Origin: Hylemonella gracilis | Lineage (GTDB): Bacteria > Pseudomonadota > Gammaproteobacteria > Burkholderiales > Burkholderiaceae_C | Assembly (NCBI RefSeq): GCF_004328645.1 | Contig: NZ_CP031395.1 | Coordinates: 1,017,501-1,081,500 of the forward strand | Direction: 5' to 3' | DNA length: 64,000 nt | Part shown: positions 1 to 64,000 of the stretch, one piece after another | How positions within the stretch are numbered: position 1 is the first letter of the stretch | Layout of the letters: each line of letters starts with the position of its first letter | The notes under the pieces: generated by a model | The model's input: the letters and a program-made list of their open reading frames with translations, nothing else | Database searches by the model: none | Told to the model about the DNA's origin: nothing | Position numbers and translations under genes: made by a program

Positions 1-19
1 CACTGTTTCAAATTCCAGT

Positions 20-42
20 CCGCGCCTCCCGACTCGGCGCGG
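20..42 (+). other. GC-rich hairpin upstream of rplK
   Basis: Seven-base perfect inverted repeat, CCGCGCC at 20-26 and GGCGCGG at 36-42, around a nine-base loop. No run of T follows, so it is not a classical intrinsic terminator. It lies in what is probably the nusG-rplK spacer (nusG itself is not in the window) and could be an RNA processing or pausing structure. Function is inferred only. Confidence 0.4.
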
Positions 43-64
43 ATGTTGTCTCGATGAGTCGTCA

Positions 65-113
65 ACCCCGGGGAGCCGAGGCGCGAAGCCTGGGCGTTTT
101 CACCCGCAAGGAG
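65..113 (+). promoter_or_regulatory. rplK leader, candidate L1 translational operator and RBS
   Basis: The leader holds CCCCGGGGAGCC at 66-77 followed by a short stem (AGGC at 79-82, GCCT at 88-91), then the ribosome binding site AAGGAG at 108-113, seven bases or so before the rplK ATG. In many bacteria ribosomal protein L1 represses the L11-L1 mRNA by binding a GGGAGCC-containing hairpin that copies its 23S rRNA site. The GGGAG-plus-stem arrangement here resembles that site from memory; it was not matched to a model. Confidence 0.4.
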
Positions 114-119
114 TAAAGC

Positions 120-551
120 ATGGCGAAGAAAATCGTCGGTTTTATCAAGCTGCAAGTGCCGGCTGGTAAGGCCAATCCCTCGCCGCCGATTGGTCCCGCG
201 CTGGGCCAACGCGGTTTGAACATCATGGAGTTCTGCAAGGCGTTCAACGCCCAGACCCAGGGCGTCGAGCCCGGTCTGCCGCTGCCGGTTGTGATTACCG
301 CCTTCGCGGACAAGAGCTTCACCTTCATCATCAAGACGCCGCCGGCGACCGTGATGATCAAGAAGGCCATCAAGCTGGACAAGGGTTCTTCCAAGCCGCA
401 CGTGGACAAGGTCGGCAAGATCACCCGCGCTCAGCTCGAGGAGATCGCCAAGACCAAGATGAAGGACATGACCGCCGCCGATCTGGACGCCGCTGTGCGC
501 ACGATCGCTGGCTCTGCCCGTTCCATGGGCGTGAATGTGGAGGGCGTGTGA
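120..551 (+). CDS. rplK: 50S ribosomal protein L11
   Basis: Protein of 143 residues, the usual L11 length. It binds the GTPase-associated region of 23S rRNA, near where elongation factors dock and where RelA senses stalled ribosomes. The N-terminal domain shows the proline-rich stretch [20 protein letters not shown], and the C-terminal RNA-binding domain ends with the typical [12 protein letters not shown]. The ATG is preceded by AAGGAG at 108-113. It is first in the rplK-rplA pair; the next start codon lies one base beyond its stop, so the two are almost certainly translationally coupled. Identity is secure. Confidence 0.98.
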
Positions 552-552
552 C

Positions 553-1248
553 ATGACCAAGCTCACCAAAAAAGCCAAGGCCCTGCAGGGCAAGGTTGAC
601 AGCACCAAGCTGTATCCGCTCGCCGACGCGATCAAGTTGGTCCAGGAATTTGCCACCGCCAAGTTCGATGAAAGCATCGACGTGGCCGTGCAACTCGGCA
701 TCGATGCCAAGAAGTCTGACCAGGTGGTGCGTGGCGCCGTTGTGTTGCCCAATGGGACCGGCAAGACCAAGCGCGTCGCCGTGTTCGCCCAGGGTGCCAA
801 GGCTGAGGAGGCCAAGGCGGCTGGCGCCGACGTGGTCGGCATGGACGATCTGGCTGCCCGTGTGAAGGCTGGCGACATGCCTTTCGACGTGGTGATCGCC
901 GCTCCCGATGCCATGCGCATCGTGGGTACTCTGGGTCAGATTCTGGGTCCGCGTGGCCTGATGCCCAACCCCAAGGTCGGCACCGTGACGCCCGACGTGG
1001 CCACGGCCGTGAAGAACGCCAAGGCCGGTCAGGTGCAGTTTCGCGCCGACAAGGCTGGCATCGTGCACGGCACGATCGGTCGTCGTTCTTTCGATGCCGC
1101 CAAGCTGCAAGGCAACCTGGCTGCGCTGATCGATGCCTTGAACAAGTCGAAGCCGGCGACCAGCAAGGGCGTGTACCTGCGCAAGGTGGCGGTTTCGTCC
1201 ACGATGGGCGTGGGTGTTCGCGTGGACACGCAGACGATCGCGGCCTGA
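553..1248 (+). CDS. rplA: 50S ribosomal protein L1
   Basis: Protein of 231 residues. L1 forms the mobile L1 stalk that helps release deacylated tRNA from the E site, and in most bacteria it represses its own operon by binding the rplK leader. The family signature [15 protein letters not shown] is present in the middle of the protein. I chose the ATG at 553 (MTKLTKKAK) over the in-frame ATG at 535 because the latter overlaps rplK by 17 bases and adds six residues atypical of the family. The start follows the rplK stop by one base, which suggests coupled translation. Confidence 0.97.
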
Positions 1249-1513
1249 GGCCACGGCGTCGTTGAAGAAGATTTGAGTCGTCCGCGAGGGTGGCTCGATG
1301 TGGTGGGCCGGAAGGCGGCGCAACTCAGCTTGCAAGGCTTTCCGGGTCATCCAAGACCGCTGGTGTGTGGCACCTCATCGGAGGGCGCACTTAATTTCCA
1401 GCGCAGATGGCGATCCCGCTGCAATGGATGTGAATTCCAAAACAGTTGGTCGCTGCAAGAAAGGCGCACCGGTGAACGTCAAGCAAGCCGGTGCATTTTG
1501 AAGGAGTTAGACC
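1249..1513 (+). promoter_or_regulatory. rplJ leader with candidate L10(L12)4 autoregulatory region
   Basis: A 265-base gap between rplA and rplJ without a credible gene. It contains AAGACCGCTGGTG at 1352-1364, similar to what I remember from other rplJ leaders. Further down is a seven-base inverted repeat, GCACCGG at 1466-1472 and CCGGTGC at 1488-1494, ending just before the ribosome binding site AAGGAG at 1501-1506. In many bacteria the L10-L12 complex represses rplJL translation by binding such a leader. The gap may also carry a promoter, but I see no convincing -35/-10 pair. Confidence 0.5.
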
Positions 1514-2014
1514 TTGAGTCTGAATCGCAGTGAGAAAGAAGCGGTCATCACCGAAGTGACCGGCCTCGCAGCTCAAGCTCAAACGCTCGTGTTGGCGGAG
1601 TACCGTGGCGTCACGGTCGCGGCCATGACCAAGCTGCGCTCTGAAGCCCGCAAGCAAGGCGTGAGTCTGAGTGTTCTGAAGAACACTCTGGCCCGCCGTG
1701 CCGTGGCCGGCAGTGCGTTCGAAGTCGTGAGCGACCAGATGACTGGTCCGCTGATCTATGGCTTCTCTGTCGATGCCGTGGCCGCTGCCCGCGTGGTGGC
1801 CGATTTCGCGAAAACCAACGACAAGCTGGTGATTCGCGGCGGTGCATTCGCAGGCAAGGCTCTGGACGTCAACGGCGTGAAGCAGCTCGCAAGCATTCCC
1901 TCCAAGGAAGTGCTGCTGGCTCAGCTGTGTGGCTTGCTCAAGTCGCCGATCTCCCGCACCGCCGTGGTGCTGGGTGCCCTGGCGGCGAAAAAAGGCGAAA
2001 CGGCCGCCGCCTGA
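1514..2014 (+). CDS. rplJ: 50S ribosomal protein L10
   Basis: Protein of 166 residues that anchors the L7/L12 dimers to the ribosome through its C-terminal helix and binds 23S rRNA through its N-terminal domain. The sequence begins [15 protein letters not shown] and contains [17 protein letters not shown] and [11 protein letters not shown], typical of L10. The start codon is TTG at 1514, set by a perfect AAGGAG at 1501-1506 eight bases upstream. No ATG nearby would keep the conserved N terminus. A TTG start could lower initiation in a gene whose product must be balanced against L12. The rplL gene follows after 48 bases. Confidence 0.96.
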
Positions 2015-2062
2015 ATCGGCGTGGCCAGTCAACCAACTTAGTGGAATCTGAAGGAATCAAAA

Positions 2063-2440
2063 ATGGCATTCGATAAAGACGCATTTCTGACCGCGCTCGA
2101 CAGCATGACGGTCATGGAGCTCAACGACCTGGTCAAGGCCATCGAAGAGAAGTTCGGCGTGAGCGCTGCTGCCATGGCCGCTCCGGCCGCCGCTGGCGGT
2201 GGTGGTGGTGCTGCCGCCGCGGAAGAGAAGACCGAGTTCAACGTGGTGCTGACCGAAGCTGGCGCCAACAAGGTCTCCGTCATCAAGGCCGTGCGCGAAA
2301 TCACCGGCCTGGGCCTGAAGGAAGCCAAGGACCTGGTGGACGGCGCTCCGAAGACCGTCAAGGAAGCGCTGCCCAAGGCTGACGCTGAAGCCGCCAAGAA
2401 GAAGCTGGAAGAAGCCGGCGCCAAGGCCGAACTCAAGTAA
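2063..2440 (+). CDS. rplL: 50S ribosomal protein L7/L12
   Basis: Protein of 125 residues, the multicopy stalk protein that recruits and activates translational GTPases. Three parts are visible: an N-terminal dimerisation domain (about residues 1-35), an alanine- and glycine-rich hinge (about 36-56, with a run of glycines), and a C-terminal domain carrying [20 protein letters not shown], the factor-binding helices. It is translated after rplJ and should be made in several-fold excess over L10. The spacer after it holds two hairpins before rpoB, which probably set the ratio of ribosomal protein to polymerase transcripts. Confidence 0.98.
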
Positions 2441-2454
2441 TTCGACCTGGCTCG

Positions 2455-2489
2455 AAGGCTGGAGTGACCTGCAAAGGCACTCCAGCCTT
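2455..2489 (+). terminator. Hairpin after rplL, candidate attenuator
   Basis: A perfect 12-base stem, AAGGCTGGAGTG at 2455-2466 and CACTCCAGCCTT at 2478-2489, around an 11-base loop, starting 15 bases after the rplL stop. Only a short T-poor stretch follows, so full termination is unlikely and rpoBC can be transcribed through it. In E. coli the same gap holds a partial terminator and an RNase III site that reduce rpoB expression relative to rplL. A similar role here is inferred. Confidence 0.6.
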
Positions 2490-2521
2490 TGGTGCTTAGA
2501 GGAGAGCCTCCAGAGCACACC

Positions 2522-2552
2522 CGGAAAAAGCGCAACAATGGCGCTCTTTCCG
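2522..2552 (+). other. Second hairpin in the rplL-rpoB spacer
   Basis: Stem of 12 pairs with one A-C mismatch: arms at 2522-2533 and 2541-2552 around the seven-base loop AACAATG. It lies 32 bases after the first hairpin. Two tandem stems in a 274-base untranslated spacer fit an RNA processing or attenuation region. No gene is visible in the rest of the spacer (2553-2714). Confidence 0.45.
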
Positions 2553-2714
2553 AGTGTCTTCTGACCCCGACTGCAGAAGATGCCTTGGTTCGGGCCGTGT
2601 GCAACGCGCGGCCGTCCGCCAGAGGTTGGTAGCGGCCAACCACCAAGCCTGCTGACGTGCGCGTGCGCGCGTCCGACGCGCCAGTCGCCTAGAGCCTCAT
2701 AGCCCGGAGATCTC

Positions 2715-6827
<4,113 letters not shown>

Positions 6828-6852
6828 TTAGATTTGAAAAGGAAAGAGTTTC

Positions 6853-11079
<4,227 letters not shown>

Positions 11080-11121
11080 TCGCCGCCGCGTGGCCATCCC
11101 TCTGGTTTGGCCCGCGCCCAT

Positions 11122-11154
11122 GCCCCAAGGTTCACGCCTTGGGGCGTTTTTATT
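11122..11154 (+). terminator. Rho-independent terminator of the rpl-rpoBC operon
   Basis: Nine-base perfect stem, GCCCCAAGG at 11122-11130 and CCTTGGGGC at 11137-11145, six-base loop, then GTTTTTATTT. This is a textbook intrinsic terminator. It ends only seven bases before the rsmB start codon, so the rsmB message either initiates inside or just after it, or depends on read-through. Confidence 0.92.
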
Positions 11155-11160
11155 TGTCGC

Positions 11161-12567
11161 ATGACTGACATTTACGCCTCCGCCGTGCCCGGCGCCACCC
11201 GTGCCCCCGAGTTGTGGCAACAGTTGCAGGCCGCTGCCCAGCTGCTGGCCATGGTGCGCGCGGGCCGTTCCGCCGGCGACGCACTCGAGTCCGTGGCCCC
11301 CGGTCTGCGCCCGGGCGTGCAGGCACTGGCCTACGCCGCGTTGCGCGGGCTCGGTCGTGCCGAAGCCCTGCGCGCCTTGCTCGCGCCGCGCAAGCCCGCG
11401 CCCGCGGTGGACGCCTTGCTGTGCCTGACCCTGGCGCTGGCCAGCGCGGAGGCGCAGGACTACGACGCCCACACGCTGGTCAACCAGGCGGTTGAAGCCG
11501 CCAAACGCCATGACTCGCGCGCCGTCAGCAACAGCGCGGGGTTTCTCAACGCCTGCCTGCGCCGTTTCCTGCGCGAACGTGTGGATCTGCTGGCGGAGAT
11601 CGACGAAGACCCGGCCACGGCGCTGCTGGCACGCTGGAACCATCCGCGTTGGTGGATCGCGCGCCTGCAACAGGAGGCGCCCGCGCATTGGCAGGCCGTG
11701 CTGGACGCCAACAACCGTCCGCCCCCGCTGACCCTGCGTGTCAACCTCGCGCAAGGCCCGGTGGAGGTCTACCTCGCCGACTTGCAGGCGGTCGGCCTGG
11801 CCGCGCAGCGCAATGGTGCCCAGGGCGTGACGCTGGAACGGCCCTTGCCCGTGCACCGCATTCCGGGTTTCGCGCAGGGGCGCGTGTCCGTGCAGGACGC
11901 GGCGGCCCAACTGGCCGCGCCCCTGCTGCTGGATGATCTGCCGCCCGTGCCGACACCCACCCGCCCGCTGCGCATCCTGGACGCCTGTGCCGCACCCGGC
12001 GGCAAGACGGCGCACTTGCTTGAACTGATCGCGGCGCGGGGCCTGGATGCGGAGGTCGTCGCGCTGGACGTTGACGCCGAGCGTTGCCGGCGCATTGACG
12101 AAAACCTGCGACGCCTGGGCCTGCAGGCCCAGGTGGTGGCTGCCGACGCGGGCGACCCGGTGGCTTGGCGACAGGCCGGGTTGACGGACGATCTGCGCTT
12201 CGACGCCATCCTGCTGGACGCACCCTGTACGGCCTCTGGCATCGTGCGGCGGCATCCGGACGTGCGCTGGCTGCGCCGCGAGAGCGACATCGCCAGTCTG
12301 GCTCGCCAGCAGGCGCGATTGCTGGCGGCGCTCTGGCCCCGCCTGGTTGTCGGGGGCCGGCTGCTCTATTGCACGTGCTCAGTTTTCAGGGCCGAGGGGG
12401 AAGAACAGGTGCGGGCGTTTCTTGCGCACAACAAAGAGGCGTCTTCACGACCCGCTCCGGGGCATTTATGGCCTCATTCGGCGTTTCAATCCGAGGCGCT
12501 CACGGACAATGCTATCCGTGGGCACGATGGCTTTTATTACGCGCTGTTGGCAAAAGAGGGGGGCTGA
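11161..12567 (+). CDS. rsmB: 16S rRNA (cytosine-5)-methyltransferase RsmB
   Basis: Protein of 468 residues. It methylates C967 of 16S rRNA using S-adenosylmethionine. The N-terminal third is a NusB-like RNA-binding domain (with the ALLCLTLALASAEAQDYDAH region). The C-terminal part is the methyltransferase, with the SAM-binding motif DACAAPGGKTAHLLEL, the DAPCTASG motif holding one catalytic cysteine, and LLYCTCSVF holding the second. The ATG at 11161 is preferred over the in-frame ATG at 11107, because the upstream start would place the rpoC terminator inside the coding region. No good ribosome binding site is visible. It overlaps the next gene, suggesting an operon with the DUF4390 gene and the NtrY/NtrX-like pair. 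Confidence 0.93.
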   Translation: MTDIYASAVPGATRAPELWQQLQAAAQLLAMVRAGRSAGDALESVAPGLRPGVQALAYAALRGLGRAEALRALLAPRKPAPAVDALLCLTLALASAEAQDYDAHTLVNQAVEAAKRHDSRAVSNSAGFLNACLRRFLRERVDLLAEIDEDPATALLARWNHPRWWIARLQQEAPAHWQAVLDANNRPPPLTLRVNLAQGPVEVYLADLQAVGLAAQRNGAQGVTLERPLPVHRIPGFAQGRVSVQDAAAQLAAPLLLDDLPPVPTPTRPLRILDACAAPGGKTAHLLELIAARGLDAEVVALDVDAERCRRIDENLRRLGLQAQVVAADAGDPVAWRQAGLTDDLRFDAILLDAPCTASGIVRRHPDVRWLRRESDIASLARQQARLLAALWPRLVVGGRLLYCTCSVFRAEGEEQVRAFLAHNKEASSRPAPGHLWPHSAFQSEALTDNAIRGHDGFYYALLAKEGG

Positions 12568-13321
12568 GGCCTCGGCTTGTCTGCGCCATGCCCTGATTTG
12601 GGGCGCGGCCCTCACCCTCATGGTGCCGGGTTTGACGCTGACCCCCGTCGCCAACGCGGCCCAAGCCGCCCCGGCCGGGGCCGACGAGCCGGCATCGAGC
12701 GACGCAGCGAGTGGTCACCCGCCACCGCCCGGTTCGTCGCCCGCACTTTCCACGCCGTCGGCATTGCCGGCGCCGTCCTTGTCCACCTCACGCGTGCCCC
12801 AGCCTGCCACGGTCGGTCCGCTGGAACTGCGTCGCCAGGGCGATGCGTTGGAGCTGGGCACCCGCCTGCGTTTCGATCTACCGGAACCGGTGCGCGATGC
12901 CCTGTACAAAGGCCTGTCCGTGATCTTCACGGCCGAGGTCGAGATCTACCGAGAACGCTGGTGGTGGCTGGACGCCCGTGTCAGCCGTGCCCAGCGCCAG
13001 TGGCGGCTGGTCTACCAGCCGCTCACGCAACGCTGGCGCCTCAGCCTGGGGTCCGCGCCGTCCGTGCGGGCCGGCGGCGCGGCGCTGGCTCAACTCTTCG
13101 ACAGCCTGGACGAAGCCCTGGCCGTCATCCAGTACATCGCGCAATGGCGGGTGGCGGACTGGTCCGCGCTGGAAGCTGGCGACACCCACCGCATTGAATT
13201 CCACTTTCACCTCGACACCGACAAGTTGCCGCGCCCCTTGCAGATTGGCGCCCTGGGTGACGATGACTGGGAGCTGGACCTGAACCGCCAGCGCACCTTC
13301 AGCGCGGAGCGCCTGGATTGA
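12527..13321 (+). CDS. DUF4390 domain exported protein
   Basis: Protein of about 264 residues with an apparent Sec signal: basic start, hydrophobic stretch ALIWGAALTLMVPGLTL and a likely cleavage after ANA. A proline- and alanine-rich linker follows (about residues 50-95), then a domain beginning LELRRQGDALELGTRLRFDL and containing ALYKGLSVIFTAEVEIYRER, which I associate with DUF4390. Members of that family sit next to NtrY-like kinases in betaproteobacteria and have no firm function. The ATG at 12527 is chosen because it gives a complete signal peptide; it overlaps rsmB by 41 bases in another frame, so the start is uncertain. The next gene starts 16 bases after its stop. Confidence 0.75.
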   Translation: MAFITRCWQKRGAEASACLRHALIWGAALTLMVPGLTLTPVANAAQAAPAGADEPASSDAASGHPPPPGSSPALSTPSALPAPSLSTSRVPQPATVGPLELRRQGDALELGTRLRFDLPEPVRDALYKGLSVIFTAEVEIYRERWWWLDARVSRAQRQWRLVYQPLTQRWRLSLGSAPSVRAGGAALAQLFDSLDEALAVIQYIAQWRVADWSALEAGDTHRIEFHFHLDTDKLPRPLQIGALGDDDWELDLNRQRTFSAERLD

Positions 13322-13337
13322 GCGCGCAGGTATCGGC

Positions 13338-15749
13338 GTGAAAGCCCTGCTGCCTCGCCTTTCCGCTGCGGCCCGCGCGCCCGGTTCCCTGCGCCTTGCC
13401 TTGCTGGTGTTGCTCACCATCGTGGTCGCGCTCAGCCTGGTGCTGCTGTTCCTGCTGACCCAGGCGACCGGCAAGCACGAACTCTACGAACGGCATTACG
13501 GGCGTCTGTTCGCGCTGAACGTGGTGGTGGCCATCATGCTGTTCATCGCCATCAGCTGGGTGGCGGTGCGCCTGCTGCGGCACCTGCGCGAGCGCCGTTT
13601 CGGCAGCCGCCTGCTGTTGCGACTCTCGCTGGTCTTCGCTCTGGCGGGGTTCGTGCCGGGCCTGCTGATCTACGTTGTGTCCTACCAGTTCGTCGCACGT
13701 TCCATCGAAAGCTGGTTCGACGTGCAGGTGGAAGGCGCGCTGGAGGCCGGCCTCAACCTTGGCCGTGCCACGCTGGACTCGCTGTCCAACGACCTGGCGG
13801 CCAAGGCCCGCGTGGCCGCGGGCCAGTTGCAGGGCGCCTCGGACGTGGAGGCCGGGCTGATGCTGGAGCGTCTGCGCGACCAACTCGAGGTACATGACGC
13901 CGTGCTCTGGCGCGCCCAGGGCACCTCCTTGCGCTTGCTCGCCAGCGCGGGCGACTCGCGCTTCGCCTTGCACACCGAAAGACCGCCCTCCACGCAACTG
14001 GAACGCGCGCGTCGGCAGCAGGTGGTCACCTGGTTCGAGGGTTTGGAGGAAGGCAATGCCGTGGCGCCCGCGCCCGCGCGCATTCAAGCCCTGGTCAGCA
14101 TGCCCAACGTGCCCAGTCAGAACATGAGCCTGGGTGCGTTGGACGAACCGCGTTACCTCGAGCTCACACAGGCGCTGTCCGAGAACCTGGTGGCCAATGC
14201 CTTGGCCGTGTCCGAGGCGCGCAATGAATACCAGGAGCGCTCATTGGCCCGACAAGGTCTGCGCCGCATGTACATCGGCACGTTGACGCTCAGCCTCTTC
14301 CTCGCCATCTTTGGTGCCGTGCTGCTGGCCGTGGCCCTGGGCAATCAGATCACCCAGCCGCTGTTGCTGCTGGCCGAGGGCGTGCGCCAGGTCGCGGCCG
14401 GTGACCTGACGCCCAAGGCCGCCCTGCAGGGGCGTGACGAACTCGGAGGTCTGACACGCGCTTTCGCCGACATGACCCAACAGCTGGCGGACGCGCGACG
14501 CGCAGTGGAGACCAGCATGGACGAGGTCAGCGCCGCGCGCGAGAACCTGCAGACCATCCTGGACAACCTGACGGCCGGCGTCATGGTGCTGGATGCGCAG
14601 GGCGTCATCCAGTCCGTCAACCCCGGCGCCGAGCTGATCCTGCGTGGTGCCCTGCGCGTGTCGGTTGATCGGTGGGAAGGCCGGCGCTTGCCCGAAATCG
14701 CCGGTCTGGAGGACTTCGCGCGGCAGATCAAGCTGCAGTTCGACCACTTCGTGGCCGAACGCGCGGAGCAGGGCGAGCGCTCGCTCGACCACTGGCAGCA
14801 GTCCATCGAGCTGGGGCTTTTTCGGTCGGATGAACGTGCGTCCGAGTTCGCCGACTTGCTGGGCGCCAAAGACCGCGACGTGCTGACCTTGGTGGTGCGT
14901 GGCGCTGAATTGCCGGGGGGCGCGCAGGGTCGCAGCCTCTGGCTGCTGGTGTTCGACGACATCTCCGACATCGTCTCGGCCCAGCGTGCGCAGGCCTGGG
15001 GCGAAGTGGCGCGCCGCCTCGCGCATGAGATCAAGAACCCACTGACGCCCATCCAGCTCTCCGCCGAGCGGCTGGAGAAAAAGCTCACCGGCAAGGTCGA
15101 ATCCGCCGAGCAGGCCGTGGTCACCAAGTCCGTCAAGACCATCGTGGACCAGGTGGACGCGATGAAGCGGCTGGTCAACGAATTCCGCGACTATGCGCGC
15201 CTGCCCGCCGCCGAGCTCAAGCCCCTGGACTTGAACGCCCTGGTGCAGGAGGTGCTGCAACTCTACATCGGCGATGCCCAGCCTTCGCCACAGCTTTCGC
15301 TCTTGTCCGGGCCACCCCCCTCGCCGCATGTGCTGATGCGCGCCGAGCTGGACCCGGCCTGCCCGCTCATCCGGGGGGACGCCCAGCAACTGCGACAGGT
15401 GCTGCACAACCTGCTGCAGAACGCGCAGGACGCCACCGAAACCGCGGGGCGCAGCGGGCCGGAATTCGCGGTGCTCGTGCGCACGCAATGGAACCCCGCG
15501 CGCGGCCGGGTGCGCCTGTCCGTGCTGGATTGGGGCACGGGATTTCCGGAAGCCATCCTCAAGCGCGCCTTCGAGCCCTACGTCACGACCAAGGCCAAGG
15601 GTACCGGCCTGGGTTTGGCCGTGGTCAAGAAAATCGTGGACGATCATCGCGCGCGCATTGATCTTTCCAACCGTATTGCCGAAGATCAGGTGATCGGCGC
15701 GCAAGTGTCGTTATCATTCAGCGTGGGCCCGCCCGTCACGGCGGCCTGA
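13338..15749 (+). CDS. NtrY-like membrane sensor histidine kinase
   Basis: Protein of 803 residues with a GTG start at 13338, 16 bases after the DUF4390 stop. Hydrophobic segments at about residues 17-42, 57-78 and 88-115, and again near 312-335, frame a periplasmic region. A HAMP domain (about 334-388, with LTPKAALQGRDELGGLTRAF) and a PAS domain (from about 405, NLTAGVMVLDAQGVIQSVNP) follow. The kinase core has the H box RRLAHEIKNPLTPIQLSAER with His563, the N box NLLQNAQD (about 691), and the G boxes DWGTGFP and GTGLGLAVVKK (about 731 and 755). It would phosphorylate the regulator encoded next. The ligand is unknown; NtrY homologues affect nitrogen or redox responses. Confidence 0.88.
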   Translation: MKALLPRLSAAARAPGSLRLALLVLLTIVVALSLVLLFLLTQATGKHELYERHYGRLFALNVVVAIMLFIAISWVAVRLLRHLRERRFGSRLLLRLSLVFALAGFVPGLLIYVVSYQFVARSIESWFDVQVEGALEAGLNLGRATLDSLSNDLAAKARVAAGQLQGASDVEAGLMLERLRDQLEVHDAVLWRAQGTSLRLLASAGDSRFALHTERPPSTQLERARRQQVVTWFEGLEEGNAVAPAPARIQALVSMPNVPSQNMSLGALDEPRYLELTQALSENLVANALAVSEARNEYQERSLARQGLRRMYIGTLTLSLFLAIFGAVLLAVALGNQITQPLLLLAEGVRQVAAGDLTPKAALQGRDELGGLTRAFADMTQQLADARRAVETSMDEVSAARENLQTILDNLTAGVMVLDAQGVIQSVNPGAELILRGALRVSVDRWEGRRLPEIAGLEDFARQIKLQFDHFVAERAEQGERSLDHWQQSIELGLFRSDERASEFADLLGAKDRDVLTLVVRGAELPGGAQGRSLWLLVFDDISDIVSAQRAQAWGEVARRLAHEIKNPLTPIQLSAERLEKKLTGKVESAEQAVVTKSVKTIVDQVDAMKRLVNEFRDYARLPAAELKPLDLNALVQEVLQLYIGDAQPSPQLSLLSGPPPSPHVLMRAELDPACPLIRGDAQQLRQVLHNLLQNAQDATETAGRSGPEFAVLVRTQWNPARGRVRLSVLDWGTGFPEAILKRAFEPYVTTKAKGTGLGLAVVKKIVDDHRARIDLSNRIAEDQVIGAQVSLSFSVGPPVTAA

Positions 15750-15805
15750 AGTCCTTTCATCCTGTCGCGCATCACCCATCGTTTCGAGATCTCTGCGTTC
15801 ACACC

Positions 15806-16570
15806 ATGGCAAACATACTGGTCGTCGATGATGAACTCGGCATCCGCGATCTGCTCTCGGAAATCCTCAATGATGAGGGCCATGCTGTCGAGGTGGCCGA
15901 GAACGCGGCGCAGGCGCGCGAGGCCCGCCAGCGCGAACGCCCCGACCTCGTGCTGCTCGACATCTGGATGCCCGACACCGATGGCGTCACCTTGCTCAAG
16001 GAATGGTCCGCCGCCGGCCTGTTGACCATGCCCGTCATCATGATGAGCGGCCACGCCACCATCGAAACGGCGGTGGCTGCCACCAAGATTGGAGCGCAGG
16101 CTTTCCTCGAAAAGCCCATCACCCTGCAGAAACTGCTCAAGGCCGTGGAGCAGGGCCTGGCACGCAGCAGCGCCACCCCTGCAACCGCCGCTTCCGCCGC
16201 GCCAGCGCAACGGTCGGCCGCAGGCGCGCTGGCCAGTGTCGCTGGCGGCCAGCTGCCGGAGGCCTCGGTGGTGGAGCCCGTGGACCCGGGCCCGCCCGCG
16301 AAGCAGCATTTCCAGCTCGACAAACCCTTGCGCGAAGCGCGCGATGACTTCGAGAAAGCCTATTTCGAATACCACCTCGCGCATGAAAATGGTTCCATGA
16401 CCCGCGTCGCCGAAAAGACCGGCCTGGAGCGTACCCACCTCTACCGCAAGCTCAAGCAGCTCGGCGTGGACCTGGGGCGCGGCAAGCGCGCCGTGCCCGT
16501 GGTGGCGAGTGGCGAGGAAGGGCGGGACGAGGGCATCGACAGCCTGCAAGGCCCGCCTTCCGGTTTTTGA
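15806..16570 (+). CDS. NtrX-like response regulator lacking the AAA+ domain
   Basis: Protein of 254 residues. A complete receiver domain occupies residues 1-115, with acidic pocket D8-D9, phosphoacceptor D52 in LVLLDIWMPD, S81 and K103. A proline/alanine-rich linker (about 118-170) leads to a Fis-type helix-turn-helix at about 196-220 (MTRVAEKTGLERTHLYRKLK), matching the C terminus of NtrX. The central sigma-54 ATPase domain of canonical NtrX, with GAFTGA, is missing: the protein is about 200 residues shorter and the linker has no Walker motifs. It therefore should not activate sigma-54 promoters and probably acts as a direct activator or repressor. It pairs with the kinase gene 56 bases upstream. 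Confidence 0.88.
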   Translation: MANILVVDDELGIRDLLSEILNDEGHAVEVAENAAQAREARQRERPDLVLLDIWMPDTDGVTLLKEWSAAGLLTMPVIMMSGHATIETAVAATKIGAQAFLEKPITLQKLLKAVEQGLARSSATPATAASAAPAQRSAAGALASVAGGQLPEASVVEPVDPGPPAKQHFQLDKPLREARDDFEKAYFEYHLAHENGSMTRVAEKTGLERTHLYRKLKQLGVDLGRGKRAVPVVASGEEGRDEGIDSLQGPPSGF

Positions 16571-16598
16571 GAATCAGGCCTGACTTTGCTGTTATAAT
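16567..16598 (+). promoter_or_regulatory. Promoter of the tRNA-Phe gene
   Basis: A perfect -10 hexamer TATAAT at 16593-16598 lies 12 bases before the tRNA. The best upstream element is TTGAGA at 16567-16572, but the spacing is 20 bases, longer than usual; a poorer hexamer (GAATCA at 16571) sits at 16 bases. The promoter overlaps the last codon of the NtrX-like gene, so the tRNA is likely transcribed independently of that operon. Confidence 0.6.
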
Positions 16599-16609
16599 TT
16601 CAGGCTCAC

Positions 16610-16685
16610 GGCCCGGTAGCTCAGTTGGTAGAGCAGCGGATTGAAAATCCGCGTGTCGGTGGTTCGATTCCGCCCCAGGCCACCA
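16610..16685 (+). tRNA. tRNA-Phe (anticodon GAA)
   Basis: A 76-base cloverleaf with encoded CCA (16683-16685). The anticodon arm is GCGGA, loop TTGAAAA, TCCGC, with anticodon GAA at 16643-16645. The T arm is GGTGG, TTCGATT, CCGCC. The acceptor arm pairs GGCCCGG (16610-16616) with CCAGGCC (16675-16681). Position 5 (C at 16614) faces position 68 (A at 16677), an unusual C-A mismatch; T at 16614 would complete the stem. Everything else is standard. A promoter and a terminator flank it. Confidence 0.97.
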
Positions 16686-16695
16686 GAATCTCTTC

Positions 16696-16730
16696 AAAAA
16701 AGCCATCCCTGCCCCGGGATGGCTTTTTAT
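16696..16730 (+). terminator. Terminator after tRNA-Phe
   Basis: Stem AAGCCATCCC at 16700-16709 with GGGATGGCTT at 16716-16725 around a six-base loop, preceded by a run of A and followed by TTTAT. The A-rich and T-rich flanks mean it could work in both directions. It begins 11 bases after the CCA end, ending a single-gene tRNA transcript. Confidence 0.93.
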
Positions 16731-16940
16731 TTCCCACGCCATTCCGTCGCAGCGCCTTGAGCGGCAGCCGAGGCAGCCCAGGTGGTGCCGTTCCCGCTCG
16801 GCCCGGTGCCATTTTCGTGCAAGGCACGCGCAGTGGCTCTGTGGCTGGACCGCCTTCATGCATCAGTCAGCCAGCCCGCCCGCGCGGCGGATGGCCGATG
16901 CGCATCGCGCTCACGCGCGCCATCTCACCAGGAGTTCTCC

Positions 16941-17336
16941 ATGAACCTCGAAAATTCCGCGACCGATCACGCCGCGTCCATGGCCTATGTCATGAGCACC
17001 CTGAGCACGCGTACGCTGCACCATTTCGCGCAAGAGGCCAAGCTGAACGGCGAGAGTCTGAAGGATGCGTTTGAGCGTTACGAAATCGACTATGCCTGGT
17101 ACGTCCTGGGCTCGGACCGCTTGCGCGATGCCACCCTGGCCAGCCTGGTCACGCGGCATCACCACACAGCGACCGACGCGCAGCGTGAGAGCTTGGCCGG
17201 GGTTTTGAAGTCCGCCGCCGAGGCCCAGGCACCGGAACTGCTGATGAGCTTTGACAACGATGTTCCAGACCAGTTGGCGGATTACCTTCTGGCGTCTTGG
17301 GGTGGTGGCGCGGCGCCTTCCAGAAGCAAGCGGTGA
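16941..17336 (+). CDS. Small protein of unknown function
   Basis: Protein of 131 residues starting MNLENSATDHAASMAYVMST. I do not recognise a family. It is soluble in appearance, mostly helical by composition, with no signal peptide, no membrane segment and no metal motif apart from a short RHHH run near the middle. It ends in a basic tail (SRSKR). The ATG at 16941 is set by AGGAG at 16930-16934; a longer in-frame reading from 16782 gives a low-complexity arginine-rich N terminus that looks non-coding. It is flanked by the tRNA terminator upstream and faces the MBL-fold gene downstream, so it is probably transcribed alone. Confidence 0.7.
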   Translation: MNLENSATDHAASMAYVMSTLSTRTLHHFAQEAKLNGESLKDAFERYEIDYAWYVLGSDRLRDATLASLVTRHHHTATDAQRESLAGVLKSAAEAQAPELLMSFDNDVPDQLADYLLASWGGGAAPSRSKR

Positions 17337-17452
17337 GTTCGACCGCGGGGGCGCTCCGGATGTTCCGGGCGTGCTCCGTCATTGCGGCACGCGTTCAACC
17401 CGTCGGTCGTTCTGCAGTGGCGCGTTGATCCGCATGCGGGCGTCCGGGGGAC

Positions 17453-18541
17453 TCAGCCCCGGAAGCGGTACACGCCATCGGCGTCCCGCGTGCGGCGCAA
17501 CTTGCCCTCGAACCACAGGGCATGCAGGTGGGCGATGGCCTCGCCCATGGCGAAGGTGGTCTGGTGCAGGTCCAGCTTGCGCTTGAACATCACGGGCAGG
17601 ATGTCGGCGGCGCACTGCGGGCGCTCGGCGCAGGCCTGCATGACCTCAGCGAGGCGCTCGCGGTGGTGGTCGTGCAATTGGCGGATGCGTTTGTGCAGGC
17701 CGGTGAAGGGCTTGCCATGCGAGGGCAACGTGAGTGTGGCCGTGGGCAGGCATTGGAATTTGTCGATGGACTGCAGGAATTGCTTCAGCGGGTTGGATTC
17801 CGGTTCGGATTCGAACACGCTGATGTTGCTGGAGATGCGCGGCAGCACCATGTCGCCGCCGATCAGCAGGCCTTGCGCCTCGTTGTATAGCGCGATGTGC
17901 TCGGGCGCGTGGCCGTGGCCACTGATGCAACGCCACGTGTGTGCACCGATGTGCACGCTGTCACCGTCCATCAGTCGCACGAACTGCGCAGGCACCGCGG
18001 GCACCAGGCTCGGGTAGTAAAGGGCGCGCTCTCGCACCTTGTCCATGGACTCCGGGTCGCGCAGGCCATGCGCGGCGAAGAATACAGCCGCGCCTTCGCC
18101 GCCGAAACCGTTGCTGCCAGCCGAGCCGATGCGCGCGAGGTAATAGTCCGTCGCGCTCATCCACAGGCGGCAGGGACGTTCGGGCGTGCTCCAGCGTGCG
18201 CACAACCAATGCGCCAGTCCCACGTGGTCCGGGTGCATGTGGGTGACGATCACGCGCAGGATGGGCAGGCCGTCCAACTCGGTGGTGAAGACCTGTTCCC
18301 ACAGGGCCTTGGACTCGTCGCGGCTGACGCAGCAGTCCACCACCGCCCAGCCCTGCAGCTTGGCGCCGGGCTTGTCTGGATCGTCCATCTCGTCGCGCAG
18401 CAGCCAGAGGTTGATGTGATCCAGCGCGAAGGGCAGCGCCATGCGAATCCAGCGCACGCCTGGCGCGATTTCCAAGGTGGCGCCGGCCGCGGGCAGCGTG
18501 TCTCCGAGGGGGTAATGCAGTTCGCGTTCGAATTCGTTCAT
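17453..18541 (-). CDS. MBL-fold metallo-hydrolase
   Basis: Protein of 362 residues of the metallo-beta-lactamase superfamily. The metal-binding motif HMHPDH gives H101, H103, D105 and H106; a further histidine region GHGHAPEHIAL follows. The C-terminal 100 residues (with LTLPSHGKPF and a basic end) look like the winged-helix tail of LACTB2-type hydrolases. The substrate cannot be read from the sequence; relatives act on thioesters, RNA or lactones. The ATG at 18541 (MNEFERELHYPLGDTL) is the family-like start; upstream in-frame codons run into the divergent promoter region shared with the carbonic anhydrase gene. It converges with the small unknown gene. Confidence 0.85.
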   Translation of the reverse strand: MNEFERELHYPLGDTLPAAGATLEIAPGVRWIRMALPFALDHINLWLLRDEMDDPDKPGAKLQGWAVVDCCVSRDESKALWEQVFTTELDGLPILRVIVTHMHPDHVGLAHWLCARWSTPERPCRLWMSATDYYLARIGSAGSNGFGGEGAAVFFAAHGLRDPESMDKVRERALYYPSLVPAVPAQFVRLMDGDSVHIGAHTWRCISGHGHAPEHIALYNEAQGLLIGGDMVLPRISSNISVFESEPESNPLKQFLQSIDKFQCLPTATLTLPSHGKPFTGLHKRIRQLHDHHRERLAEVMQACAERPQCAADILPVMFKRKLDLHQTTFAMGEAIAHLHALWFEGKLRRTRDADGVYRFRG

Positions 18542-18665
18542 GCGCAGGCCGGTGGGTCCAGGGAGCGGATCATTGTATGCAGACGAGCGCATTCGCGCTG
18601 CCCAGCAGGCGGGGGCCGGGCCGATACGGATGCAGGGGGTGGACACATCGGGGAAAATACCGAAC

Positions 18666-19325
18666 ATGAACAAGACGCCTGCAGACCTCTTTGCCCACAA
18701 CCGCGCCTGGGCCGCGCAGATGGAGCGCGAGCGCCCCGGTTTCTTCAGCGGCCTGCGCGCGCAGCAGCAGCCCAAGTACATGTGGATCGGCTGCTCCGAC
18801 AGCCGTGTGCCTGCCAACCAGATCACGGGGCTGGAGCCGGGCGAAGTCTTTGTTCACCGCAATGTGGCGAACATCGTCGTCCACTCGGACCTCAACGCCT
18901 TGTCCACCGTGCAGTTCGCGGTGGAGCGCCTCAAGGTCGAGCACATCATGGTCGTGGGCCACTACGGCTGCAGCGGCGTGCAGGCCGCGCTCGAAGGGGC
19001 GCGCATCGGCCTGGCCGACAACTGGTTGCGCCATATCCAGGACGTGCGCGACCGCCACCGCGCCCTGCTCGACAGCCTGCCCGAAAAGCACCGCCACGAT
19101 GCGCTGGTGGAGCTCAATGCCATCGAGCAGGTGGTGAATGTGGCTCAGACCACGGTCATGCTCGATGCGTGGTCCCGCGGCCAGAAGGTCACCCTGCACG
19201 GCTGGGTCTTCGGCCTGCACGACGGTCTCTTGCAGGACCTGAAGATCAGTGTGCAGAGCACCGAGACGCTGGAAGCGGTCTACCGCCAGGCCGTGGAGGG
19301 CGTGGCGCTGATGCCGCGCGGCTGA
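18666..19325 (+). CDS. can: Beta-class carbonic anhydrase
   Basis: Protein of 219 residues that interconverts CO2 and bicarbonate, supplying bicarbonate to carboxylases. Zinc ligands and the Asp-Arg dyad are clear in IGCSDSRVPANQ, and the second half of the zinc site is in GHYGCSGVQAAL. Length and motifs fit the E. coli Can type. The ATG at 18666 (MNKTPADLFAHNRAW) is chosen as the conserved N terminus; no strong ribosome binding site is visible. It is divergent from the MBL-fold gene across 124 bases and is followed after 41 bases by a LysR gene. The window encodes a bicarbonate-using enzyme (LiuBD), but no direct link is shown. Confidence 0.95.
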   Translation: MNKTPADLFAHNRAWAAQMERERPGFFSGLRAQQQPKYMWIGCSDSRVPANQITGLEPGEVFVHRNVANIVVHSDLNALSTVQFAVERLKVEHIMVVGHYGCSGVQAALEGARIGLADNWLRHIQDVRDRHRALLDSLPEKHRHDALVELNAIEQVVNVAQTTVMLDAWSRGQKVTLHGWVFGLHDGLLQDLKISVQSTETLEAVYRQAVEGVALMPRG

Positions 19326-19366
19326 GGCCTCCACCATCTGAGGCCATCTGAAGCCGGGCCTGGACC

Positions 19367-20326
19367 GTGGACGAACTCCGCGCCATCACCACCTTCATCC
19401 GCGCCGCCGAGCTGGGTAGCTTCAACCGCGTCGCCCAGGTGCAGGGCACGACGGCGCAGGCGATCAGCAAGAGCATCCGCCAGCTGGAGCAGCACTTGGG
19501 TGTGCGCCTGTTCCATCGCACCACCCGCAAGAGTTCGCTCACCGAGGACGGCCAGCGCCTGCTGGTCTCGGTGCAGGACAGCCTACAGACCTTGACCGGC
19601 GCGATCCAGGGCGTGAAGGACGCGGCGCGCGGTCACGAGGGGCTGATCCGGGTCGGGGCGGGTGGGGCAGTGGGGCGCAAGGTGCTCTTGCCCCTCATCG
19701 CCGAGTTCCATCGGCTGCATCCGGGCGTGACCTTTGACCTCGTGCTGGAGGATGGCGCGACGGACATCGTCGAGGAACGCATAGACCTGGGCCTCAAGGC
19801 TGGCAATCCGCCGACGGCACAGGTCGTGTCGCGCCGTCTGTTTCCGATCCAGCTGATCGTCTGCGCGACGCCGGCCTACCTGGCCGAGCACGGTGCGCCT
19901 CAGACCCTGGCCGAACTGGCCCAGCATCACTGCATCGCCTATCGCCAACCTGGCACCGGCCGCCCCATGCCCTGGGAATTCCTGGTGAAGGGCGAAACCG
20001 TGCACCAGGCCACGCGGCACGTGGTGTGCTGCAGCGACCCGGAGGCCGAAATGCAGGCCGTGCTGCTGGGTTTGGGCCTGGGGCAGATCGACAGCATCAA
20101 CGCGGCGGCCCCCCTCCGTTCCGGGGCCTTGATGCCCCTGCTGGTGCGCCACACCAGCGAACGCATGGGGCTGCACCTCTTCTATGCGCAGCGCAAGGAC
20201 ATGCCCCTGCGCGTGCGCCGCTTCATTGACTTCGTCGTGGAGCGCCTGCGTGGCCCGTCTCCTTTCCATGTGCCCGTCGCGGAGTTGCGGGCCTTGGAGC
20301 GGAGCGGGCGCCCCGCGCCCGACTGA
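19367..20326 (+). CDS. LysR-family transcriptional regulator
   Basis: Protein of 319 residues, GTG start at 19367. The N-terminal winged helix-turn-helix is typical: FIRAAELGSFNRVAQVQGTT then QAISKSIRQLEQHLGVRLFHRT. The remainder is a periplasmic-binding-like effector domain of the type found in CrgA/YhjC-like regulators. It lies 41 bases behind the carbonic anhydrase gene and tail to tail with the SDR gene downstream. The target is unknown: the usual divergent partner is absent, so the neighbouring SDR, whose promoter carries a dyad at 21229-21249, is one candidate. Confidence 0.9.
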   Translation: MDELRAITTFIRAAELGSFNRVAQVQGTTAQAISKSIRQLEQHLGVRLFHRTTRKSSLTEDGQRLLVSVQDSLQTLTGAIQGVKDAARGHEGLIRVGAGGAVGRKVLLPLIAEFHRLHPGVTFDLVLEDGATDIVEERIDLGLKAGNPPTAQVVSRRLFPIQLIVCATPAYLAEHGAPQTLAELAQHHCIAYRQPGTGRPMPWEFLVKGETVHQATRHVVCCSDPEAEMQAVLLGLGLGQIDSINAAAPLRSGALMPLLVRHTSERMGLHLFYAQRKDMPLRVRRFIDFVVERLRGPSPFHVPVAELRALERSGRPAPD

Positions 20327-20372
20327 GAGCGCCATCACGGCGCAGGGGCCCGGCCTTGGTGGGCGACGGTGC

Positions 20373-21161
20373 TCAGATGCCTTCCTTGGTGGGCATGATC
20401 ACGACCTGTTGCAGGTTGACGTGCCTGGGCAATGACACGATGAAGCCCACGGTGGTGGCAATGTCCTCCGCTTTCAGGAACTCGATGGACTGGGCCGCGT
20501 TCTTGATCCAGTCGATGGCGCCCTGGAAGGTGAAGTGGCTCTGCAGCTCGGTCTCGGTGATGCCCGGTTCGATCACCGACACGCGGATGTTCTTGGGGCC
20601 CAGTTCCAGGCGCAGGTGGCGGCTCAGATGGCTGACGAAAGCCTTGGTGGCCGAATACACAGCGAAGTAACCATAGACATACTGCCCGGCGATGGACGAG
20701 GTGTTGACGAGGTCGACCACCTGACCTTGCGCCGCGGCTTCCTCGAGCTGGGGCACAAAGGCCTGGATCACGCGCATCGCACCCGTGACGTTCAGGTCGA
20801 TCTGCGTTTCCCATTCAGCTTGGGGTTGTTGACCGATGGCGCCGGGCAGCATCAGCCCTGCGTTGTTGAAGACCAGGTTGGCGTTGCCGTAGGTACGGCG
20901 GACCTCGGCCGCGGCGGCCTCCACCGAGGCCGCGTCGGTCACGTCGGTGGCGATGGCCAAGGCGGTTCCGCCGAGCCGCCGGATCTCCGCGGCGACCTCG
21001 TCCAGTTGCGCCTTGCGACGCGCCAGCAAGGCGATTTTGGCGCCACGGGAGGCGAGCAGCATGGCCGCGGCGCGGCCCATGCCGCTGGATGCGCCGGTGA
21101 TGACGGCGATGCGGTCGCTCAGGTCTTGGTGGATGGGGGAAGTGATGACAGAGGTGGACAT
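20373..21161 (-). CDS. SDR-family NAD(P)-dependent oxidoreductase
   Basis: Protein of 262 residues, classical short-chain dehydrogenase. The Rossmann motif is TGASSGMGRAAA, the NAG motif is NNAGLML, and the active site is Ser in NTSSIAGQ with Tyr and Lys in YSATKAF. The C terminus (NLQQVVIMPTKEGI) resembles YdfG-like enzymes that act on small hydroxy acids or alcohols, but the substrate is not determined. ATG at 21161 with AGGAG about eight bases upstream. It is transcribed away from thiC, with an inverted repeat at 21229-21249 in its promoter region. Confidence 0.9.
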   Translation of the reverse strand: MSTSVITSPIHQDLSDRIAVITGASSGMGRAAAMLLASRGAKIALLARRKAQLDEVAAEIRRLGGTALAIATDVTDAASVEAAAAEVRRTYGNANLVFNNAGLMLPGAIGQQPQAEWETQIDLNVTGAMRVIQAFVPQLEEAAAQGQVVDLVNTSSIAGQYVYGYFAVYSATKAFVSHLSRHLRLELGPKNIRVSVIEPGITETELQSHFTFQGAIDWIKNAAQSIEFLKAEDIATTVGFIVSLPRHVNLQQVVIMPTKEGI

Positions 21162-21228
21162 GGTGATGCTCCTGAAGATGAAAGGACGTCGTTGTTCGAC
21201 GGGAGCAACTTTAGAAATCCGTGCGTAT

Positions 21229-21249
21229 TCCCGGTAGTAACTATCGGGA
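21229..21249. promoter_or_regulatory. Inverted repeat upstream of the SDR gene, candidate operator
   Basis: TCCCGGTAG at 21229-21237, spacer TAA, CTATCGGGA at 21241-21249: nine-base arms with one mismatch, centred about 78 bases upstream of the SDR start codon. The symmetry and spacing suit a dimeric regulator. Which protein binds it is unknown. Confidence 0.5.
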
Positions 21250-21397
21250 GGTATCAATCATCACTGTTGGTTGCCAATCGGGATGCCGCGCAACACCCTT
21301 TGCCCGCCTGCTCCGTTCCGGAGTCGCGTTCAAGAACTCAGGCAGTCCGGGAAAAATTGACCGAGGTCATGCTTAGATGCACATGGATTGCGCTACA

Positions 21398-21487
21398 GTC
21401 CCCTCGCCCGGGGTGCAGGCCTGACCTGCTGAGACGGTAATCCGAACCCGCGAACTTGATCCGGTTTGTACCGGCGTAAGAAGAGCC
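21398..21487 (+). promoter_or_regulatory. TPP riboswitch (thi box) of thiC
   Basis: The conserved parts of the thiamine pyrophosphate aptamer appear in order: GGGGTGC at 21410-21416, GCTGAGACGG at 21428-21437, AACCCGCGAACTTGATCCGG at 21444-21463, and the closing TACCGGCGTAAGAAGAG at 21469-21485. The 5' edge is approximate. The aptamer ends about 160 bases before the thiC ATG. The stretch between holds small hairpins (GGGG/CCCC at 21547-21560, GGTTC/GAACC at about 21570-21588) but no strong terminator, so control could be at termination or translation. TPP binding is expected to lower thiC expression. Confidence 0.93.
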
Positions 21488-21640
21488 TGACTCAGCAGCC
21501 TGCGTTCCCGCGCATCCGCTGCCTGTCTGTCCCGCCTTGCTGGCCTGGGGAAACATCCCCGCCGTCCATGGTTCGCGTTCAGTGAACCGTCTTTGCTAGT
21601 CGTCTTCTCCGAGCAATTCCTCAACTTGCACGGAGACTGA

Positions 21641-23533
<1,893 letters not shown>

Positions 23534-23581
23534 ACACGCCCACGCGGGGTCGCATCGCGTCGCAAGTGCGGCCTGGCTGGA

Positions 23582-24337
23582 TCAGGCGGCCGCCAGCGCA
23601 AGCGCGTCGGCACCCGCGGGCAGACGCATCGGCGCGGCCGGGTCCGTCACGGCGCGCCACACGGCCTCGCTCACGTCTTGGGCGCGCGTGACCGGCGTGT
23701 GGGTGTCACGCACCGCGGCGAATACACGGGCCTGGAAGTCCGCGTAGGCCGCGTGGGGTTCGCCAGCCATGCTCTGGCGCGCGTTGTCGCCGAAGCGGGT
23801 CTCGGGCGCGCGGCCCGGCAGAACGAGGTGTGCGCGGATGCCGAAGGGCGCGAGTTCCAGCGCCAGCGATTCGGTGAAGGCATTCACCGCCGCCTTGCTG
23901 CCGGTGTAGATCGAGAGCAGCGGCAAGGGCTTGAGCGTCACGCTCGAGGTCACGTTCACGATCACGCCGGCTTGCCGCTGCCGGAACTGCGGCAGCACGG
24001 CCTGCGTCATCGCCATCGTGCCCAGGGTGTTGGTGTCGAAGATCGCGCGTGCCTGGTCCAGCGTCACGCCTTCCAGGGGCGCCAGCAGACCCACGCCGGC
24101 GTTGTTGACCAGGGCATCGATCGGTCCGGCGGCCTCGACGCACTCGCGGATGCTGGTGGCGTTGGTCACGTCAAGCGGCAGCACCCGCAGCCGCTCCGAG
24201 CGCGGCAGCAGGTCTGCACGCGGCACGCGCATCGTTGCGATCACGTGCCATCCTTGGTCGAGAAAGAAACGCGCGGCATCGAGGCCGAACCCGGACGAGC
24301 AGCCCGTGATCAGGAGGGTGGAGGTAGAGGAGGACAT
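23582..24337 (-). CDS. SDR-family oxidoreductase
   Basis: Protein of 251 residues, a classical SDR: LLITGCSSGFGLDAARFFLD for the cofactor loop, LVNNAGVGLLAP for the NAG motif, and Ser, Tyr and Lys of the active site in VTSSVTLK and YTGSKAAV. The substrate is unknown. The ATG at 24337 follows a purine-rich stretch after reverse complementing. It is divergent from an AraC-type gene 99 bases away, with an operator-like dyad between them, which suggests the AraC protein controls this gene. Confidence 0.88.
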   Translation of the reverse strand: MSSSTSTLLITGCSSGFGLDAARFFLDQGWHVIATMRVPRADLLPRSERLRVLPLDVTNATSIRECVEAAGPIDALVNNAGVGLLAPLEGVTLDQARAIFDTNTLGTMAMTQAVLPQFRQRQAGVIVNVTSSVTLKPLPLLSIYTGSKAAVNAFTESLALELAPFGIRAHLVLPGRAPETRFGDNARQSMAGEPHAAYADFQARVFAAVRDTHTPVTRAQDVSEAVWRAVTDPAAPMRLPAGADALALAAA

Positions 24338-24389
24338 CACAAGTTCCAGCGGGTGGTTGCAGAAGTCCAGACGATAGGGCTCGGACGCA

Positions 24390-24412
24390 GGACTTTCTAT
24401 AATGAAAAGTCC
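24390..24412. promoter_or_regulatory. Dyad overlapping a -10 element between SDR and AraC genes
   Basis: GGACTTT at 24390-24396 and AAAGTCC at 24406-24412 form a perfect seven-base inverted repeat around CTATAATGA, which contains a consensus TATAAT at 24398-24403. The -10 reads toward the AraC gene (start 24437). A protein bound to the dyad would cover the promoter. The region is AT-rich against a GC-rich background. Confidence 0.6.
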
Positions 24413-24436
24413 ATTTATTTGTAGAGAAAGTACGGA

Positions 24437-25390
24437 ATGGTGGATCCCATGGCGGAAGTTGTGGCCCTGCTGAAGCCGGGCGCGCTGTTTTCCAAGCTCG
24501 TCGTGGCGTCGGCCCCCTGGGCCGTGCGCCGCGCCGAATTGGGCCAACCTTTCTACATGGCTGTGCTCGAAGGCCGCTGTTTTCTGACGGTGGATGGCGA
24601 GGAAGGGGGCCGGGCGGGTGGCGAAACGATCACGCTGGAAGCAGGTGACTTCGTGCTGATCCCCGCGGTGCGCGGTTTCGCGACATCCAGCCTGGACCGG
24701 TTGCCGCCCCGCGCGGGCGAAGCGGTTGCCACGCCGATCGTGCCCATGCCTGGGGGCGCCCGGGTCGGCGACCCGGCGGGCGCGGTGGATGTGCGCCTGC
24801 TGGTTGGCCATTGTGAGTTCGGCTCGCCCGATGCCGCCTTGCTGGTGCCCTTGCTGCCCCGGTGGCTGCACGTGCGCGGGGAAGACCGCCTTGCGACGCT
24901 GGCTCAGTTGGTGGGCGAAGAGTCCCGCGCCGACCGACCCGCGCGCGAGATCGTCATGGCCCGTCTGCTCGAAGTGCTGCTCGTGGAAGCCTTCCGTTCC
25001 ACGGCCAGCGTCGCCGCTTCGCCGGGGCTGGTGCGCGGACTGGCCGATCCCAAGCTCGCACCGGCCCTGCGCCGCATGCACGGGCGCCCCGGCGACGGTT
25101 GGAGCATCGCGCAGCTCGCGCGCGAAGCGGCGCTTTCGCGTTCGGCTTTCTTCCAGCGATTCCAGCGCGCCGTCGGCATGGCGCCGATGAGCTACCTGCA
25201 GGCTTGGCGCATGGCGCTGGCCAAGCAGCTGCTGCGAGAGGGTGAGAACGCCATCACGAACATCGCCGAGCGCGTCGGCTACGGCTCGGTCAGTGCCTTT
25301 GGTGTGGCTTTCACGCGCTACGTGGGCGTGCCACCCGGACGTTACGCCCGAGGGGAGGCCCGGCAAGACGCTGCGCAGGCACTCGCCTGA
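24437..25390 (+). CDS. AraC-family regulator with N-terminal cupin domain
   Basis: Protein of 317 residues. Residues 1 to about 190 form a cupin-type sensor domain (FYMAVLEGRCFLTV, ITLEAGDFVLIPAVRG). The C-terminal 100 residues are the AraC DNA-binding domain with two helix-turn-helix units: WSIAQLAREAALSRSAFFQR and ITNIAERVGYGSVSAFGVAF. The ATG at 24437 is used; an in-frame ATG at 24449 is also possible. It is divergent from an SDR gene, the arrangement common for this AraC subgroup, and the dyad in its own promoter suggests autoregulation. Confidence 0.9.
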   Translation: MVDPMAEVVALLKPGALFSKLVVASAPWAVRRAELGQPFYMAVLEGRCFLTVDGEEGGRAGGETITLEAGDFVLIPAVRGFATSSLDRLPPRAGEAVATPIVPMPGGARVGDPAGAVDVRLLVGHCEFGSPDAALLVPLLPRWLHVRGEDRLATLAQLVGEESRADRPAREIVMARLLEVLLVEAFRSTASVAASPGLVRGLADPKLAPALRRMHGRPGDGWSIAQLAREAALSRSAFFQRFQRAVGMAPMSYLQAWRMALAKQLLREGENAITNIAERVGYGSVSAFGVAFTRYVGVPPGRYARGEARQDAAQALA

Positions 25391-25438
25391 GTTCTGGGCT
25401 TCTCCAAGGACGCAAGGCAGACGACGGACCAGGCCCGG

Positions 25439-26545
25439 CTATGGCGTCAGCTCCTGGGCCTGCCGCCGGAACTCCGAGGGGCTCTGGCCCGTCCACACGC
25501 GGAAGGCGCGGGCAAAGCTCTTCTCGTTCCGAAAGCCCGCCGCCTGCGCGACTTGCTTGATGGAGCGCTGCGTTCGTCGCAGCAGGTCCTCGGCCCGGCC
25601 ACGGCGGGCCTCGTCCTTCAGGGCCTGAAGGTTCAGTCCTTCGGCTTGCAACTGACGGTGCAGGGTGCGCGGCGAGAGGTGCAACTGCAGCGCCAAGGTC
25701 TGAGCGGTGTGCGCGTGATCGGCGTCCGTGCCGTGGGGCCGCAAGGCCTCGCGCACCTGCTGGCCCAGCAGGCGGTCGCGCCGATAGGGGCGCACCGTCA
25801 GAGGCAGGGCGCGCTGGAGCATGACGCGCAGCGCGGCCTCGTCGCGCCGCAAGGGCAGGGCCAGGTAGCTGGCGTCGAAGCACAGCGCGGTCTGCGTCAC
25901 CCTCGCCTGGGGCGTGTCGAAGTGCACGGGGCCGGGGAACATCAGCGCATACGCGTCGGCGTGCGCGGGCGCGGCGTAGGGGAAACACACCGAGCGCAGA
26001 GCCAGGCCTGAGTCGATGGCCCAGCTCGCGTAGCCGAGCAGAAAGCGCAAGGTGGACACCAGGCAGAACTCGCGCAGGGCCGGGGCGGGGAAGCGCCCGG
26101 GGCGCCGTTCCTCGATGCACACCGAGGCCAGGCCCTGGTCCACGGCCAGGTGCAAGACGATGTCGTCCACCAGCAGGCGGTGGTGGCGGCACCAGCGCTT
26201 GAGCGCCACGCCCAGATTGGGCGCCGTGATGGAGGCTCGGCACAGCAGGCCGTGGCTGCCCCAGGGCAGCCGGCGCGCGAACCAGCCCAGGGCCTCGTCG
26301 TCCAGTTCCTGCATGGCGTGCGCGTTGAGCGCTTCGAATTGCGCGGCGCTGACGCGGGCGTCCACGCGTGCCAGATCGGATGGCGTGATTTGTGCCGCCT
26401 GCAGAGCAGCCATCGGGTCCTTGCCCTGGTCCACATAGGCGTGTGCGATGGACCGCACGAAAGCCATGGGCGTGGCGGAACGCCCGGTTTTGCCGCTTCG
26501 GGCCGATCGAGCCGCGGCGGTGGTGCTTTGGAGGGTGTTGGGCAT
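25439..26545 (-). CDS. AraC-family regulator, OruR/ArgR-like
   Basis: Protein of 368 residues. The N-terminal 200 residues resemble the arabinose-binding-like sensor domain of OruR/ArgR/PchR-type activators ([29 protein letters not shown]). The DNA-binding domain is at the C terminus, with [18 protein letters not shown] and [20 protein letters not shown]. The ATG at 26545 is chosen; longer in-frame extensions cross the divergent promoter region. It faces away from liuA across 211 bases, so it is a good candidate for the activator of the leucine/isovalerate (liu) operon, although liu genes are often controlled by MerR or TetR proteins in other bacteria. Confidence 0.87.
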
Positions 26546-26756
26546 CGTGGGTGGAGCGCGCCGGGTCGATCGGGACGGAGATCGGCCGACCTGCTGGGGC
26601 TTACCCTGGGTTCCGCGACGTGGCGCAATTTGCAACCATTCTGGCACCAAATGCGCCGCCATACCGCCTAAGCTGCGGAGCCAGAACTCGGCGTCCAGGC
26701 GCTTGGCCTGGACGCCGCACCGACAAGAAAGGCCGCCCGGCCAAGGAGACACGCGC

Positions 26757-27938
26757 ATGCCCGCACGCCCATTGCCCGGCCTGGACTTCGGCCTGGGCGA
26801 CACCTTGAACGAGCTGCGCCAAGCCGTGGCCGACTTCTGCGCCGTGGAGATCGCCCCGCGCGCCGCCGCCATCGACCGCGACAACCATTTCCCGCGCGAA
26901 CTCTGGGCCCGGCTCGGCAGCATCGGCCTGCACGGCATGACGGTGGCCGAGGAATACGGCGGGGTCGACCTCGGCTACCTGGCCCACATCATCGCCATGG
27001 AGGAAGTCTCGCGGGCCTCGGCCTCGGTGGGTTTGTCGTACGGCGCGCATTCCAACCTCTGCGTCAACCAGATCCACCGCAACGGCAATACAACCCAGAA
27101 GAAAAAGTACCTGCCCAGGTTGATCAGTGGCGAGCATGTGGGCGCGCTGGCCATGAGCGAGCCCAACGCGGGCAGCGACGTGGTGAGCATGAAGCTCAAG
27201 GCCGAGCCGAAGAACGGCTACTACCTGCTCAGCGGCGGCAAGATGTGGATCACCAATGGCGGGGACGCCGACGTGCTGGTGGTGTACGCCAAAACAGAAA
27301 TCGAGCTTGGCGCCCGCGGCATGACCGCCTTCATCGTCGAAAAAGGCTGGCCCGGCTTCACGCACGGCGCCAAGCTGGACAAGCTGGGCATGCGGGGCAG
27401 CAACACCTATCCGCTCTTTTTCGACCACTGCGAAGTGCCCGAGGCCAATGTGCTGGGCGGCGTGGGCAACGGTGCCAAGGTGCTGATGAGTGGCCTGGAC
27501 TACGAGCGCGCCGTGCTCAGCGGCGGACCACTGGGCATCATGGCCGCCTGCATGGACGCGGTGCTGCCCTATGTGCACGAACGCCAGCAGTTCGGCCAGA
27601 GCATCGGCGAGTTCCAGCTCATGCAGGGCAAGCTGGCCGACATGTACAGCACCTGGCAGGCCTGCCGCGCCTATGTTTATGCCGTGGGCCGCGCTTGTGA
27701 CAGCGCCGCGCACGCGCGTACCCTGCGCAAAGACGCGGCCGGGGCCATCCTCTACGCCGCCGAGAAGGCAACGTGGATGGCGGGCGAGGCCATCCAGACC
27801 CTGGGCGGCGTGGGCTACACCCGGGACTTCCCGGTCGAACGTCTGTGGCGCGACGCCAAGCTGTATGAGATCGGCGCGGGCACCAGCGAAATCCGCCGCA
27901 TGCTGATCGGTCGTGAGCTGTACGCCGAGACGGCCTGA
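26757..27938 (+). CDS. liuA: Isovaleryl-CoA dehydrogenase
   Basis: Protein of 393 residues, FAD acyl-CoA dehydrogenase. It converts isovaleryl-CoA to 3-methylcrotonyl-CoA in leucine breakdown. The segment [15 protein letters not shown] places Glu250 where isovaleryl-CoA dehydrogenases keep the catalytic base, unlike most other acyl-CoA dehydrogenases, which use a C-terminal Glu. [17 protein letters not shown] and WITNGG are the flavin-binding parts, and [17 protein letters not shown] closes the protein. ATG at 26757 with AAGGAG at 26743-26748. It is the first gene of the liu operon; liuB follows after 14 bases. Confidence 0.95.
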
Positions 27939-27952
27939 CCCCAAGGGCCGCC

Positions 27953-29581
27953 ATGAGCAAGCTGATTTCCCAACTCAACCCGCGCGCGGCATCCTTCCAG
28001 GCCAACGTCGCCGCCATGCGCGCGCTGGTGGAGGATCTGCGCGCGCAGTTCGCTCGGGTGGAACAGGGTGGAGGCGACATCGCTCGCGCCAAGCATGTCG
28101 CCCGCGGCAAGCTGTTGCCACGCGAGCGCGTGCAGCAACTGCTGGACCCGGGCTCGCCCTTTCTGGAAATCGCGCCGCTGGCCGCGCATGCGATGTACGG
28201 CGACGAGGCGCCCGGCGCGGGCCTGATCGCGGGCATCGGCCGCGTGAGTGGCGTGGACTGCATGATCGTCTGCAACGACGCCACGGTGAAGGGCGGCACC
28301 TATTACCCGATGACGGTCAAGAAGCACCTGCGCGCGCAGGAGATCGCCGAAGCCAACCGCCTGCCCTGCATCTACTTGGTGGATTCGGGCGGGGCCAACC
28401 TGCCCAACCAGGACGAGGTGTTTCCCGACCGTGACCATTTCGGGCGCATCTTCTACAACCAGGCGCAGATGTCCGCGCTGGGCATCGCCCAGGTCGCCGT
28501 GGTCATGGGCAGTTGCACGGCGGGCGGTGCCTACGTGCCGGCCATGAGTGACGAGTCCATCATCGTGCAGGGGCAAGGCACCATCTTCCTGGGCGGCCCG
28601 CCCTTGGTGAAGGCCGCCACGGGCGAGGTGGTCAGCGCCGAAGACCTGGGCGGGGGCGACGTGCACACGCGGCTGTCGGGCGTGGCCGATCACCTGGCCC
28701 GTGACGACCTGCACGCGCTGGCCCTGGCGCGGCAGGCCGTGGCGAACCTGAACGTCGCGCGCGAGGTGCCGATCGCCACTGCCGACATTCCGCCCCAGGC
28801 TCCCACCTATGCCGCCGAGGAACTGCATGGCCTCATTCCGATGGACGAAGCAGGCCGGCAAAGCCGCAAGCCCTTCGACGTGCGCGAGGTCATCGCCCGC
28901 ATCGTGGATGGCTCGGAGTTTCACGAATTCAAAGCCCGCTTCGGCGCGACCCTGGTCTGCGGCTTTGCCCACATCGAGGGCATGCCGGTGGGCATCGTGG
29001 CGAACAACGGCATCCTGTTCAGCGAGAGCGCGCAGAAAGGCGCGCACTTCATCGAACTCTGTGGTCAGCGCAAGGTGCCTTTGGTCTTTCTGCAGAACAT
29101 CACCGGTTTCATGGTCGGACGCAAGGTCGAGAACGAGGGCATCGCCCGCCATGGCGCCAAGATGGTGACGGCGGTGGCCACCGTCAATGTGCCCAAGTTC
29201 ACCGTCATCATCGGTGGCAGCTTTGGCGCGGGCAACTACGGCATGTGCGGGCGCGCCTTCTCGCCGCGTTTCCTGTGGATGTGGCCCAACGCGCGCATCG
29301 GTGTCATGGGCGGTGAACAGGCCGCCAGCGTGCTGGCGACCGTCAAGCGCGATGGCATCGAAGCCAAGGGCGGAGCGTGGAGCGCCGAGGAAGAAGCGGC
29401 CTTCAAGACCCCCATCCAGGCGCAGTACGAAGCGCAGGGGCACCCGTATTACGCGACGGCGCGTCTCTGGGACGACGGCATCATCGATCCGGCCGACACG
29501 CGACGCGTACTCGCCTTGGGCCTGGCGGCGGCGCGTCATGCGCCGGTGCCCGAGCCCAGGTTCGGCGTGTTCCGCATGTGA
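27953..29581 (+). CDS. liuB: Methylcrotonyl-CoA carboxylase, carboxyltransferase (beta) subunit
   Basis: Protein of 542 residues with two crotonase-fold carboxyltransferase halves. It transfers the carboxyl group from biotin on LiuD to 3-methylcrotonyl-CoA. Diagnostic stretches are [20 protein letters not shown], and [20 protein letters not shown] followed by [18 protein letters not shown], which match the methylcrotonyl rather than the propionyl or acetyl carboxylases. ATG at 27953, weak AAGGG upstream. It sits between liuA and liuC, and its partner biotin subunit is encoded two genes downstream. Confidence 0.95.
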
Positions 29582-29612
29582 GATGGGGCTGGCCTACGAG
29601 GAGACCACGCGC

Positions 29613-30401
29613 ATGAAAGACTTCCACACCCTGGACGTGGACCTGCAAGGCCCCGTGGCGCGGATCTGGCTGAATCAGCCCGAGACGCGCAACGCCTTCG
29701 ACGACACCCTGGTCACCGGGCTCACGCGTGCCTTCACCCTCGCGGGAGAAGCGCGCGAGGTGCGCGTCGTGGTGCTGGGCGCGCACGGCCCGGCCTTCTG
29801 CGCCGGCGCCAACCTGCGCTGGATGCAGCGCATGGCCGGCTACACGCATGAAGACAACCTGGCCGACGCGGCCCGCCTGGCCGGCATGTTGCGCACCATC
29901 GCCGAATGCCCCAAGCCCGTGATCGCCCGCGTGCAGGGTGACGCCTACGCGGGTGGCGTGGGCCTGGTCGCGGCCTGCGACATGGCCGTGAGCGCGGACC
30001 AGGCCGGCTACTGCCTGAGCGAAACGCGCATTGGCCTGGTGCCCGCGACCATCAGCCCCTATGTGATGCGCGCAATGGGTGCGCGCGCCGCGCAGCGCTA
30101 CTTCCTCACCGCCGAACGTTTTGCCGCCACCGAGGCCCATCGCATCGGCCTGGTCCACGAGGTGGTGGCCGCCGAGGCGCTGGACGCGAAAGTCAACGAA
30201 CTGACCCACGCCTTGTGCGAAGCCGGCCCTGCGGCCGTGCGGGCCTGCAAGCGACTCATCGCCGGCGTGGCCGGGCGCGAGATCGACGACGCCCTGATTG
30301 ACTGGACGGTCGAGGGCATCGCCGACATCCGCGCCAGCAGCGAAGGCCGCGAAGGCGTGCTGGCCTTCCTGGAAAAACGCAAGCCGTCCTGGCTGGGGTG
30401 A
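29613..30401 (+). CDS. liuC: Methylglutaconyl-CoA hydratase (enoyl-CoA hydratase family)
   Basis: Protein of 262 residues of the crotonase family. In this context it hydrates 3-methylglutaconyl-CoA to 3-hydroxy-3-methylglutaryl-CoA. The oxyanion-hole segments are FCAGANLRWMQRMAGYTHED and VQGDAYAGGVGLVAACD, and SETRIGLVPATISPYVMRAM follows, as in LiuC proteins. The ATG at 29613 is set by GAGGAG at 29598-29603; an in-frame ATG at 29583 would add ten residues but has no site. liuD starts 12 bases after its stop. Confidence 0.93.
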   Translation: MKDFHTLDVDLQGPVARIWLNQPETRNAFDDTLVTGLTRAFTLAGEAREVRVVVLGAHGPAFCAGANLRWMQRMAGYTHEDNLADAARLAGMLRTIAECPKPVIARVQGDAYAGGVGLVAACDMAVSADQAGYCLSETRIGLVPATISPYVMRAMGARAAQRYFLTAERFAATEAHRIGLVHEVVAAEALDAKVNELTHALCEAGPAAVRACKRLIAGVAGREIDDALIDWTVEGIADIRASSEGREGVLAFLEKRKPSWLG

Positions 30402-30413
30402 TGGAGGTACGGC

Positions 30414-32531
30414 ATGTTCAAAAAGATACTTATCGCCAACCGCGGTGAAATCACCTGCCGCGTCGCAGCCACCGCGCGGCGCCTGGGTATTCGCACGGTG
30501 GCCGTTTACTCGGACGCCGACGTGCACGCCAAGCATGTCCGTGCCTGCGACCAGGCCGTGGCTATCAGTGCCACGCCCGGCGGCAATGCGCCGCAGGACA
30601 GCTACCTGCGCATCGAGGCCATCCTGGCGGCGGCGCGCGCCACGGGGGCCGAGGCCATCCATCCCGGCTACGGTTTTCTCTCCGAGAACGAGGATTTCGC
30701 GCGCGCCTGCGCCGCGGCGGGCCTGGTCTTCATCGGCCCGCCGCCCTCGGCCATTCAGGCCATGGGCCTGAAGGCCGAGGCCAAGCGCCTGATGGAACAG
30801 GCGGGCGTGCCCCTGGTGCCGGGCTACCACGGCGCGGACCAGAGCCCCGAACTGCTGCGGCGCGAGGCCGCGGCCATCGGTTATCCCGTGCTGATCAAGG
30901 CCAGCGCGGGTGGCGGCGGCAAGGGCATGCGCGTGGTCGACCGCGCTCAGGATTTCGACGCCGCGCTTGAGGCCTGCCGACGCGAAGCTGCACGCAGCTT
31001 TGGGGACGAGGCGGTGCTGATCGAGAAATACCTGCAGCGCCCGCGCCACATCGAAATCCAGGTCTTCACCGACACCCAGGGGCAAGGTGTCTATCTGTTC
31101 GAACGCGACTGCTCCGTGCAGCGCCGGCACCAGAAGGTGCTGGAAGAAGCGCCGGCCCCGGGCCTGTCCGACACCTTGCGTCGCCAGATGGGCCGTGCGG
31201 CGCTGAGTGCGGCGCAGGCGGTCGGTTATGTGGGCGCGGGCACGGTGGAGTTCATCGTCGAACAGAACGGTCCGATGAAGTTCTACTTCATGGAGATGAA
31301 CACCCGCCTGCAGGTGGAGCACCCGGTGACCGAGGCCATCACCGGCCTGGACCTGGTGGAGTGGCAGTTGCGCGTGGCGGCCGGCCAATCCCTGCCCCTG
31401 ACGCAGGATCAGTTGCGCATCAATGGTCATGCCATCGAGGCGCGCCTCTGCGCCGAGAACCCGGACACCGGTTTCCTGCCTGCCACGGGACGCCTGGCCG
31501 TGTACCGCAAGCCGCCCGCGGCCTGCTTCACACGGGCTGACGCGACGACAGGCTTCGTGCGTGTGGACGACGGCGTGGAAGAAGGCGACGAGATCACGCC
31601 CTGGTACGACCCCATGATCGCCAAGCTCATCGTGCACGGCGCCACCCGCGAGGAAGCCTTGGCCCGGCTGGATGCGGCGCTGGCGCGGGTGCACATTGTC
31701 GGCGTGGTCAACAATGTGCAGTTCCTGCGCCACGTGCTGGCGACACCCTCCTTCGCTCAGGCCAGGTTGGACACGGGCCTGATCGAGCGCGAAAGCGCCC
31801 GGCTGTTCGGGCGCGAGCCGCTGGGCCTGCCCTTGAGGGTCGCGGCCGTGGTGGCGCGCATCCTGGCGGACGAGAGAGCTGACGCCGTGGCAATGACGGA
31901 TCGGTCAGGCGCGACGCCCTCCCCGTTCGCGCGCCGCGATGGATGGCGGGCCTGGGGTCAGGCCAAGCGGCGTTTCGATTTCGTGTTGCCGCAAGGCGTG
32001 GCCCCGGCCTCCGCCCCGGATGTGGGCGCGGCGCGCACCCTGGGTGCCGAACTGCGCTATGGGCCGGGCTTGGGTCTGGCGTGGACCCTGCGCATCGGCG
32101 CGCGGAGCGATGCGGTGGAAGGGACCTTGTCGTTCCAGGTGCTGCCCGACGGCGGGTTGGACCTGGCGTTTGCGGGCGAGCGCCAGACCGTGGCCGTGCA
32201 CGCGACCCGACCCGCGCTCGGGGGCCCCACCGGGTGGCAGGTGTTTGGCGCCGAGGGGGCGGGGAGTATCGACCTGATCGATCCGCTGACCCAGGTGGGC
32301 GGGGCGCAAGCCGAGGGTGGACGCCTGGCCGCGCCCATGCCGGGCAAGGTCGTGTCCTTCGCCGTGCAGGCGGGGGACCAAGTCCGCCAGGGCGAGGTGC
32401 TGGCCGTGATGGAAGCCATGAAGATGGAGCACGCCATCACCGCGCCCACCGATGGCCGCGTGGCGGAACTGCTCTATGCCCCCGGCGATCAGGTGGCCGA
32501 GGGCGCCGAACTACTGCGCTTGGCGGACTGA
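30414..32531 (+). CDS. liuD: Methylcrotonyl-CoA carboxylase, biotin (alpha) subunit
   Basis: Protein of 705 residues. The N-terminal biotin carboxylase domain (about 1-450) begins FKKILIANRGEITCRVAATA and holds the glycine-rich ATP loop KASAGGGGKGMRVV, FERDCSVQRRHQK and EMNTRLQVEHPVTE. A central linking domain follows. The C-terminal biotin carrier domain (about 635-705) has EAMKMEH with biotinyl-Lys670. It uses ATP and bicarbonate to carboxylate biotin for LiuB. ATG at 30414 with GGAGG at 30404-30408. It ends the contiguous liu run; the next genes are on the other strand. Confidence 0.95.
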   Translation: MFKKILIANRGEITCRVAATARRLGIRTVAVYSDADVHAKHVRACDQAVAISATPGGNAPQDSYLRIEAILAAARATGAEAIHPGYGFLSENEDFARACAAAGLVFIGPPPSAIQAMGLKAEAKRLMEQAGVPLVPGYHGADQSPELLRREAAAIGYPVLIKASAGGGGKGMRVVDRAQDFDAALEACRREAARSFGDEAVLIEKYLQRPRHIEIQVFTDTQGQGVYLFERDCSVQRRHQKVLEEAPAPGLSDTLRRQMGRAALSAAQAVGYVGAGTVEFIVEQNGPMKFYFMEMNTRLQVEHPVTEAITGLDLVEWQLRVAAGQSLPLTQDQLRINGHAIEARLCAENPDTGFLPATGRLAVYRKPPAACFTRADATTGFVRVDDGVEEGDEITPWYDPMIAKLIVHGATREEALARLDAALARVHIVGVVNNVQFLRHVLATPSFAQARLDTGLIERESARLFGREPLGLPLRVAAVVARILADERADAVAMTDRSGATPSPFARRDGWRAWGQAKRRFDFVLPQGVAPASAPDVGAARTLGAELRYGPGLGLAWTLRIGARSDAVEGTLSFQVLPDGGLDLAFAGERQTVAVHATRPALGGPTGWQVFGAEGAGSIDLIDPLTQVGGAQAEGGRLAAPMPGKVVSFAVQAGDQVRQGEVLAVMEAMKMEHAITAPTDGRVAELLYAPGDQVAEGAELLRLAD

Positions 32532-32555
32532 GCCACCTGGCGGGGGCGTGACTCC

Positions 32556-33518
32556 TCAATCCACCCGGATGTTCTTGGCCTTCACGATGCGGCTGTAGAT
32601 GCCCGCGTCGCGCTGGATGGCCTCGGCCATTTCCGCGCGGCTCAGGCCCAGCGGCTCGCTATTCAGTTCACGGATGCGGCGCGACAGTTCCGGGTCCCGG
32701 CTGGCTTCGACGAACACCGCGTTGATGCGGTTCACGATGGCCGCCGGCGTGGCCGAGGGCGCCCAGATACCGTGCCAGGACATCATCGACAAGCCAGGCA
32801 CCACCTCGGCCAGCGTGGGCACATTGGGCAAGGCGGCGAAACGCGTGGGGCCGGAGTAAGCCAGCGCGACGGCTTTGCCGCTGCTGATCAACGGGAAGCC
32901 GGTGGCGATGGGTTCCATCAGCGTGTCCACCTGGCCACCCACGATGTCGGCGATGGGGCTGGCGCGGTAGGGCACGTGCACCATCTGGGTCCCGGTCTCG
33001 TCCTTGAACCATTCCACGATCAGGTGCGAGGGGCTGCCGGCGCCGTAGGACGCGTGCGAGAGCGTGCCTGGCTTGGCCTTGGCGGTGGCCAGCAGTTCCT
33101 GGATGGTCTTGGCGCCGCCTTCGGGCTTGGCGATCAGCACCAGGCCCTGGCGCATGGTGGTGGCCACGGGCGTCAGATCCTTGGCGGGGTCGTAGGGCAG
33201 CTTGCTGTAGATGTAGGGATTGATCGTGAACGCGGTCGACAGGTTGTAGAGCAGGGTGTAGCCGTCGCCGGACGCCTTGGCCACCGTGTCCGTGGCCAGA
33301 TTGCCCGCGGCCCCCGGCTTGTTGTCGATGATCACGGGCTGGCCCAGTTTCTTGGACGCGTAGTCGCCGTAGAGGCGCGCGAAGATGTCGGGCGGCGTGC
33401 CCGCCGCGAAGCCCACCACGATGCGGATGGGTTTGGACGGCCAGGCCTCCTGGGCCGATGCCAGGCCGCAGGCCAGGCTGATGCAGAGGCCGATCCACCA
33501 GTGAATTCTTGAACGCAT
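32556..33518 (-). CDS. Bug-family (tripartite tricarboxylate) solute-binding protein
   Basis: Protein of 320 residues. The signal peptide MRSRIHWWIGLCISLACGLA ends at SAQ, after which the Bug signature starts: WPSKPIRIVVGFAAGTPPDI, then IDNKPGAAGNLATDTVAKA. These periplasmic receptors bind small carboxylates and work with TctAB-like permeases or as sensors; no permease is encoded in this window. ATG at 33518, with AGGAG visible on the minus strand 11 bases upstream. It is the last of five minus-strand genes, 138 bases behind the other Bug gene. It converges with liuD. Confidence 0.92.
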   Translation of the reverse strand: MRSRIHWWIGLCISLACGLASAQEAWPSKPIRIVVGFAAGTPPDIFARLYGDYASKKLGQPVIIDNKPGAAGNLATDTVAKASGDGYTLLYNLSTAFTINPYIYSKLPYDPAKDLTPVATTMRQGLVLIAKPEGGAKTIQELLATAKAKPGTLSHASYGAGSPSHLIVEWFKDETGTQMVHVPYRASPIADIVGGQVDTLMEPIATGFPLISSGKAVALAYSGPTRFAALPNVPTLAEVVPGLSMMSWHGIWAPSATPAAIVNRINAVFVEASRDPELSRRIRELNSEPLGLSRAEMAEAIQRDAGIYSRIVKAKNIRVD

Positions 33519-33656
33519 GTTTGTCTCCTGTCGCGGGTCGTGCCCGCTTCTCTGTATAGGTCTGTCGAGGTCGCGTTGGGGGGCCAAGGGGTTTTCCTGG
33601 CAGGCCGGACTCCTTTCGTCTTGGGCTGGCGGGTGTGCGGTGTGCCCTGGGCGTGC

Positions 33657-34607
33657 TCAGTTGATCTGCGCGCCCGAACGCTTGACGGCCTCGCCCCACT
33701 TGGCGATTTCGGCCGCGCCGAAGCTGGCCATGGCGCTGTCGCCCATGTCGGCCTGTTCGATGCCCTGGGCCGCCAGCTTCTCGCGCGTCTCGGGTTGGGC
33801 CAGCACCGCGCGGGTGGCCTTGCGCAGGGCATCGCGCCGCGCGGCGGCCAGGCCGGCGGGGCCGTACAGCATGAACCAGGCCACCAGGTCGAAGTCGGGC
33901 ACGCCCTGTTCCATCAGCGTGGGCACCTCAGGCGCCGCAGCGCTGCGCTTGGCGCCCGACACGCCCAGCGCGCGCAGCTTGCCCGCGCGAATGTGCGGCA
34001 GCACGGCGGCTGGGTGGTAGAACATGAACTGCACATTGCCCGCCATCAGCTCGGTCATGGCCTGGGCGCCATCGCGGTAGGGCACGTGCACGAAGTTCTT
34101 GCCCAGGCGCACATTGAGCAGTTCGCCCGCCAGGTGGCCCGAGGTGCCATTGCCCGCGGAGGCGAAGTTGATGTTGGGGTCCGTGGCACGGGCCAGATCG
34201 ACCACACTCTTCCATGGCGAGGCGGCGGGCACGACCAGCAAGGTGGGCGTGGCGCCCACGAAGCCCAGCGGCACGAAGTCGCGCAGCGGGTCATAGCTCA
34301 GGTTCTTGAACAGCGAGGCGTTGATGGCGTGCGTGCCCACCGTGCCCAGCACCAAGGTCTGACCATCGGCCGTGGCCTTGGCCACCTGGTCGGAGCCGAT
34401 GCTGCCGCCCGCGCCGGGTTTGTTTTCCACGATCACCGGCTGGCCGAGTTGCTTGCCCAGGCTGTCGGCCAGCACACGGCCGACGATGTCGGTGGTGGTG
34501 CCGGCGCCGAAGGGCACGACGATCTTCATGGCGCGTGCGCCGGGCACTTGAGCCCGCGCGGCCTGGCTGGCCAGCAGCAGGCTGGCGATCATCAGACGAC
34601 GTTTCAT
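33657..34607 (-). CDS. Bug-family solute-binding protein
   Basis: Protein of 316 residues. The signal peptide is MKRRLMIASLLLASQAARA, with cleavage before QV. The mature part shows the Bug pattern AMKIVVPFGAGTTTDIVGRV and VENKPGAGGSIGSDQVAKA. It is distinct from the second Bug protein in the same block, so the two may bind different carboxylates, or one may act as a sensor. Its ATG overlaps the stop of the citrate-synthase-fold gene in an ATGA arrangement (34604-34607), which ties it into the same operon. Confidence 0.93.
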   Translation of the reverse strand: MKRRLMIASLLLASQAARAQVPGARAMKIVVPFGAGTTTDIVGRVLADSLGKQLGQPVIVENKPGAGGSIGSDQVAKATADGQTLVLGTVGTHAINASLFKNLSYDPLRDFVPLGFVGATPTLLVVPAASPWKSVVDLARATDPNINFASAGNGTSGHLAGELLNVRLGKNFVHVPYRDGAQAMTELMAGNVQFMFYHPAAVLPHIRAGKLRALGVSGAKRSAAAPEVPTLMEQGVPDFDLVAWFMLYGPAGLAAARRDALRKATRAVLAQPETREKLAAQGIEQADMGDSAMASFGAAEIAKWGEAVKRSGAQIN

Positions 34608-35410
34608 GGTTGAGCTCCGAATCCTTGGGGGGTTTGACCTTCGTACTGCAGTTCGCGCGTGGCCTGGTAGGACAGCGCGAAGCCGCTGGGCGTTTCGGCT
34701 TCTTCGGCCAGATGCGCGATCAGCCCCGCAGTGCGCGCGAGGATGGGCACGCCGCGCAGCGACACGACCGGGAAACCCACGCCCAGCAGCACCGCGGGAA
34801 TGGCGGCCGAGACATTCATGCGCAGGTCCTTGCCCACGATAGGGGAAATAGCGCGCTCCAGCGCCTGGGCGATGCGCACGTAACGCAGATCGGCACCGGC
34901 CTCGGTGGCGACGGCGATCAGCCGGCCCACACGCGGGTCCACCGCCTTGTGCAAGGGGTGGCCGTAGCCGGGGATGGCGCGGCCCTGGGTCTTGAGTTCG
35001 CGCAGTGCGGCCTCGGCGGCTTCAGCGTCGCTGGCGCCGGCCTGCATGCGCTGTTCCACGTCGAGGAACAGGCGCCCCGCCGTCTCCGACGCGCCCAGGA
35101 TGACCGAGCCGCAACCCAGGATGCCCGCCGCCACAGCGCCCTGCAGCGCGTCCGGCGCGGCGGCGTAGGTCATGCGGCTGGCCTGAACGCTGGGCACGAA
35201 GCCGTGCTCCGCGATCGCCACCAGCGTGGCGTTGAGCACGGCGCTGGCCGCGGCATCAGGTTTTCTGCCCGTCAGCAGCAGGAAGAAGTAGTCGGCGAAG
35301 TTGAGGTGACCGATGGCGTCCTGGCACAGGTCCAGGCCGCGCACCACGATGGTGTGTTCGTCCGAGGTGCAGATGGCCGTGCGGGGCACGGTGTTCTTGC
35401 CGATTTTCAT
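34604..35410 (-). CDS. Citrate-synthase-fold lyase, citryl-CoA-lyase-like
   Basis: Protein of 268 residues, much shorter than citrate synthase (about 430) and close to the size of stand-alone citryl-CoA lyases. The loop GYGHPLHKAVDPR matches the active-site histidine loop GxGH of that superfamily. The position that carries the catalytic aspartate in citrate synthase (NVD) and in ATP-citrate lyase reads NVSAA here, so the aspartate seems replaced by serine. It probably cleaves or forms a C-C bond in a CoA thioester, but the substrate is unknown. ATG at 35410. The dioxygenase gene lies 20 bases upstream and a Bug gene overlaps its stop. Confidence 0.8.
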   Translation of the reverse strand: MKIGKNTVPRTAICTSDEHTIVVRGLDLCQDAIGHLNFADYFFLLLTGRKPDAAASAVLNATLVAIAEHGFVPSVQASRMTYAAAPDALQGAVAAGILGCGSVILGASETAGRLFLDVEQRMQAGASDAEAAEAALRELKTQGRAIPGYGHPLHKAVDPRVGRLIAVATEAGADLRYVRIAQALERAISPIVGKDLRMNVSAAIPAVLLGVGFPVVSLRGVPILARTAGLIAHLAEEAETPSGFALSYQATRELQYEGQTPQGFGAQP

Positions 35411-35430
35411 GGCGTGTGTCGCTTTCTCCG

Positions 35431-36324
35431 TTAGGCGGGCTCGAGCCGGAAGTCGTAGTGGGCCGACCAGTAGGGGGTGTCGATGGCGCGTCCATCGGGG
35501 GCCTTGCCGGCCGGGTGCGACTCGAAATCCACGACCAGGCTGGGGCGCACGCCGAACACGGCGTCCGAATCGATGTACGGGCTGTTGGCCACGAAAAGGT
35601 GGGTGGTCAGCGTGACGTGGCCGGGTGTGTAGACCTTCATGTGGATGTGGCCCGGGCGGTTCGGGTGGCGGCCCATGCCGTCCAGCATGCGGCCCACCGG
35701 GCCATCCACCGGCACGGGGTAATAGCTGGGCTTGATGGACCAGAACCAGTAGCGTCCCTGCGTGTCGGTGCGGATGCGCGCCCGCGCGGCCATGCCGGCG
35801 CCGTCGACCTGCATGTCGTAGACGCCCTCGCCATCGCCGCTCCAGATGTCCAGGGTCGCACCCGCCAGGGGTTGGCCTCGGGTGTCGGTGACACGGCCAC
35901 TGTAGAACGCGGGTTCGCCCGGTACGCCGGGGGCGATGTCCGAACCCAGCGGCAGGATGGGTGCGCCTTCCCAGTAGTAGGGGCCTTGCACCGTGGCTTC
36001 GGTGGCCGGCGTGGGGCTGTGGCCGCCGTTGCCGGCATTGCGCCTGGCGGCGCGCATCTGGTCGAGCATCACGACCATCATGGAGGCGCCCAGCGTGTCG
36101 GACAGCAGGATGAATTCCTGACGCTTGTCGGTGCAGGCCTGGCCGGTGGCGGTCAGGAACTGGATGGCGGTCATCCACTCGTCGGGGCTCAGGTCCACCT
36201 CGCGGATGAAGGCGTGCAGGTGCTGGATCAGCGAGGTCATCACCTGCTTGAAACGCGGGTCCTTCGCGTCGGACAGGCGTTGCAGCACGGCCTGCGTCAG
36301 GTCATCTTCGGTCATCGGGGTCAT
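35431..36324 (-). CDS. Intradiol ring-cleavage dioxygenase (catechol/hydroxyquinol type)
   Basis: Protein of 297 residues. An N-terminal helical dimerisation domain (about 1-105) resembles that of hydroxyquinol and catechol 1,2-dioxygenases. The catalytic domain follows, from GPYYWEGAPILPLGSDI. The four ferric ligands can be assigned to Tyr in GEGVYDMQ, Tyr in SYYPVP, and both His of HIHMKVYTPG. It should open a catechol-like ring between the hydroxyls with O2. The exact substrate is not readable; no muconate cycloisomerase or maleylacetate reductase is nearby. ATG at 36324 with AAGGAG about ten bases upstream on the minus strand; ATG at 36315 is an alternative. Confidence 0.9.
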   Translation of the reverse strand: MTPMTEDDLTQAVLQRLSDAKDPRFKQVMTSLIQHLHAFIREVDLSPDEWMTAIQFLTATGQACTDKRQEFILLSDTLGASMMVVMLDQMRAARRNAGNGGHSPTPATEATVQGPYYWEGAPILPLGSDIAPGVPGEPAFYSGRVTDTRGQPLAGATLDIWSGDGEGVYDMQVDGAGMAARARIRTDTQGRYWFWSIKPSYYPVPVDGPVGRMLDGMGRHPNRPGHIHMKVYTPGHVTLTTHLFVANSPYIDSDAVFGVRPSLVVDFESHPAGKAPDGRAIDTPYWSAHYDFRLEPA

Positions 36325-36407
36325 GTTGTCTCGTCTCCTTCGTTGTGTTTCTCACGCGATCCCTGATCGCTTCTTGCCGGGCTGGGCCGCGTAGGGTCAA
36401 GCCAGGC

Positions 36408-37559
36408 TCAAGCGCCTTGCTTCAAGCGCCGCCTGATCGGTCCGACGATGGCCTCGTCGTCCGCGCCCAGCAGGGGCGGCGCCGTAACCTGCAGGGCGCG
36501 CTCACCGTCGAAGCTCACGGGCGAGCGGATGGTCCGCCACTCGCCGCCCTCCGGATGCGGCGCGCTCACTTCCAGCTGCAGATGCCTGGCCTGCGGGTCC
36601 TGCATGGCCTCCTGGGTGTCGTACATGGGAGCGTGGGGCACGTCCTCGGTTTCAAGGCGCGTGCACCAGGCCGCGCGGTCGCGCTGGCGGAACAGGTCGC
36701 CCAGCAGCGCGATCAGTTCATCCTGGTGAGCGATGCGGCCCTCTCGATCAGCGAAACGAGGGTCCTGAAAGAGCGTGGGCCGCTCGATCGCGTTGGCCAG
36801 GCCTTGCCAGAACTTCTCGGGCGAGGACATGTGCAGCGCGATCCACTTGCCGTCGCCGCATTCGAGCACATAGGACTGCGACACGCTGGGGCGGCTGAAC
36901 GGCCCCATCACTTCGCCCTCGGAGAAGTAATGCGTGAAGGCGTCGAGGTTGAAGTGCGTCATGGCCTCCAGCATCGACACCTCGACCTTGCGGCCCTGGC
37001 CGGTGCGCCCGCGTTCCACCAGCGCGCCCAGCACGCCGTAGGCGGCATAGAAGCCCGTCAACGCGTCGGCGATCGCCGGACCGACCACGCGCGGGTTGGC
37101 CGGGTTGATCAGCAGCTTGAGGAAGGCGCTGGCCGCCTGGGCCACGGTGTCGTAGGCCGGGCGCGCGGCGGCGGGGCCGGTGGGGCCGAAGCCGCTGATG
37201 GCGCAGTAGACCAGCCGGGGGTTGAGCCCGCGCAGCCGCGCCTCGCCCGCGCCCAGTCGCTCGGCCGCGCCGGGGCGGAAGTTCTGGATGTAGACATCCG
37301 CGTCCTTGACCAGCTCGTCGAACACGGCCGCGTCCTCGGGCAGCTTGGGGTTCAGCGTGATGCTGCGCTTGTTGCGGTTGTAGGTCTGGAAGTGCGGGCT
37401 GTAGAGCCCACCGCGAAAGGCGCGGAAGGGGTCGCCCGTGCCGGGCTGCTCGATCTTGACGACCTCGGCACCCAGGTCGGCGAGGAACATGCCGGCAGCC
37501 GGCCCGGTGATGAAGGTGCCTTGTTCCAGGACCTTGATCCCGCTGAGGACTTGGTGCAT
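36408..37559 (-). CDS. CaiB/BaiF family (class III) CoA transferase
   Basis: Protein of 383 residues. It moves CoA between carboxylic acids through an aspartyl-CoA anhydride. The family start LSGIKVLEQGTFITGPAAGM and the block PGTGDPFRAFRGG are present, and a conserved ASP-containing segment lies further on. The substrate is unknown. The ATG at 37559 follows AGGAG on the minus strand. It is the first gene of the five-gene block (CoA transferase, dioxygenase, lyase, two Bug proteins) and diverges from a LysR gene across 145 bases. Confidence 0.92.
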   Translation of the reverse strand: MHQVLSGIKVLEQGTFITGPAAGMFLADLGAEVVKIEQPGTGDPFRAFRGGLYSPHFQTYNRNKRSITLNPKLPEDAAVFDELVKDADVYIQNFRPGAAERLGAGEARLRGLNPRLVYCAISGFGPTGPAAARPAYDTVAQAASAFLKLLINPANPRVVGPAIADALTGFYAAYGVLGALVERGRTGQGRKVEVSMLEAMTHFNLDAFTHYFSEGEVMGPFSRPSVSQSYVLECGDGKWIALHMSSPEKFWQGLANAIERPTLFQDPRFADREGRIAHQDELIALLGDLFRQRDRAAWCTRLETEDVPHAPMYDTQEAMQDPQARHLQLEVSAPHPEGGEWRTIRSPVSFDGERALQVTAPPLLGADDEAIVGPIRRRLKQGA

Positions 37560-37646
37560 CGACTATGTCTCCTGGTATTTTTCTTGTGCGGGCGGATGAA
37601 CGGAAATCAGGCTGAACTCTAGGTCGGGTTGATGAGTATTGAAAAT

Positions 37647-37669
37647 GATGGATATTCATGAATACCATC
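37647..37669. promoter_or_regulatory. Palindrome between CoA-transferase operon and LysR gene
   Basis: A perfect 12-base palindrome TATTCATGAATA at 37653-37664 is flanked by GATGG at 37647-37651 and CCATC at 37665-37669, giving 11-base arms with one extra A at 37652. It lies in the divergent promoter region about 35 bases before the LysR start and 90 before the CoA-transferase start. Its ATTC-N2-GAAT core (37654-37663, spacer AT) suits a LysR-type operator, which would control both directions. Confidence 0.65.
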
Positions 37670-37704
37670 GACACCATCGATGAACTGCCTGGAGATTCCC
37701 CGCC

Positions 37705-38613
37705 ATGGAGCTGCGGCATCTGCGCTATTTCAATGCGCTGGCGAGCTCGCTCAACTTCACGCGCGCCGCCGAGCGGCTGCACGTCACGCAGTCCACTCTG
37801 TCGCACCAGATCAAGCAGCTGGAGCAGGAACTGGACGTGCTGTTGTTCGACCGCGCGGCCAAGCGCGTGGTGCTGACCGAGGCGGGCGAGGCTTTTCTGC
37901 ACCATGCCACCCTGGCCCTGCAGGAGATCGATCGCGGCCTGGGGGCCTTGCGCGAGAACCCGGGTGAAGTCGAGGGCGAACTGCGCATCGGTGCGACCCA
38001 CACCTTCAACCTTGGCTTCATCCCCGACTGCATCGCGAGCTTCCAGCGGCGCTACGCCCAGACCCGCGTGATGGTGGATGAACTGGCTGCGGACGTGATC
38101 GCCCAGCGCCTGCAGCAGGGTACGCTGGACCTCGGCATCGCCTACCGGCCCACCGTGCCCGGGCCGCTGCAGTTCGAGCCGCTCTACCACGAGGAAATGG
38201 TGCTGGTGGTGGCGCAAGGCCATGCGCTGGCGCGGCGCAAGCGCGTGCGCATGGTCGAGCTGCACCGCCTGTCCATGGTGCTGCTGCCCGCCAGCTTCGC
38301 GACCCGGCAGATGCTGGACGAATGCTTCCGCTCCTGTGGTGCCGAGCCCCAGATCGTGGCCGAGATCAACACCCTGGCGCCCATCATGAGTCTGGTGGCC
38401 AAGACCCAGTTGGCCACGATCGCTGCGGCCGCCGCGGTGCCCGCGCATGCGGGCCTGTGCATCGTGCGGCTGGAAAGCCCGACGCCTGTGCGCACGCCCG
38501 GCATGCTGTGGTCTCCCGACAAAGGCGCCTCGGCACCGGCACGCGCTTTCTCGGCCATCGTGCGCAAGGTCGCGTTCCGTGCCAGCATGCGCGGGGTGGC
38601 GGAGCAGACCTAG
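37705..38613 (+). CDS. LysR-family regulator of the adjacent catabolic block
   Basis: Protein of 302 residues. The DNA-binding domain is MELRHLRYFNALASSLNFTR then AAERLHVTQSTLSHQIKQLE. The effector domain is of the CynR/CbbR-like type with LRIGATHTFNLGFIPDCIASF. The ATG at 37705 has GGAG at 37691-37694. The divergent placement against the CoA-transferase operon, with a palindrome between, makes it the likely regulator of that operon. Its coinducer is probably the substrate or an intermediate of the pathway. It is followed after 78 bases by mvaB. Confidence 0.92.
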   Translation: MELRHLRYFNALASSLNFTRAAERLHVTQSTLSHQIKQLEQELDVLLFDRAAKRVVLTEAGEAFLHHATLALQEIDRGLGALRENPGEVEGELRIGATHTFNLGFIPDCIASFQRRYAQTRVMVDELAADVIAQRLQQGTLDLGIAYRPTVPGPLQFEPLYHEEMVLVVAQGHALARRKRVRMVELHRLSMVLLPASFATRQMLDECFRSCGAEPQIVAEINTLAPIMSLVAKTQLATIAAAAAVPAHAGLCIVRLESPTPVRTPGMLWSPDKGASAPARAFSAIVRKVAFRASMRGVAEQT

Positions 38614-38691
38614 GCCCGGGTGTTTGACAATCCGGCGCAGCTTCCGCCGCCATTCCATCTCCTATCCCGAGAGAGCGCAGAGAGACCCGTC

Positions 38692-39627
38692 ATGAAACCA
38701 CTACCCCAGCGCGTCAAGCTCGTCGACGTCGGCCCACGCGATGGCCTGCAGAACGAAAAGCAGTCCGTGCCGACCGAGGTCAAGGTCGGGTTGGTGCAAC
38801 GCCTGCGGGCCGCGGGCCTGAGGCACATCGAGGTCACCAGTTTCGTCAGCCCCAAGTGGGTGCCGCAGATGGCGGACAACGCCGAGGTCATGCGGGGCCT
38901 GCACCGATCCATCGATGCCCCACGCGATGTGCGTTACGCGGTGCTGGTGCCGAACCTGCGGGGCTTGGACGCGGCCCTGGCCGCACCGCGCGAGGAATGG
39001 CCGGACGAGGTGGTGGTCTTTGGATCGGCTAGCGAGGCCTTCAGTCAGAAGAACATCAACTGCTCCATCGCCGAGAGCATCGAGCGCTTCGCGCCCGTGG
39101 TCGCGCGGGCGCTGGAGCACGGCATCGCGGTGCGCGGCGCGATGTCCTGCACGGTGGGCTGCCCTTACGAGGGTGAGGTCGCGCCCGAGCGCGTGGGCAT
39201 GCTGGCCCGGCTGATGAAGGACATCGGCGTGCAGCACGTGGGCGTGGCTGACACCATCGGCGTGGGCACGCCGCTCAAGGTGCAGCGCGTGCTCGACGCC
39301 ACGTTGCGGCACTATGGGGTGGACCAAGTGTCGGGTCACTTCCACGACACTTACGGCCAAGCCCTGTCCAACACACTCGCCAGTCTGGAGCTCGGCATCT
39401 GGCAGTTCGATGCCTCCGTGGCGGGCCTGGGTGGCTGCCCATACGCCAAGGGCGCGACCGGCAATGTGGCCACGGAAGACGTGGTGTACCTGCTGCACGG
39501 CATGGGCATCGAAACCGGCATCGACCTGGACGCGCTGATTGACGCAGGCGTCTACATCAGCGCCGCGCTGGGGCGCGAGCCGGTGTCGCGCGTGTCGAAG
39601 GCCGTGCGGGCCAAGCGCGCGGTCTGA
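38692..39627 (+). CDS. mvaB: Hydroxymethylglutaryl-CoA lyase
   Basis: Protein of 311 residues, TIM-barrel lyase of the DRE family, also called LiuE. It splits HMG-CoA into acetyl-CoA and acetoacetate, the last specific step of leucine catabolism. The N-terminal DVGPRDGLQNE holds the metal- and substrate-binding residues, and the C-terminal loop GGCPYAKGATGNVATEDVVY holds the catalytic cysteine. The ATG at 38692 (MKPLPQRVKLVDVG) is preferred to an upstream ATG at 38620. It completes the liu pathway but is separated from liuD by the 6 kb catabolic block. Confidence 0.95.
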   Translation: MKPLPQRVKLVDVGPRDGLQNEKQSVPTEVKVGLVQRLRAAGLRHIEVTSFVSPKWVPQMADNAEVMRGLHRSIDAPRDVRYAVLVPNLRGLDAALAAPREEWPDEVVVFGSASEAFSQKNINCSIAESIERFAPVVARALEHGIAVRGAMSCTVGCPYEGEVAPERVGMLARLMKDIGVQHVGVADTIGVGTPLKVQRVLDATLRHYGVDQVSGHFHDTYGQALSNTLASLELGIWQFDASVAGLGGCPYAKGATGNVATEDVVYLLHGMGIETGIDLDALIDAGVYISAALGREPVSRVSKAVRAKRAV

Positions 39628-39666
39628 TTCGCCCGACAGCAAAGGGGCCGCAGGCCAGGGGTATCG

Positions 39667-39690
39667 GGTAATCCCCCTACGTAGTGCTGC
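39667..39690. promoter_or_regulatory. Palindromic site upstream of the thiolase gene
   Basis: The eight-base palindrome CTACGTAG at 39678-39685 lies in AATCCCCCTACGTAGTGCTG, about 125 bases before the thiolase start. Sites of this look occur in promoters controlled by NarL/LuxR-type regulators, as far as I recall. The 181-base spacer 39628-39808 has no gene. Confidence 0.35.
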
Positions 39691-39808
39691 GGACCCGTTC
39701 CGGTGGCTGCCATGGCCTCCCTTTCGCGGCACAATTCCGTGGCTGGCCGCGCGTTCGTGGTCTTTCCAACTTCTGTCATTCTCGCGGCCCACTCCCAAGG
39801 AGCAAACC

Positions 39809-40990
39809 ATGTCCGATCCCATCGTCATCGTCAGCAGCGCCCGCACGCCCATGGGCGCTTTCATGGGCGACTTCGCGTCCCTCGCGGCGCACGACCTGGG
39901 GGGCGCGGCCATCAAGGCGGCCGTGGCGCGCGCGGGCATTGCGCCCGAACTGGTCAACGAAGCGATCATCGGCAACTGCCTGATGGCGGGCCAGGGCCAG
40001 GCGCCGGCCCGACAGGCGGGCTTCAAGGGCGGGCTGCCCAAGACCACCGGTTCGGTCACGCTGTCCAAGATGTGCGGCTCGGGCCTGCGTGCCGCGATGT
40101 TCGCGCACGACATGCTGGCCGCGGGCACGGCGGACGTGGTGGTCGCTGGTGGCATGGAGAGCATGACCAACGCGCCCTACCTGCTGCTCAAGGGGCGCGG
40201 CGGCTACCGCATGGGGCATGAGAAGGTCTACGACCACATGATGCTTGATGGCCTCGAAGACGCCTACGAAGCGGGTCGTGCCATGGGCACCTTCGGCGAG
40301 GACTGCGCGGCCAAGTACAAGTTCACGCGCGAAGCGCAGGACGCCTTCGCCATCGAGAGCGTCAAGCGCGCGCAGGTGGCCACGACCAGTGGCGCCTTCA
40401 AGGCCGAGATCACGCCCGTGACGGTGAAGACGCGCGCGGGCGAGACCGTGGTCGAGATCGATGAAGGCCCGGGCAAGGCCAAGCTGGACAAGATTCCCAC
40501 GCTCAAGCCCGCCTTCAAGAAGGACGGCACCATCACCGCCGCGTCCAGTTCCTCCATCAACGACGGCGCGGCTGCACTGGTGATGATGCGCGAGTCCACG
40601 GCCAAGAAGCTGGGCTGCAAGCCCCTGGCCAAGGTCATGGGCCATGCCATCAATTCGCATGAGCCCGAATGGTTCACCACCGCGCCCATCGGCGCCACGC
40701 AGAAGGCGCTGGCGCGCGCGGGGTGGAGCGTGAAGGACGTGGACCTGTGGGAAGTCAACGAGGCCTTCGCCGTCGTCCCCATGGCCCTGATGGCGGAACT
40801 CAAGGTGCCGCACGAGATCCTCAACGTCAACGGTGGTGCTTGCGCCCTGGGTCACCCGATCGGGGCCAGCGGCGCGCGCATCCTGGTCACCTTGCTGCAT
40901 GCCCTGCAGGCGCGCGGCAAGAAGCGCGGCCTGGCCACGCTGTGCATCGGCGGTGGCGAAGGTGTGGCGATGGCGATCGAGCGGGTCTGA
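39809..40990 (+). CDS. Acetyl-CoA C-acetyltransferase (thiolase)
   Basis: Protein of 393 residues, a degradative/biosynthetic thiolase. The acyl-accepting cysteine lies in LSKMCGSGLRAAMF, the catalytic His in NVNGGACALGHPIGASGARI, and the second Cys in TLCIGGGEG. With HMG-CoA lyase upstream it could convert acetoacetyl-CoA to two acetyl-CoA, but the CoA transferase needed to activate acetoacetate is not obvious here. ATG at 39809 with AAGGAG at 39797-39802. It is 181 bases downstream of mvaB and may have its own promoter. Confidence 0.94.
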   Translation: MSDPIVIVSSARTPMGAFMGDFASLAAHDLGGAAIKAAVARAGIAPELVNEAIIGNCLMAGQGQAPARQAGFKGGLPKTTGSVTLSKMCGSGLRAAMFAHDMLAAGTADVVVAGGMESMTNAPYLLLKGRGGYRMGHEKVYDHMMLDGLEDAYEAGRAMGTFGEDCAAKYKFTREAQDAFAIESVKRAQVATTSGAFKAEITPVTVKTRAGETVVEIDEGPGKAKLDKIPTLKPAFKKDGTITAASSSSINDGAAALVMMRESTAKKLGCKPLAKVMGHAINSHEPEWFTTAPIGATQKALARAGWSVKDVDLWEVNEAFAVVPMALMAELKVPHEILNVNGGACALGHPIGASGARILVTLLHALQARGKKRGLATLCIGGGEGVAMAIERV

Positions 40991-41083
40991 TCCCGGGACC
41001 CAGGGCCGCCTAAGCGTTGCGCGGCTCTCGGGATATGCGGTTGATCGGCTTCAATGCGAGCCGTTCGGCGGTCGAAAGGCGAG

Positions 41084-41112
41084 TTGGTGGCGTGGCACGA
41101 ACCTTGTATAAC
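41084..41112 (+). promoter_or_regulatory. Promoter of the chemotaxis receptor gene, sigma-70 or sigma-54-like
   Basis: Two readings overlap. TTGGTG at 41084-41089 and TATAAC at 41107-41112 with 17 bases between fit a sigma-70 promoter. TGGCACG at 41093-41099, four bases, then TTGTA at 41104-41108 fit the sigma-54 -24/-12 pattern with one deviation (GT instead of GC at -12). Both lie 33-50 bases before the start codon. Confidence 0.5.
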
Positions 41113-41144
41113 GCAAGGAACGTCCACTCAGAACAAGTTTTTCC

Positions 41145-42665
41145 ATGAAATTCAGCGCCAAACTCCTTGTCTGCGCCATGGTCCCCGCGGCGCTTTTCAT
41201 CCTTAGTCTGGTCGGCAGCATCGGGGGACTGGTCTATACAAAGAACCAGTTCAGCGGTTACATCGAGACCGAACAGCGCATCAGCGAGGGCTTGCGAGAG
41301 ATGTACGCCCAGGGCCTGCAGATGGGCCAGGCCTTGCGCAACATCGTGCTTGACCCGGGTAATTCCAAGGCCTACGACAACCTGGACGCCGCCCGCAAAG
41401 GCTATGAAAAGGCCTATGTGGACACGAGTGCCACGGCGCGTGGCACGGCCTTCGCCGACGGCCTGGACAAGCTGCCGCCGCTGCGTTCAGTGCATGCCCA
41501 GGCCCAGGAGCAGGTATTGGTCCTGATCAAGGCACAGTCGCCCGAGACGGCAAAATTCCTCAACAGCGCGGAGACGCCGGCCTGGCGCAATCTGCGCGGC
41601 GAACTGCTCAAGCAGATCGAGGTCGCGGGCCAGGCTGCCGCGCAGGCGCAGGCCCAGGTGGATGACCGCACCAAGCAGATGGTGTGGCTGGCCTTGTCCA
41701 TGGCTGCGTTGGCAGTGGTCGTTTCCGCCACCTTCACCGTCTATCTGCGTAACATTGTGAAAAATGAGTTAGGCGGCGACTTGGGCGAGGCGCGTGAGGC
41801 GTTGACCGAAATCGCCCATGGCAACCTGGCGCACGAGGTGCCGGGCAGTGGCCATCCGAACAGCCTGATGCAGGGCCTGTCGCGCATGCAGACGGCCCTG
41901 CGCCAACTGGTGGGTTCGGTGCGCGAGGCCTCGGGCAGCATCTCCAGTGCCAGCGCCGAGATTGCCCAGGGCAACCAGGACCTGTCCATGCGCACCGAGA
42001 GTCAGGCCAGCACCTTGCAACAGACCAGCGCCTCGATGGAGCAACTGGGCTCCACGGTGCGTCAGAACGCGGTGAATGCGCAGCAGGCCAATCAGTTCGC
42101 GCAGAGCGCGTCAGCCGTCGCGGCTCAGGGTGGCGAGGTCGTGTCCCAGGTGGTCAACACCATGAAGGGCATCAGCGACAGCTCGCGCAAGATCGCCGAG
42201 ATCATCAGCGTGATCGATGGCATCGCCTTCCAGACCAACATCCTCGCGTTGAACGCGGCGGTGGAAGCGGCGCGTGCGGGTGAACAGGGCCGGGGCTTCG
42301 CGGTGGTGGCCAGCGAGGTGCGTTCGCTGGCGGGTCGCAGTGCGGACGCGGCCAAGGAAATCAAGGCGCTGATCAGCGCCAGCGTCGCGCAGGTCGAGCA
42401 GGGTGAGTCCCTGGTCGATCGCGCTGGCAGCACCATGGGCGAGGTGGTGGCCAGCATCCAGCGGGTGACCGACATCATGGGCGAGATCAGCTCGGCCAGC
42501 AGTGCCCAGAGCGCCGAAGTCACGCAGATGGGCCAGGCCATCAGCAGCATGGACCAGGTCACGCAGCAGAACGCGGCCCTGGTGGAGGAATCCTCCGCCG
42601 CCGCGCTGAGCCTGCGTTCCCAGGCACAGCGCCTGGACCAGATGGTGGGCGTGTTCCGCCTCTGA
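41145..42665 (+). CDS. Methyl-accepting chemotaxis protein
   Basis: Protein of 506 residues. Transmembrane segments at about 7-30 and 178-200 flank a periplasmic helical ligand domain of about 145 residues. A HAMP region follows (about 205-255). The cytoplasmic signalling tip is near 365-395, with [20 protein letters not shown] and [20 protein letters not shown]. The C terminus ends in MVGVFRL, without the NWETF-like pentapeptide that tethers CheR, so adaptation would rely on other receptors. The ligand is unknown. It lies alone between the thiolase gene and a converging SDR gene; the potential sigma-54 site upstream is notable. Confidence 0.93.
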
Positions 42666-42726
42666 GTGACCATCGGGCCCGCCTGAGCGGCCTGATGCGC
42701 AGCGCAAGACCGCTCGGTGATGTCAG

Positions 42727-43563
<837 letters not shown>

Positions 43564-44313
43564 TCAGGGCAGCAACTGCCAAGCCGCGCGCGCGATCAGC
43601 AGCAGCGCGATCGCGCCCAGCACCAGGATGCAGATGCGCCGGTAATGGGCCTGGCCGTAGCGTTCGAACAGGCGCTGGCCCAGCAGGATGCCCACCACCT
43701 GGGCTGGTAGCGCCAGGGCCAGGTGCGGCAGGAACTGCGCGGGCATGCCGCTCAGCGCCACGACGGTGGCGAGCGAGACGATGTTCTGGCCCAGGAAGAC
43801 AAAGGTCATGCTGGCGCGCGCCGTCGCCGCCGCGAAGTGGCCGCTCAGGAAATAGGCCACCAGGGGCGGCCCGCCCATGGCCGAGAAACCATTGAGCAGG
43901 CCCGAGCTACCGCCGGCCAGGGCCGTGGCCACCGGGCCGGGTGCGCGCGTGGCGCGCCAGCCCGAGAGCAGCAACAGCGCCGTGGCCAGGACGATGAGAC
44001 CGATGGCCAGGCGCCCGGCGTCGGCCGGCACGCCCACCAGCAGCCAGGCCCCGAAGGGCGCGACCAGCACACTGCAGGCCAGCAGGGGTCCGACCCGGCG
44101 CCAAAGGATGTGGGGCCAGTCGCCGCGCAGGGTCTGCAGGCCCGAGAAGACCTGCAGGCCCATCATCACCGGGGCAATGGCCGCGGGCGGGAACACCAGG
44201 GACAGCGCGGGCGTCGCGAACAGCGCGGCACCGAAGCCGCTGAAGCCACGCATCACGCCCGCGGCGAAGATCGACAGGCCCACGAAGGCCAGGGTCCAGG
44301 CGGAGCCCTCCAT
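43564..44313 (-). CDS. TSUP/TauE-SafE family exporter, IsfE-like candidate
   Basis: Protein of 249 residues with about eight hydrophobic segments and the family's repeated glycine-rich halves (GVMRGFSGFGAALFATPALS and GGSSGLLNGFSAMGGPPLVA). Members export or import sulfur oxyanions and organosulfonates (TauE, SafE, IsfE). Direction cannot be told from sequence. It lies between the ABC ATPase gene (61 bases upstream) and the YdfG/IsfD-like reductase gene (69 bases downstream), which suits export of isethionate. Confidence 0.85.
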   Translation of the reverse strand: MEGSAWTLAFVGLSIFAAGVMRGFSGFGAALFATPALSLVFPPAAIAPVMMGLQVFSGLQTLRGDWPHILWRRVGPLLACSVLVAPFGAWLLVGVPADAGRLAIGLIVLATALLLLSGWRATRAPGPVATALAGGSSGLLNGFSAMGGPPLVAYFLSGHFAAATARASMTFVFLGQNIVSLATVVALSGMPAQFLPHLALALPAQVVGILLGQRLFERYGQAHYRRICILVLGAIALLLIARAAWQLLP

Positions 44314-44374
44314 GGCTCAGGTTTGGCCACGGCCCGAGGGGGCCGCGGCGGTCAAAACGGATCGAAACACGTGC

Positions 44375-45166
44375 TTACTTGATTTCCAGTTCGAGAAACT
44401 TGCGCACCCGATCGGTCTCCGGGTTCGTGAAGAACTTCTCGGGGGCGCAGCGCTCGATGATTTTGCCTTGTTCCAGGAACACCACCTGGTCCGACACGGC
44501 GCGGGCGAAATCCATCTCGTGCGTGACCACCATCATGGTGTAACCACCGCCCGCCAGGTCGCGCATCACGGCCAGCACCTCGCCCACGCGTTCCGGGTCC
44601 AGCGCCGAGGTGGGTTCGTCGAACAGCAGCACCTCGGGTTCGATGGCCAGCACGCGGGCGATGGCCACGCGCTGTTTCTGCCCACCCGAGAGTGTGTGCG
44701 GGTACTGCCCGGCCTTGTCGACCATGCCCACCCTGGCCAGCAGGGCCAGGGCCTGCTCACGCACCTGGGCCTTGGGCTTGCCCTGCACGTGCACGGGAAC
44801 TTCCATCACGTTCTGCAGCACGGTGAAATGCGGCCAGAGGTTGAAGCTCTGGAACACCATGCCCGTGCGCGCGCGCATCGCCGCCAGGGCTCGGCCCGGC
44901 AGCGGCTTGCCGGTCTGGTCGTCCACGCCCATGCGCGCACCGCCGATGCGGACTTCTCCGCGGTCGGGCTGTTCCAGCCAGTTCACGCAGCGCAACAGAG
45001 TGGACTTGCCCGAGCCCGAGGAGCCCAGGATGCTGACCACCTCGCCCTTGGCCACGCTGAGGTCGATGTCGCGCAGCACCTCCACGCCATTGAAGCTCTT
45101 GGACAGGTTGCGGATGGACACCGCGGGCGTGACGCCGGGCTGCGGCAGAGGTGGGTTCTCACTCAT
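44375..45166 (-). CDS. Polar amino acid ABC transporter, ATP-binding protein
   Basis: Protein of 263 residues. Walker A is GSSGSGKST, the signature is LSGGQKQRVAIARVLA and Walker B is VLLFDEPTSALDPERV. It belongs to the GlnQ/HisP/AotP group that powers amino acid uptake. The ATG at 45166 (MSENPPLPQPG) lies after GAGGAC and overlaps the stop of the preceding permease by eight bases; an upstream ATG at 45190 would deepen the overlap. It is fourth in the run binding protein, permease, permease, ATPase. Confidence 0.92.
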   Translation of the reverse strand: MSENPPLPQPGVTPAVSIRNLSKSFNGVEVLRDIDLSVAKGEVVSILGSSGSGKSTLLRCVNWLEQPDRGEVRIGGARMGVDDQTGKPLPGRALAAMRARTGMVFQSFNLWPHFTVLQNVMEVPVHVQGKPKAQVREQALALLARVGMVDKAGQYPHTLSGGQKQRVAIARVLAIEPEVLLFDEPTSALDPERVGEVLAVMRDLAGGGYTMMVVTHEMDFARAVSDQVVFLEQGKIIERCAPEKFFTNPETDRVRKFLELEIK

Positions 45167-45836
45167 ATTCAAGTCCTCGTAGCCGTCCATGGCGCCCGAA
45201 GCGGCGCATCAGCGCGTCCACCGCGATGCCCAGCGTCCAGTAGAGCCCGAGCACCAGCACGAAGGCTTCCATGGGGATGAAGTAGCGCGAAGACATGGCG
45301 TTGGCCGCCGCAGTCAGTTCGGTCACGGTGATGATGCCCAGGAAGGAGGTGTCCTTCAGGCACATGATGAGCAGGTTGCCGCTCTCGCCGCGCGTGCGCA
45401 TCACCAGCTGAGGCAGCACGATGCGCAGAAAGGCCTTGCCGCGCCGGTAGCCGTGGGCGTAGGCCGCGTCCAGCGAGCCGGGTGGCAGCACCAGGCGTGC
45501 GCCACGCAGCAGCTCGGCGTAATAGGCCGCATAGTAGACCGACAGACCGATCAGCCCCGCGTCCCAGGCTTCCAGTCGAATACCCAGCGAGGGCAGGCCG
45601 TAGTACAGCAGGTAGATGAAGATCAGGAAAGGCAGCATGCGCAGCGCGTTGATGCCCAGGCGCAGGGTGCGGCGCGCGGCGTTGTCCCGGCCTTCCAGCA
45701 GCCAGGCCAGCAGGCAGCCGAGCACGAAACTCAGCACGGCGGCGAGCACGAAGAGCAGCACCGTCGTGCCCAGTCCGCCGAGCATCAGGTCGCGGTGCTC
45801 CCACAGCGAAGTCCAATTGTTGGGCGTGTCAGACAT
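45159..45836 (-). CDS. Polar amino acid ABC transporter, permease
   Basis: Protein of 225 residues with the HisM/GlnP-type permease layout: about five membrane helices and the coupling-helix segment YAHGYRRGKAFLRIVLPQLV, which contacts the ATPase. The N terminus MSDTPNNWTSLWEHRDLML precedes the first helix. It lies 15 bases downstream of the other permease gene and overlaps the ATPase gene, so the two permeases form the heterodimer of one importer. Confidence 0.91.
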   Translation of the reverse strand: MSDTPNNWTSLWEHRDLMLGGLGTTVLLFVLAAVLSFVLGCLLAWLLEGRDNAARRTLRLGINALRMLPFLIFIYLLYYGLPSLGIRLEAWDAGLIGLSVYYAAYYAELLRGARLVLPPGSLDAAYAHGYRRGKAFLRIVLPQLVMRTRGESGNLLIMCLKDTSFLGIITVTELTAAANAMSSRYFIPMEAFVLVLGLYWTLGIAVDALMRRFGRHGRLRGLEYE

Positions 45837-45851
45837 GGGCCGGCGGTGTCC

Positions 45852-46493
45852 TTACATCGCGAGCCGATGCGCGTTGCGCTGCGCGAGGGCCTGCAGTTTC
45901 ACCATCAGCGCAATCAGTGCCATGTAGAGCACCGCCGCCGCGAGGATGGGCGGCAGTGGCTCGTAGGTCACTGCGGCGATGCGGTTGGTCACGCGCGTGA
46001 GGTCCACCATGCCGATGACGGCGATCGCCGGGCTGCCCTTGACCAGGAAGGTCATTTCGTTGATCAGGCCCGGCATGCTGGTCACGGCCATCTGAGGCAG
46101 CATGATGCGGTGGAAGGCTTGCAGCCGCGTCATGCCGCAGGCGAGAGCCGCTTCCAGCTGCTCACGCGAGAAGCCCCGGAAGGCCGAACGCCAGACCTCG
46201 GCGTTGAATGCCGAGGTGTTGATGGTCAGCGCCAGCACGGCGGCGACTTCACGGTTCAGTGACAAGCCCATCTTGGGCGAGGCCAGGAAGATGAAGAGCA
46301 CCAGTGTCACCAGGGGCGTGGCGCGCGCGAAGCTGATCCAGGCGGCGAGCAGCGGGTCCAGCAGCGGCACGCGCGCCATGCGCAGCAGCGCCAGGCCCAG
46401 GCCGATCACCACGCCCATGGCAATGGCCAGACCCGAGGTCCAGGCCGTGACCCAGGCCCCGGCGAACAGCATGCGCCAGGCTTGTTCGTCCAT
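45852..46493 (-). CDS. Polar amino acid ABC transporter, permease
   Basis: Protein of 213 residues, the second permease of the importer. The coupling segment ALACGMTRLQAFHRIMLPQM is clear, and the helices begin at LFAGAWVTAWTSGLAIAMG. It follows the binding-protein gene by 32 bases on the minus strand and precedes the partner permease by 15 bases. Confidence 0.91.
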   Translation of the reverse strand: MDEQAWRMLFAGAWVTAWTSGLAIAMGVVIGLGLALLRMARVPLLDPLLAAWISFARATPLVTLVLFIFLASPKMGLSLNREVAAVLALTINTSAFNAEVWRSAFRGFSREQLEAALACGMTRLQAFHRIMLPQMAVTSMPGLINEMTFLVKGSPAIAVIGMVDLTRVTNRIAAVTYEPLPPILAAAVLYMALIALMVKLQALAQRNAHRLAM

Positions 46494-46525
46494 GGTGTTG
46501 GTTCAGGTTCCCAGTCGTCGTGGTC

Positions 46526-47428
46526 TTACATGCCGGCGAGCTTCTTGAATTGCTCGTAGTTGGTGATGGGTTCGGTGGGCAGGGCCGGGAAGGCTTCGCC
46601 GAACCACTTCTTCTGCAGCTCGGCCAGGCGACCGCTCTTGCGCAGCTCGCCCATGAATTCGGTCATCAGCTTGAGCAACTCGGGGTTGTTCTTGGGAATG
46701 GGCCAACCCGCGAAGCCGCCGCCGGAAACGGCCACGCCCTTGGCGAAGACCTTGGGCTTGGCTGCCACGATGGTGTTGGCCGGCACCACGGCGTCGATCA
46801 CGTAATCCAGGCGGCCGTTGGCGAGGTCGGCCATGGCTTCGGGGTAGGAGGGGTACTCCACCACCTTGCCCAGCTTGCCGCCGACCTTGGTCAGCATGGC
46901 TTCCAGCTCGGGCAGGCGCGCCAGCAGGGCGCTGCCCGCCTGCACGCCCACGGTCTTGCCCGACAAGGTGGGGATGTCGCCCAGGCTCTTGTCGCCCGCG
47001 CGCTTGATGTAGAAGTGCTGGGCCGAGGCGAAGGGCGGCGTGAAGTTGAAGACCTTCAGGCGCTCTTCCGTCACCAGCGCGCCGGTGTAAGCCATGTCGT
47101 ACTGGCCCGCCGCGACGGAGGCAAGCAGGCCCGTCCAGGGCAGGATTTCCTGCTGGACCTTGACGCTCTTCTTGGCCATGAATTTCTGCAGGTCGACCAG
47201 CATGTCGGCGTGGAAGCCCACCGGCTTGCCGTCCTGGATGTAGTTGAAGGGCTGATAGTCGTCCTCGGTGGCGACCTTGAACACGCCTTTCTTCTGGATG
47301 TCGGCGAGGTCGGCATGCGCCGACAGGGCCGCCGCAGAGAGGGCCAGGACCACCGCCAGCGTGCGGGCGATGGAACGCGCGGCGGCTTGGAAGGAGGCGG
47401 GAACGGAAGAAACAGTCAGGGGGGCCAT
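46526..47428 (-). CDS. Polar amino acid ABC transporter, substrate-binding protein
   Basis: Protein of 300 residues. The long signal peptide has a hydrophobic core TLAVVLALSAAALSAHA, with cleavage before DL. The mature protein starts LADIQKKGVFKVATEDDYQP and is a type II periplasmic binding protein of the SBP_bac_3 family (GQYDMAYTGALVTEERLKVF). The ligand is not clear from sequence; the gene context suggests taurine or a similar omega-amino acid. The ATG at 47428 has GGAG on the minus strand. It is the first gene of the six-gene operon and is divergent from the MocR regulator gene. Confidence 0.9.
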   Translation of the reverse strand: MAPLTVSSVPASFQAAARSIARTLAVVLALSAAALSAHADLADIQKKGVFKVATEDDYQPFNYIQDGKPVGFHADMLVDLQKFMAKKSVKVQQEILPWTGLLASVAAGQYDMAYTGALVTEERLKVFNFTPPFASAQHFYIKRAGDKSLGDIPTLSGKTVGVQAGSALLARLPELEAMLTKVGGKLGKVVEYPSYPEAMADLANGRLDYVIDAVVPANTIVAAKPKVFAKGVAVSGGGFAGWPIPKNNPELLKLMTEFMGELRKSGRLAELQKKWFGEAFPALPTEPITNYEQFKKLAGM

Positions 47429-47517
47429 GGTTGCTCCGGTCGGTCGTTGAAGGATGACCGGATTCATGCAAGGTTCGGGCCTTGGGCCACACCGCGCACC
47501 CAGGCAAGCGGGCGGCG

Positions 47518-49131
47518 ATGGTGACAGTTGCGCAAGCTGCCTTGGCCAGTTGCCGCGTGGCCCGCGCTGCCTGGGCCTCGGCAGCCCGCGCCAGCTTTTT
47601 CGGGTACGCCCCTTGCTTGAAGCTGGATGTGATCGACCACTACTTCCACCTGGACTTCGAGCGCACGCGGGGCTTGCAGGAGCAGTTGCGCGAGGCCTTG
47701 GTGGATGCCATCTTGCACGGAGCCTTTCCACCCGACGAGCCCCTGCCTTCCTGCCGCGACCTATCGCGCCAGCTTTCGGTGGCGCGCAACACGGTGGCCC
47801 TGGTTTACGAGAGTTTGTTGGAAAAAGGTTTCCTGCAAAGCCGCCCACGCAGCGGTTATTACCTGCACCCCGACTACCGCGAACTGGCAAGCGGCCCACA
47901 GGGAGGGGCCGTTTCGGGCGCGGTCAGCGTCGAGGCCCATGACCCGGCAGCGGGCACGGCACGCTCCCCAAGCTGGGGCGCACGCATCCGCCAGCCGGCC
48001 GGGCCGCGCCAGGGCATCCTGCGGCCCAGCAACTGGCGGCAGTTCCAGTACCCTTTTGCCTATGGTCAGGCCGATCCCGCCTTGTTCCCCGCTGCGGCTT
48101 GGCGCCGTGCGGCGCGCGAGACGCTGCAATCGAAAAGGCACCGCGACTTCTGGATCGGTGACGCGGTGGACCAGGATGACCCCGAACTGATCACGCAGCT
48201 GCGCACCCGGGTGCTGCCCAAGCGCGGCATTCAGGCTGCGCCGGGTGAAATCCTGGTCACCCAGGGGTCGCAGAACGCCCTCTACCTGCTGGCGCGCCTG
48301 CTGATGGGGCCGGGCGTGCGCGTCGGGCTGGAGAACCCGGGCTTTCGCGACGCCTGGAATGTATTTGCCATGCAGAACGCCGATATCTCCCTGCACGCGG
48401 TGGACGGGCACGGCCTCTGCCTCGACGAAGGACTCGCCGATTGCGACTACGTCTACATCACGCCCAGCCACCAGGTGCCCACGGGCGTCACGCTCAGCGC
48501 CGAGCGGCGCACGCAACTGTGGCAACAGGCGCACCTACGCGACCAGGTGCTGATCGAGGACGACTACGATGCCGACCTCGATCTCTCCAGCCACCCGCCG
48601 CCCGCGCTCAAGGCGGCGGACCGGCATGGCCGGGTCATCTACCTGAGCAGCTTTTCCAAGAGCCTGGGCCCGGGCCTGCGCCTGGGCTACCTGGTGGCCG
48701 ACGAGGAACTGGTGCGTGAGCTGCGCGCCCTGCGCCGTCTGATGCTGCGCCACGCGCCCCTGCCTGCCCAGCGCCTGTTGGCCCGCTTCCTGGCCGAGGG
48801 GGATTACGACGCGCACCTGCGTCGCTACCGCGCAGCCCACGCGCGCAAGCACGACGCGCTGCGCCACGCCATCGAGCAGCACCTGGACGGTTGCGCATGT
48901 GCAGGGGGCTCAGGAGCGTCGGCATTCTGGCTGCAAGCGCCTGAAGCCGTCAGCGCGCAGAAGCTGGCCTGGGCGGCCTCGCGCCGCAGCGTATTGATCG
49001 AGCCGGGCGCGCCCCATTTCTTCGACAACCATCCGCCGGACCGGCATTTCCGTCTCGGCTTTTCCGCCATCAGCGCCGAGCGCATCGCGCCGGGCATCGA
49101 GTTGCTGGCGGATGTGATGGCGCGGGTGTAG
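47518..49131 (+). CDS. MocR-family (GntR HTH plus aminotransferase-like) regulator
   Basis: About 537 residues. A GntR winged helix near residues 35-105 (LREALVDAILHGAFPPDEPL, LSRQLSVARNTVALVYESLL) is followed by a fold-type I aminotransferase domain. The PLP lysine is in YLSSFSKSLGPGLRLGYLV. MocR proteins such as TauR and PdxR sense an amine with PLP and activate neighbouring genes. The start is uncertain: ATG at 47518 is used, but in-frame TTG at 47617 or GTG at 47629 would give a more family-like N terminus just before the winged helix. It diverges from the ABC operon and converges with the aminotransferase gene, so both are likely targets. Confidence 0.9.
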   Translation: MVTVAQAALASCRVARAAWASAARASFFGYAPCLKLDVIDHYFHLDFERTRGLQEQLREALVDAILHGAFPPDEPLPSCRDLSRQLSVARNTVALVYESLLEKGFLQSRPRSGYYLHPDYRELASGPQGGAVSGAVSVEAHDPAAGTARSPSWGARIRQPAGPRQGILRPSNWRQFQYPFAYGQADPALFPAAAWRRAARETLQSKRHRDFWIGDAVDQDDPELITQLRTRVLPKRGIQAAPGEILVTQGSQNALYLLARLLMGPGVRVGLENPGFRDAWNVFAMQNADISLHAVDGHGLCLDEGLADCDYVYITPSHQVPTGVTLSAERRTQLWQQAHLRDQVLIEDDYDADLDLSSHPPPALKAADRHGRVIYLSSFSKSLGPGLRLGYLVADEELVRELRALRRLMLRHAPLPAQRLLARFLAEGDYDAHLRRYRAAHARKHDALRHAIEQHLDGCACAGGSGASAFWLQAPEAVSAQKLAWAASRRSVLIEPGAPHFFDNHPPDRHFRLGFSAISAERIAPGIELLADVMARV

Positions 49132-49162
49132 CCTGTTCTCGCCTGCAGGATTGCGACGAGGT

Positions 49163-50494
49163 TTAAATTTTCCCGTGCTCCGTCAGCACCTCGTCCAGGA
49201 CCGACAACGCTTGTTTCACCTGTTCCCCGTCCACGATGCACGGCGGGGCGAGGTGAAAGCGGTTTTCCACCGCGAAAACCAGCAGGCCCCGGCGCAGCGC
49301 GGCGGCCTTGAGTTCAGCCAGGCGCGCGGGCGGCAGCGGCGTACGCTTGACGGGGTCGCTCACGAACTCCAGCGCCCAGAACACCCCCTTGCCGCGCACC
49401 TCGCCAATGATGGGGTGGCGCGCTGCCAGCGCCTTCACGCCCGGGCCGAGGTGGTCTTCGCCTATGCGGCGCGCGTTCTCGACCATGCCTTCCTCGGCCA
49501 TGGCGTCCAGCGTGGCGATGACGGAGGCCATGGCCAGCGGGTGGCCGGAGTAGGTCAGGCCGCCGGGGTAGAAACGGTTCTGGAAGAAGTCGCTGATCTG
49601 GTCTGAGATCATCACGCCGCCCACGGGCACGTAACCCGAGTTCACGCCCTTGGCGAAGACGACCAGGTCGGGTTGGACGTCGAAGTGGTCCAGCGCGAGC
49701 CAGGCGCCGGTGCGGCCGAAGCCGACCATCACCTCGTCCAGGATCAGCTGAATGCCGAACTCGTCGGCCAGGGCGCGCACGCCCTTCAGGTAGTCCTGTG
49801 GCGGCACCAGCACGCCCGCCGTGCCCGGAATCGATTCCAGCAGGATGGCCGCGATGCTGGCCGGGCCTTCGGCCTCGATCACGCGACGCAGGTGGCGCAG
49901 GGCGCGCTCGCACTCCTCGGCTTCGCTCGTCGCGTTGAACTCGCTGCGGTAGAGGTAGGGGTTGAAGAAGTGCACGTGGCCGCGCGCGTATTCGTTGGGC
50001 ACGCGCCGTGCCTCGCCGGTGGCGACGATGGCCGAGCCCGTGTTGCCATGGTAGGAGCGGTAGGCCGAGAGGATTTTGTCGCGGCCCGTGTACAGGCGCG
50101 CCATGCGCATGGCGTTTTCGTTCGCGTCGGCGCCGGCGTTGGTGAAGAAGATCTTCTTGAAACTCCGAGGGCCGGACTTGGGTGCGCGCGCCAAGATGCG
50201 TTTGGCCGCCTCACCGCGCACCGCCGTCGAGTTCGAGGGCGCGAGTGTGCACAGCAGCCCGGCCTGATCCTGTATCGCCTTGACCACCTTGGGGTGCTGG
50301 TGACCGATGTTGGTGTTGATGAGCTGCGAACTGAAGTCCAGGAACTGGTTGCCCTCGTAGTCCCAGAGCATGCAGCCCGCGCCGCCGGCGATGACCAGGG
50401 GATTGAGCTGGCTCTGTACCGACCAGGACGACAGCACCAGCTCGGTTTCGAGCTGGCGTACGGCGGCGTTGTTGAGTGGGGCGGCTGCGTTCAT
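49163..50494 (-). CDS. Class III aminotransferase, taurine:2-oxoglutarate-type candidate
   Basis: Protein of 443 residues. The PLP lysine lies in VVFAKGVNSGYVPVGGVMIS, preceded by the Asp of LILDEVMVGFGRTG. The stretches LVLSSWSVQSQLNPLVIAGG and FLDFSSQLINTNIGHQHPKV strongly resemble proteins annotated as taurine--2-oxoglutarate aminotransferase (Toa), as I remember them. Beta-alanine or another omega-amino acid is an alternative substrate. The product from taurine would be sulfoacetaldehyde, the substrate of the IsfD-like reductase 6 kb away. ATG at 50494; its promoter region is shared with the HAD gene on the other strand. Confidence 0.85.
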   Translation of the reverse strand: MNAAAPLNNAAVRQLETELVLSSWSVQSQLNPLVIAGGAGCMLWDYEGNQFLDFSSQLINTNIGHQHPKVVKAIQDQAGLLCTLAPSNSTAVRGEAAKRILARAPKSGPRSFKKIFFTNAGADANENAMRMARLYTGRDKILSAYRSYHGNTGSAIVATGEARRVPNEYARGHVHFFNPYLYRSEFNATSEAEECERALRHLRRVIEAEGPASIAAILLESIPGTAGVLVPPQDYLKGVRALADEFGIQLILDEVMVGFGRTGAWLALDHFDVQPDLVVFAKGVNSGYVPVGGVMISDQISDFFQNRFYPGGLTYSGHPLAMASVIATLDAMAEEGMVENARRIGEDHLGPGVKALAARHPIIGEVRGKGVFWALEFVSDPVKRTPLPPARLAELKAAALRRGLLVFAVENRFHLAPPCIVDGEQVKQALSVLDEVLTEHGKI

Positions 50495-50658
50495 GGGTCG
50501 GGCTCCGGGGCGGTGGGGTGATGGGCGGGGCCATCCGGGTTCGGGGATGGGGCGACTATGGCGCGGGTGCGGCGTGGGTCTTAGAGCCAGTTGCACGCGA
50601 CGCGCTGGCCAGATCGCCATCGGTCCCTCACGGACGCGTGCTGGCTATGATCGGCCGC

Positions 50659-51351
50659 ATGGAAATCGAGACGATGAATTACGAGGCGGTGTTGTTTGAC
50701 TGTGACGGCGTGCTGGTGGACAGCGAACCCATCACCAACGGCGTGTTGCGCGACATGCTGGAGGAGCGCGGCTGGTCGATGACCCAGGAGGAATGCGAGG
50801 CGCGTTTCATCGGTCGCGCAGTGCGTGAGCAGCGCGCGGAGATCGAGGCGCGCACGGGCCTGCCTTTCACCGAGGACTGGCTGCACTCCTTCTATGCGCG
50901 GCGCAACGCAGCGCTGGAGGCCCGGCTCACCGCCATCGCGCACATTCACGAGACCGTGGCGCGGGTGCATCGCGCCTGCCAGGGACGCATGGCCTGCGCC
51001 TCGGGCGCGGACCGAGGCAAGGTGGAGCTGCAGTTGCGCAAGGTCGGCCTGTACGACTATTTCGAAGGGCGCATCTTCAGCGGGCATGAAACGCCACGTT
51101 CCAAGCCCCACCCCGATGTGTACCTGGCCGCCGCGGCCGCATTGGGCGTGGCCGCCGAAGGCTGCGCCGTGGTGGAAGACACGGTGGCGGGCGTCCAGTC
51201 CGGCGTGGCGGCGGGCGCCCGTGTGTTCGCTTACGCGCCGGTGCTCGTGGACGCGGGACGGCATGCCGTGCAGCAGGCCGCCCTGCTGCACGCCGGCGCG
51301 GCGCAGTTGTTCACCGACATGCGCGAACTGCCCGGCTTGCTGGCCCGCTGA
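50659..51351 (+). CDS. HAD-family hydrolase (subfamily IA)
   Basis: Protein of about 230 residues. Motif I is VLFDCDGVLVDSEPI with the nucleophilic and acid/base Asp, motif II is near CASGADRGK, the motif III Lys is in SKPHPDVYL, and motif IV is VVEDTVAGVQSG. It resembles the YieH/GS1-like phosphatases and beta-phosphoglucomutase relatives; the substrate is not known. Three in-frame ATGs (50647, 50659, 50674) are possible and none has a strong ribosome binding site. It is divergent from the aminotransferase gene and convergent with the GGDEF-EAL gene. Confidence 0.88.
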   Translation: MEIETMNYEAVLFDCDGVLVDSEPITNGVLRDMLEERGWSMTQEECEARFIGRAVREQRAEIEARTGLPFTEDWLHSFYARRNAALEARLTAIAHIHETVARVHRACQGRMACASGADRGKVELQLRKVGLYDYFEGRIFSGHETPRSKPHPDVYLAAAAALGVAAEGCAVVEDTVAGVQSGVAAGARVFAYAPVLVDAGRHAVQQAALLHAGAAQLFTDMRELPGLLAR

Positions 51352-51360
51352 ACCCATGAT

Positions 51361-51374
51361 CCGCCGAAGGGCGG
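51361..51374. terminator. Short hairpin between convergent HAD and GGDEF-EAL genes
   Basis: CCGCC at 51361-51365 and GGCGG at 51370-51374 around GAAG. The 31-base gap between two converging stop codons is almost filled by it. No T run follows in either direction, so it may act only as a weak bidirectional or Rho-assisted end. Confidence 0.35.
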
Positions 51375-51382
51375 TCGCAGGC

Positions 51383-53782
51383 TCAGTGCGAGGCGAGCAG
51401 CGCGCCCTCGACGTTCAGGGGCATGGGGATGTAGCCGCCATGGGCCTGCAGCAGCGCCGTCATGCTGGCCTCGTCCAGAGGCCGCGACAGCAGGTAACCC
51501 TGGAACTCATCGCAGCCTTGGCTGCGCAGGAAGTCGAACTGCGCCTGGTTCTCCACGCCCTCGGCCACCACGGTCTTGTGCAGGCTCTGGCCCAGTGACA
51601 GCACCGCGCGCGCGATCATGGCCACCTCTTCCTCGCGCTCGATGCCGGTCACCAGGGAGCGGTCGATCTTGATGATGTCCAGCGGAAAGCGCCGCAGGTA
51701 GCTCAGGGCCGAATAGCCCGTGCCGAAATCGTCCATGGCCAGTTGCATGCCCAGCTGCTTGAACTGGATCAGGGTTTCGAGCACGCGCTCGCTGCGGCTC
51801 ATGAAGACAGTCTCGGTGATTTCCAGTTCCACCAGCTCGGGGGCCAGATCGGCCTCGCGCAGCAGGCGATGCACATGGCTCACGATGTCGTCGCTCAGGA
51901 ACAGGCGCGGCGAGAGGTTGACCGCGATGCGCAGCGGGTTGAGCTTCAGGTCTCGCCCCTCGTTCCAGCGCCGGGTCGCGATGAAGGCGCGTTGCAGTAT
52001 GGTCATGGTCAGTGGCAGGATCAGGCCGCTGTCCTCCGCGATCGGGATGAATCGGTCCGGGCTGATGGGGCCGTATTCCGAGGGGCGCCAACGCGCCAAC
52101 GCCTCCATGCCGATGATGCGGCGATTGGCGTCGGTCTTGGGCTGGTAGTGCACGTCGAAGCTGTCGTGATCAATGTCGTGGCGCAGCGCCGCCTCCAGGT
52201 GCAGTCGCTCGGTCGCCACGTGGTTCAGCTCGCGCGTGAAGAACTGGAAGTTGTTGCGTCCGTTGCCCTTGGCCGCGTACATGGCCGCATCCGCGTGCTT
52301 GAACAGGCTGAGCGCGTCCTCGCCGTCGCCCGGGTACATGGCCACGCCCAGGCTGGCGCCGACCTGGAATTCGCGGCCCGACAGTTGCACCGGTCGCGCG
52401 ATTTCGCCCAGCACGCGCTGGAGTTGGTCGATCACCGTGCTGGCCCGGAAATGGTCGGCCAGCAGCAGCACGAATTCGTCTCCGCCCAGGCGTGCCACGG
52501 TGTCCGAGGAGCGCAGGCAGCGGCGTAGCCGCAGCGCGACTTCCTTGAGCAGCTCGTCGCCCGCGTCGTGGCCCAGGCTGTCGTTGATGAACTTGAAGTG
52601 GTCGAGGTCGATGAAGACCACCACCAGGTGGTAGCCCAGGCGCTCGGCGCGGGCGATGCCCTGTTCCACCCGGTCGCTCAGCAGCATGCGGTTGGGCAGG
52701 CCGGTCAGCGTGTCGTGGTTGGCCTGGTGTTCCAGTTCCTGCTGGTAACGACGGCGCTCGGAGATGTCCTGCACCGTGCCCTCGTAATACAGCAGCTTGC
52801 CCTCGGCATCACAAACCGTGTGCGCGTTCTCCGAGATCCAGATGCGCGAGCCGTCGGCGCGGTAGATCTCGGATTCGAAATTGAGCACCTCGCCCTGTTC
52901 GGCCATCATCTGGCGGAACAGCTCACGCTGGCCCTCCTTCACATAGAGCTGGCGGCTGATGTTCTGCAGGCCGGTGATCAGCGCCTGCGCGTCGTCATAA
53001 CCATACAGTCGCGCCAGCGCCGGGTTGACGGCCAGGTATTGGCCCTCGGGCGAGGACTGGAAGATGCCCTCGGACGCATGTTCGAAGATGTGGCGGTAGC
53101 GCTGCTCGGCGGCCTGCTGGGCCTCGGCGAGACTGCGTTGCGCGGTGACATCCTCGATGAAGCCCTCGATCACCAGCGTGCCTTGTTCGTCGGCCACGGC
53201 CACGCCGCGTTCGTGTACCCATTTGACGGTGCCATCCTTGGCGACGATGCGGTAGTCCACCGCGAAGCGCAGATTGGTGGAGGAAGTGGTGGCGACCGAG
53301 GTGCGCACGCGCTCGCGGTCCAGCGGGTGGGTGATCTGTTCCCAGCTCACGACGGCGTTGTGCACCAGTTCCTGCGGCGTGTAGCCGGTGAGCGCCAGGC
53401 AGCCCTGACTGACGAAGACCATGGTCCAGTGCGCGTCATTCAGGCAGCGGTAGGCCATGCCGTCCAGGTTGTTGATCAGGGTGTCGAGCACGCGGGCCCG
53501 GTCCAGTTCGCGCACGCTGAGCAGGGTGGTCCGTCGTGAGCGGGCCGGGGGCGCGACCGACGGGGAACCGGCCGGCACCGAGGGCGGGGCCGTGTGGGGA
53601 ACGGCGGGGTCGGGCGGGGGGGCAGAGCGACGGGCATGTTTTTGGAAGGGCGAGAGCGCATGAGCAGCAAATCCCGTGCCGGAAAGTGCAGGGCCTTGAC
53701 AGGCGCGGGCAAGCCCGCATCCAGGTCCTGGACGGCGCAAGGCATGCGGGCGCGTAGCGCCACCTGCCGCCGTACGCGGCAT
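51383..53782 (-). CDS. PAS-GGDEF-EAL cyclic di-GMP protein
   Basis: About 799 residues. A proline-rich N terminus (1-90) is followed by two PAS/PAC units (about 100-225 and 230-350). The GGDEF domain near residue 433 has an intact ARLGGDEFVLLL and an upstream inhibitory I-site RSSD. The EAL domain from about 558 keeps MEALARW, ELEITETVF, MDDFGTGYSAL, KIDRSLV and VAEGVENQAQ, so both making and breaking of cyclic di-GMP look possible. No membrane segment is evident, suggesting a cytoplasmic sensor. The start at 53782 (GGAG nearby on the minus strand) is uncertain because the N terminus is low complexity. It is divergent from the GhrA-like gene. Confidence 0.88.
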   Translation of the reverse strand: MPRTAAGGATRPHALRRPGPGCGLARACQGPALSGTGFAAHALSPFQKHARRSAPPPDPAVPHTAPPSVPAGSPSVAPPARSRRTTLLSVRELDRARVLDTLINNLDGMAYRCLNDAHWTMVFVSQGCLALTGYTPQELVHNAVVSWEQITHPLDRERVRTSVATTSSTNLRFAVDYRIVAKDGTVKWVHERGVAVADEQGTLVIEGFIEDVTAQRSLAEAQQAAEQRYRHIFEHASEGIFQSSPEGQYLAVNPALARLYGYDDAQALITGLQNISRQLYVKEGQRELFRQMMAEQGEVLNFESEIYRADGSRIWISENAHTVCDAEGKLLYYEGTVQDISERRRYQQELEHQANHDTLTGLPNRMLLSDRVEQGIARAERLGYHLVVVFIDLDHFKFINDSLGHDAGDELLKEVALRLRRCLRSSDTVARLGGDEFVLLLADHFRASTVIDQLQRVLGEIARPVQLSGREFQVGASLGVAMYPGDGEDALSLFKHADAAMYAAKGNGRNNFQFFTRELNHVATERLHLEAALRHDIDHDSFDVHYQPKTDANRRIIGMEALARWRPSEYGPISPDRFIPIAEDSGLILPLTMTILQRAFIATRRWNEGRDLKLNPLRIAVNLSPRLFLSDDIVSHVHRLLREADLAPELVELEITETVFMSRSERVLETLIQFKQLGMQLAMDDFGTGYSALSYLRRFPLDIIKIDRSLVTGIEREEEVAMIARAVLSLGQSLHKTVVAEGVENQAQFDFLRSQGCDEFQGYLLSRPLDEASMTALLQAHGGYIPMPLNVEGALLASH

Positions 53783-53930
53783 GCCTCGCTTGTCTCCGGT
53801 TTTTGTTACGATTTTTGAAAGGCGGAAGCGGTCTATTTTCCCACCCTCGCCCTGGGGGGCGTGCCGGTCTGTTACACCTGCGGTCCTGACTCTGTTGAAT
53901 TCTGCGCAGGCGGTCGATCCAATCAACGAC

Positions 53931-54878
53931 ATGAAAATCTATTTCCACGGCGAAGACTTCCGTCCCGAACCCTGGCTGTCCGCGCTGCGACAGGCCCTGG
54001 CCGGGACGGGCGTCGCGGCGGAGGTGGCGCTCTGGGAGCCCGGTGCGCCACCGGGCGACTATGCCCTGGTGTGGGCGCCACCGCAGCGCCTGCTGGACGA
54101 GCAGACCCGCCTGAAGGCCCTGTTCAACCTGGGCGCGGGCGTCGACGCGATCACGCAACTGCGTTTCCCCCCTGGCCTGCGGCTGGTGCGCCTGGACGAT
54201 GCGGGCATGTCCGCGCAGATGGCTGAGTACGTGCTCCATGCCTTGGTCCGGCATTTCCGCGAATTCGATGCCTACGAGGCCGAGGCAGCCCAGGGCCACT
54301 GGGGTTTTCGCCGGCCGCGCCTGCGGCAGGATTGGCCCGTCGGCATCCTGGGTCTGGGCGTGCTGGGCCAGCGCGTGGCGCGGGCCGTGCAGGGGTTGGA
54401 CTTCCCGGTGCGGGGCTGGAGCCGCGCCCCCCGGCGCGCCGAAGACCTGGGCCTGCCCGGCCTGCAGTGCTACGCGGGCCGGGACGAACTGCCGGCCTTT
54501 CTTGCCGCGAGCAAGGTGCTGGTCTGCCTGCTGCCCTTGACCGTCGAGACCCAAGGCATCCTGAACCGTGACACGCTCGCGCAGCTCATGCCTGGGGGCT
54601 ACCTCATCAATGTGGCGCGTGGCGGGCACCTGGTCGAGGAGGACCTGATTCCCCTGATCGACCGTGGCCACCTGGCGGGCGCGACCCTGGATGTGTTCCG
54701 GCAGGAGCCCCTGCCCGCGGGCCACCCCTTCTGGACCCATCCCAGGATCACCGTGACGCCGCACACGGCGGCGCGCACCCTGCGCGACGAGAGCGTGGCG
54801 CAAATTGCCGGCAAGATTGCGCGGCTGGAGCGGGGCGAGGCCATCGCGGGGCTGGTGGACCCGCTCAAGGGCTATTGA
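53931..54878 (+). CDS. ghrA: Glyoxylate/hydroxypyruvate reductase, GhrA-like
   Basis: Protein of 315 residues of the D-2-hydroxyacid dehydrogenase family. The nucleotide-binding region GILGLGVLGQRVARAVQGLD is typical, the catalytic Arg is in NVARGGHLVEEDLI, Glu in DVFRQEPLPAGHPFWTH and His in VTPHTAARTL. The pattern PLPAGHPFW is found in GhrA, which reduces glyoxylate and hydroxypyruvate with NADPH. ATG at 53931 (MKIYFHGEDF) with no strong ribosome binding site; the in-frame upstream reading is not family-like. It heads a four-gene plus-strand run up to 57090. Confidence 0.9.
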   Translation: MKIYFHGEDFRPEPWLSALRQALAGTGVAAEVALWEPGAPPGDYALVWAPPQRLLDEQTRLKALFNLGAGVDAITQLRFPPGLRLVRLDDAGMSAQMAEYVLHALVRHFREFDAYEAEAAQGHWGFRRPRLRQDWPVGILGLGVLGQRVARAVQGLDFPVRGWSRAPRRAEDLGLPGLQCYAGRDELPAFLAASKVLVCLLPLTVETQGILNRDTLAQLMPGGYLINVARGGHLVEEDLIPLIDRGHLAGATLDVFRQEPLPAGHPFWTHPRITVTPHTAARTLRDESVAQIAGKIARLERGEAIAGLVDPLKGY

Positions 54879-54932
54879 ACGCAACGGCCATCGGGCCATG
54901 GGCAACACCAACAAGGACGAGGGAGCGTGAGC

Positions 54933-55751
54933 ATGATGGACAAGCAAGGACAGGCCCGGCTGGCCGAGCGCGTGCGGCGGCACTACCTGCCGCCCAGCGA
55001 CCTGCCCGTGTTCTGCACCCTGTGCAAGGTCAGCACCACCACCGGCCTGTGTCCGGTCTGCCTGCGCAGCCTGGAGGAAATCACGAACTGGCCGCGCCTG
55101 GACGACGAACACCGCCGCACGGTCTGGGGCCGCGTGCTGACGCGACTGGATGATGCCCGTGAGCACGAGCGAACCGCGCGTCGCCGGGGCGCCTTGCGCC
55201 GGTCGGCTGCGCAGGGGGAGTTGCCGCCCGAGCCGACACCGGTGGACGAGGTGCTGTTCGTGGCCGACTCAGGCGCCCAGACGCTTGCCCAAGAGGGCCA
55301 GGCGCACCCCTTGGAGCCGGATACCGCGGCCCCGGCGATGCCTGCGTCCGATGCGGCGCAAACCCGCGAGGCCTCGCCCGGGCCGGCCGATACGCCTAGG
55401 GCGCAGGGGCCTGCAGAAGAACTGGTTCCGGCCATTCCGCCTTTGGCCCCGGCGCCCGGCGAGGCAAGCACCACGTCGGCGGAGCCTGTGCCCGACCCCC
55501 CACCGCGCTTGGCCGTGGCGGCGCAAACGTCACCCGCTTCCGCGATCCACGCGGCAGTGCCCGCCCCGCCCGTCGCGCCACCCGAGACCTTGACGCACGG
55601 CGGCGTGCCGGTTGACGTCGCGGCTGCGCGCGCGCGCCAGGTGCGCCTGGCGATGGCCCAGGTCGTGCAGGCGTCGCTGGAAAGCGCGCGTCGGGAGCAG
55701 GCCAAGCCATCGCCCGGGCCCGAGGAAATCCGGCTCGAACCACTCATCTGA
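54933..55751 (+). CDS. DUF1289-domain protein with long proline/alanine-rich tail
   Basis: Protein of 272 residues. The first 65 residues carry the DUF1289 pattern CTLCKVSTTTGLCPVCLRSL followed by EITNWPRLDDEHRRTVW, a small probable zinc-binding unit. Normal DUF1289 proteins are 60-100 residues; here some 200 residues rich in proline, alanine and glutamate follow, ending in a more ordered C terminus (ARARQVRLAMAQVVQASLES). The role is unknown. Starts at GTG 54927, ATG 54933 or ATG 54936 all fit the GAGGGAG at 54919-54925; 54933 is used. It follows the GhrA-like gene by 54 bases. Confidence 0.82.
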   Translation: MMDKQGQARLAERVRRHYLPPSDLPVFCTLCKVSTTTGLCPVCLRSLEEITNWPRLDDEHRRTVWGRVLTRLDDAREHERTARRRGALRRSAAQGELPPEPTPVDEVLFVADSGAQTLAQEGQAHPLEPDTAAPAMPASDAAQTREASPGPADTPRAQGPAEELVPAIPPLAPAPGEASTTSAEPVPDPPPRLAVAAQTSPASAIHAAVPAPPVAPPETLTHGGVPVDVAAARARQVRLAMAQVVQASLESARREQAKPSPGPEEIRLEPLI

Positions 55752-55807
55752 GGTCGGGCAAACCGTGGCGCTGGGGTCTTCTCTTTTGGGATGTGAAGGA
55801 TGTTGGA

Positions 55808-56341
55808 ATGTGTGGTGCTGAACTGAAACCTTTGCCCGAGGGCGTGCAGCGCGTGGCCGCGCTGTTGCAGGCCAAGGGGCATCCGCATGCGCCGGTGATG
55901 CTGGACGAGGCCGCGCGCACGGCGCAGCAGGCGGCGGACGCCTTGGGCGTGGTCCTCGGGCAGATCGCCAAGAGCATCGTGTTTCGTCGCAAGGGTGGCG
56001 CAGCGGGCGAGGGCGAACCGGCGCAGGAGACAGCGGTGCTGGTCATCACTTCGGGGGATCTGCGCGTCGACGAGCAAAAGGTCGAAGCCTTGGTGGGTAA
56101 GCTGGGCCGCGCGGACGCGGACTTCGTCAAGGCCCGCACTGGGTTTGCAATCGGCGGCGTGTCACCCATTGGCCATCGGGAGCCTGCGTTGCTGCTGATC
56201 GACCGCGAGCTGTTCCGCTTCGACGACATCTGGGCCGCCGCGGGGCATCCACACGGCGTGTTCCGCTTGCGTCCGCAGGATCTGCCGCACCTCACGGGAG
56301 GCGCGCCCGTGGTGGACGTGACGGTGTCGCGAACCGCCTGA
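55808..56341 (+). CDS. YbaK/EbsC-family aminoacyl-tRNA deacylase-like protein
   Basis: Protein of 177 residues. YbaK/ProX-like proteins hydrolyse mischarged aminoacyl-tRNAs. The family core is visible as GVVLGQIAKSIVFRRKG with the conserved lysine, and FAIGGVSPIGHREPALLLID near the C-terminal half. Which aminoacyl-tRNA it edits is not clear. The ATG at 55808 (MCGAELKPL) has AAGGA about seven bases upstream; a GTG at 55793 is possible but less likely. It is 56 bases after the DUF1289 gene. Confidence 0.9.
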   Translation: MCGAELKPLPEGVQRVAALLQAKGHPHAPVMLDEAARTAQQAADALGVVLGQIAKSIVFRRKGGAAGEGEPAQETAVLVITSGDLRVDEQKVEALVGKLGRADADFVKARTGFAIGGVSPIGHREPALLLIDRELFRFDDIWAAAGHPHGVFRLRPQDLPHLTGGAPVVDVTVSRTA

Positions 56342-56373
56342 GCACATCGATCACAACACAAGGAGGAGCACAC

Positions 56374-57090
56374 ATGAAACACATCGTCTTCTATCTGGAC
56401 TTCATCTCGCCCTATGCCTGGCTGGCGTTCGCGCAACTGCCCCGGGCCCTCGAAGGCTTGAGCTACAGCGTGAGCTACCGCCCCATGCTGCTCGGCGCCC
56501 TGATCAAGCACCACCAGTCCAAGGCGCCCGCCGAGATCCCCGCCAAGCGGGCCTGGACCTACCGCCACGTGCGGTGGCTGGGACATCAGCAGGGCGTGCC
56601 CTTGCGCATGCCGGCCGAGCACCCGTTCAATCCCCTGCCCCTGCTGCGCCTGTCCGTGGCCTGCGGCATGAGCGGTGGCGGCGCCGCCGCGGGCGGGGAC
56701 CCCAACCGCTACGTTTGCGAGACGCTGTTCCACCATGTCTGGCAGGATGGCTTTGACGCCAACGACCCTCAGCGCCTGCAAGCCCTGCGCGAGCAACTGC
56801 TGGGTCCCCAGGCGGTGCACGGGGGGCCGGTGGTGACGCCGGAGGACGAAGCCGTGAAGCTGCGTTTGCGGGCCAACACCGACGAAGCCGTGGCCGCTGG
56901 CGCTTTCGGCGCGCCGAGCTTCGTCGTGCACGAGGGCCCTGGCGAGGGGCGCCTGTTCTGGGGGCTGGACAGCCTGCCCATGTTGCGTGCTTGTCTGGAA
57001 GGCGATCCCTGGTTCAAGCGCGACGACGTGCCCGAGGCCTTCATGCCCACGCGTTCCGCGCTCGGCGCGCCAGCCGCGCAGCAGCAGTGA
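56374..57090 (+). CDS. 2-hydroxychromene-2-carboxylate isomerase family protein
   Basis: Protein of 238 residues of the DsbA-like/kappa GST fold. The N terminus IVFYLDFISPYAWLAFAQLP and the C-terminal AAGAFGAPSFVVHEG match this family, which uses glutathione to isomerise 2-hydroxychromene-2-carboxylate in naphthalene breakdown; many members act on other compounds. No other naphthalene genes are present. ATG at 56374 preceded by AAGGAGGAG. It is the last gene of the run. Confidence 0.9.
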   Translation: MKHIVFYLDFISPYAWLAFAQLPRALEGLSYSVSYRPMLLGALIKHHQSKAPAEIPAKRAWTYRHVRWLGHQQGVPLRMPAEHPFNPLPLLRLSVACGMSGGGAAAGGDPNRYVCETLFHHVWQDGFDANDPQRLQALREQLLGPQAVHGGPVVTPEDEAVKLRLRANTDEAVAAGAFGAPSFVVHEGPGEGRLFWGLDSLPMLRACLEGDPWFKRDDVPEAFMPTRSALGAPAAQQQ

Positions 57091-57173
57091 CGGTGCGATG
57101 ACATTGCGCGCATCATGGGCATTGCCCCGCGCGCAAAAAAATCGCGCATCTGGTCCCTGAGCCACGCGCAAGT

Positions 57174-57273
57174 TCAGGGGGAACCCTGAGTTTCACGGGT
57201 TAGTCCTAGCGGGCTGTGTAAGAAGTCCGTCAGCCATGGCTTCAAGAATTCGCCAGCCTCCCCGCGCCGGGGA
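57174..57273 (+). promoter_or_regulatory. Leader of the MHS transporter gene with two hairpins
   Basis: The 210-base gap 57091-57300 has no gene. It holds TCAGGG (57174-57179) with CCCTGA (57184-57189) around a GGAA loop, and CCCCG (57260-57264) with CGGGG (57268-57272) around CGC. The second ends just before the ribosome binding site AAGGAG at 57288-57293. TTAGTCCTAG lies between them at about 57200-57209, an inexact palindrome. The purpose is not known. Confidence 0.4.
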
Positions 57274-57300
57274 TTTCATGCGTCAACAAGGAGACAAAAC

Positions 57301-58959
57301 ATGGCTGCAACCCAGGCCGCAAGGCCGATGAGCCCCGAAGAGCGCAAGGTGATCTTTGCCTCGTCGCTGGGCACCGTTTTCGAGTGGTACGACTTCTACC
57401 TGTATGGCTCGCTCGCGGCCATCATCGCGAAGCAGTTCTTCAGCGGTCTGGATGCGGGCTCTGCCTTCATCTTCGCGCTGCTGGCTTTCGCGGCCGGTTT
57501 CATCGTGCGTCCCTTCGGCGCCATCGTGTTCGGCCGCCTGGGCGACATGATCGGTCGCAAGTACACCTTCCTGGTGACCATCCTGATCATGGGCCTGTCC
57601 ACCTTTGTCGTGGGCATTCTGCCGAACTACGCCACCATCGGCGTGGCCGCTCCGGTCATCCTGATCTGCCTGCGGCTGCTGCAGGGCCTCGCGCTCGGCG
57701 GTGAGTACGGCGGCGCGGCCACCTATGTGGCCGAGCATGCCCCGCACGGCAAGCGCGGTGCCTACACCTCGTGGATCCAGACCACGGCCACGATGGGCCT
57801 GTTCCTGTCGCTGCTGGTGATCCTGGGCGTGCGCACCGCGACCGGTGAAGCCGCCTTCGCTGATTGGGGCTGGCGCATTCCCTTCCTGGTCTCCATCGTC
57901 CTGCTGGGTATCTCGGTCTGGATTCGCCTGACGCTGAACGAGTCCCCAGCATTCCAGAAGATGAAGGCCGAGGGCAAGCACTCCAAGGCGCCCCTGACCG
58001 AGTCTTTCGGCCAATGGAAGAACCTGAAGATCGTGATCCTGGCCCTGATCGGCTTGACCGCCGGCCAGGCCGTGGTCTGGTACACGGGCCAGTTCTACGC
58101 GCTGTTCTTCCTGACGCAGCAGCTCAAGGTGGATGCCATCACGGCCAACCTGCTGATCGCCGCCGCGTTGCTGATCGGCACGCCCTTCTTCGTGATCTTT
58201 GGTTCGCTGTCGGACAGGATCGGCCGCAAGCCCATCATCATGGCCGGTTGCCTGCTGGCCGTGCTGACCTACTTCCCGGTGTTCCAGGCGCTGACCAAGG
58301 CCGCCAACCCCGACCTGTACGTCGCCCAGGAAAAGAGCCATGTGGTGGTTGTCGCCGATCCGGGCGAGTGCTCCTTCCAGTTCAACCCCACGGGCACGGT
58401 GAAGTTCACCAGCTCCTGCGACATCGCCAAGCAAGTGCTGGCCGCCAGCTCCGTGAGCTATGACAACGAAGTGGCGCCCGCAGGCACGCCGGCCATGATC
58501 AAGGTGGGCGACAAGGTCATCCAGGGCTACAGCGCCAAGGGCATCACCGCCGACGAAGTCAAGGCCAAGGACGCCGAGTTCAAGAAAGCCGTGGCCGAGA
58601 CGCTGAAGGAAGCGGGCTACCCGGCCAAGGCCGATCCGGCCAAGATGAACAAGACCATGATGGTCATCATCCTGGCTTACCTCGTGATCCTGGTGACCAT
58701 GGTCTACGGCCCGATCGCCGCCATGCTGGTGGAAATGTTCCCGACCCGCATCCGCTACACCTCCATGTCCCTGCCGTACCACATCGGCAACGGCTGGTTC
58801 GGCGGCCTGCTGCCCACCACGGCCTTCGCCATCGTGGCGCAGACCGGCAATATGTACAACGGCCTCTGGTACCCCATCATCATCGCCGCGATGACGCTGG
58901 TGATCGGCACGCTGTTCGTGCGCGAAACCAAGGACGTGGACATCTACGCCAACGACTGA
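57301..58959 (+). CDS. MHS-family major facilitator transporter
   Basis: Protein of 552 residues with twelve expected membrane helices. The family loop GDMIGRKYTF after TM2 and GGEYGGAATYVAEHAP in the fourth to fifth helix region mark the metabolite:H+ symporter group (ShiA, ProP, KgtP relatives). A hydrophilic insert of about 115 residues (333-448, with SHVVVVADPG and a Cys pair) precedes TM10; E. coli members lack it, but I recall long homologues of this type in Burkholderiales. The substrate is unknown; it may carry a carboxylate or shikimate-like compound. ATG at 57301 with AAGGAG at 57288-57293. Terminator at 59013. Confidence 0.9.
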   Translation: MAATQAARPMSPEERKVIFASSLGTVFEWYDFYLYGSLAAIIAKQFFSGLDAGSAFIFALLAFAAGFIVRPFGAIVFGRLGDMIGRKYTFLVTILIMGLSTFVVGILPNYATIGVAAPVILICLRLLQGLALGGEYGGAATYVAEHAPHGKRGAYTSWIQTTATMGLFLSLLVILGVRTATGEAAFADWGWRIPFLVSIVLLGISVWIRLTLNESPAFQKMKAEGKHSKAPLTESFGQWKNLKIVILALIGLTAGQAVVWYTGQFYALFFLTQQLKVDAITANLLIAAALLIGTPFFVIFGSLSDRIGRKPIIMAGCLLAVLTYFPVFQALTKAANPDLYVAQEKSHVVVVADPGECSFQFNPTGTVKFTSSCDIAKQVLAASSVSYDNEVAPAGTPAMIKVGDKVIQGYSAKGITADEVKAKDAEFKKAVAETLKEAGYPAKADPAKMNKTMMVIILAYLVILVTMVYGPIAAMLVEMFPTRIRYTSMSLPYHIGNGWFGGLLPTTAFAIVAQTGNMYNGLWYPIIIAAMTLVIGTLFVRETKDVDIYAND

Positions 58960-59012
58960 GGTGATGACCATCACCTGAGTCGATCCGCGGCCCCGGCGTC
59001 GCCGGGGTGGCC

Positions 59013-59044
59013 GAAGGCCCCCAGGCGGGGGCCTTCTTCTTTTG
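59013..59044 (+). terminator. Rho-independent terminator after the MHS transporter
   Basis: Ten-base stem GAAGGCCCCC (59013-59022) with GGGGGCCTTC (59027-59036), tetraloop AGGC, followed by TTCTTTTG. A second palindrome, CCCCGGCG-T-CGCCGGGG, lies just before at 58991-59007. The structure closes the transporter transcript. Confidence 0.88.
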
Positions 59045-59066
59045 TTGTTCAGGAAAATGCAAGACC

Positions 59067-59210
59067 ATGTGGAAGATTGCTGTTGGGTTCGTCGTATTCG
59101 CCGTCGTCGCGCTGTATTTCATCTCCGTCGCCGGTGACAAGGTCGACATGAGCGGTGAGAAGCACGGCGCCGATGCCGTGCACGCGCCCGAGCCTGCACC
59201 AGCTAAGTAA
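59067..59210 (+). CDS. Small single-pass membrane protein
   Basis: A 47-residue protein with one hydrophobic segment near the start (IAVGFVVFAVVALYFISVAG) and a charged, proline-ending tail (HAPEPAPAK). The ATG at 59067 has AGGA about twelve bases upstream, a weak site. The clean membrane-helix pattern suggests a real gene, but its length makes chance possible. It sits between the MHS terminator and uvrA. Function unknown; small membrane proteins next to transporters sometimes modulate them. Confidence 0.5.
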   Translation: MWKIAVGFVVFAVVALYFISVAGDKVDMSGEKHGADAVHAPEPAPAK

Positions 59211-59334
59211 CTGTGGGCAAAGCCCGTGAAATCGGAAAAGGCCGCCTGTTGCCTGATGGTTTAAGCGGCCTGCGCACACGCAGCGCCCCCTCGCCCTAGA
59301 ATGTTCGCCCCGAACCTTTTCCACGGCCACCGTC

Positions 59335-62300
59335 ATGACCCAGGGCAGCACCGCAAGCAAGCATGCAGCAAAAGCGCAGACGCACGCGCCCCAAGAGTCT
59401 CCAGGGCTGGAGCAGGGCCTGATCCGCATCCGGGGGGCGCGCCAGCACAACCTCAAGAACCTGGACCTGGACATCCGCACGGGTGAGCTGACCGTGGTCA
59501 CCGGGCCCAGCGGCTCGGGCAAATCCAGCCTGGTTTTCGACACGCTGTATGCCGAAGGCCAGCGCCGTTACGTCGAGACCTTCAGTGCCTACGCACGCCA
59601 GTTCCTCGACCGCATGGACAAACCGGCGGTGGACCGGGTGGAGGGCGTGCCGCCCGCCATCGCCATCGACCAGACCAACCCGGTGCGCAGCTCGCGTTCC
59701 ACGGTCGGCACGATGACGGAGCTGAACGACCACCTCAAGCTGCTTTTCGCCCGCGCCGGCCAGCTGTTCGACCGCAAGACCGCGCTGCCGGTGCGGCATG
59801 ACACACCGGATTCGATCTACGCGCAGTTGGTGGAGCGCGCCCAGGCCAGCAATGACCCACGCCTGGTGTTGACCTTCCCGGTGGAACTGCCGGGCAACAC
59901 CGCCGCGCAGGAAGTCGAGCAATGGCTGTCCGCCAGCGGCTTCACGCGTGTGCAGGCCGAGCGCGAGGAGGTACGCGGCCCGCAAACGAGCGCTGCGCCG
60001 GGCCGCCCCAAGCAAGCGAGCGCCCCCTCGGGGGGCGGCGAGGACACGCCAGTGCCGAGCTTGGGGGCAGTCAAAGTCCTCGACGTGGTGGCTGACCGTT
60101 TCCGTCTGGGGAACGCCGACCGCGCCCGCGTGGTCGAAGCCATCGAGGTTGCGCTCAAGCGCGGGGGGGGGCGGCTGAACGTTTATGCCGGGGACGAAGA
60201 CAACCAAGAGGTTTGGCGCTTTTCCACCGGCCTGCACTGCCCCGAGAGCGACCTGCGCTATGCGGAACCGATTCCTTCCATGTTCTCTTTCAACTCGGCG
60301 GTGGGGGCCTGCGACACCTGCCGGGGCTTCGGCCGTGTGATCGGTGTCGATTTCGGCCTGGTCATTCCCGATGAAAAACTCACGCTGCGTTCCGGGGCCA
60401 TCAAGACCTTCCAGACCCCGGCCTGGGCCGAGTGCCAGGACGACATGATGCGTCACGCCGAGGCTGCGGGCATTCCGCGCGACACGCCCTGGGCCAAGCT
60501 GACTGCCGCGCAGAAGGAATGGGTCATCGAAGGCGTGCCCGGCTTCAAGGAGCGCAACTGGAACAAGCAGTGGTACGGCGTGCGCCGCTTCTTCGGCTAC
60601 CTGGAGAGCAAGGCGTACAAGATGCACATCCGCGTGCTGCTCTCGCGCTACCGCAGCTACACGCCCTGCACGGTCTGCGGCGGCGCGCGCCTCAAGACCG
60701 AAAGCCTGCTGTGGCGCATCGGCACGAAAGAAGACGCGGACGCGGTGCTGGCGCCGTCCTCGCGTCCAACCGTCCCAGGCGCCGACAGCCCCCTTGGGGC
60801 GCAGAAGGGACACGACCGTGCCGAGCCTGGGGGCCAACCGTTCCAGCGTTTCATGCCCGTGGGCACGGACTGGCGCCAAGAACAGCTCGAGGCCTTGCCG
60901 GGCTTGAGCCTGCATGACCTGATGCTGATGCCGCTGGACAGGCTGCGCGTGTTCTTCGCGCGCATTGCCGAACACAAACCCGAGGGGTCGAATGCCGATG
61001 CCGTGGGCGAGACGCAAGCCAGAAACGCGGGGGACGCCCAGGCGCTCCGGCTGCTCTACGAAGAAATCAACACGCGCCTGAAGTACCTCTGTGACGTGGG
61101 CATCGGCTACCTCACGCTGGACCGGCAAAGCCGCACGCTCAGCGGCGGCGAGGTGCAGCGCATCAACCTGACCACAGCCCTGGGTACCTCGCTGGTCAAC
61201 ACGCTCTTCGTGCTGGACGAACCCAGCATCGGCCTGCACCCGCGTGACATGCACCGCATCATCGAGGCCATGCAGCGCCTGCGCGACGCGGGCAACACCC
61301 TGGTGGTGGTGGAGCACGACCCTGCCGTGATGTTCGCAGCCGACCGCATGATCGACATGGGCCCTGGCCCGGGCGAGCGCGGCGGGCAGATCGTCTTCGA
61401 CGGCAGCACGGAGGATTTGAAAAACGCCGACACCCTGACGGGCGCCTACCTGGGTGCGCGCAGGCAGATTGGCATGGGCTTCAAGCGCATGGTGGCTGCG
61501 AACACACCGCGCCTGATTCTGGAAGGCGCGCGCGAGCACAACCTCAAGAACGTGTCGGTGGACATTCCCCTGCAGCGCCTGGTCTGCGTGACCGGTGTTT
61601 CGGGTTCGGGCAAGTCCACGCTGATCCAGGACGTGCTGGCCCCGGCGCTGATGCGCCATTTCGGCCAGGCCACCGAGACGCCCGGCGCGCACGACCATCT
61701 GCTGGGCGCGGAGCAACTGGCGGGCGTGGTGTTCGTGGACCAGTCGCCCATCGGCAAGACCGCGCGCTCCAACCCCGTAAGTTACGTCGGTGCCTGGGAC
61801 ACGATCCGTGAGATCTTTGCCAATGCGCCGCTGGCCCGGCAACGTGGCTACACCGCCGCCAAGTTCAGCGCCAACAGTGGCGACGGTCGCTGCCCGACCT
61901 GCGGCGGTTCGGGCTTCGAGCACGTGGAGATGCAGTTCCTGAGCGACGTCTACCTGCGTTGTCCGGATTGCGACGGCAAGCGCTTCCGGCCCGAGATCCT
62001 GGAAGTCACAATTGAGCGCGCTGGCCGGACTCTCAACGTCGCGGACGTGCTGGAGCTCACTGTCAGTGAAGCGGCGGAACTTTTTAACGGGTCGCCGCAG
62101 GGCCGTTCCCAAGGCGACCCAGCCCCCTCGGGGGGCAGCGACCCGCGCAGCGGCGGAGCGTGGGGGCGTCATTCCGACCGAGACGTGATCCGCGCCTTGC
62201 AGCCCATTGTGGACGTAGGCCTCGAATATGTGCGCCTGGGCCAGCCCGTGCCCACCTTGTCGGGGGGTGAGGCGCAGCGCCTCAAGCTGGCCGGCTTCCT

Positions 62301-64000
62301 GGCCGAAGCAGCGCGTGCCGCCGGCAGCCGCCAGTTCATCGCGAAGAAGGGCACCCTGTTTCTGTTCGACGAACCGACCACGGGCCTGCATTTCGACGAC
62401 ATTGCCAAGCTGATGCGCGCGCTGCGCAAGCTGTTGGACGCCGGGCATTCGCTGCTGGTCATCGAGCACAACCTGGACGTGATGCGCGCCAGCGACTGGC
62501 TGATTGATCTCGGTCCCGAGGGTGGCGAGGCCGGTGGTCAGATCGTGGCCGTGGGCACGCCGGAAGAGCTGCGCCAGCACCCGACCTCCCACACCGCGCG
62601 GGCTTTGCGTGAATACGCCCACGCCATGGGCGAAGCGCACACGGCTCACGAAGGGGATGCGCGGCCTTACCTGAGTGCTTTCACGCCGGGCCGCAAGCCC
62701 GCCGTGAAGCGGGGGGATGGCGTGGGCAATGCCATCCGCATCGTCAATGCCAAGGAGCACAACCTCAAGAACCTGAGCGTGGACATTCCACGCGGCAAGT
62801 TCAACGTGATCACGGGCGTGTCGGGCTCGGGCAAGTCCACCCTGGCCTTTGACATCCTGTTCAACGAGGGGCAGCGACGCTACCTGGAAAGCCTGAACGC
62901 CTACGCGCGCAGCATCGTTCAGCCGGCGGGCCGACCCGAGGTGGACGCGGTCTGGGGCATTCCGCCGACGGTGGCCATCGAGCAGCGCCTTTCGCGCGGC
63001 GGGCGCAAGAGCACGGTGGGCACGACGACCGAGGTCTGGCATTTCCTGCGACTGCTCTACGTCAAGCTGGGCGTGCAGCACTGCATCCATGACGGTGCCG
63101 CGGTGCAGCCTCAGACGGTGGAAAGCATCCTTGCTCAACTGATGAAGCAGTTCAAGGGCCAAGAGATCGGTCTTCTCGCGCCCCTGGTGATGAACCGCAA
63201 AGGCGTCTACACCGAGCTGGCCGACTGGGCGCGCCCGCGTGGCTACACGCACTTGCGCGTGGACGGTGCCTTCCTGCCGACGACGGGCTTCCCACGCATC
63301 GACCGCTTCAAGGAACACAGCATCGAACTGCCGGTTGCCAGCCTGACCGTGTCGACAGAGAACGAAGCACTGCTGCGCGAGAAGCTGGCGACGACACTGG
63401 AGCACGGCAAGGGCGTGCTGCACGTGCTCAGCGATCTCGAGGGCCTGGCCGAGGCGATGCAGAGCGGCGGCGGCACGGCGGGCATCGGTCGACTGCAGGT
63501 GTTTTCGACCTTGCGCGCCTGTCCGGTCTGCGCCACCTCCTACGCCGAGCTGGACCCGCGCCTGTTCTCCTACAACAGCAAACATGGCTGGTGCCCGGAC
63601 TGCGTGGGCACGGGCGTCAAGCTGACCAAGGACCAGCGCAAGGTACTCGACGATTCCGTGCGCGACGAGAAGGAACGCGGCCGCGAGCAGACCTTCGCCG
63701 AGCCCGAGGTGGAAGATGTGGGCGACGTGGTCTGCCCCGGCTGCGAAGGCACGCGCCTGAACGCCACCGCGCGGGCGGTGAAGTTCAGCGGCGTGGGCAT
63801 CGCCGACATCGCCCGTCTGTCGGTCGACGACATCCGGCGCTGGCTTGACACCCTGGCCTCGCAAGGTCGCCTGACGCAGCGCGAGAGCGACATCGCACGC
63901 GATCTGATCCCCGAGATCAAGAGCCGGCTGGAGTTCCTGGCGCAAGTGGGCCTAGGCTACCTTACCCTGGACCGTGGCGCGCCCACGCTCAGCGGCGGCG
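59335..64000 (+). CDS. uvrA: Tandem double-length excinuclease UvrA (partial, cut at window end)
   Basis: The first 1555 residues are visible and the frame is open to the window edge. Residues 1 to about 1100 form a whole UvrA: Walker A GPSGSGKSS (Lys63), signature LSGGE at 602, second Walker A GVSGSGKST (Lys760), second zinc module CPTCGG then CPDCDG, and signature LSGGEAQ at 975. A second UvrA begins about residue 1130, with Walker A Lys1167 and zinc cysteines in CPVCATSY, CPDC and CPGCEG, and the window ends at its next LSGG. Double-length UvrA proteins of about 1900 residues occur in Burkholderiales, as I recall. In the first zinc module of the first half, one Cys of the initial pair is missing (HCPESD). 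Three hairpin repeats are inserted in frame. A canonical uvrA probably lies elsewhere in the genome. Confidence 0.93.
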   Translation, partial: MTQGSTASKHAAKAQTHAPQESPGLEQGLIRIRGARQHNLKNLDLDIRTGELTVVTGPSGSGKSSLVFDTLYAEGQRRYVETFSAYARQFLDRMDKPAVDRVEGVPPAIAIDQTNPVRSSRSTVGTMTELNDHLKLLFARAGQLFDRKTALPVRHDTPDSIYAQLVERAQASNDPRLVLTFPVELPGNTAAQEVEQWLSASGFTRVQAEREEVRGPQTSAAPGRPKQASAPSGGGEDTPVPSLGAVKVLDVVADRFRLGNADRARVVEAIEVALKRGGGRLNVYAGDEDNQEVWRFSTGLHCPESDLRYAEPIPSMFSFNSAVGACDTCRGFGRVIGVDFGLVIPDEKLTLRSGAIKTFQTPAWAECQDDMMRHAEAAGIPRDTPWAKLTAAQKEWVIEGVPGFKERNWNKQWYGVRRFFGYLESKAYKMHIRVLLSRYRSYTPCTVCGGARLKTESLLWRIGTKEDADAVLAPSSRPTVPGADSPLGAQKGHDRAEPGGQPFQRFMPVGTDWRQEQLEALPGLSLHDLMLMPLDRLRVFFARIAEHKPEGSNADAVGETQARNAGDAQALRLLYEEINTRLKYLCDVGIGYLTLDRQSRTLSGGEVQRINLTTALGTSLVNTLFVLDEPSIGLHPRDMHRIIEAMQRLRDAGNTLVVVEHDPAVMFAADRMIDMGPGPGERGGQIVFDGSTEDLKNADTLTGAYLGARRQIGMGFKRMVAANTPRLILEGAREHNLKNVSVDIPLQRLVCVTGVSGSGKSTLIQDVLAPALMRHFGQATETPGAHDHLLGAEQLAGVVFVDQSPIGKTARSNPVSYVGAWDTIREIFANAPLARQRGYTAAKFSANSGDGRCPTCGGSGFEHVEMQFLSDVYLRCPDCDGKRFRPEILEVTIERAGRTLNVADVLELTVSEAAELFNGSPQGRSQGDPAPSGGSDPRSGGAWGRHSDRDVIRALQPIVDVGLEYVRLGQPVPTLSGGEAQRLKLAGFLAEAARAAGSRQFIAKKGTLFLFDEPTTGLHFDDIAKLMRALRKLLDAGHSLLVIEHNLDVMRASDWLIDLGPEGGEAGGQIVAVGTPEELRQHPTSHTARALREYAHAMGEAHTAHEGDARPYLSAFTPGRKPAVKRGDGVGNAIRIVNAKEHNLKNLSVDIPRGKFNVITGVSGSGKSTLAFDILFNEGQRRYLESLNAYARSIVQPAGRPEVDAVWGIPPTVAIEQRLSRGGRKSTVGTTTEVWHFLRLLYVKLGVQHCIHDGAAVQPQTVESILAQLMKQFKGQEIGLLAPLVMNRKGVYTELADWARPRGYTHLRVDGAFLPTTGFPRIDRFKEHSIELPVASLTVSTENEALLREKLATTLEHGKGVLHVLSDLEGLAEAMQSGGGTAGIGRLQVFSTLRACPVCATSYAELDPRLFSYNSKHGWCPDCVGTGVKLTKDQRKVLDDSVRDEKERGREQTFAEPEVEDVGDVVCPGCEGTRLNATARAVKFSGVGIADIARLSVDDIRRWLDTLASQGRLTQRESDIARDLIPEIKSRLEFLAQVGLGYLTLDRGAPTLSGG
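60000..60068. repeat. Hairpin repeat copy 1 inside uvrA
   Basis: A 69-base element: GGGCCG start, inner stem CGCCCCC (60021-60027) with GGGGGCG (60031-60037), and outer stem CCCCAAGC (60006-60013) with GCTTGGGG (60059-60066), ending TGGGGGC. It encodes a low-complexity segment around residues 222-245 (PSGGGED) between conserved UvrA parts, without breaking the frame. Confidence 0.8.
60768..60835. repeat. Hairpin repeat copy 2 inside uvrA
   Basis: A related 68-base element: outer stem CCCAGGC (60774-60780) with GCCTGGG (60825-60831), inner stem GCCCC (60788-60792) with GGGGC (60796-60800), ending GTGCCGAGCCTGGGGGC as copy 1 ends GTGCCGAGCTTGGGGGC. The outer stem differs from copy 1 on both strands so that pairing is kept. 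It encodes residues about 478-500 (PGADSPLGAQK). Confidence 0.78.
62100..62167. repeat. Hairpin repeat copy 3 inside uvrA
   Basis: A 68-base element beginning GGGCCG with inner stem GCCCCC (62122-62127) and GGGGGC (62131-62136) around TCG, identical to copy 1 in the core, and ending GAGCGTGGGGGC. The outer stem is weaker than in copies 1 and 2. It encodes residues about 922-944 (DPAPSGGSD) and lies between the NBD2 zinc part and its signature. Confidence 0.8.

Follow-up and report, generated by a model that had tools for sequence, protein, structure and literature searches.

Itaconate is degraded by a CoA-transferase, a hydratase and citramalyl-CoA lyase, a CitE-type TIM barrel, and this route includes no ring cleavage. 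Its logic, in which a dicarboxylate first receives CoA and the acyl-CoA is then cleaved, is shared by the reading proposed below for a gene block in the window, by which we mean the whole 64,000-nucleotide stretch of Hylemonella gracilis DNA that was analysed. The hydroxyquinol branch of the beta-ketoadipate route has in common with this block the family and fold of the ring-opening dioxygenase; however, the block contains no maleylacetate reductase, PcaIJ or PcaF, and has a class III CoA-transferase and a citrate-synthase-fold enzyme instead. The earlier note on this DNA knew of no characterised pathway with such a set. Consistent with this, neither the gene set nor a matching pathway was described among the matches listed in openly licensed papers; the C. 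metallidurans genome paper (PMC2864759) and an mlp methyltransferase preprint (PMC10418091) did not deal with it in the portions available.

A conserved gene set with a separable core and an operator-like site

The six genes were all found in the arrangement described by the earlier note, five in order on the minus strand and a divergent LysR gene (Table 1). By their coordinates, the first two gaps between the minus-strand genes are 83 and 20 bp; the third pair overlaps by 4 bp, and 138 bp separate the last two genes. We placed the bugA start at the ATG at 33518, which is preceded by a GGAGACA motif; the longest open frame begins with TTG at 33587. Profile searches with bugA were run without its first 6 residues, and some searches for relatives used a window query without its first residue. 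TctA and TctB, the membrane parts of the tripartite tricarboxylate transporter, were not among the six genes.

Table 1. Genes and intergenic elements of the block (window positions)
Feature	Position	Strand	Remark
Class III (CaiB/BaiF) CoA-transferase, 383 aa	37559-36408	minus	first operon gene; PF02515 E 4e-105
Hydroxyquinol-type intradiol ring-cleavage dioxygenase, 297 aa, Gln113 subclade (by sequence)	36324-35431	minus	PF00775 + PF04444
Citrate-synthase-fold lyase-family enzyme, 268 aa (role predicted)	35410-34604	minus	NF004868 'citryl-CoA lyase' 332 bits, cut-off 193
bugB, Bug/TctC-type periplasmic binding protein	34607-33657	minus	PF03401 E 1e-64; 4-bp overlap with lyase gene
bugA, second Bug/TctC-type binding protein	33518-32556	minus	PF03401 E 4e-64
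LysR-type regulator, 302 aa, divergent	37705-38613	plus	PF00126 + PF03466
Predicted operator element A, ATCGATGGTGTCGAT	37667..37681	minus, read towards CoA-transferase	2 mismatches to ATCGATGnCATCGAT
Predicted operator element B, ATATCCATCATTT	37643..37655	minus	start 26 bp from element A start; 2 mismatches to AAATTCATCATTT
Palindrome of the earlier note, TATTCATGAATA	37653..37664		overlaps element B

The earlier note had proposed a search of genomes for the same neighbourhood, and the gene set did recur. Among 200 family genomes, a close lyase (at least 60% identity) was found in 15 and the dioxygenase subtype in 15 (at least 59% identity, a threshold chosen after the gap was visible, the next value being 54%). 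Both occurred together in 14, with one genome carrying the lyase alone and one the dioxygenase alone (Fisher p 2e-19, relatedness ignored). Other hydroxyquinol-type dioxygenases, 45-54% identical, were not linked to the lyase (5/48, p 0.28). We also ranked 221 contig loci by similarity to the window lyase and analysed the best 80, a set that is therefore biased to close relatives. Neighbours at these loci were labelled by tblastn against chosen reference proteins, so other gene types are missed. Since the family-sample regions overlap the contig set, some genomes count twice in the 94 lyase rows, 68 dioxygenase rows, 90 intergenic regions and 21 MetE-like rows; the 81-region operator count and, save for one list, the 80-locus residue counts leave the family sample out. 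Of 40 matched plasmid records 15 were inspected, 6 of them without usable annotation.

Within 8 kb of the lyase, the contig loci (best 80 of 221) carried a CoA-activating gene in 79/80, a relative of the LysR gene (identity 45% or more) in 77/80 and a window-type dioxygenase in 53/80, while 19/80 had no ring-opening gene of a recognised kind. Seven Bordetella genomes with the core had no intradiol dioxygenase at E <= 1e-30. Because of these 19 loci and seven genomes, the view that the dioxygenase is an essential member of the set was not supported. As judged from these comparisons, the constant core is the LysR gene, a gene for CoA activation and the lyase of citrate-synthase fold, and the ring-opening gene is exchanged among unrelated families or not found. 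LigAB-type ring-opening genes, whose best PDB match was gallate dioxygenase, and remote intradiol types stand near the same core in relatives. Glyoxalase-fold proteins of uncertain function are also found there; a dioxygenase identity could not be established for them, their best PDB match being an unspecified glyoxalase. Among 24 genomes without the window-type dioxygenase at the locus, 13 had no intradiol dioxygenase at E <= 1e-30; in the other 11, one genome (G622, locus L127) had a 65% identical copy elsewhere. A hidden gallate-type extradiol enzyme was rejected as the general substitute, being weakly found, at 30% identity, in 1 of 17 genomes without the window-type enzyme at the locus.

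The block is flanked by leucine-degradation genes (mccB, liuC, mccA; mvaB). A functional tie to leucine degradation was not supported, because mvaB was present at only 6/80 contig loci (best 80 of 221). Such embedding might suggest that unrelated genes adjoin here by chance, but the same set and operator are found in many genera with different flanks, which makes chance extremely improbable and identifies the block, on comparative grounds, as a real operon.

The region between the LysR gene and the operon contains a predicted two-part site. Element A (ATCGATGnCATCGAT within 3 mismatches) was present in 78/81 LysR-operon intergenic regions (shuffled mean 0.38) and element B (AAATTCATCATTT within 3 mismatches) in 72/81 (shuffled mean 1.72). 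Both parts had at most 4 mismatches in 79 of the 81 regions, and in 74 of these their starts were 26 bp apart; the site was kept whichever gene stood first in the operon. The window site has 2 mismatches to each consensus. A palindrome noted earlier in the shared promoter is indeed present. However, it was rejected as the operator in its exact form: its 10-base core was found exactly in 0/90 other intergenic regions (some genomes twice). Matches with at most 2 mismatches occurred in 29/90, above the shuffled mean of 4.3, probably because the palindrome overlaps the conserved element B. A strict operator pattern gave 0 matches in the whole genome, but since even the site in the window falls outside this pattern, the result is uninformative on other targets. 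The nearest NCBIfam model of the LysR protein was CynR (258.6 bits, below the cut-off of 277). The divergent gene and the conserved intergenic site support the predicted control of the operon by this LysR protein through the two-part operator, as the earlier note had supposed.

A dioxygenase subtype and an altered lyase active site

The best PDB match of the dioxygenase was hydroxyquinol 1,2-dioxygenase 1tmx (273 bits), and catechol dioxygenases scored at most 127 bits. Its structure model (mean pLDDT 82.9) also had 1tmx as the best fold match. Of the substrates suggested before, catechol-like or hydroxyquinol-like, the latter is thus supported rather than the former; a catechol or protocatechuate dioxygenase identity was rejected on PDB and NCBIfam scores, and both compounds are unlikely substrates. 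Residues Y169, Y202, H226, H228 and D76, common to the block enzyme and the hydroxyquinol branch, were kept in 68/68 dioxygenase rows (some genomes twice); by analogy with 1tmx, we take the two Tyr and two His to be the iron ligands, and D76 to be the Asp of the pocket. The Phe of the TVFGPF motif, which presumably lines the pocket, is found in 1tmx, 3n9t, 8r2x and the other dioxygenase copy of the window genome, but is Gln113 in the window enzyme. Of the 53 rows from the contig set that belong to this clade, 41 had Gln at this position, 10 Glu and 2 Leu, and 64/68 dioxygenase rows had Gln or Glu. Trp118 and Gly225, which with Gln113 distinguish the block enzyme from the hydroxyquinol branch, are also subclade-wide. 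By sequence, the window enzyme is hydroxyquinol-type rather than catechol-type, within a subclade in which a polar residue replaces Phe.

In the PDB, the CoA-transferase was nearest to chains of formyl-CoA transferase and succinate-hydroxymethylglutarate CoA-transferase. These solved enzymes have an Asp at the position aligned with Asp165, and we take this residue to be the catalytic Asp of class III CoA-transferases. At locus L117 and two Cupriavidus plasmid loci, the gene next to the lyase encodes an AMP-forming ligase instead of the CoA-transferase, and this substitution supports the CoA activation put forward in the earlier note.

The lyase model (mean pLDDT 85.8) had citryl-CoA lyase 6hxp as its best fold match. 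H69, H151, R160 and R226 are kept in alignment with 6hxp, whereas Ser201 aligns with an Asp of 6hxp that is presumably catalytic. Ser occupied this position in 80/80 contig loci (best 80 of 221) and 34/34 aligned rows. In view of this replacement, the lyase reaction is unproven and C-C cleavage may not be its activity, so that a plain splitting of the acyl-CoA, as claimed before, was not supported in that form. Sequence and model indicate a citryl-CoA lyase fold with an altered active site and a predicted enzymatic role.

Proposed pathway and alternative readings

We propose, with a probability of about 0.5, that the block is a LysR-controlled catabolic operon for import, ring opening, CoA-ester formation and then thioester cleavage. 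The Bug proteins would help to import an aromatic or carboxylic acid, and the dioxygenase would open a trihydroxylated ring, probably not plain hydroxyquinol. The CoA-transferase would convert the acid formed by ring fission, a carboxylate resembling maleylacetate or citrate, to its CoA thioester. The citrate-synthase-fold enzyme would then split this thioester, the most likely products being acetyl-CoA and a smaller acid, either a keto acid or a dicarboxylic acid. Flavin reductase genes (nitroreductase/FMN reductase relatives, at least 33% identity) were found at 14/80 contig loci (best 80 of 221) and could presumably reduce quinones; this is a candidate role, since malonic semialdehyde reductase was the nearest named family for the nitroreductase of the window genome. 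The combination of a trihydroxy-ring opener, a CoA-attaching enzyme and an altered lyase-like enzyme, conserved as a set, suggests that this may be a new aromatic breakdown route.

Alternatively, the Bug-LysR-CoA-transferase-lyase core could use an imported citrate-like or citramalate-like acid, the dioxygenase being an add-on that yields the same acid from an aromatic in some species. LeuC and LeuD are hydratases or isomerases of substituted malates; both lie near the core in 3/80 contig loci (best 80 of 221) and on B. glumae and Caballeronia plasmids, and a neighbouring unit on C. necator pBB2 consists of a CoA-transferase, an HMG-CoA-lyase-like gene, LeuC, LeuD and Bug. The four-gene units without an intradiol dioxygenase in the seven Bordetella genomes, as well as R160 and R226, aligned with the 6hxp arginines, would also fit. 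However, ring-opening genes of several unrelated kinds are repeatedly found beside the core, and among the family genomes the dioxygenase subtype and the lyase hardly ever occur apart. We consider this alternative possible, on the unlikely side.

It is rather improbable that the block is a variant of the hydroxyquinol/beta-ketoadipate route, in which a reductase, often encoded elsewhere, acts on maleylacetate, and the steps of PcaIJ and PcaF on 3-oxoadipate are taken over by the CoA-transferase and the lyase-fold protein. Six of the 80 contig loci (best 80 of 221) have a maleylacetate reductase gene no more than 8 kb from the lyase. At E <= 1e-50, the reductase was found in 12/15 family genomes with the lyase and 14/21 further lyase genomes, compared with 2/14 hand-picked family genomes without a close lyase. 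One lyase-linked reductase matched 3jzd with 485 bits, and maleylacetate reductases 3hl0 and 3w5s with about 355 bits. Nevertheless, among 26 distinct genomes that combine the dioxygenase with the module, 6 had no reductase at this threshold (G078, G183, G198 and the genomes of loci L056, L063 and L077, that of L063 being metagenome-assembled and perhaps incomplete), and the reductase is not a fixed partner. The bypass of maleylacetate reductase envisaged in the earlier note agrees with these six genomes, but not with the other 20, which have one, the window's included. The dioxygenase pocket is also unlike that of hydroxyquinol enzymes. Finally, the same genome encodes maleylacetate reductase, PcaIJ and PcaF in a separate and complete hydroxyquinol operon of the standard kind (211-217 kb); the block is therefore a second branch, and its dioxygenase copy probably has another role.

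A further, very unlikely reading is that the lyase-fold protein, lacking the aligned Asp, hydrates, isomerises or hydrolyses the CoA ester, and that C-C cleavage happens elsewhere. The invariant Ser201 would suit it, and PDB titles include Asp-to-Ala ATP-citrate lyases complexed with citryl-CoA or substrates, the mutated positions presumably corresponding to position 201. On the other hand, the two His and two Arg are kept, and no other C-C cleaving enzyme recurred in the gene maps, in which only reference-like genes are visible.

Many relatives, but not the window, have a gene for a MetE-like zinc methyltransferase linked to the module. As a long shot, the module could serve as a common lower route for rings with three vicinal hydroxyl groups, methoxylated ones (from syringyl-type lignin or 2,6-dimethoxyquinone) among them: the methyltransferase would demethylate without cobalamin, unrelated dioxygenases would give the same acid, and the Asp-less enzyme would split its CoA ester to acetyl-CoA and an oxaloacetate-like acid.

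Implications and comparison with known systems

If the proposed pathway is correct, opened aromatic rings would have another finish, in which the reductase and thiolase steps of the known hydroxyquinol route give way to a citrate-synthase-fold enzyme and a CoA ester. A protein subfamily now merely labelled 'citryl-CoA lyase' would gain a function, and the question would arise how a citrate-synthase-fold enzyme works without the usual acidic residue. For finding the substrate, the linked transporters, like the operator sequence, would be direct starting points.

Relatives of gallate dioxygenase DesB/LigAB replace the intradiol enzyme near the core in Aminobacter, Sinorhizobium, Neorhizobium and Martelella; we take them to be non-homologous to the window dioxygenase, and the window block, in contrast, contains no DesB or protocatechuate 4,5-dioxygenase LigAB. 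Citryl-CoA lyase 6hxp of Hydrogenobacter thermophilus resembles the block lyase in fold, length (about 260 aa class) and His and Arg positions, with a TM-score of 0.77/0.81 to the model and about 32% identity. It differs in having Asp where the block enzyme has Ser, and the block lyase adjoins CoA-transferase and ring-opening enzymes.

Gene block and its conservation

The earlier note had described a block of five minus-strand genes with a divergent LysR gene, and all six were present in the window in the order claimed. Successive minus-strand genes are spaced by 83, 20, -4 and 138 bp, as calculated from coordinates. On both sides of the block lie mccB, liuC, mccA and mvaB, assigned to leucine degradation by family matches, and the cluster splits this set. 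Six loci from Variovorax and Xylophilus likewise have mvaB next to the cluster, and at two of the six there are carboxylase genes on the opposite side.

Coordinates of the genes and gene runs discussed (L numbers, loci with lyase relatives; G000, genome of the window)
Feature	Location	Strand	Remark
Class III CoA-transferase	window 36408-37559	minus	
Intradiol dioxygenase	window 35431-36324	minus	
Citrate-synthase-fold lyase-family protein	window 34604-35410	minus	
Bug/TctC binding protein	window 33657-34607	minus	
Second Bug/TctC binding protein	window 32556-33518	minus	
LysR gene	window 37705-38613	plus	divergent from the five minus-strand genes
Leucine-degradation set (carboxylase subunits, enoyl-CoA hydratase, HMG-CoA lyase)	window 27953-32531, 38692-39627		
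MetE-like protein, 343 aa	L102:15747-16778; Aminobacter L147:8971-9996		often beside the cluster's transporter genes
Dioxygenase, lyase, aromatic hydroxylase, CoA-transferase, LeuC, LeuD, TIM-barrel gene	L145:8101-15630		Burkholderia glumae plasmid
CoA-transferase, HMG-CoA-lyase-like gene, LeuC, LeuD, Bug	L148:14254-18759		C. necator pBB2; annotation
Hydroxyquinol/beta-ketoadipate run with TRAP transporter, Bug, nitroreductase	G000:C1:203921-217436 (L174)		

Genome contigs were scanned with the lyase, and the best 80 of the 221 relatives were retained as contig loci. Within 8 kb of the lyase gene in these best 80 of 221, a CoA-activating gene (a CoA-transferase or AMP ligase of at least 45% identity) was found at 79 loci, LysR at 77, Bug genes at 62 and the window-subtype dioxygenase (at least 56% identity) at 53. 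The block is a conserved unit across genomes. Among 200 genomes of the window's family, the lyase (at least 60% identity) and the dioxygenase (at least 59% identity) were each found in 15, own genome counted; 14 carried both, one the lyase alone and one the dioxygenase alone, kinship being ignored. Other hydroxyquinol-type dioxygenases (45-54% identity) occurred in 48 of the 200 and showed no association with the lyase (5/48, p 0.28, kinship again ignored).

We compared 81 LysR-operon intergenic regions, including that of the window and excluding those of the family sample. With at most three mismatches, 78 regions had element A (ATCGATGnCATCGAT; shuffled mean, 0.38) and 72 had element B (AAATTCATCATTT; shuffled mean, 1.72). 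At up to four mismatches, 79 regions contained both, and in 74 of these the two starts were separated by 26 bp. The first gene of the operon varied among 90 regions (CoA-transferase, 38; dioxygenase, 31; lyase, 16; other, 5), indicating that the site tracks LysR and not one gene order. The palindrome noticed earlier in the shared promoter, TATTCATGAATA, is present and overlaps element B, but its exact core was found in none of the 90 other regions; with up to two mismatches, the core occurred in 29 of them, against a shuffled mean of 4.3.

Lyase active site and proposed route

A citryl-CoA lyase fold was indicated both by the family model and by structure prediction (top match 6hxp, the Hydrogenobacter thermophilus enzyme; mean pLDDT 85.8), and H69, H151, R160 and R226 are retained in the lyase rows. 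Ser201 is aligned with an Asp of 6hxp that we take to be the catalytic residue; the titles of PDB entries for ATP-citrate lyase complexes with an Asp-to-Ala change agree with a catalytic Asp. Ser201 was found at 80 of 80 contig loci (best 80 of 221) and in 34 of 34 rows of an alignment reaching relatives at 43% identity. Six paralogues below 60% identity had Thr (four), Val (one) or Asp (one) there. The name citryl-CoA lyase is unjustified for the window protein, because Ser201 stands where 6hxp has Asp. The fold and the constant CoA-activating partner indicate that it likely acts on a CoA ester.

In the most likely order, the substrate would be imported, followed by ring cleavage, CoA transfer and cleavage by the citrate-synthase-fold enzyme; we infer acetyl-CoA as a product. 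The earlier note had proposed that maleylacetate reductase is bypassed. No such reductase was found at E <= 1e-50 in 6 of 26 distinct genomes with the dioxygenase and the core module, which makes a reductase-free route plausible, but the other 20 carry one and may not bypass it. A reductase gene lies within 8 kb of the lyase at 6 of the 80 contig loci. Among the openly licensed papers listed in literature searches, none deals with this gene set, judged by title and abstract opening.

Exchange of genes around the core

At L117 and two Cupriavidus plasmid loci, an AMP-forming ligase lies beside the lyase instead of the CoA-transferase. The ring-opening gene varied as well. Within 8 kb, only another intradiol enzyme was found at 2 of the 80 contig loci (best 80 of 221), and a glyoxalase-fold protein, putatively ring-opening, at six, including one locus that had another intradiol enzyme too; 19 of the 80 had no recognised ring-opening gene in that range. 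In plasmid loci of Aminobacter, Sinorhizobium, Neorhizobium and Martelella, LigAB-type genes are close to the core; the top PDB match of the Aminobacter protein is gallate dioxygenase (78 bits). Eight remoter phylum-sample loci (lyase identity 44-60%) had a glyoxalase-fold protein (six), a LigB type (one) or no recognised ring-opening gene (one). LigAB-type and intradiol cleavage of vicinal triols can yield the same product, which would explain this swapping. Of 24 genomes without the window-type enzyme at the locus, 13 yielded no intradiol enzyme at E <= 1e-30, so the core is probably able to function without that dioxygenase as well; another of the 24, the L127 genome, carries a copy of 65% identity away from the locus. 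In seven Bordetella loci (L080-L086), LysR, CoA-transferase, lyase and Bug form a four-gene unit, and these genomes had no intradiol dioxygenase at E <= 1e-30.

ABC or TRAP transporters also recur within 8 kb of the lyase, as do LeuC with LeuD (3/80 contig loci, and the B. glumae plasmid) and relatives of nitroreductase or FMN reductase (14/80). The latter may be read as quinone reductases; this stays a reading, because the nitroreductase of the window genome, 65% identical to one reference protein, matches the malonic semialdehyde reductase model. The B. glumae run may be a more complete form of the pathway; its plasmid was typed as mobilizable and has insertion sequences close by. The pBB2 unit, partly visible by similarity in C. 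metallidurans (L164), adjoins a citryl-CoA lyase relative, an AMP ligase and an intradiol-type dioxygenase, and reads as a parallel hydratase-CoA-lyase module.

A MetE-like protein (at least 60% identity) was found at 15 of the 80 contig loci (best 80 of 221), L102 included. NCBIfam calls it methionine synthase, and the Aminobacter record assigns it to the uroporphyrinogen decarboxylase family. The zinc-site residues of methionine synthase (HxC plus Cys) are kept in 20-21 of 21 rows. In the family sample, seven genomes matched it at E <= 1e-90, and all seven carry the lyase; the match in G130 has just 55% identity, and the frame in G199 contains a stop codon and lies on a different contig from the cluster. 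The window genome had no match at this threshold. The presence of this protein suggests a methyl group on some substrates, and its neighbours suggest methyl removal from an aromatic substrate.

Dioxygenase and its paralogue

The earlier note had proposed cleavage of a catechol- or hydroxyquinol-like compound. The closest solved relatives of the dioxygenase are hydroxyquinol 1,2-dioxygenases (1tmx, 273 bits, also the top fold match of the predicted structure), which favours the hydroxyquinol type; catechol enzymes scored at most 127 bits, which speaks against the catechol type. A second intradiol enzyme of the window genome shares 47% identity with the window copy, keeps the usual Phe of the TVFGPF motif and lies in a run with maleylacetate reductase, PcaI, PcaJ, PcaF and a PcaR-type regulator. 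Plain hydroxyquinol would thus already be served, and the window dioxygenase is a paralogue that probably has a different substrate. At two Hydrogenophaga loci (L099, L128), a similar dioxygenase-TRAP-nitroreductase set directly adjoins the window-type cluster.

Asp76 and the ligand-type residues are invariant in 68 aligned rows of the dioxygenase clade. The clade differs from the three hydroxyquinol enzymes compared at Trp118 (67 of 68 rows), at Gly225 (68 of 68) and at the motif Phe, which is replaced by Gln (52 rows), Glu (12 rows) or Leu (4 rows) (position 113; contig set alone, Gln 41, Glu 10, Leu 2).
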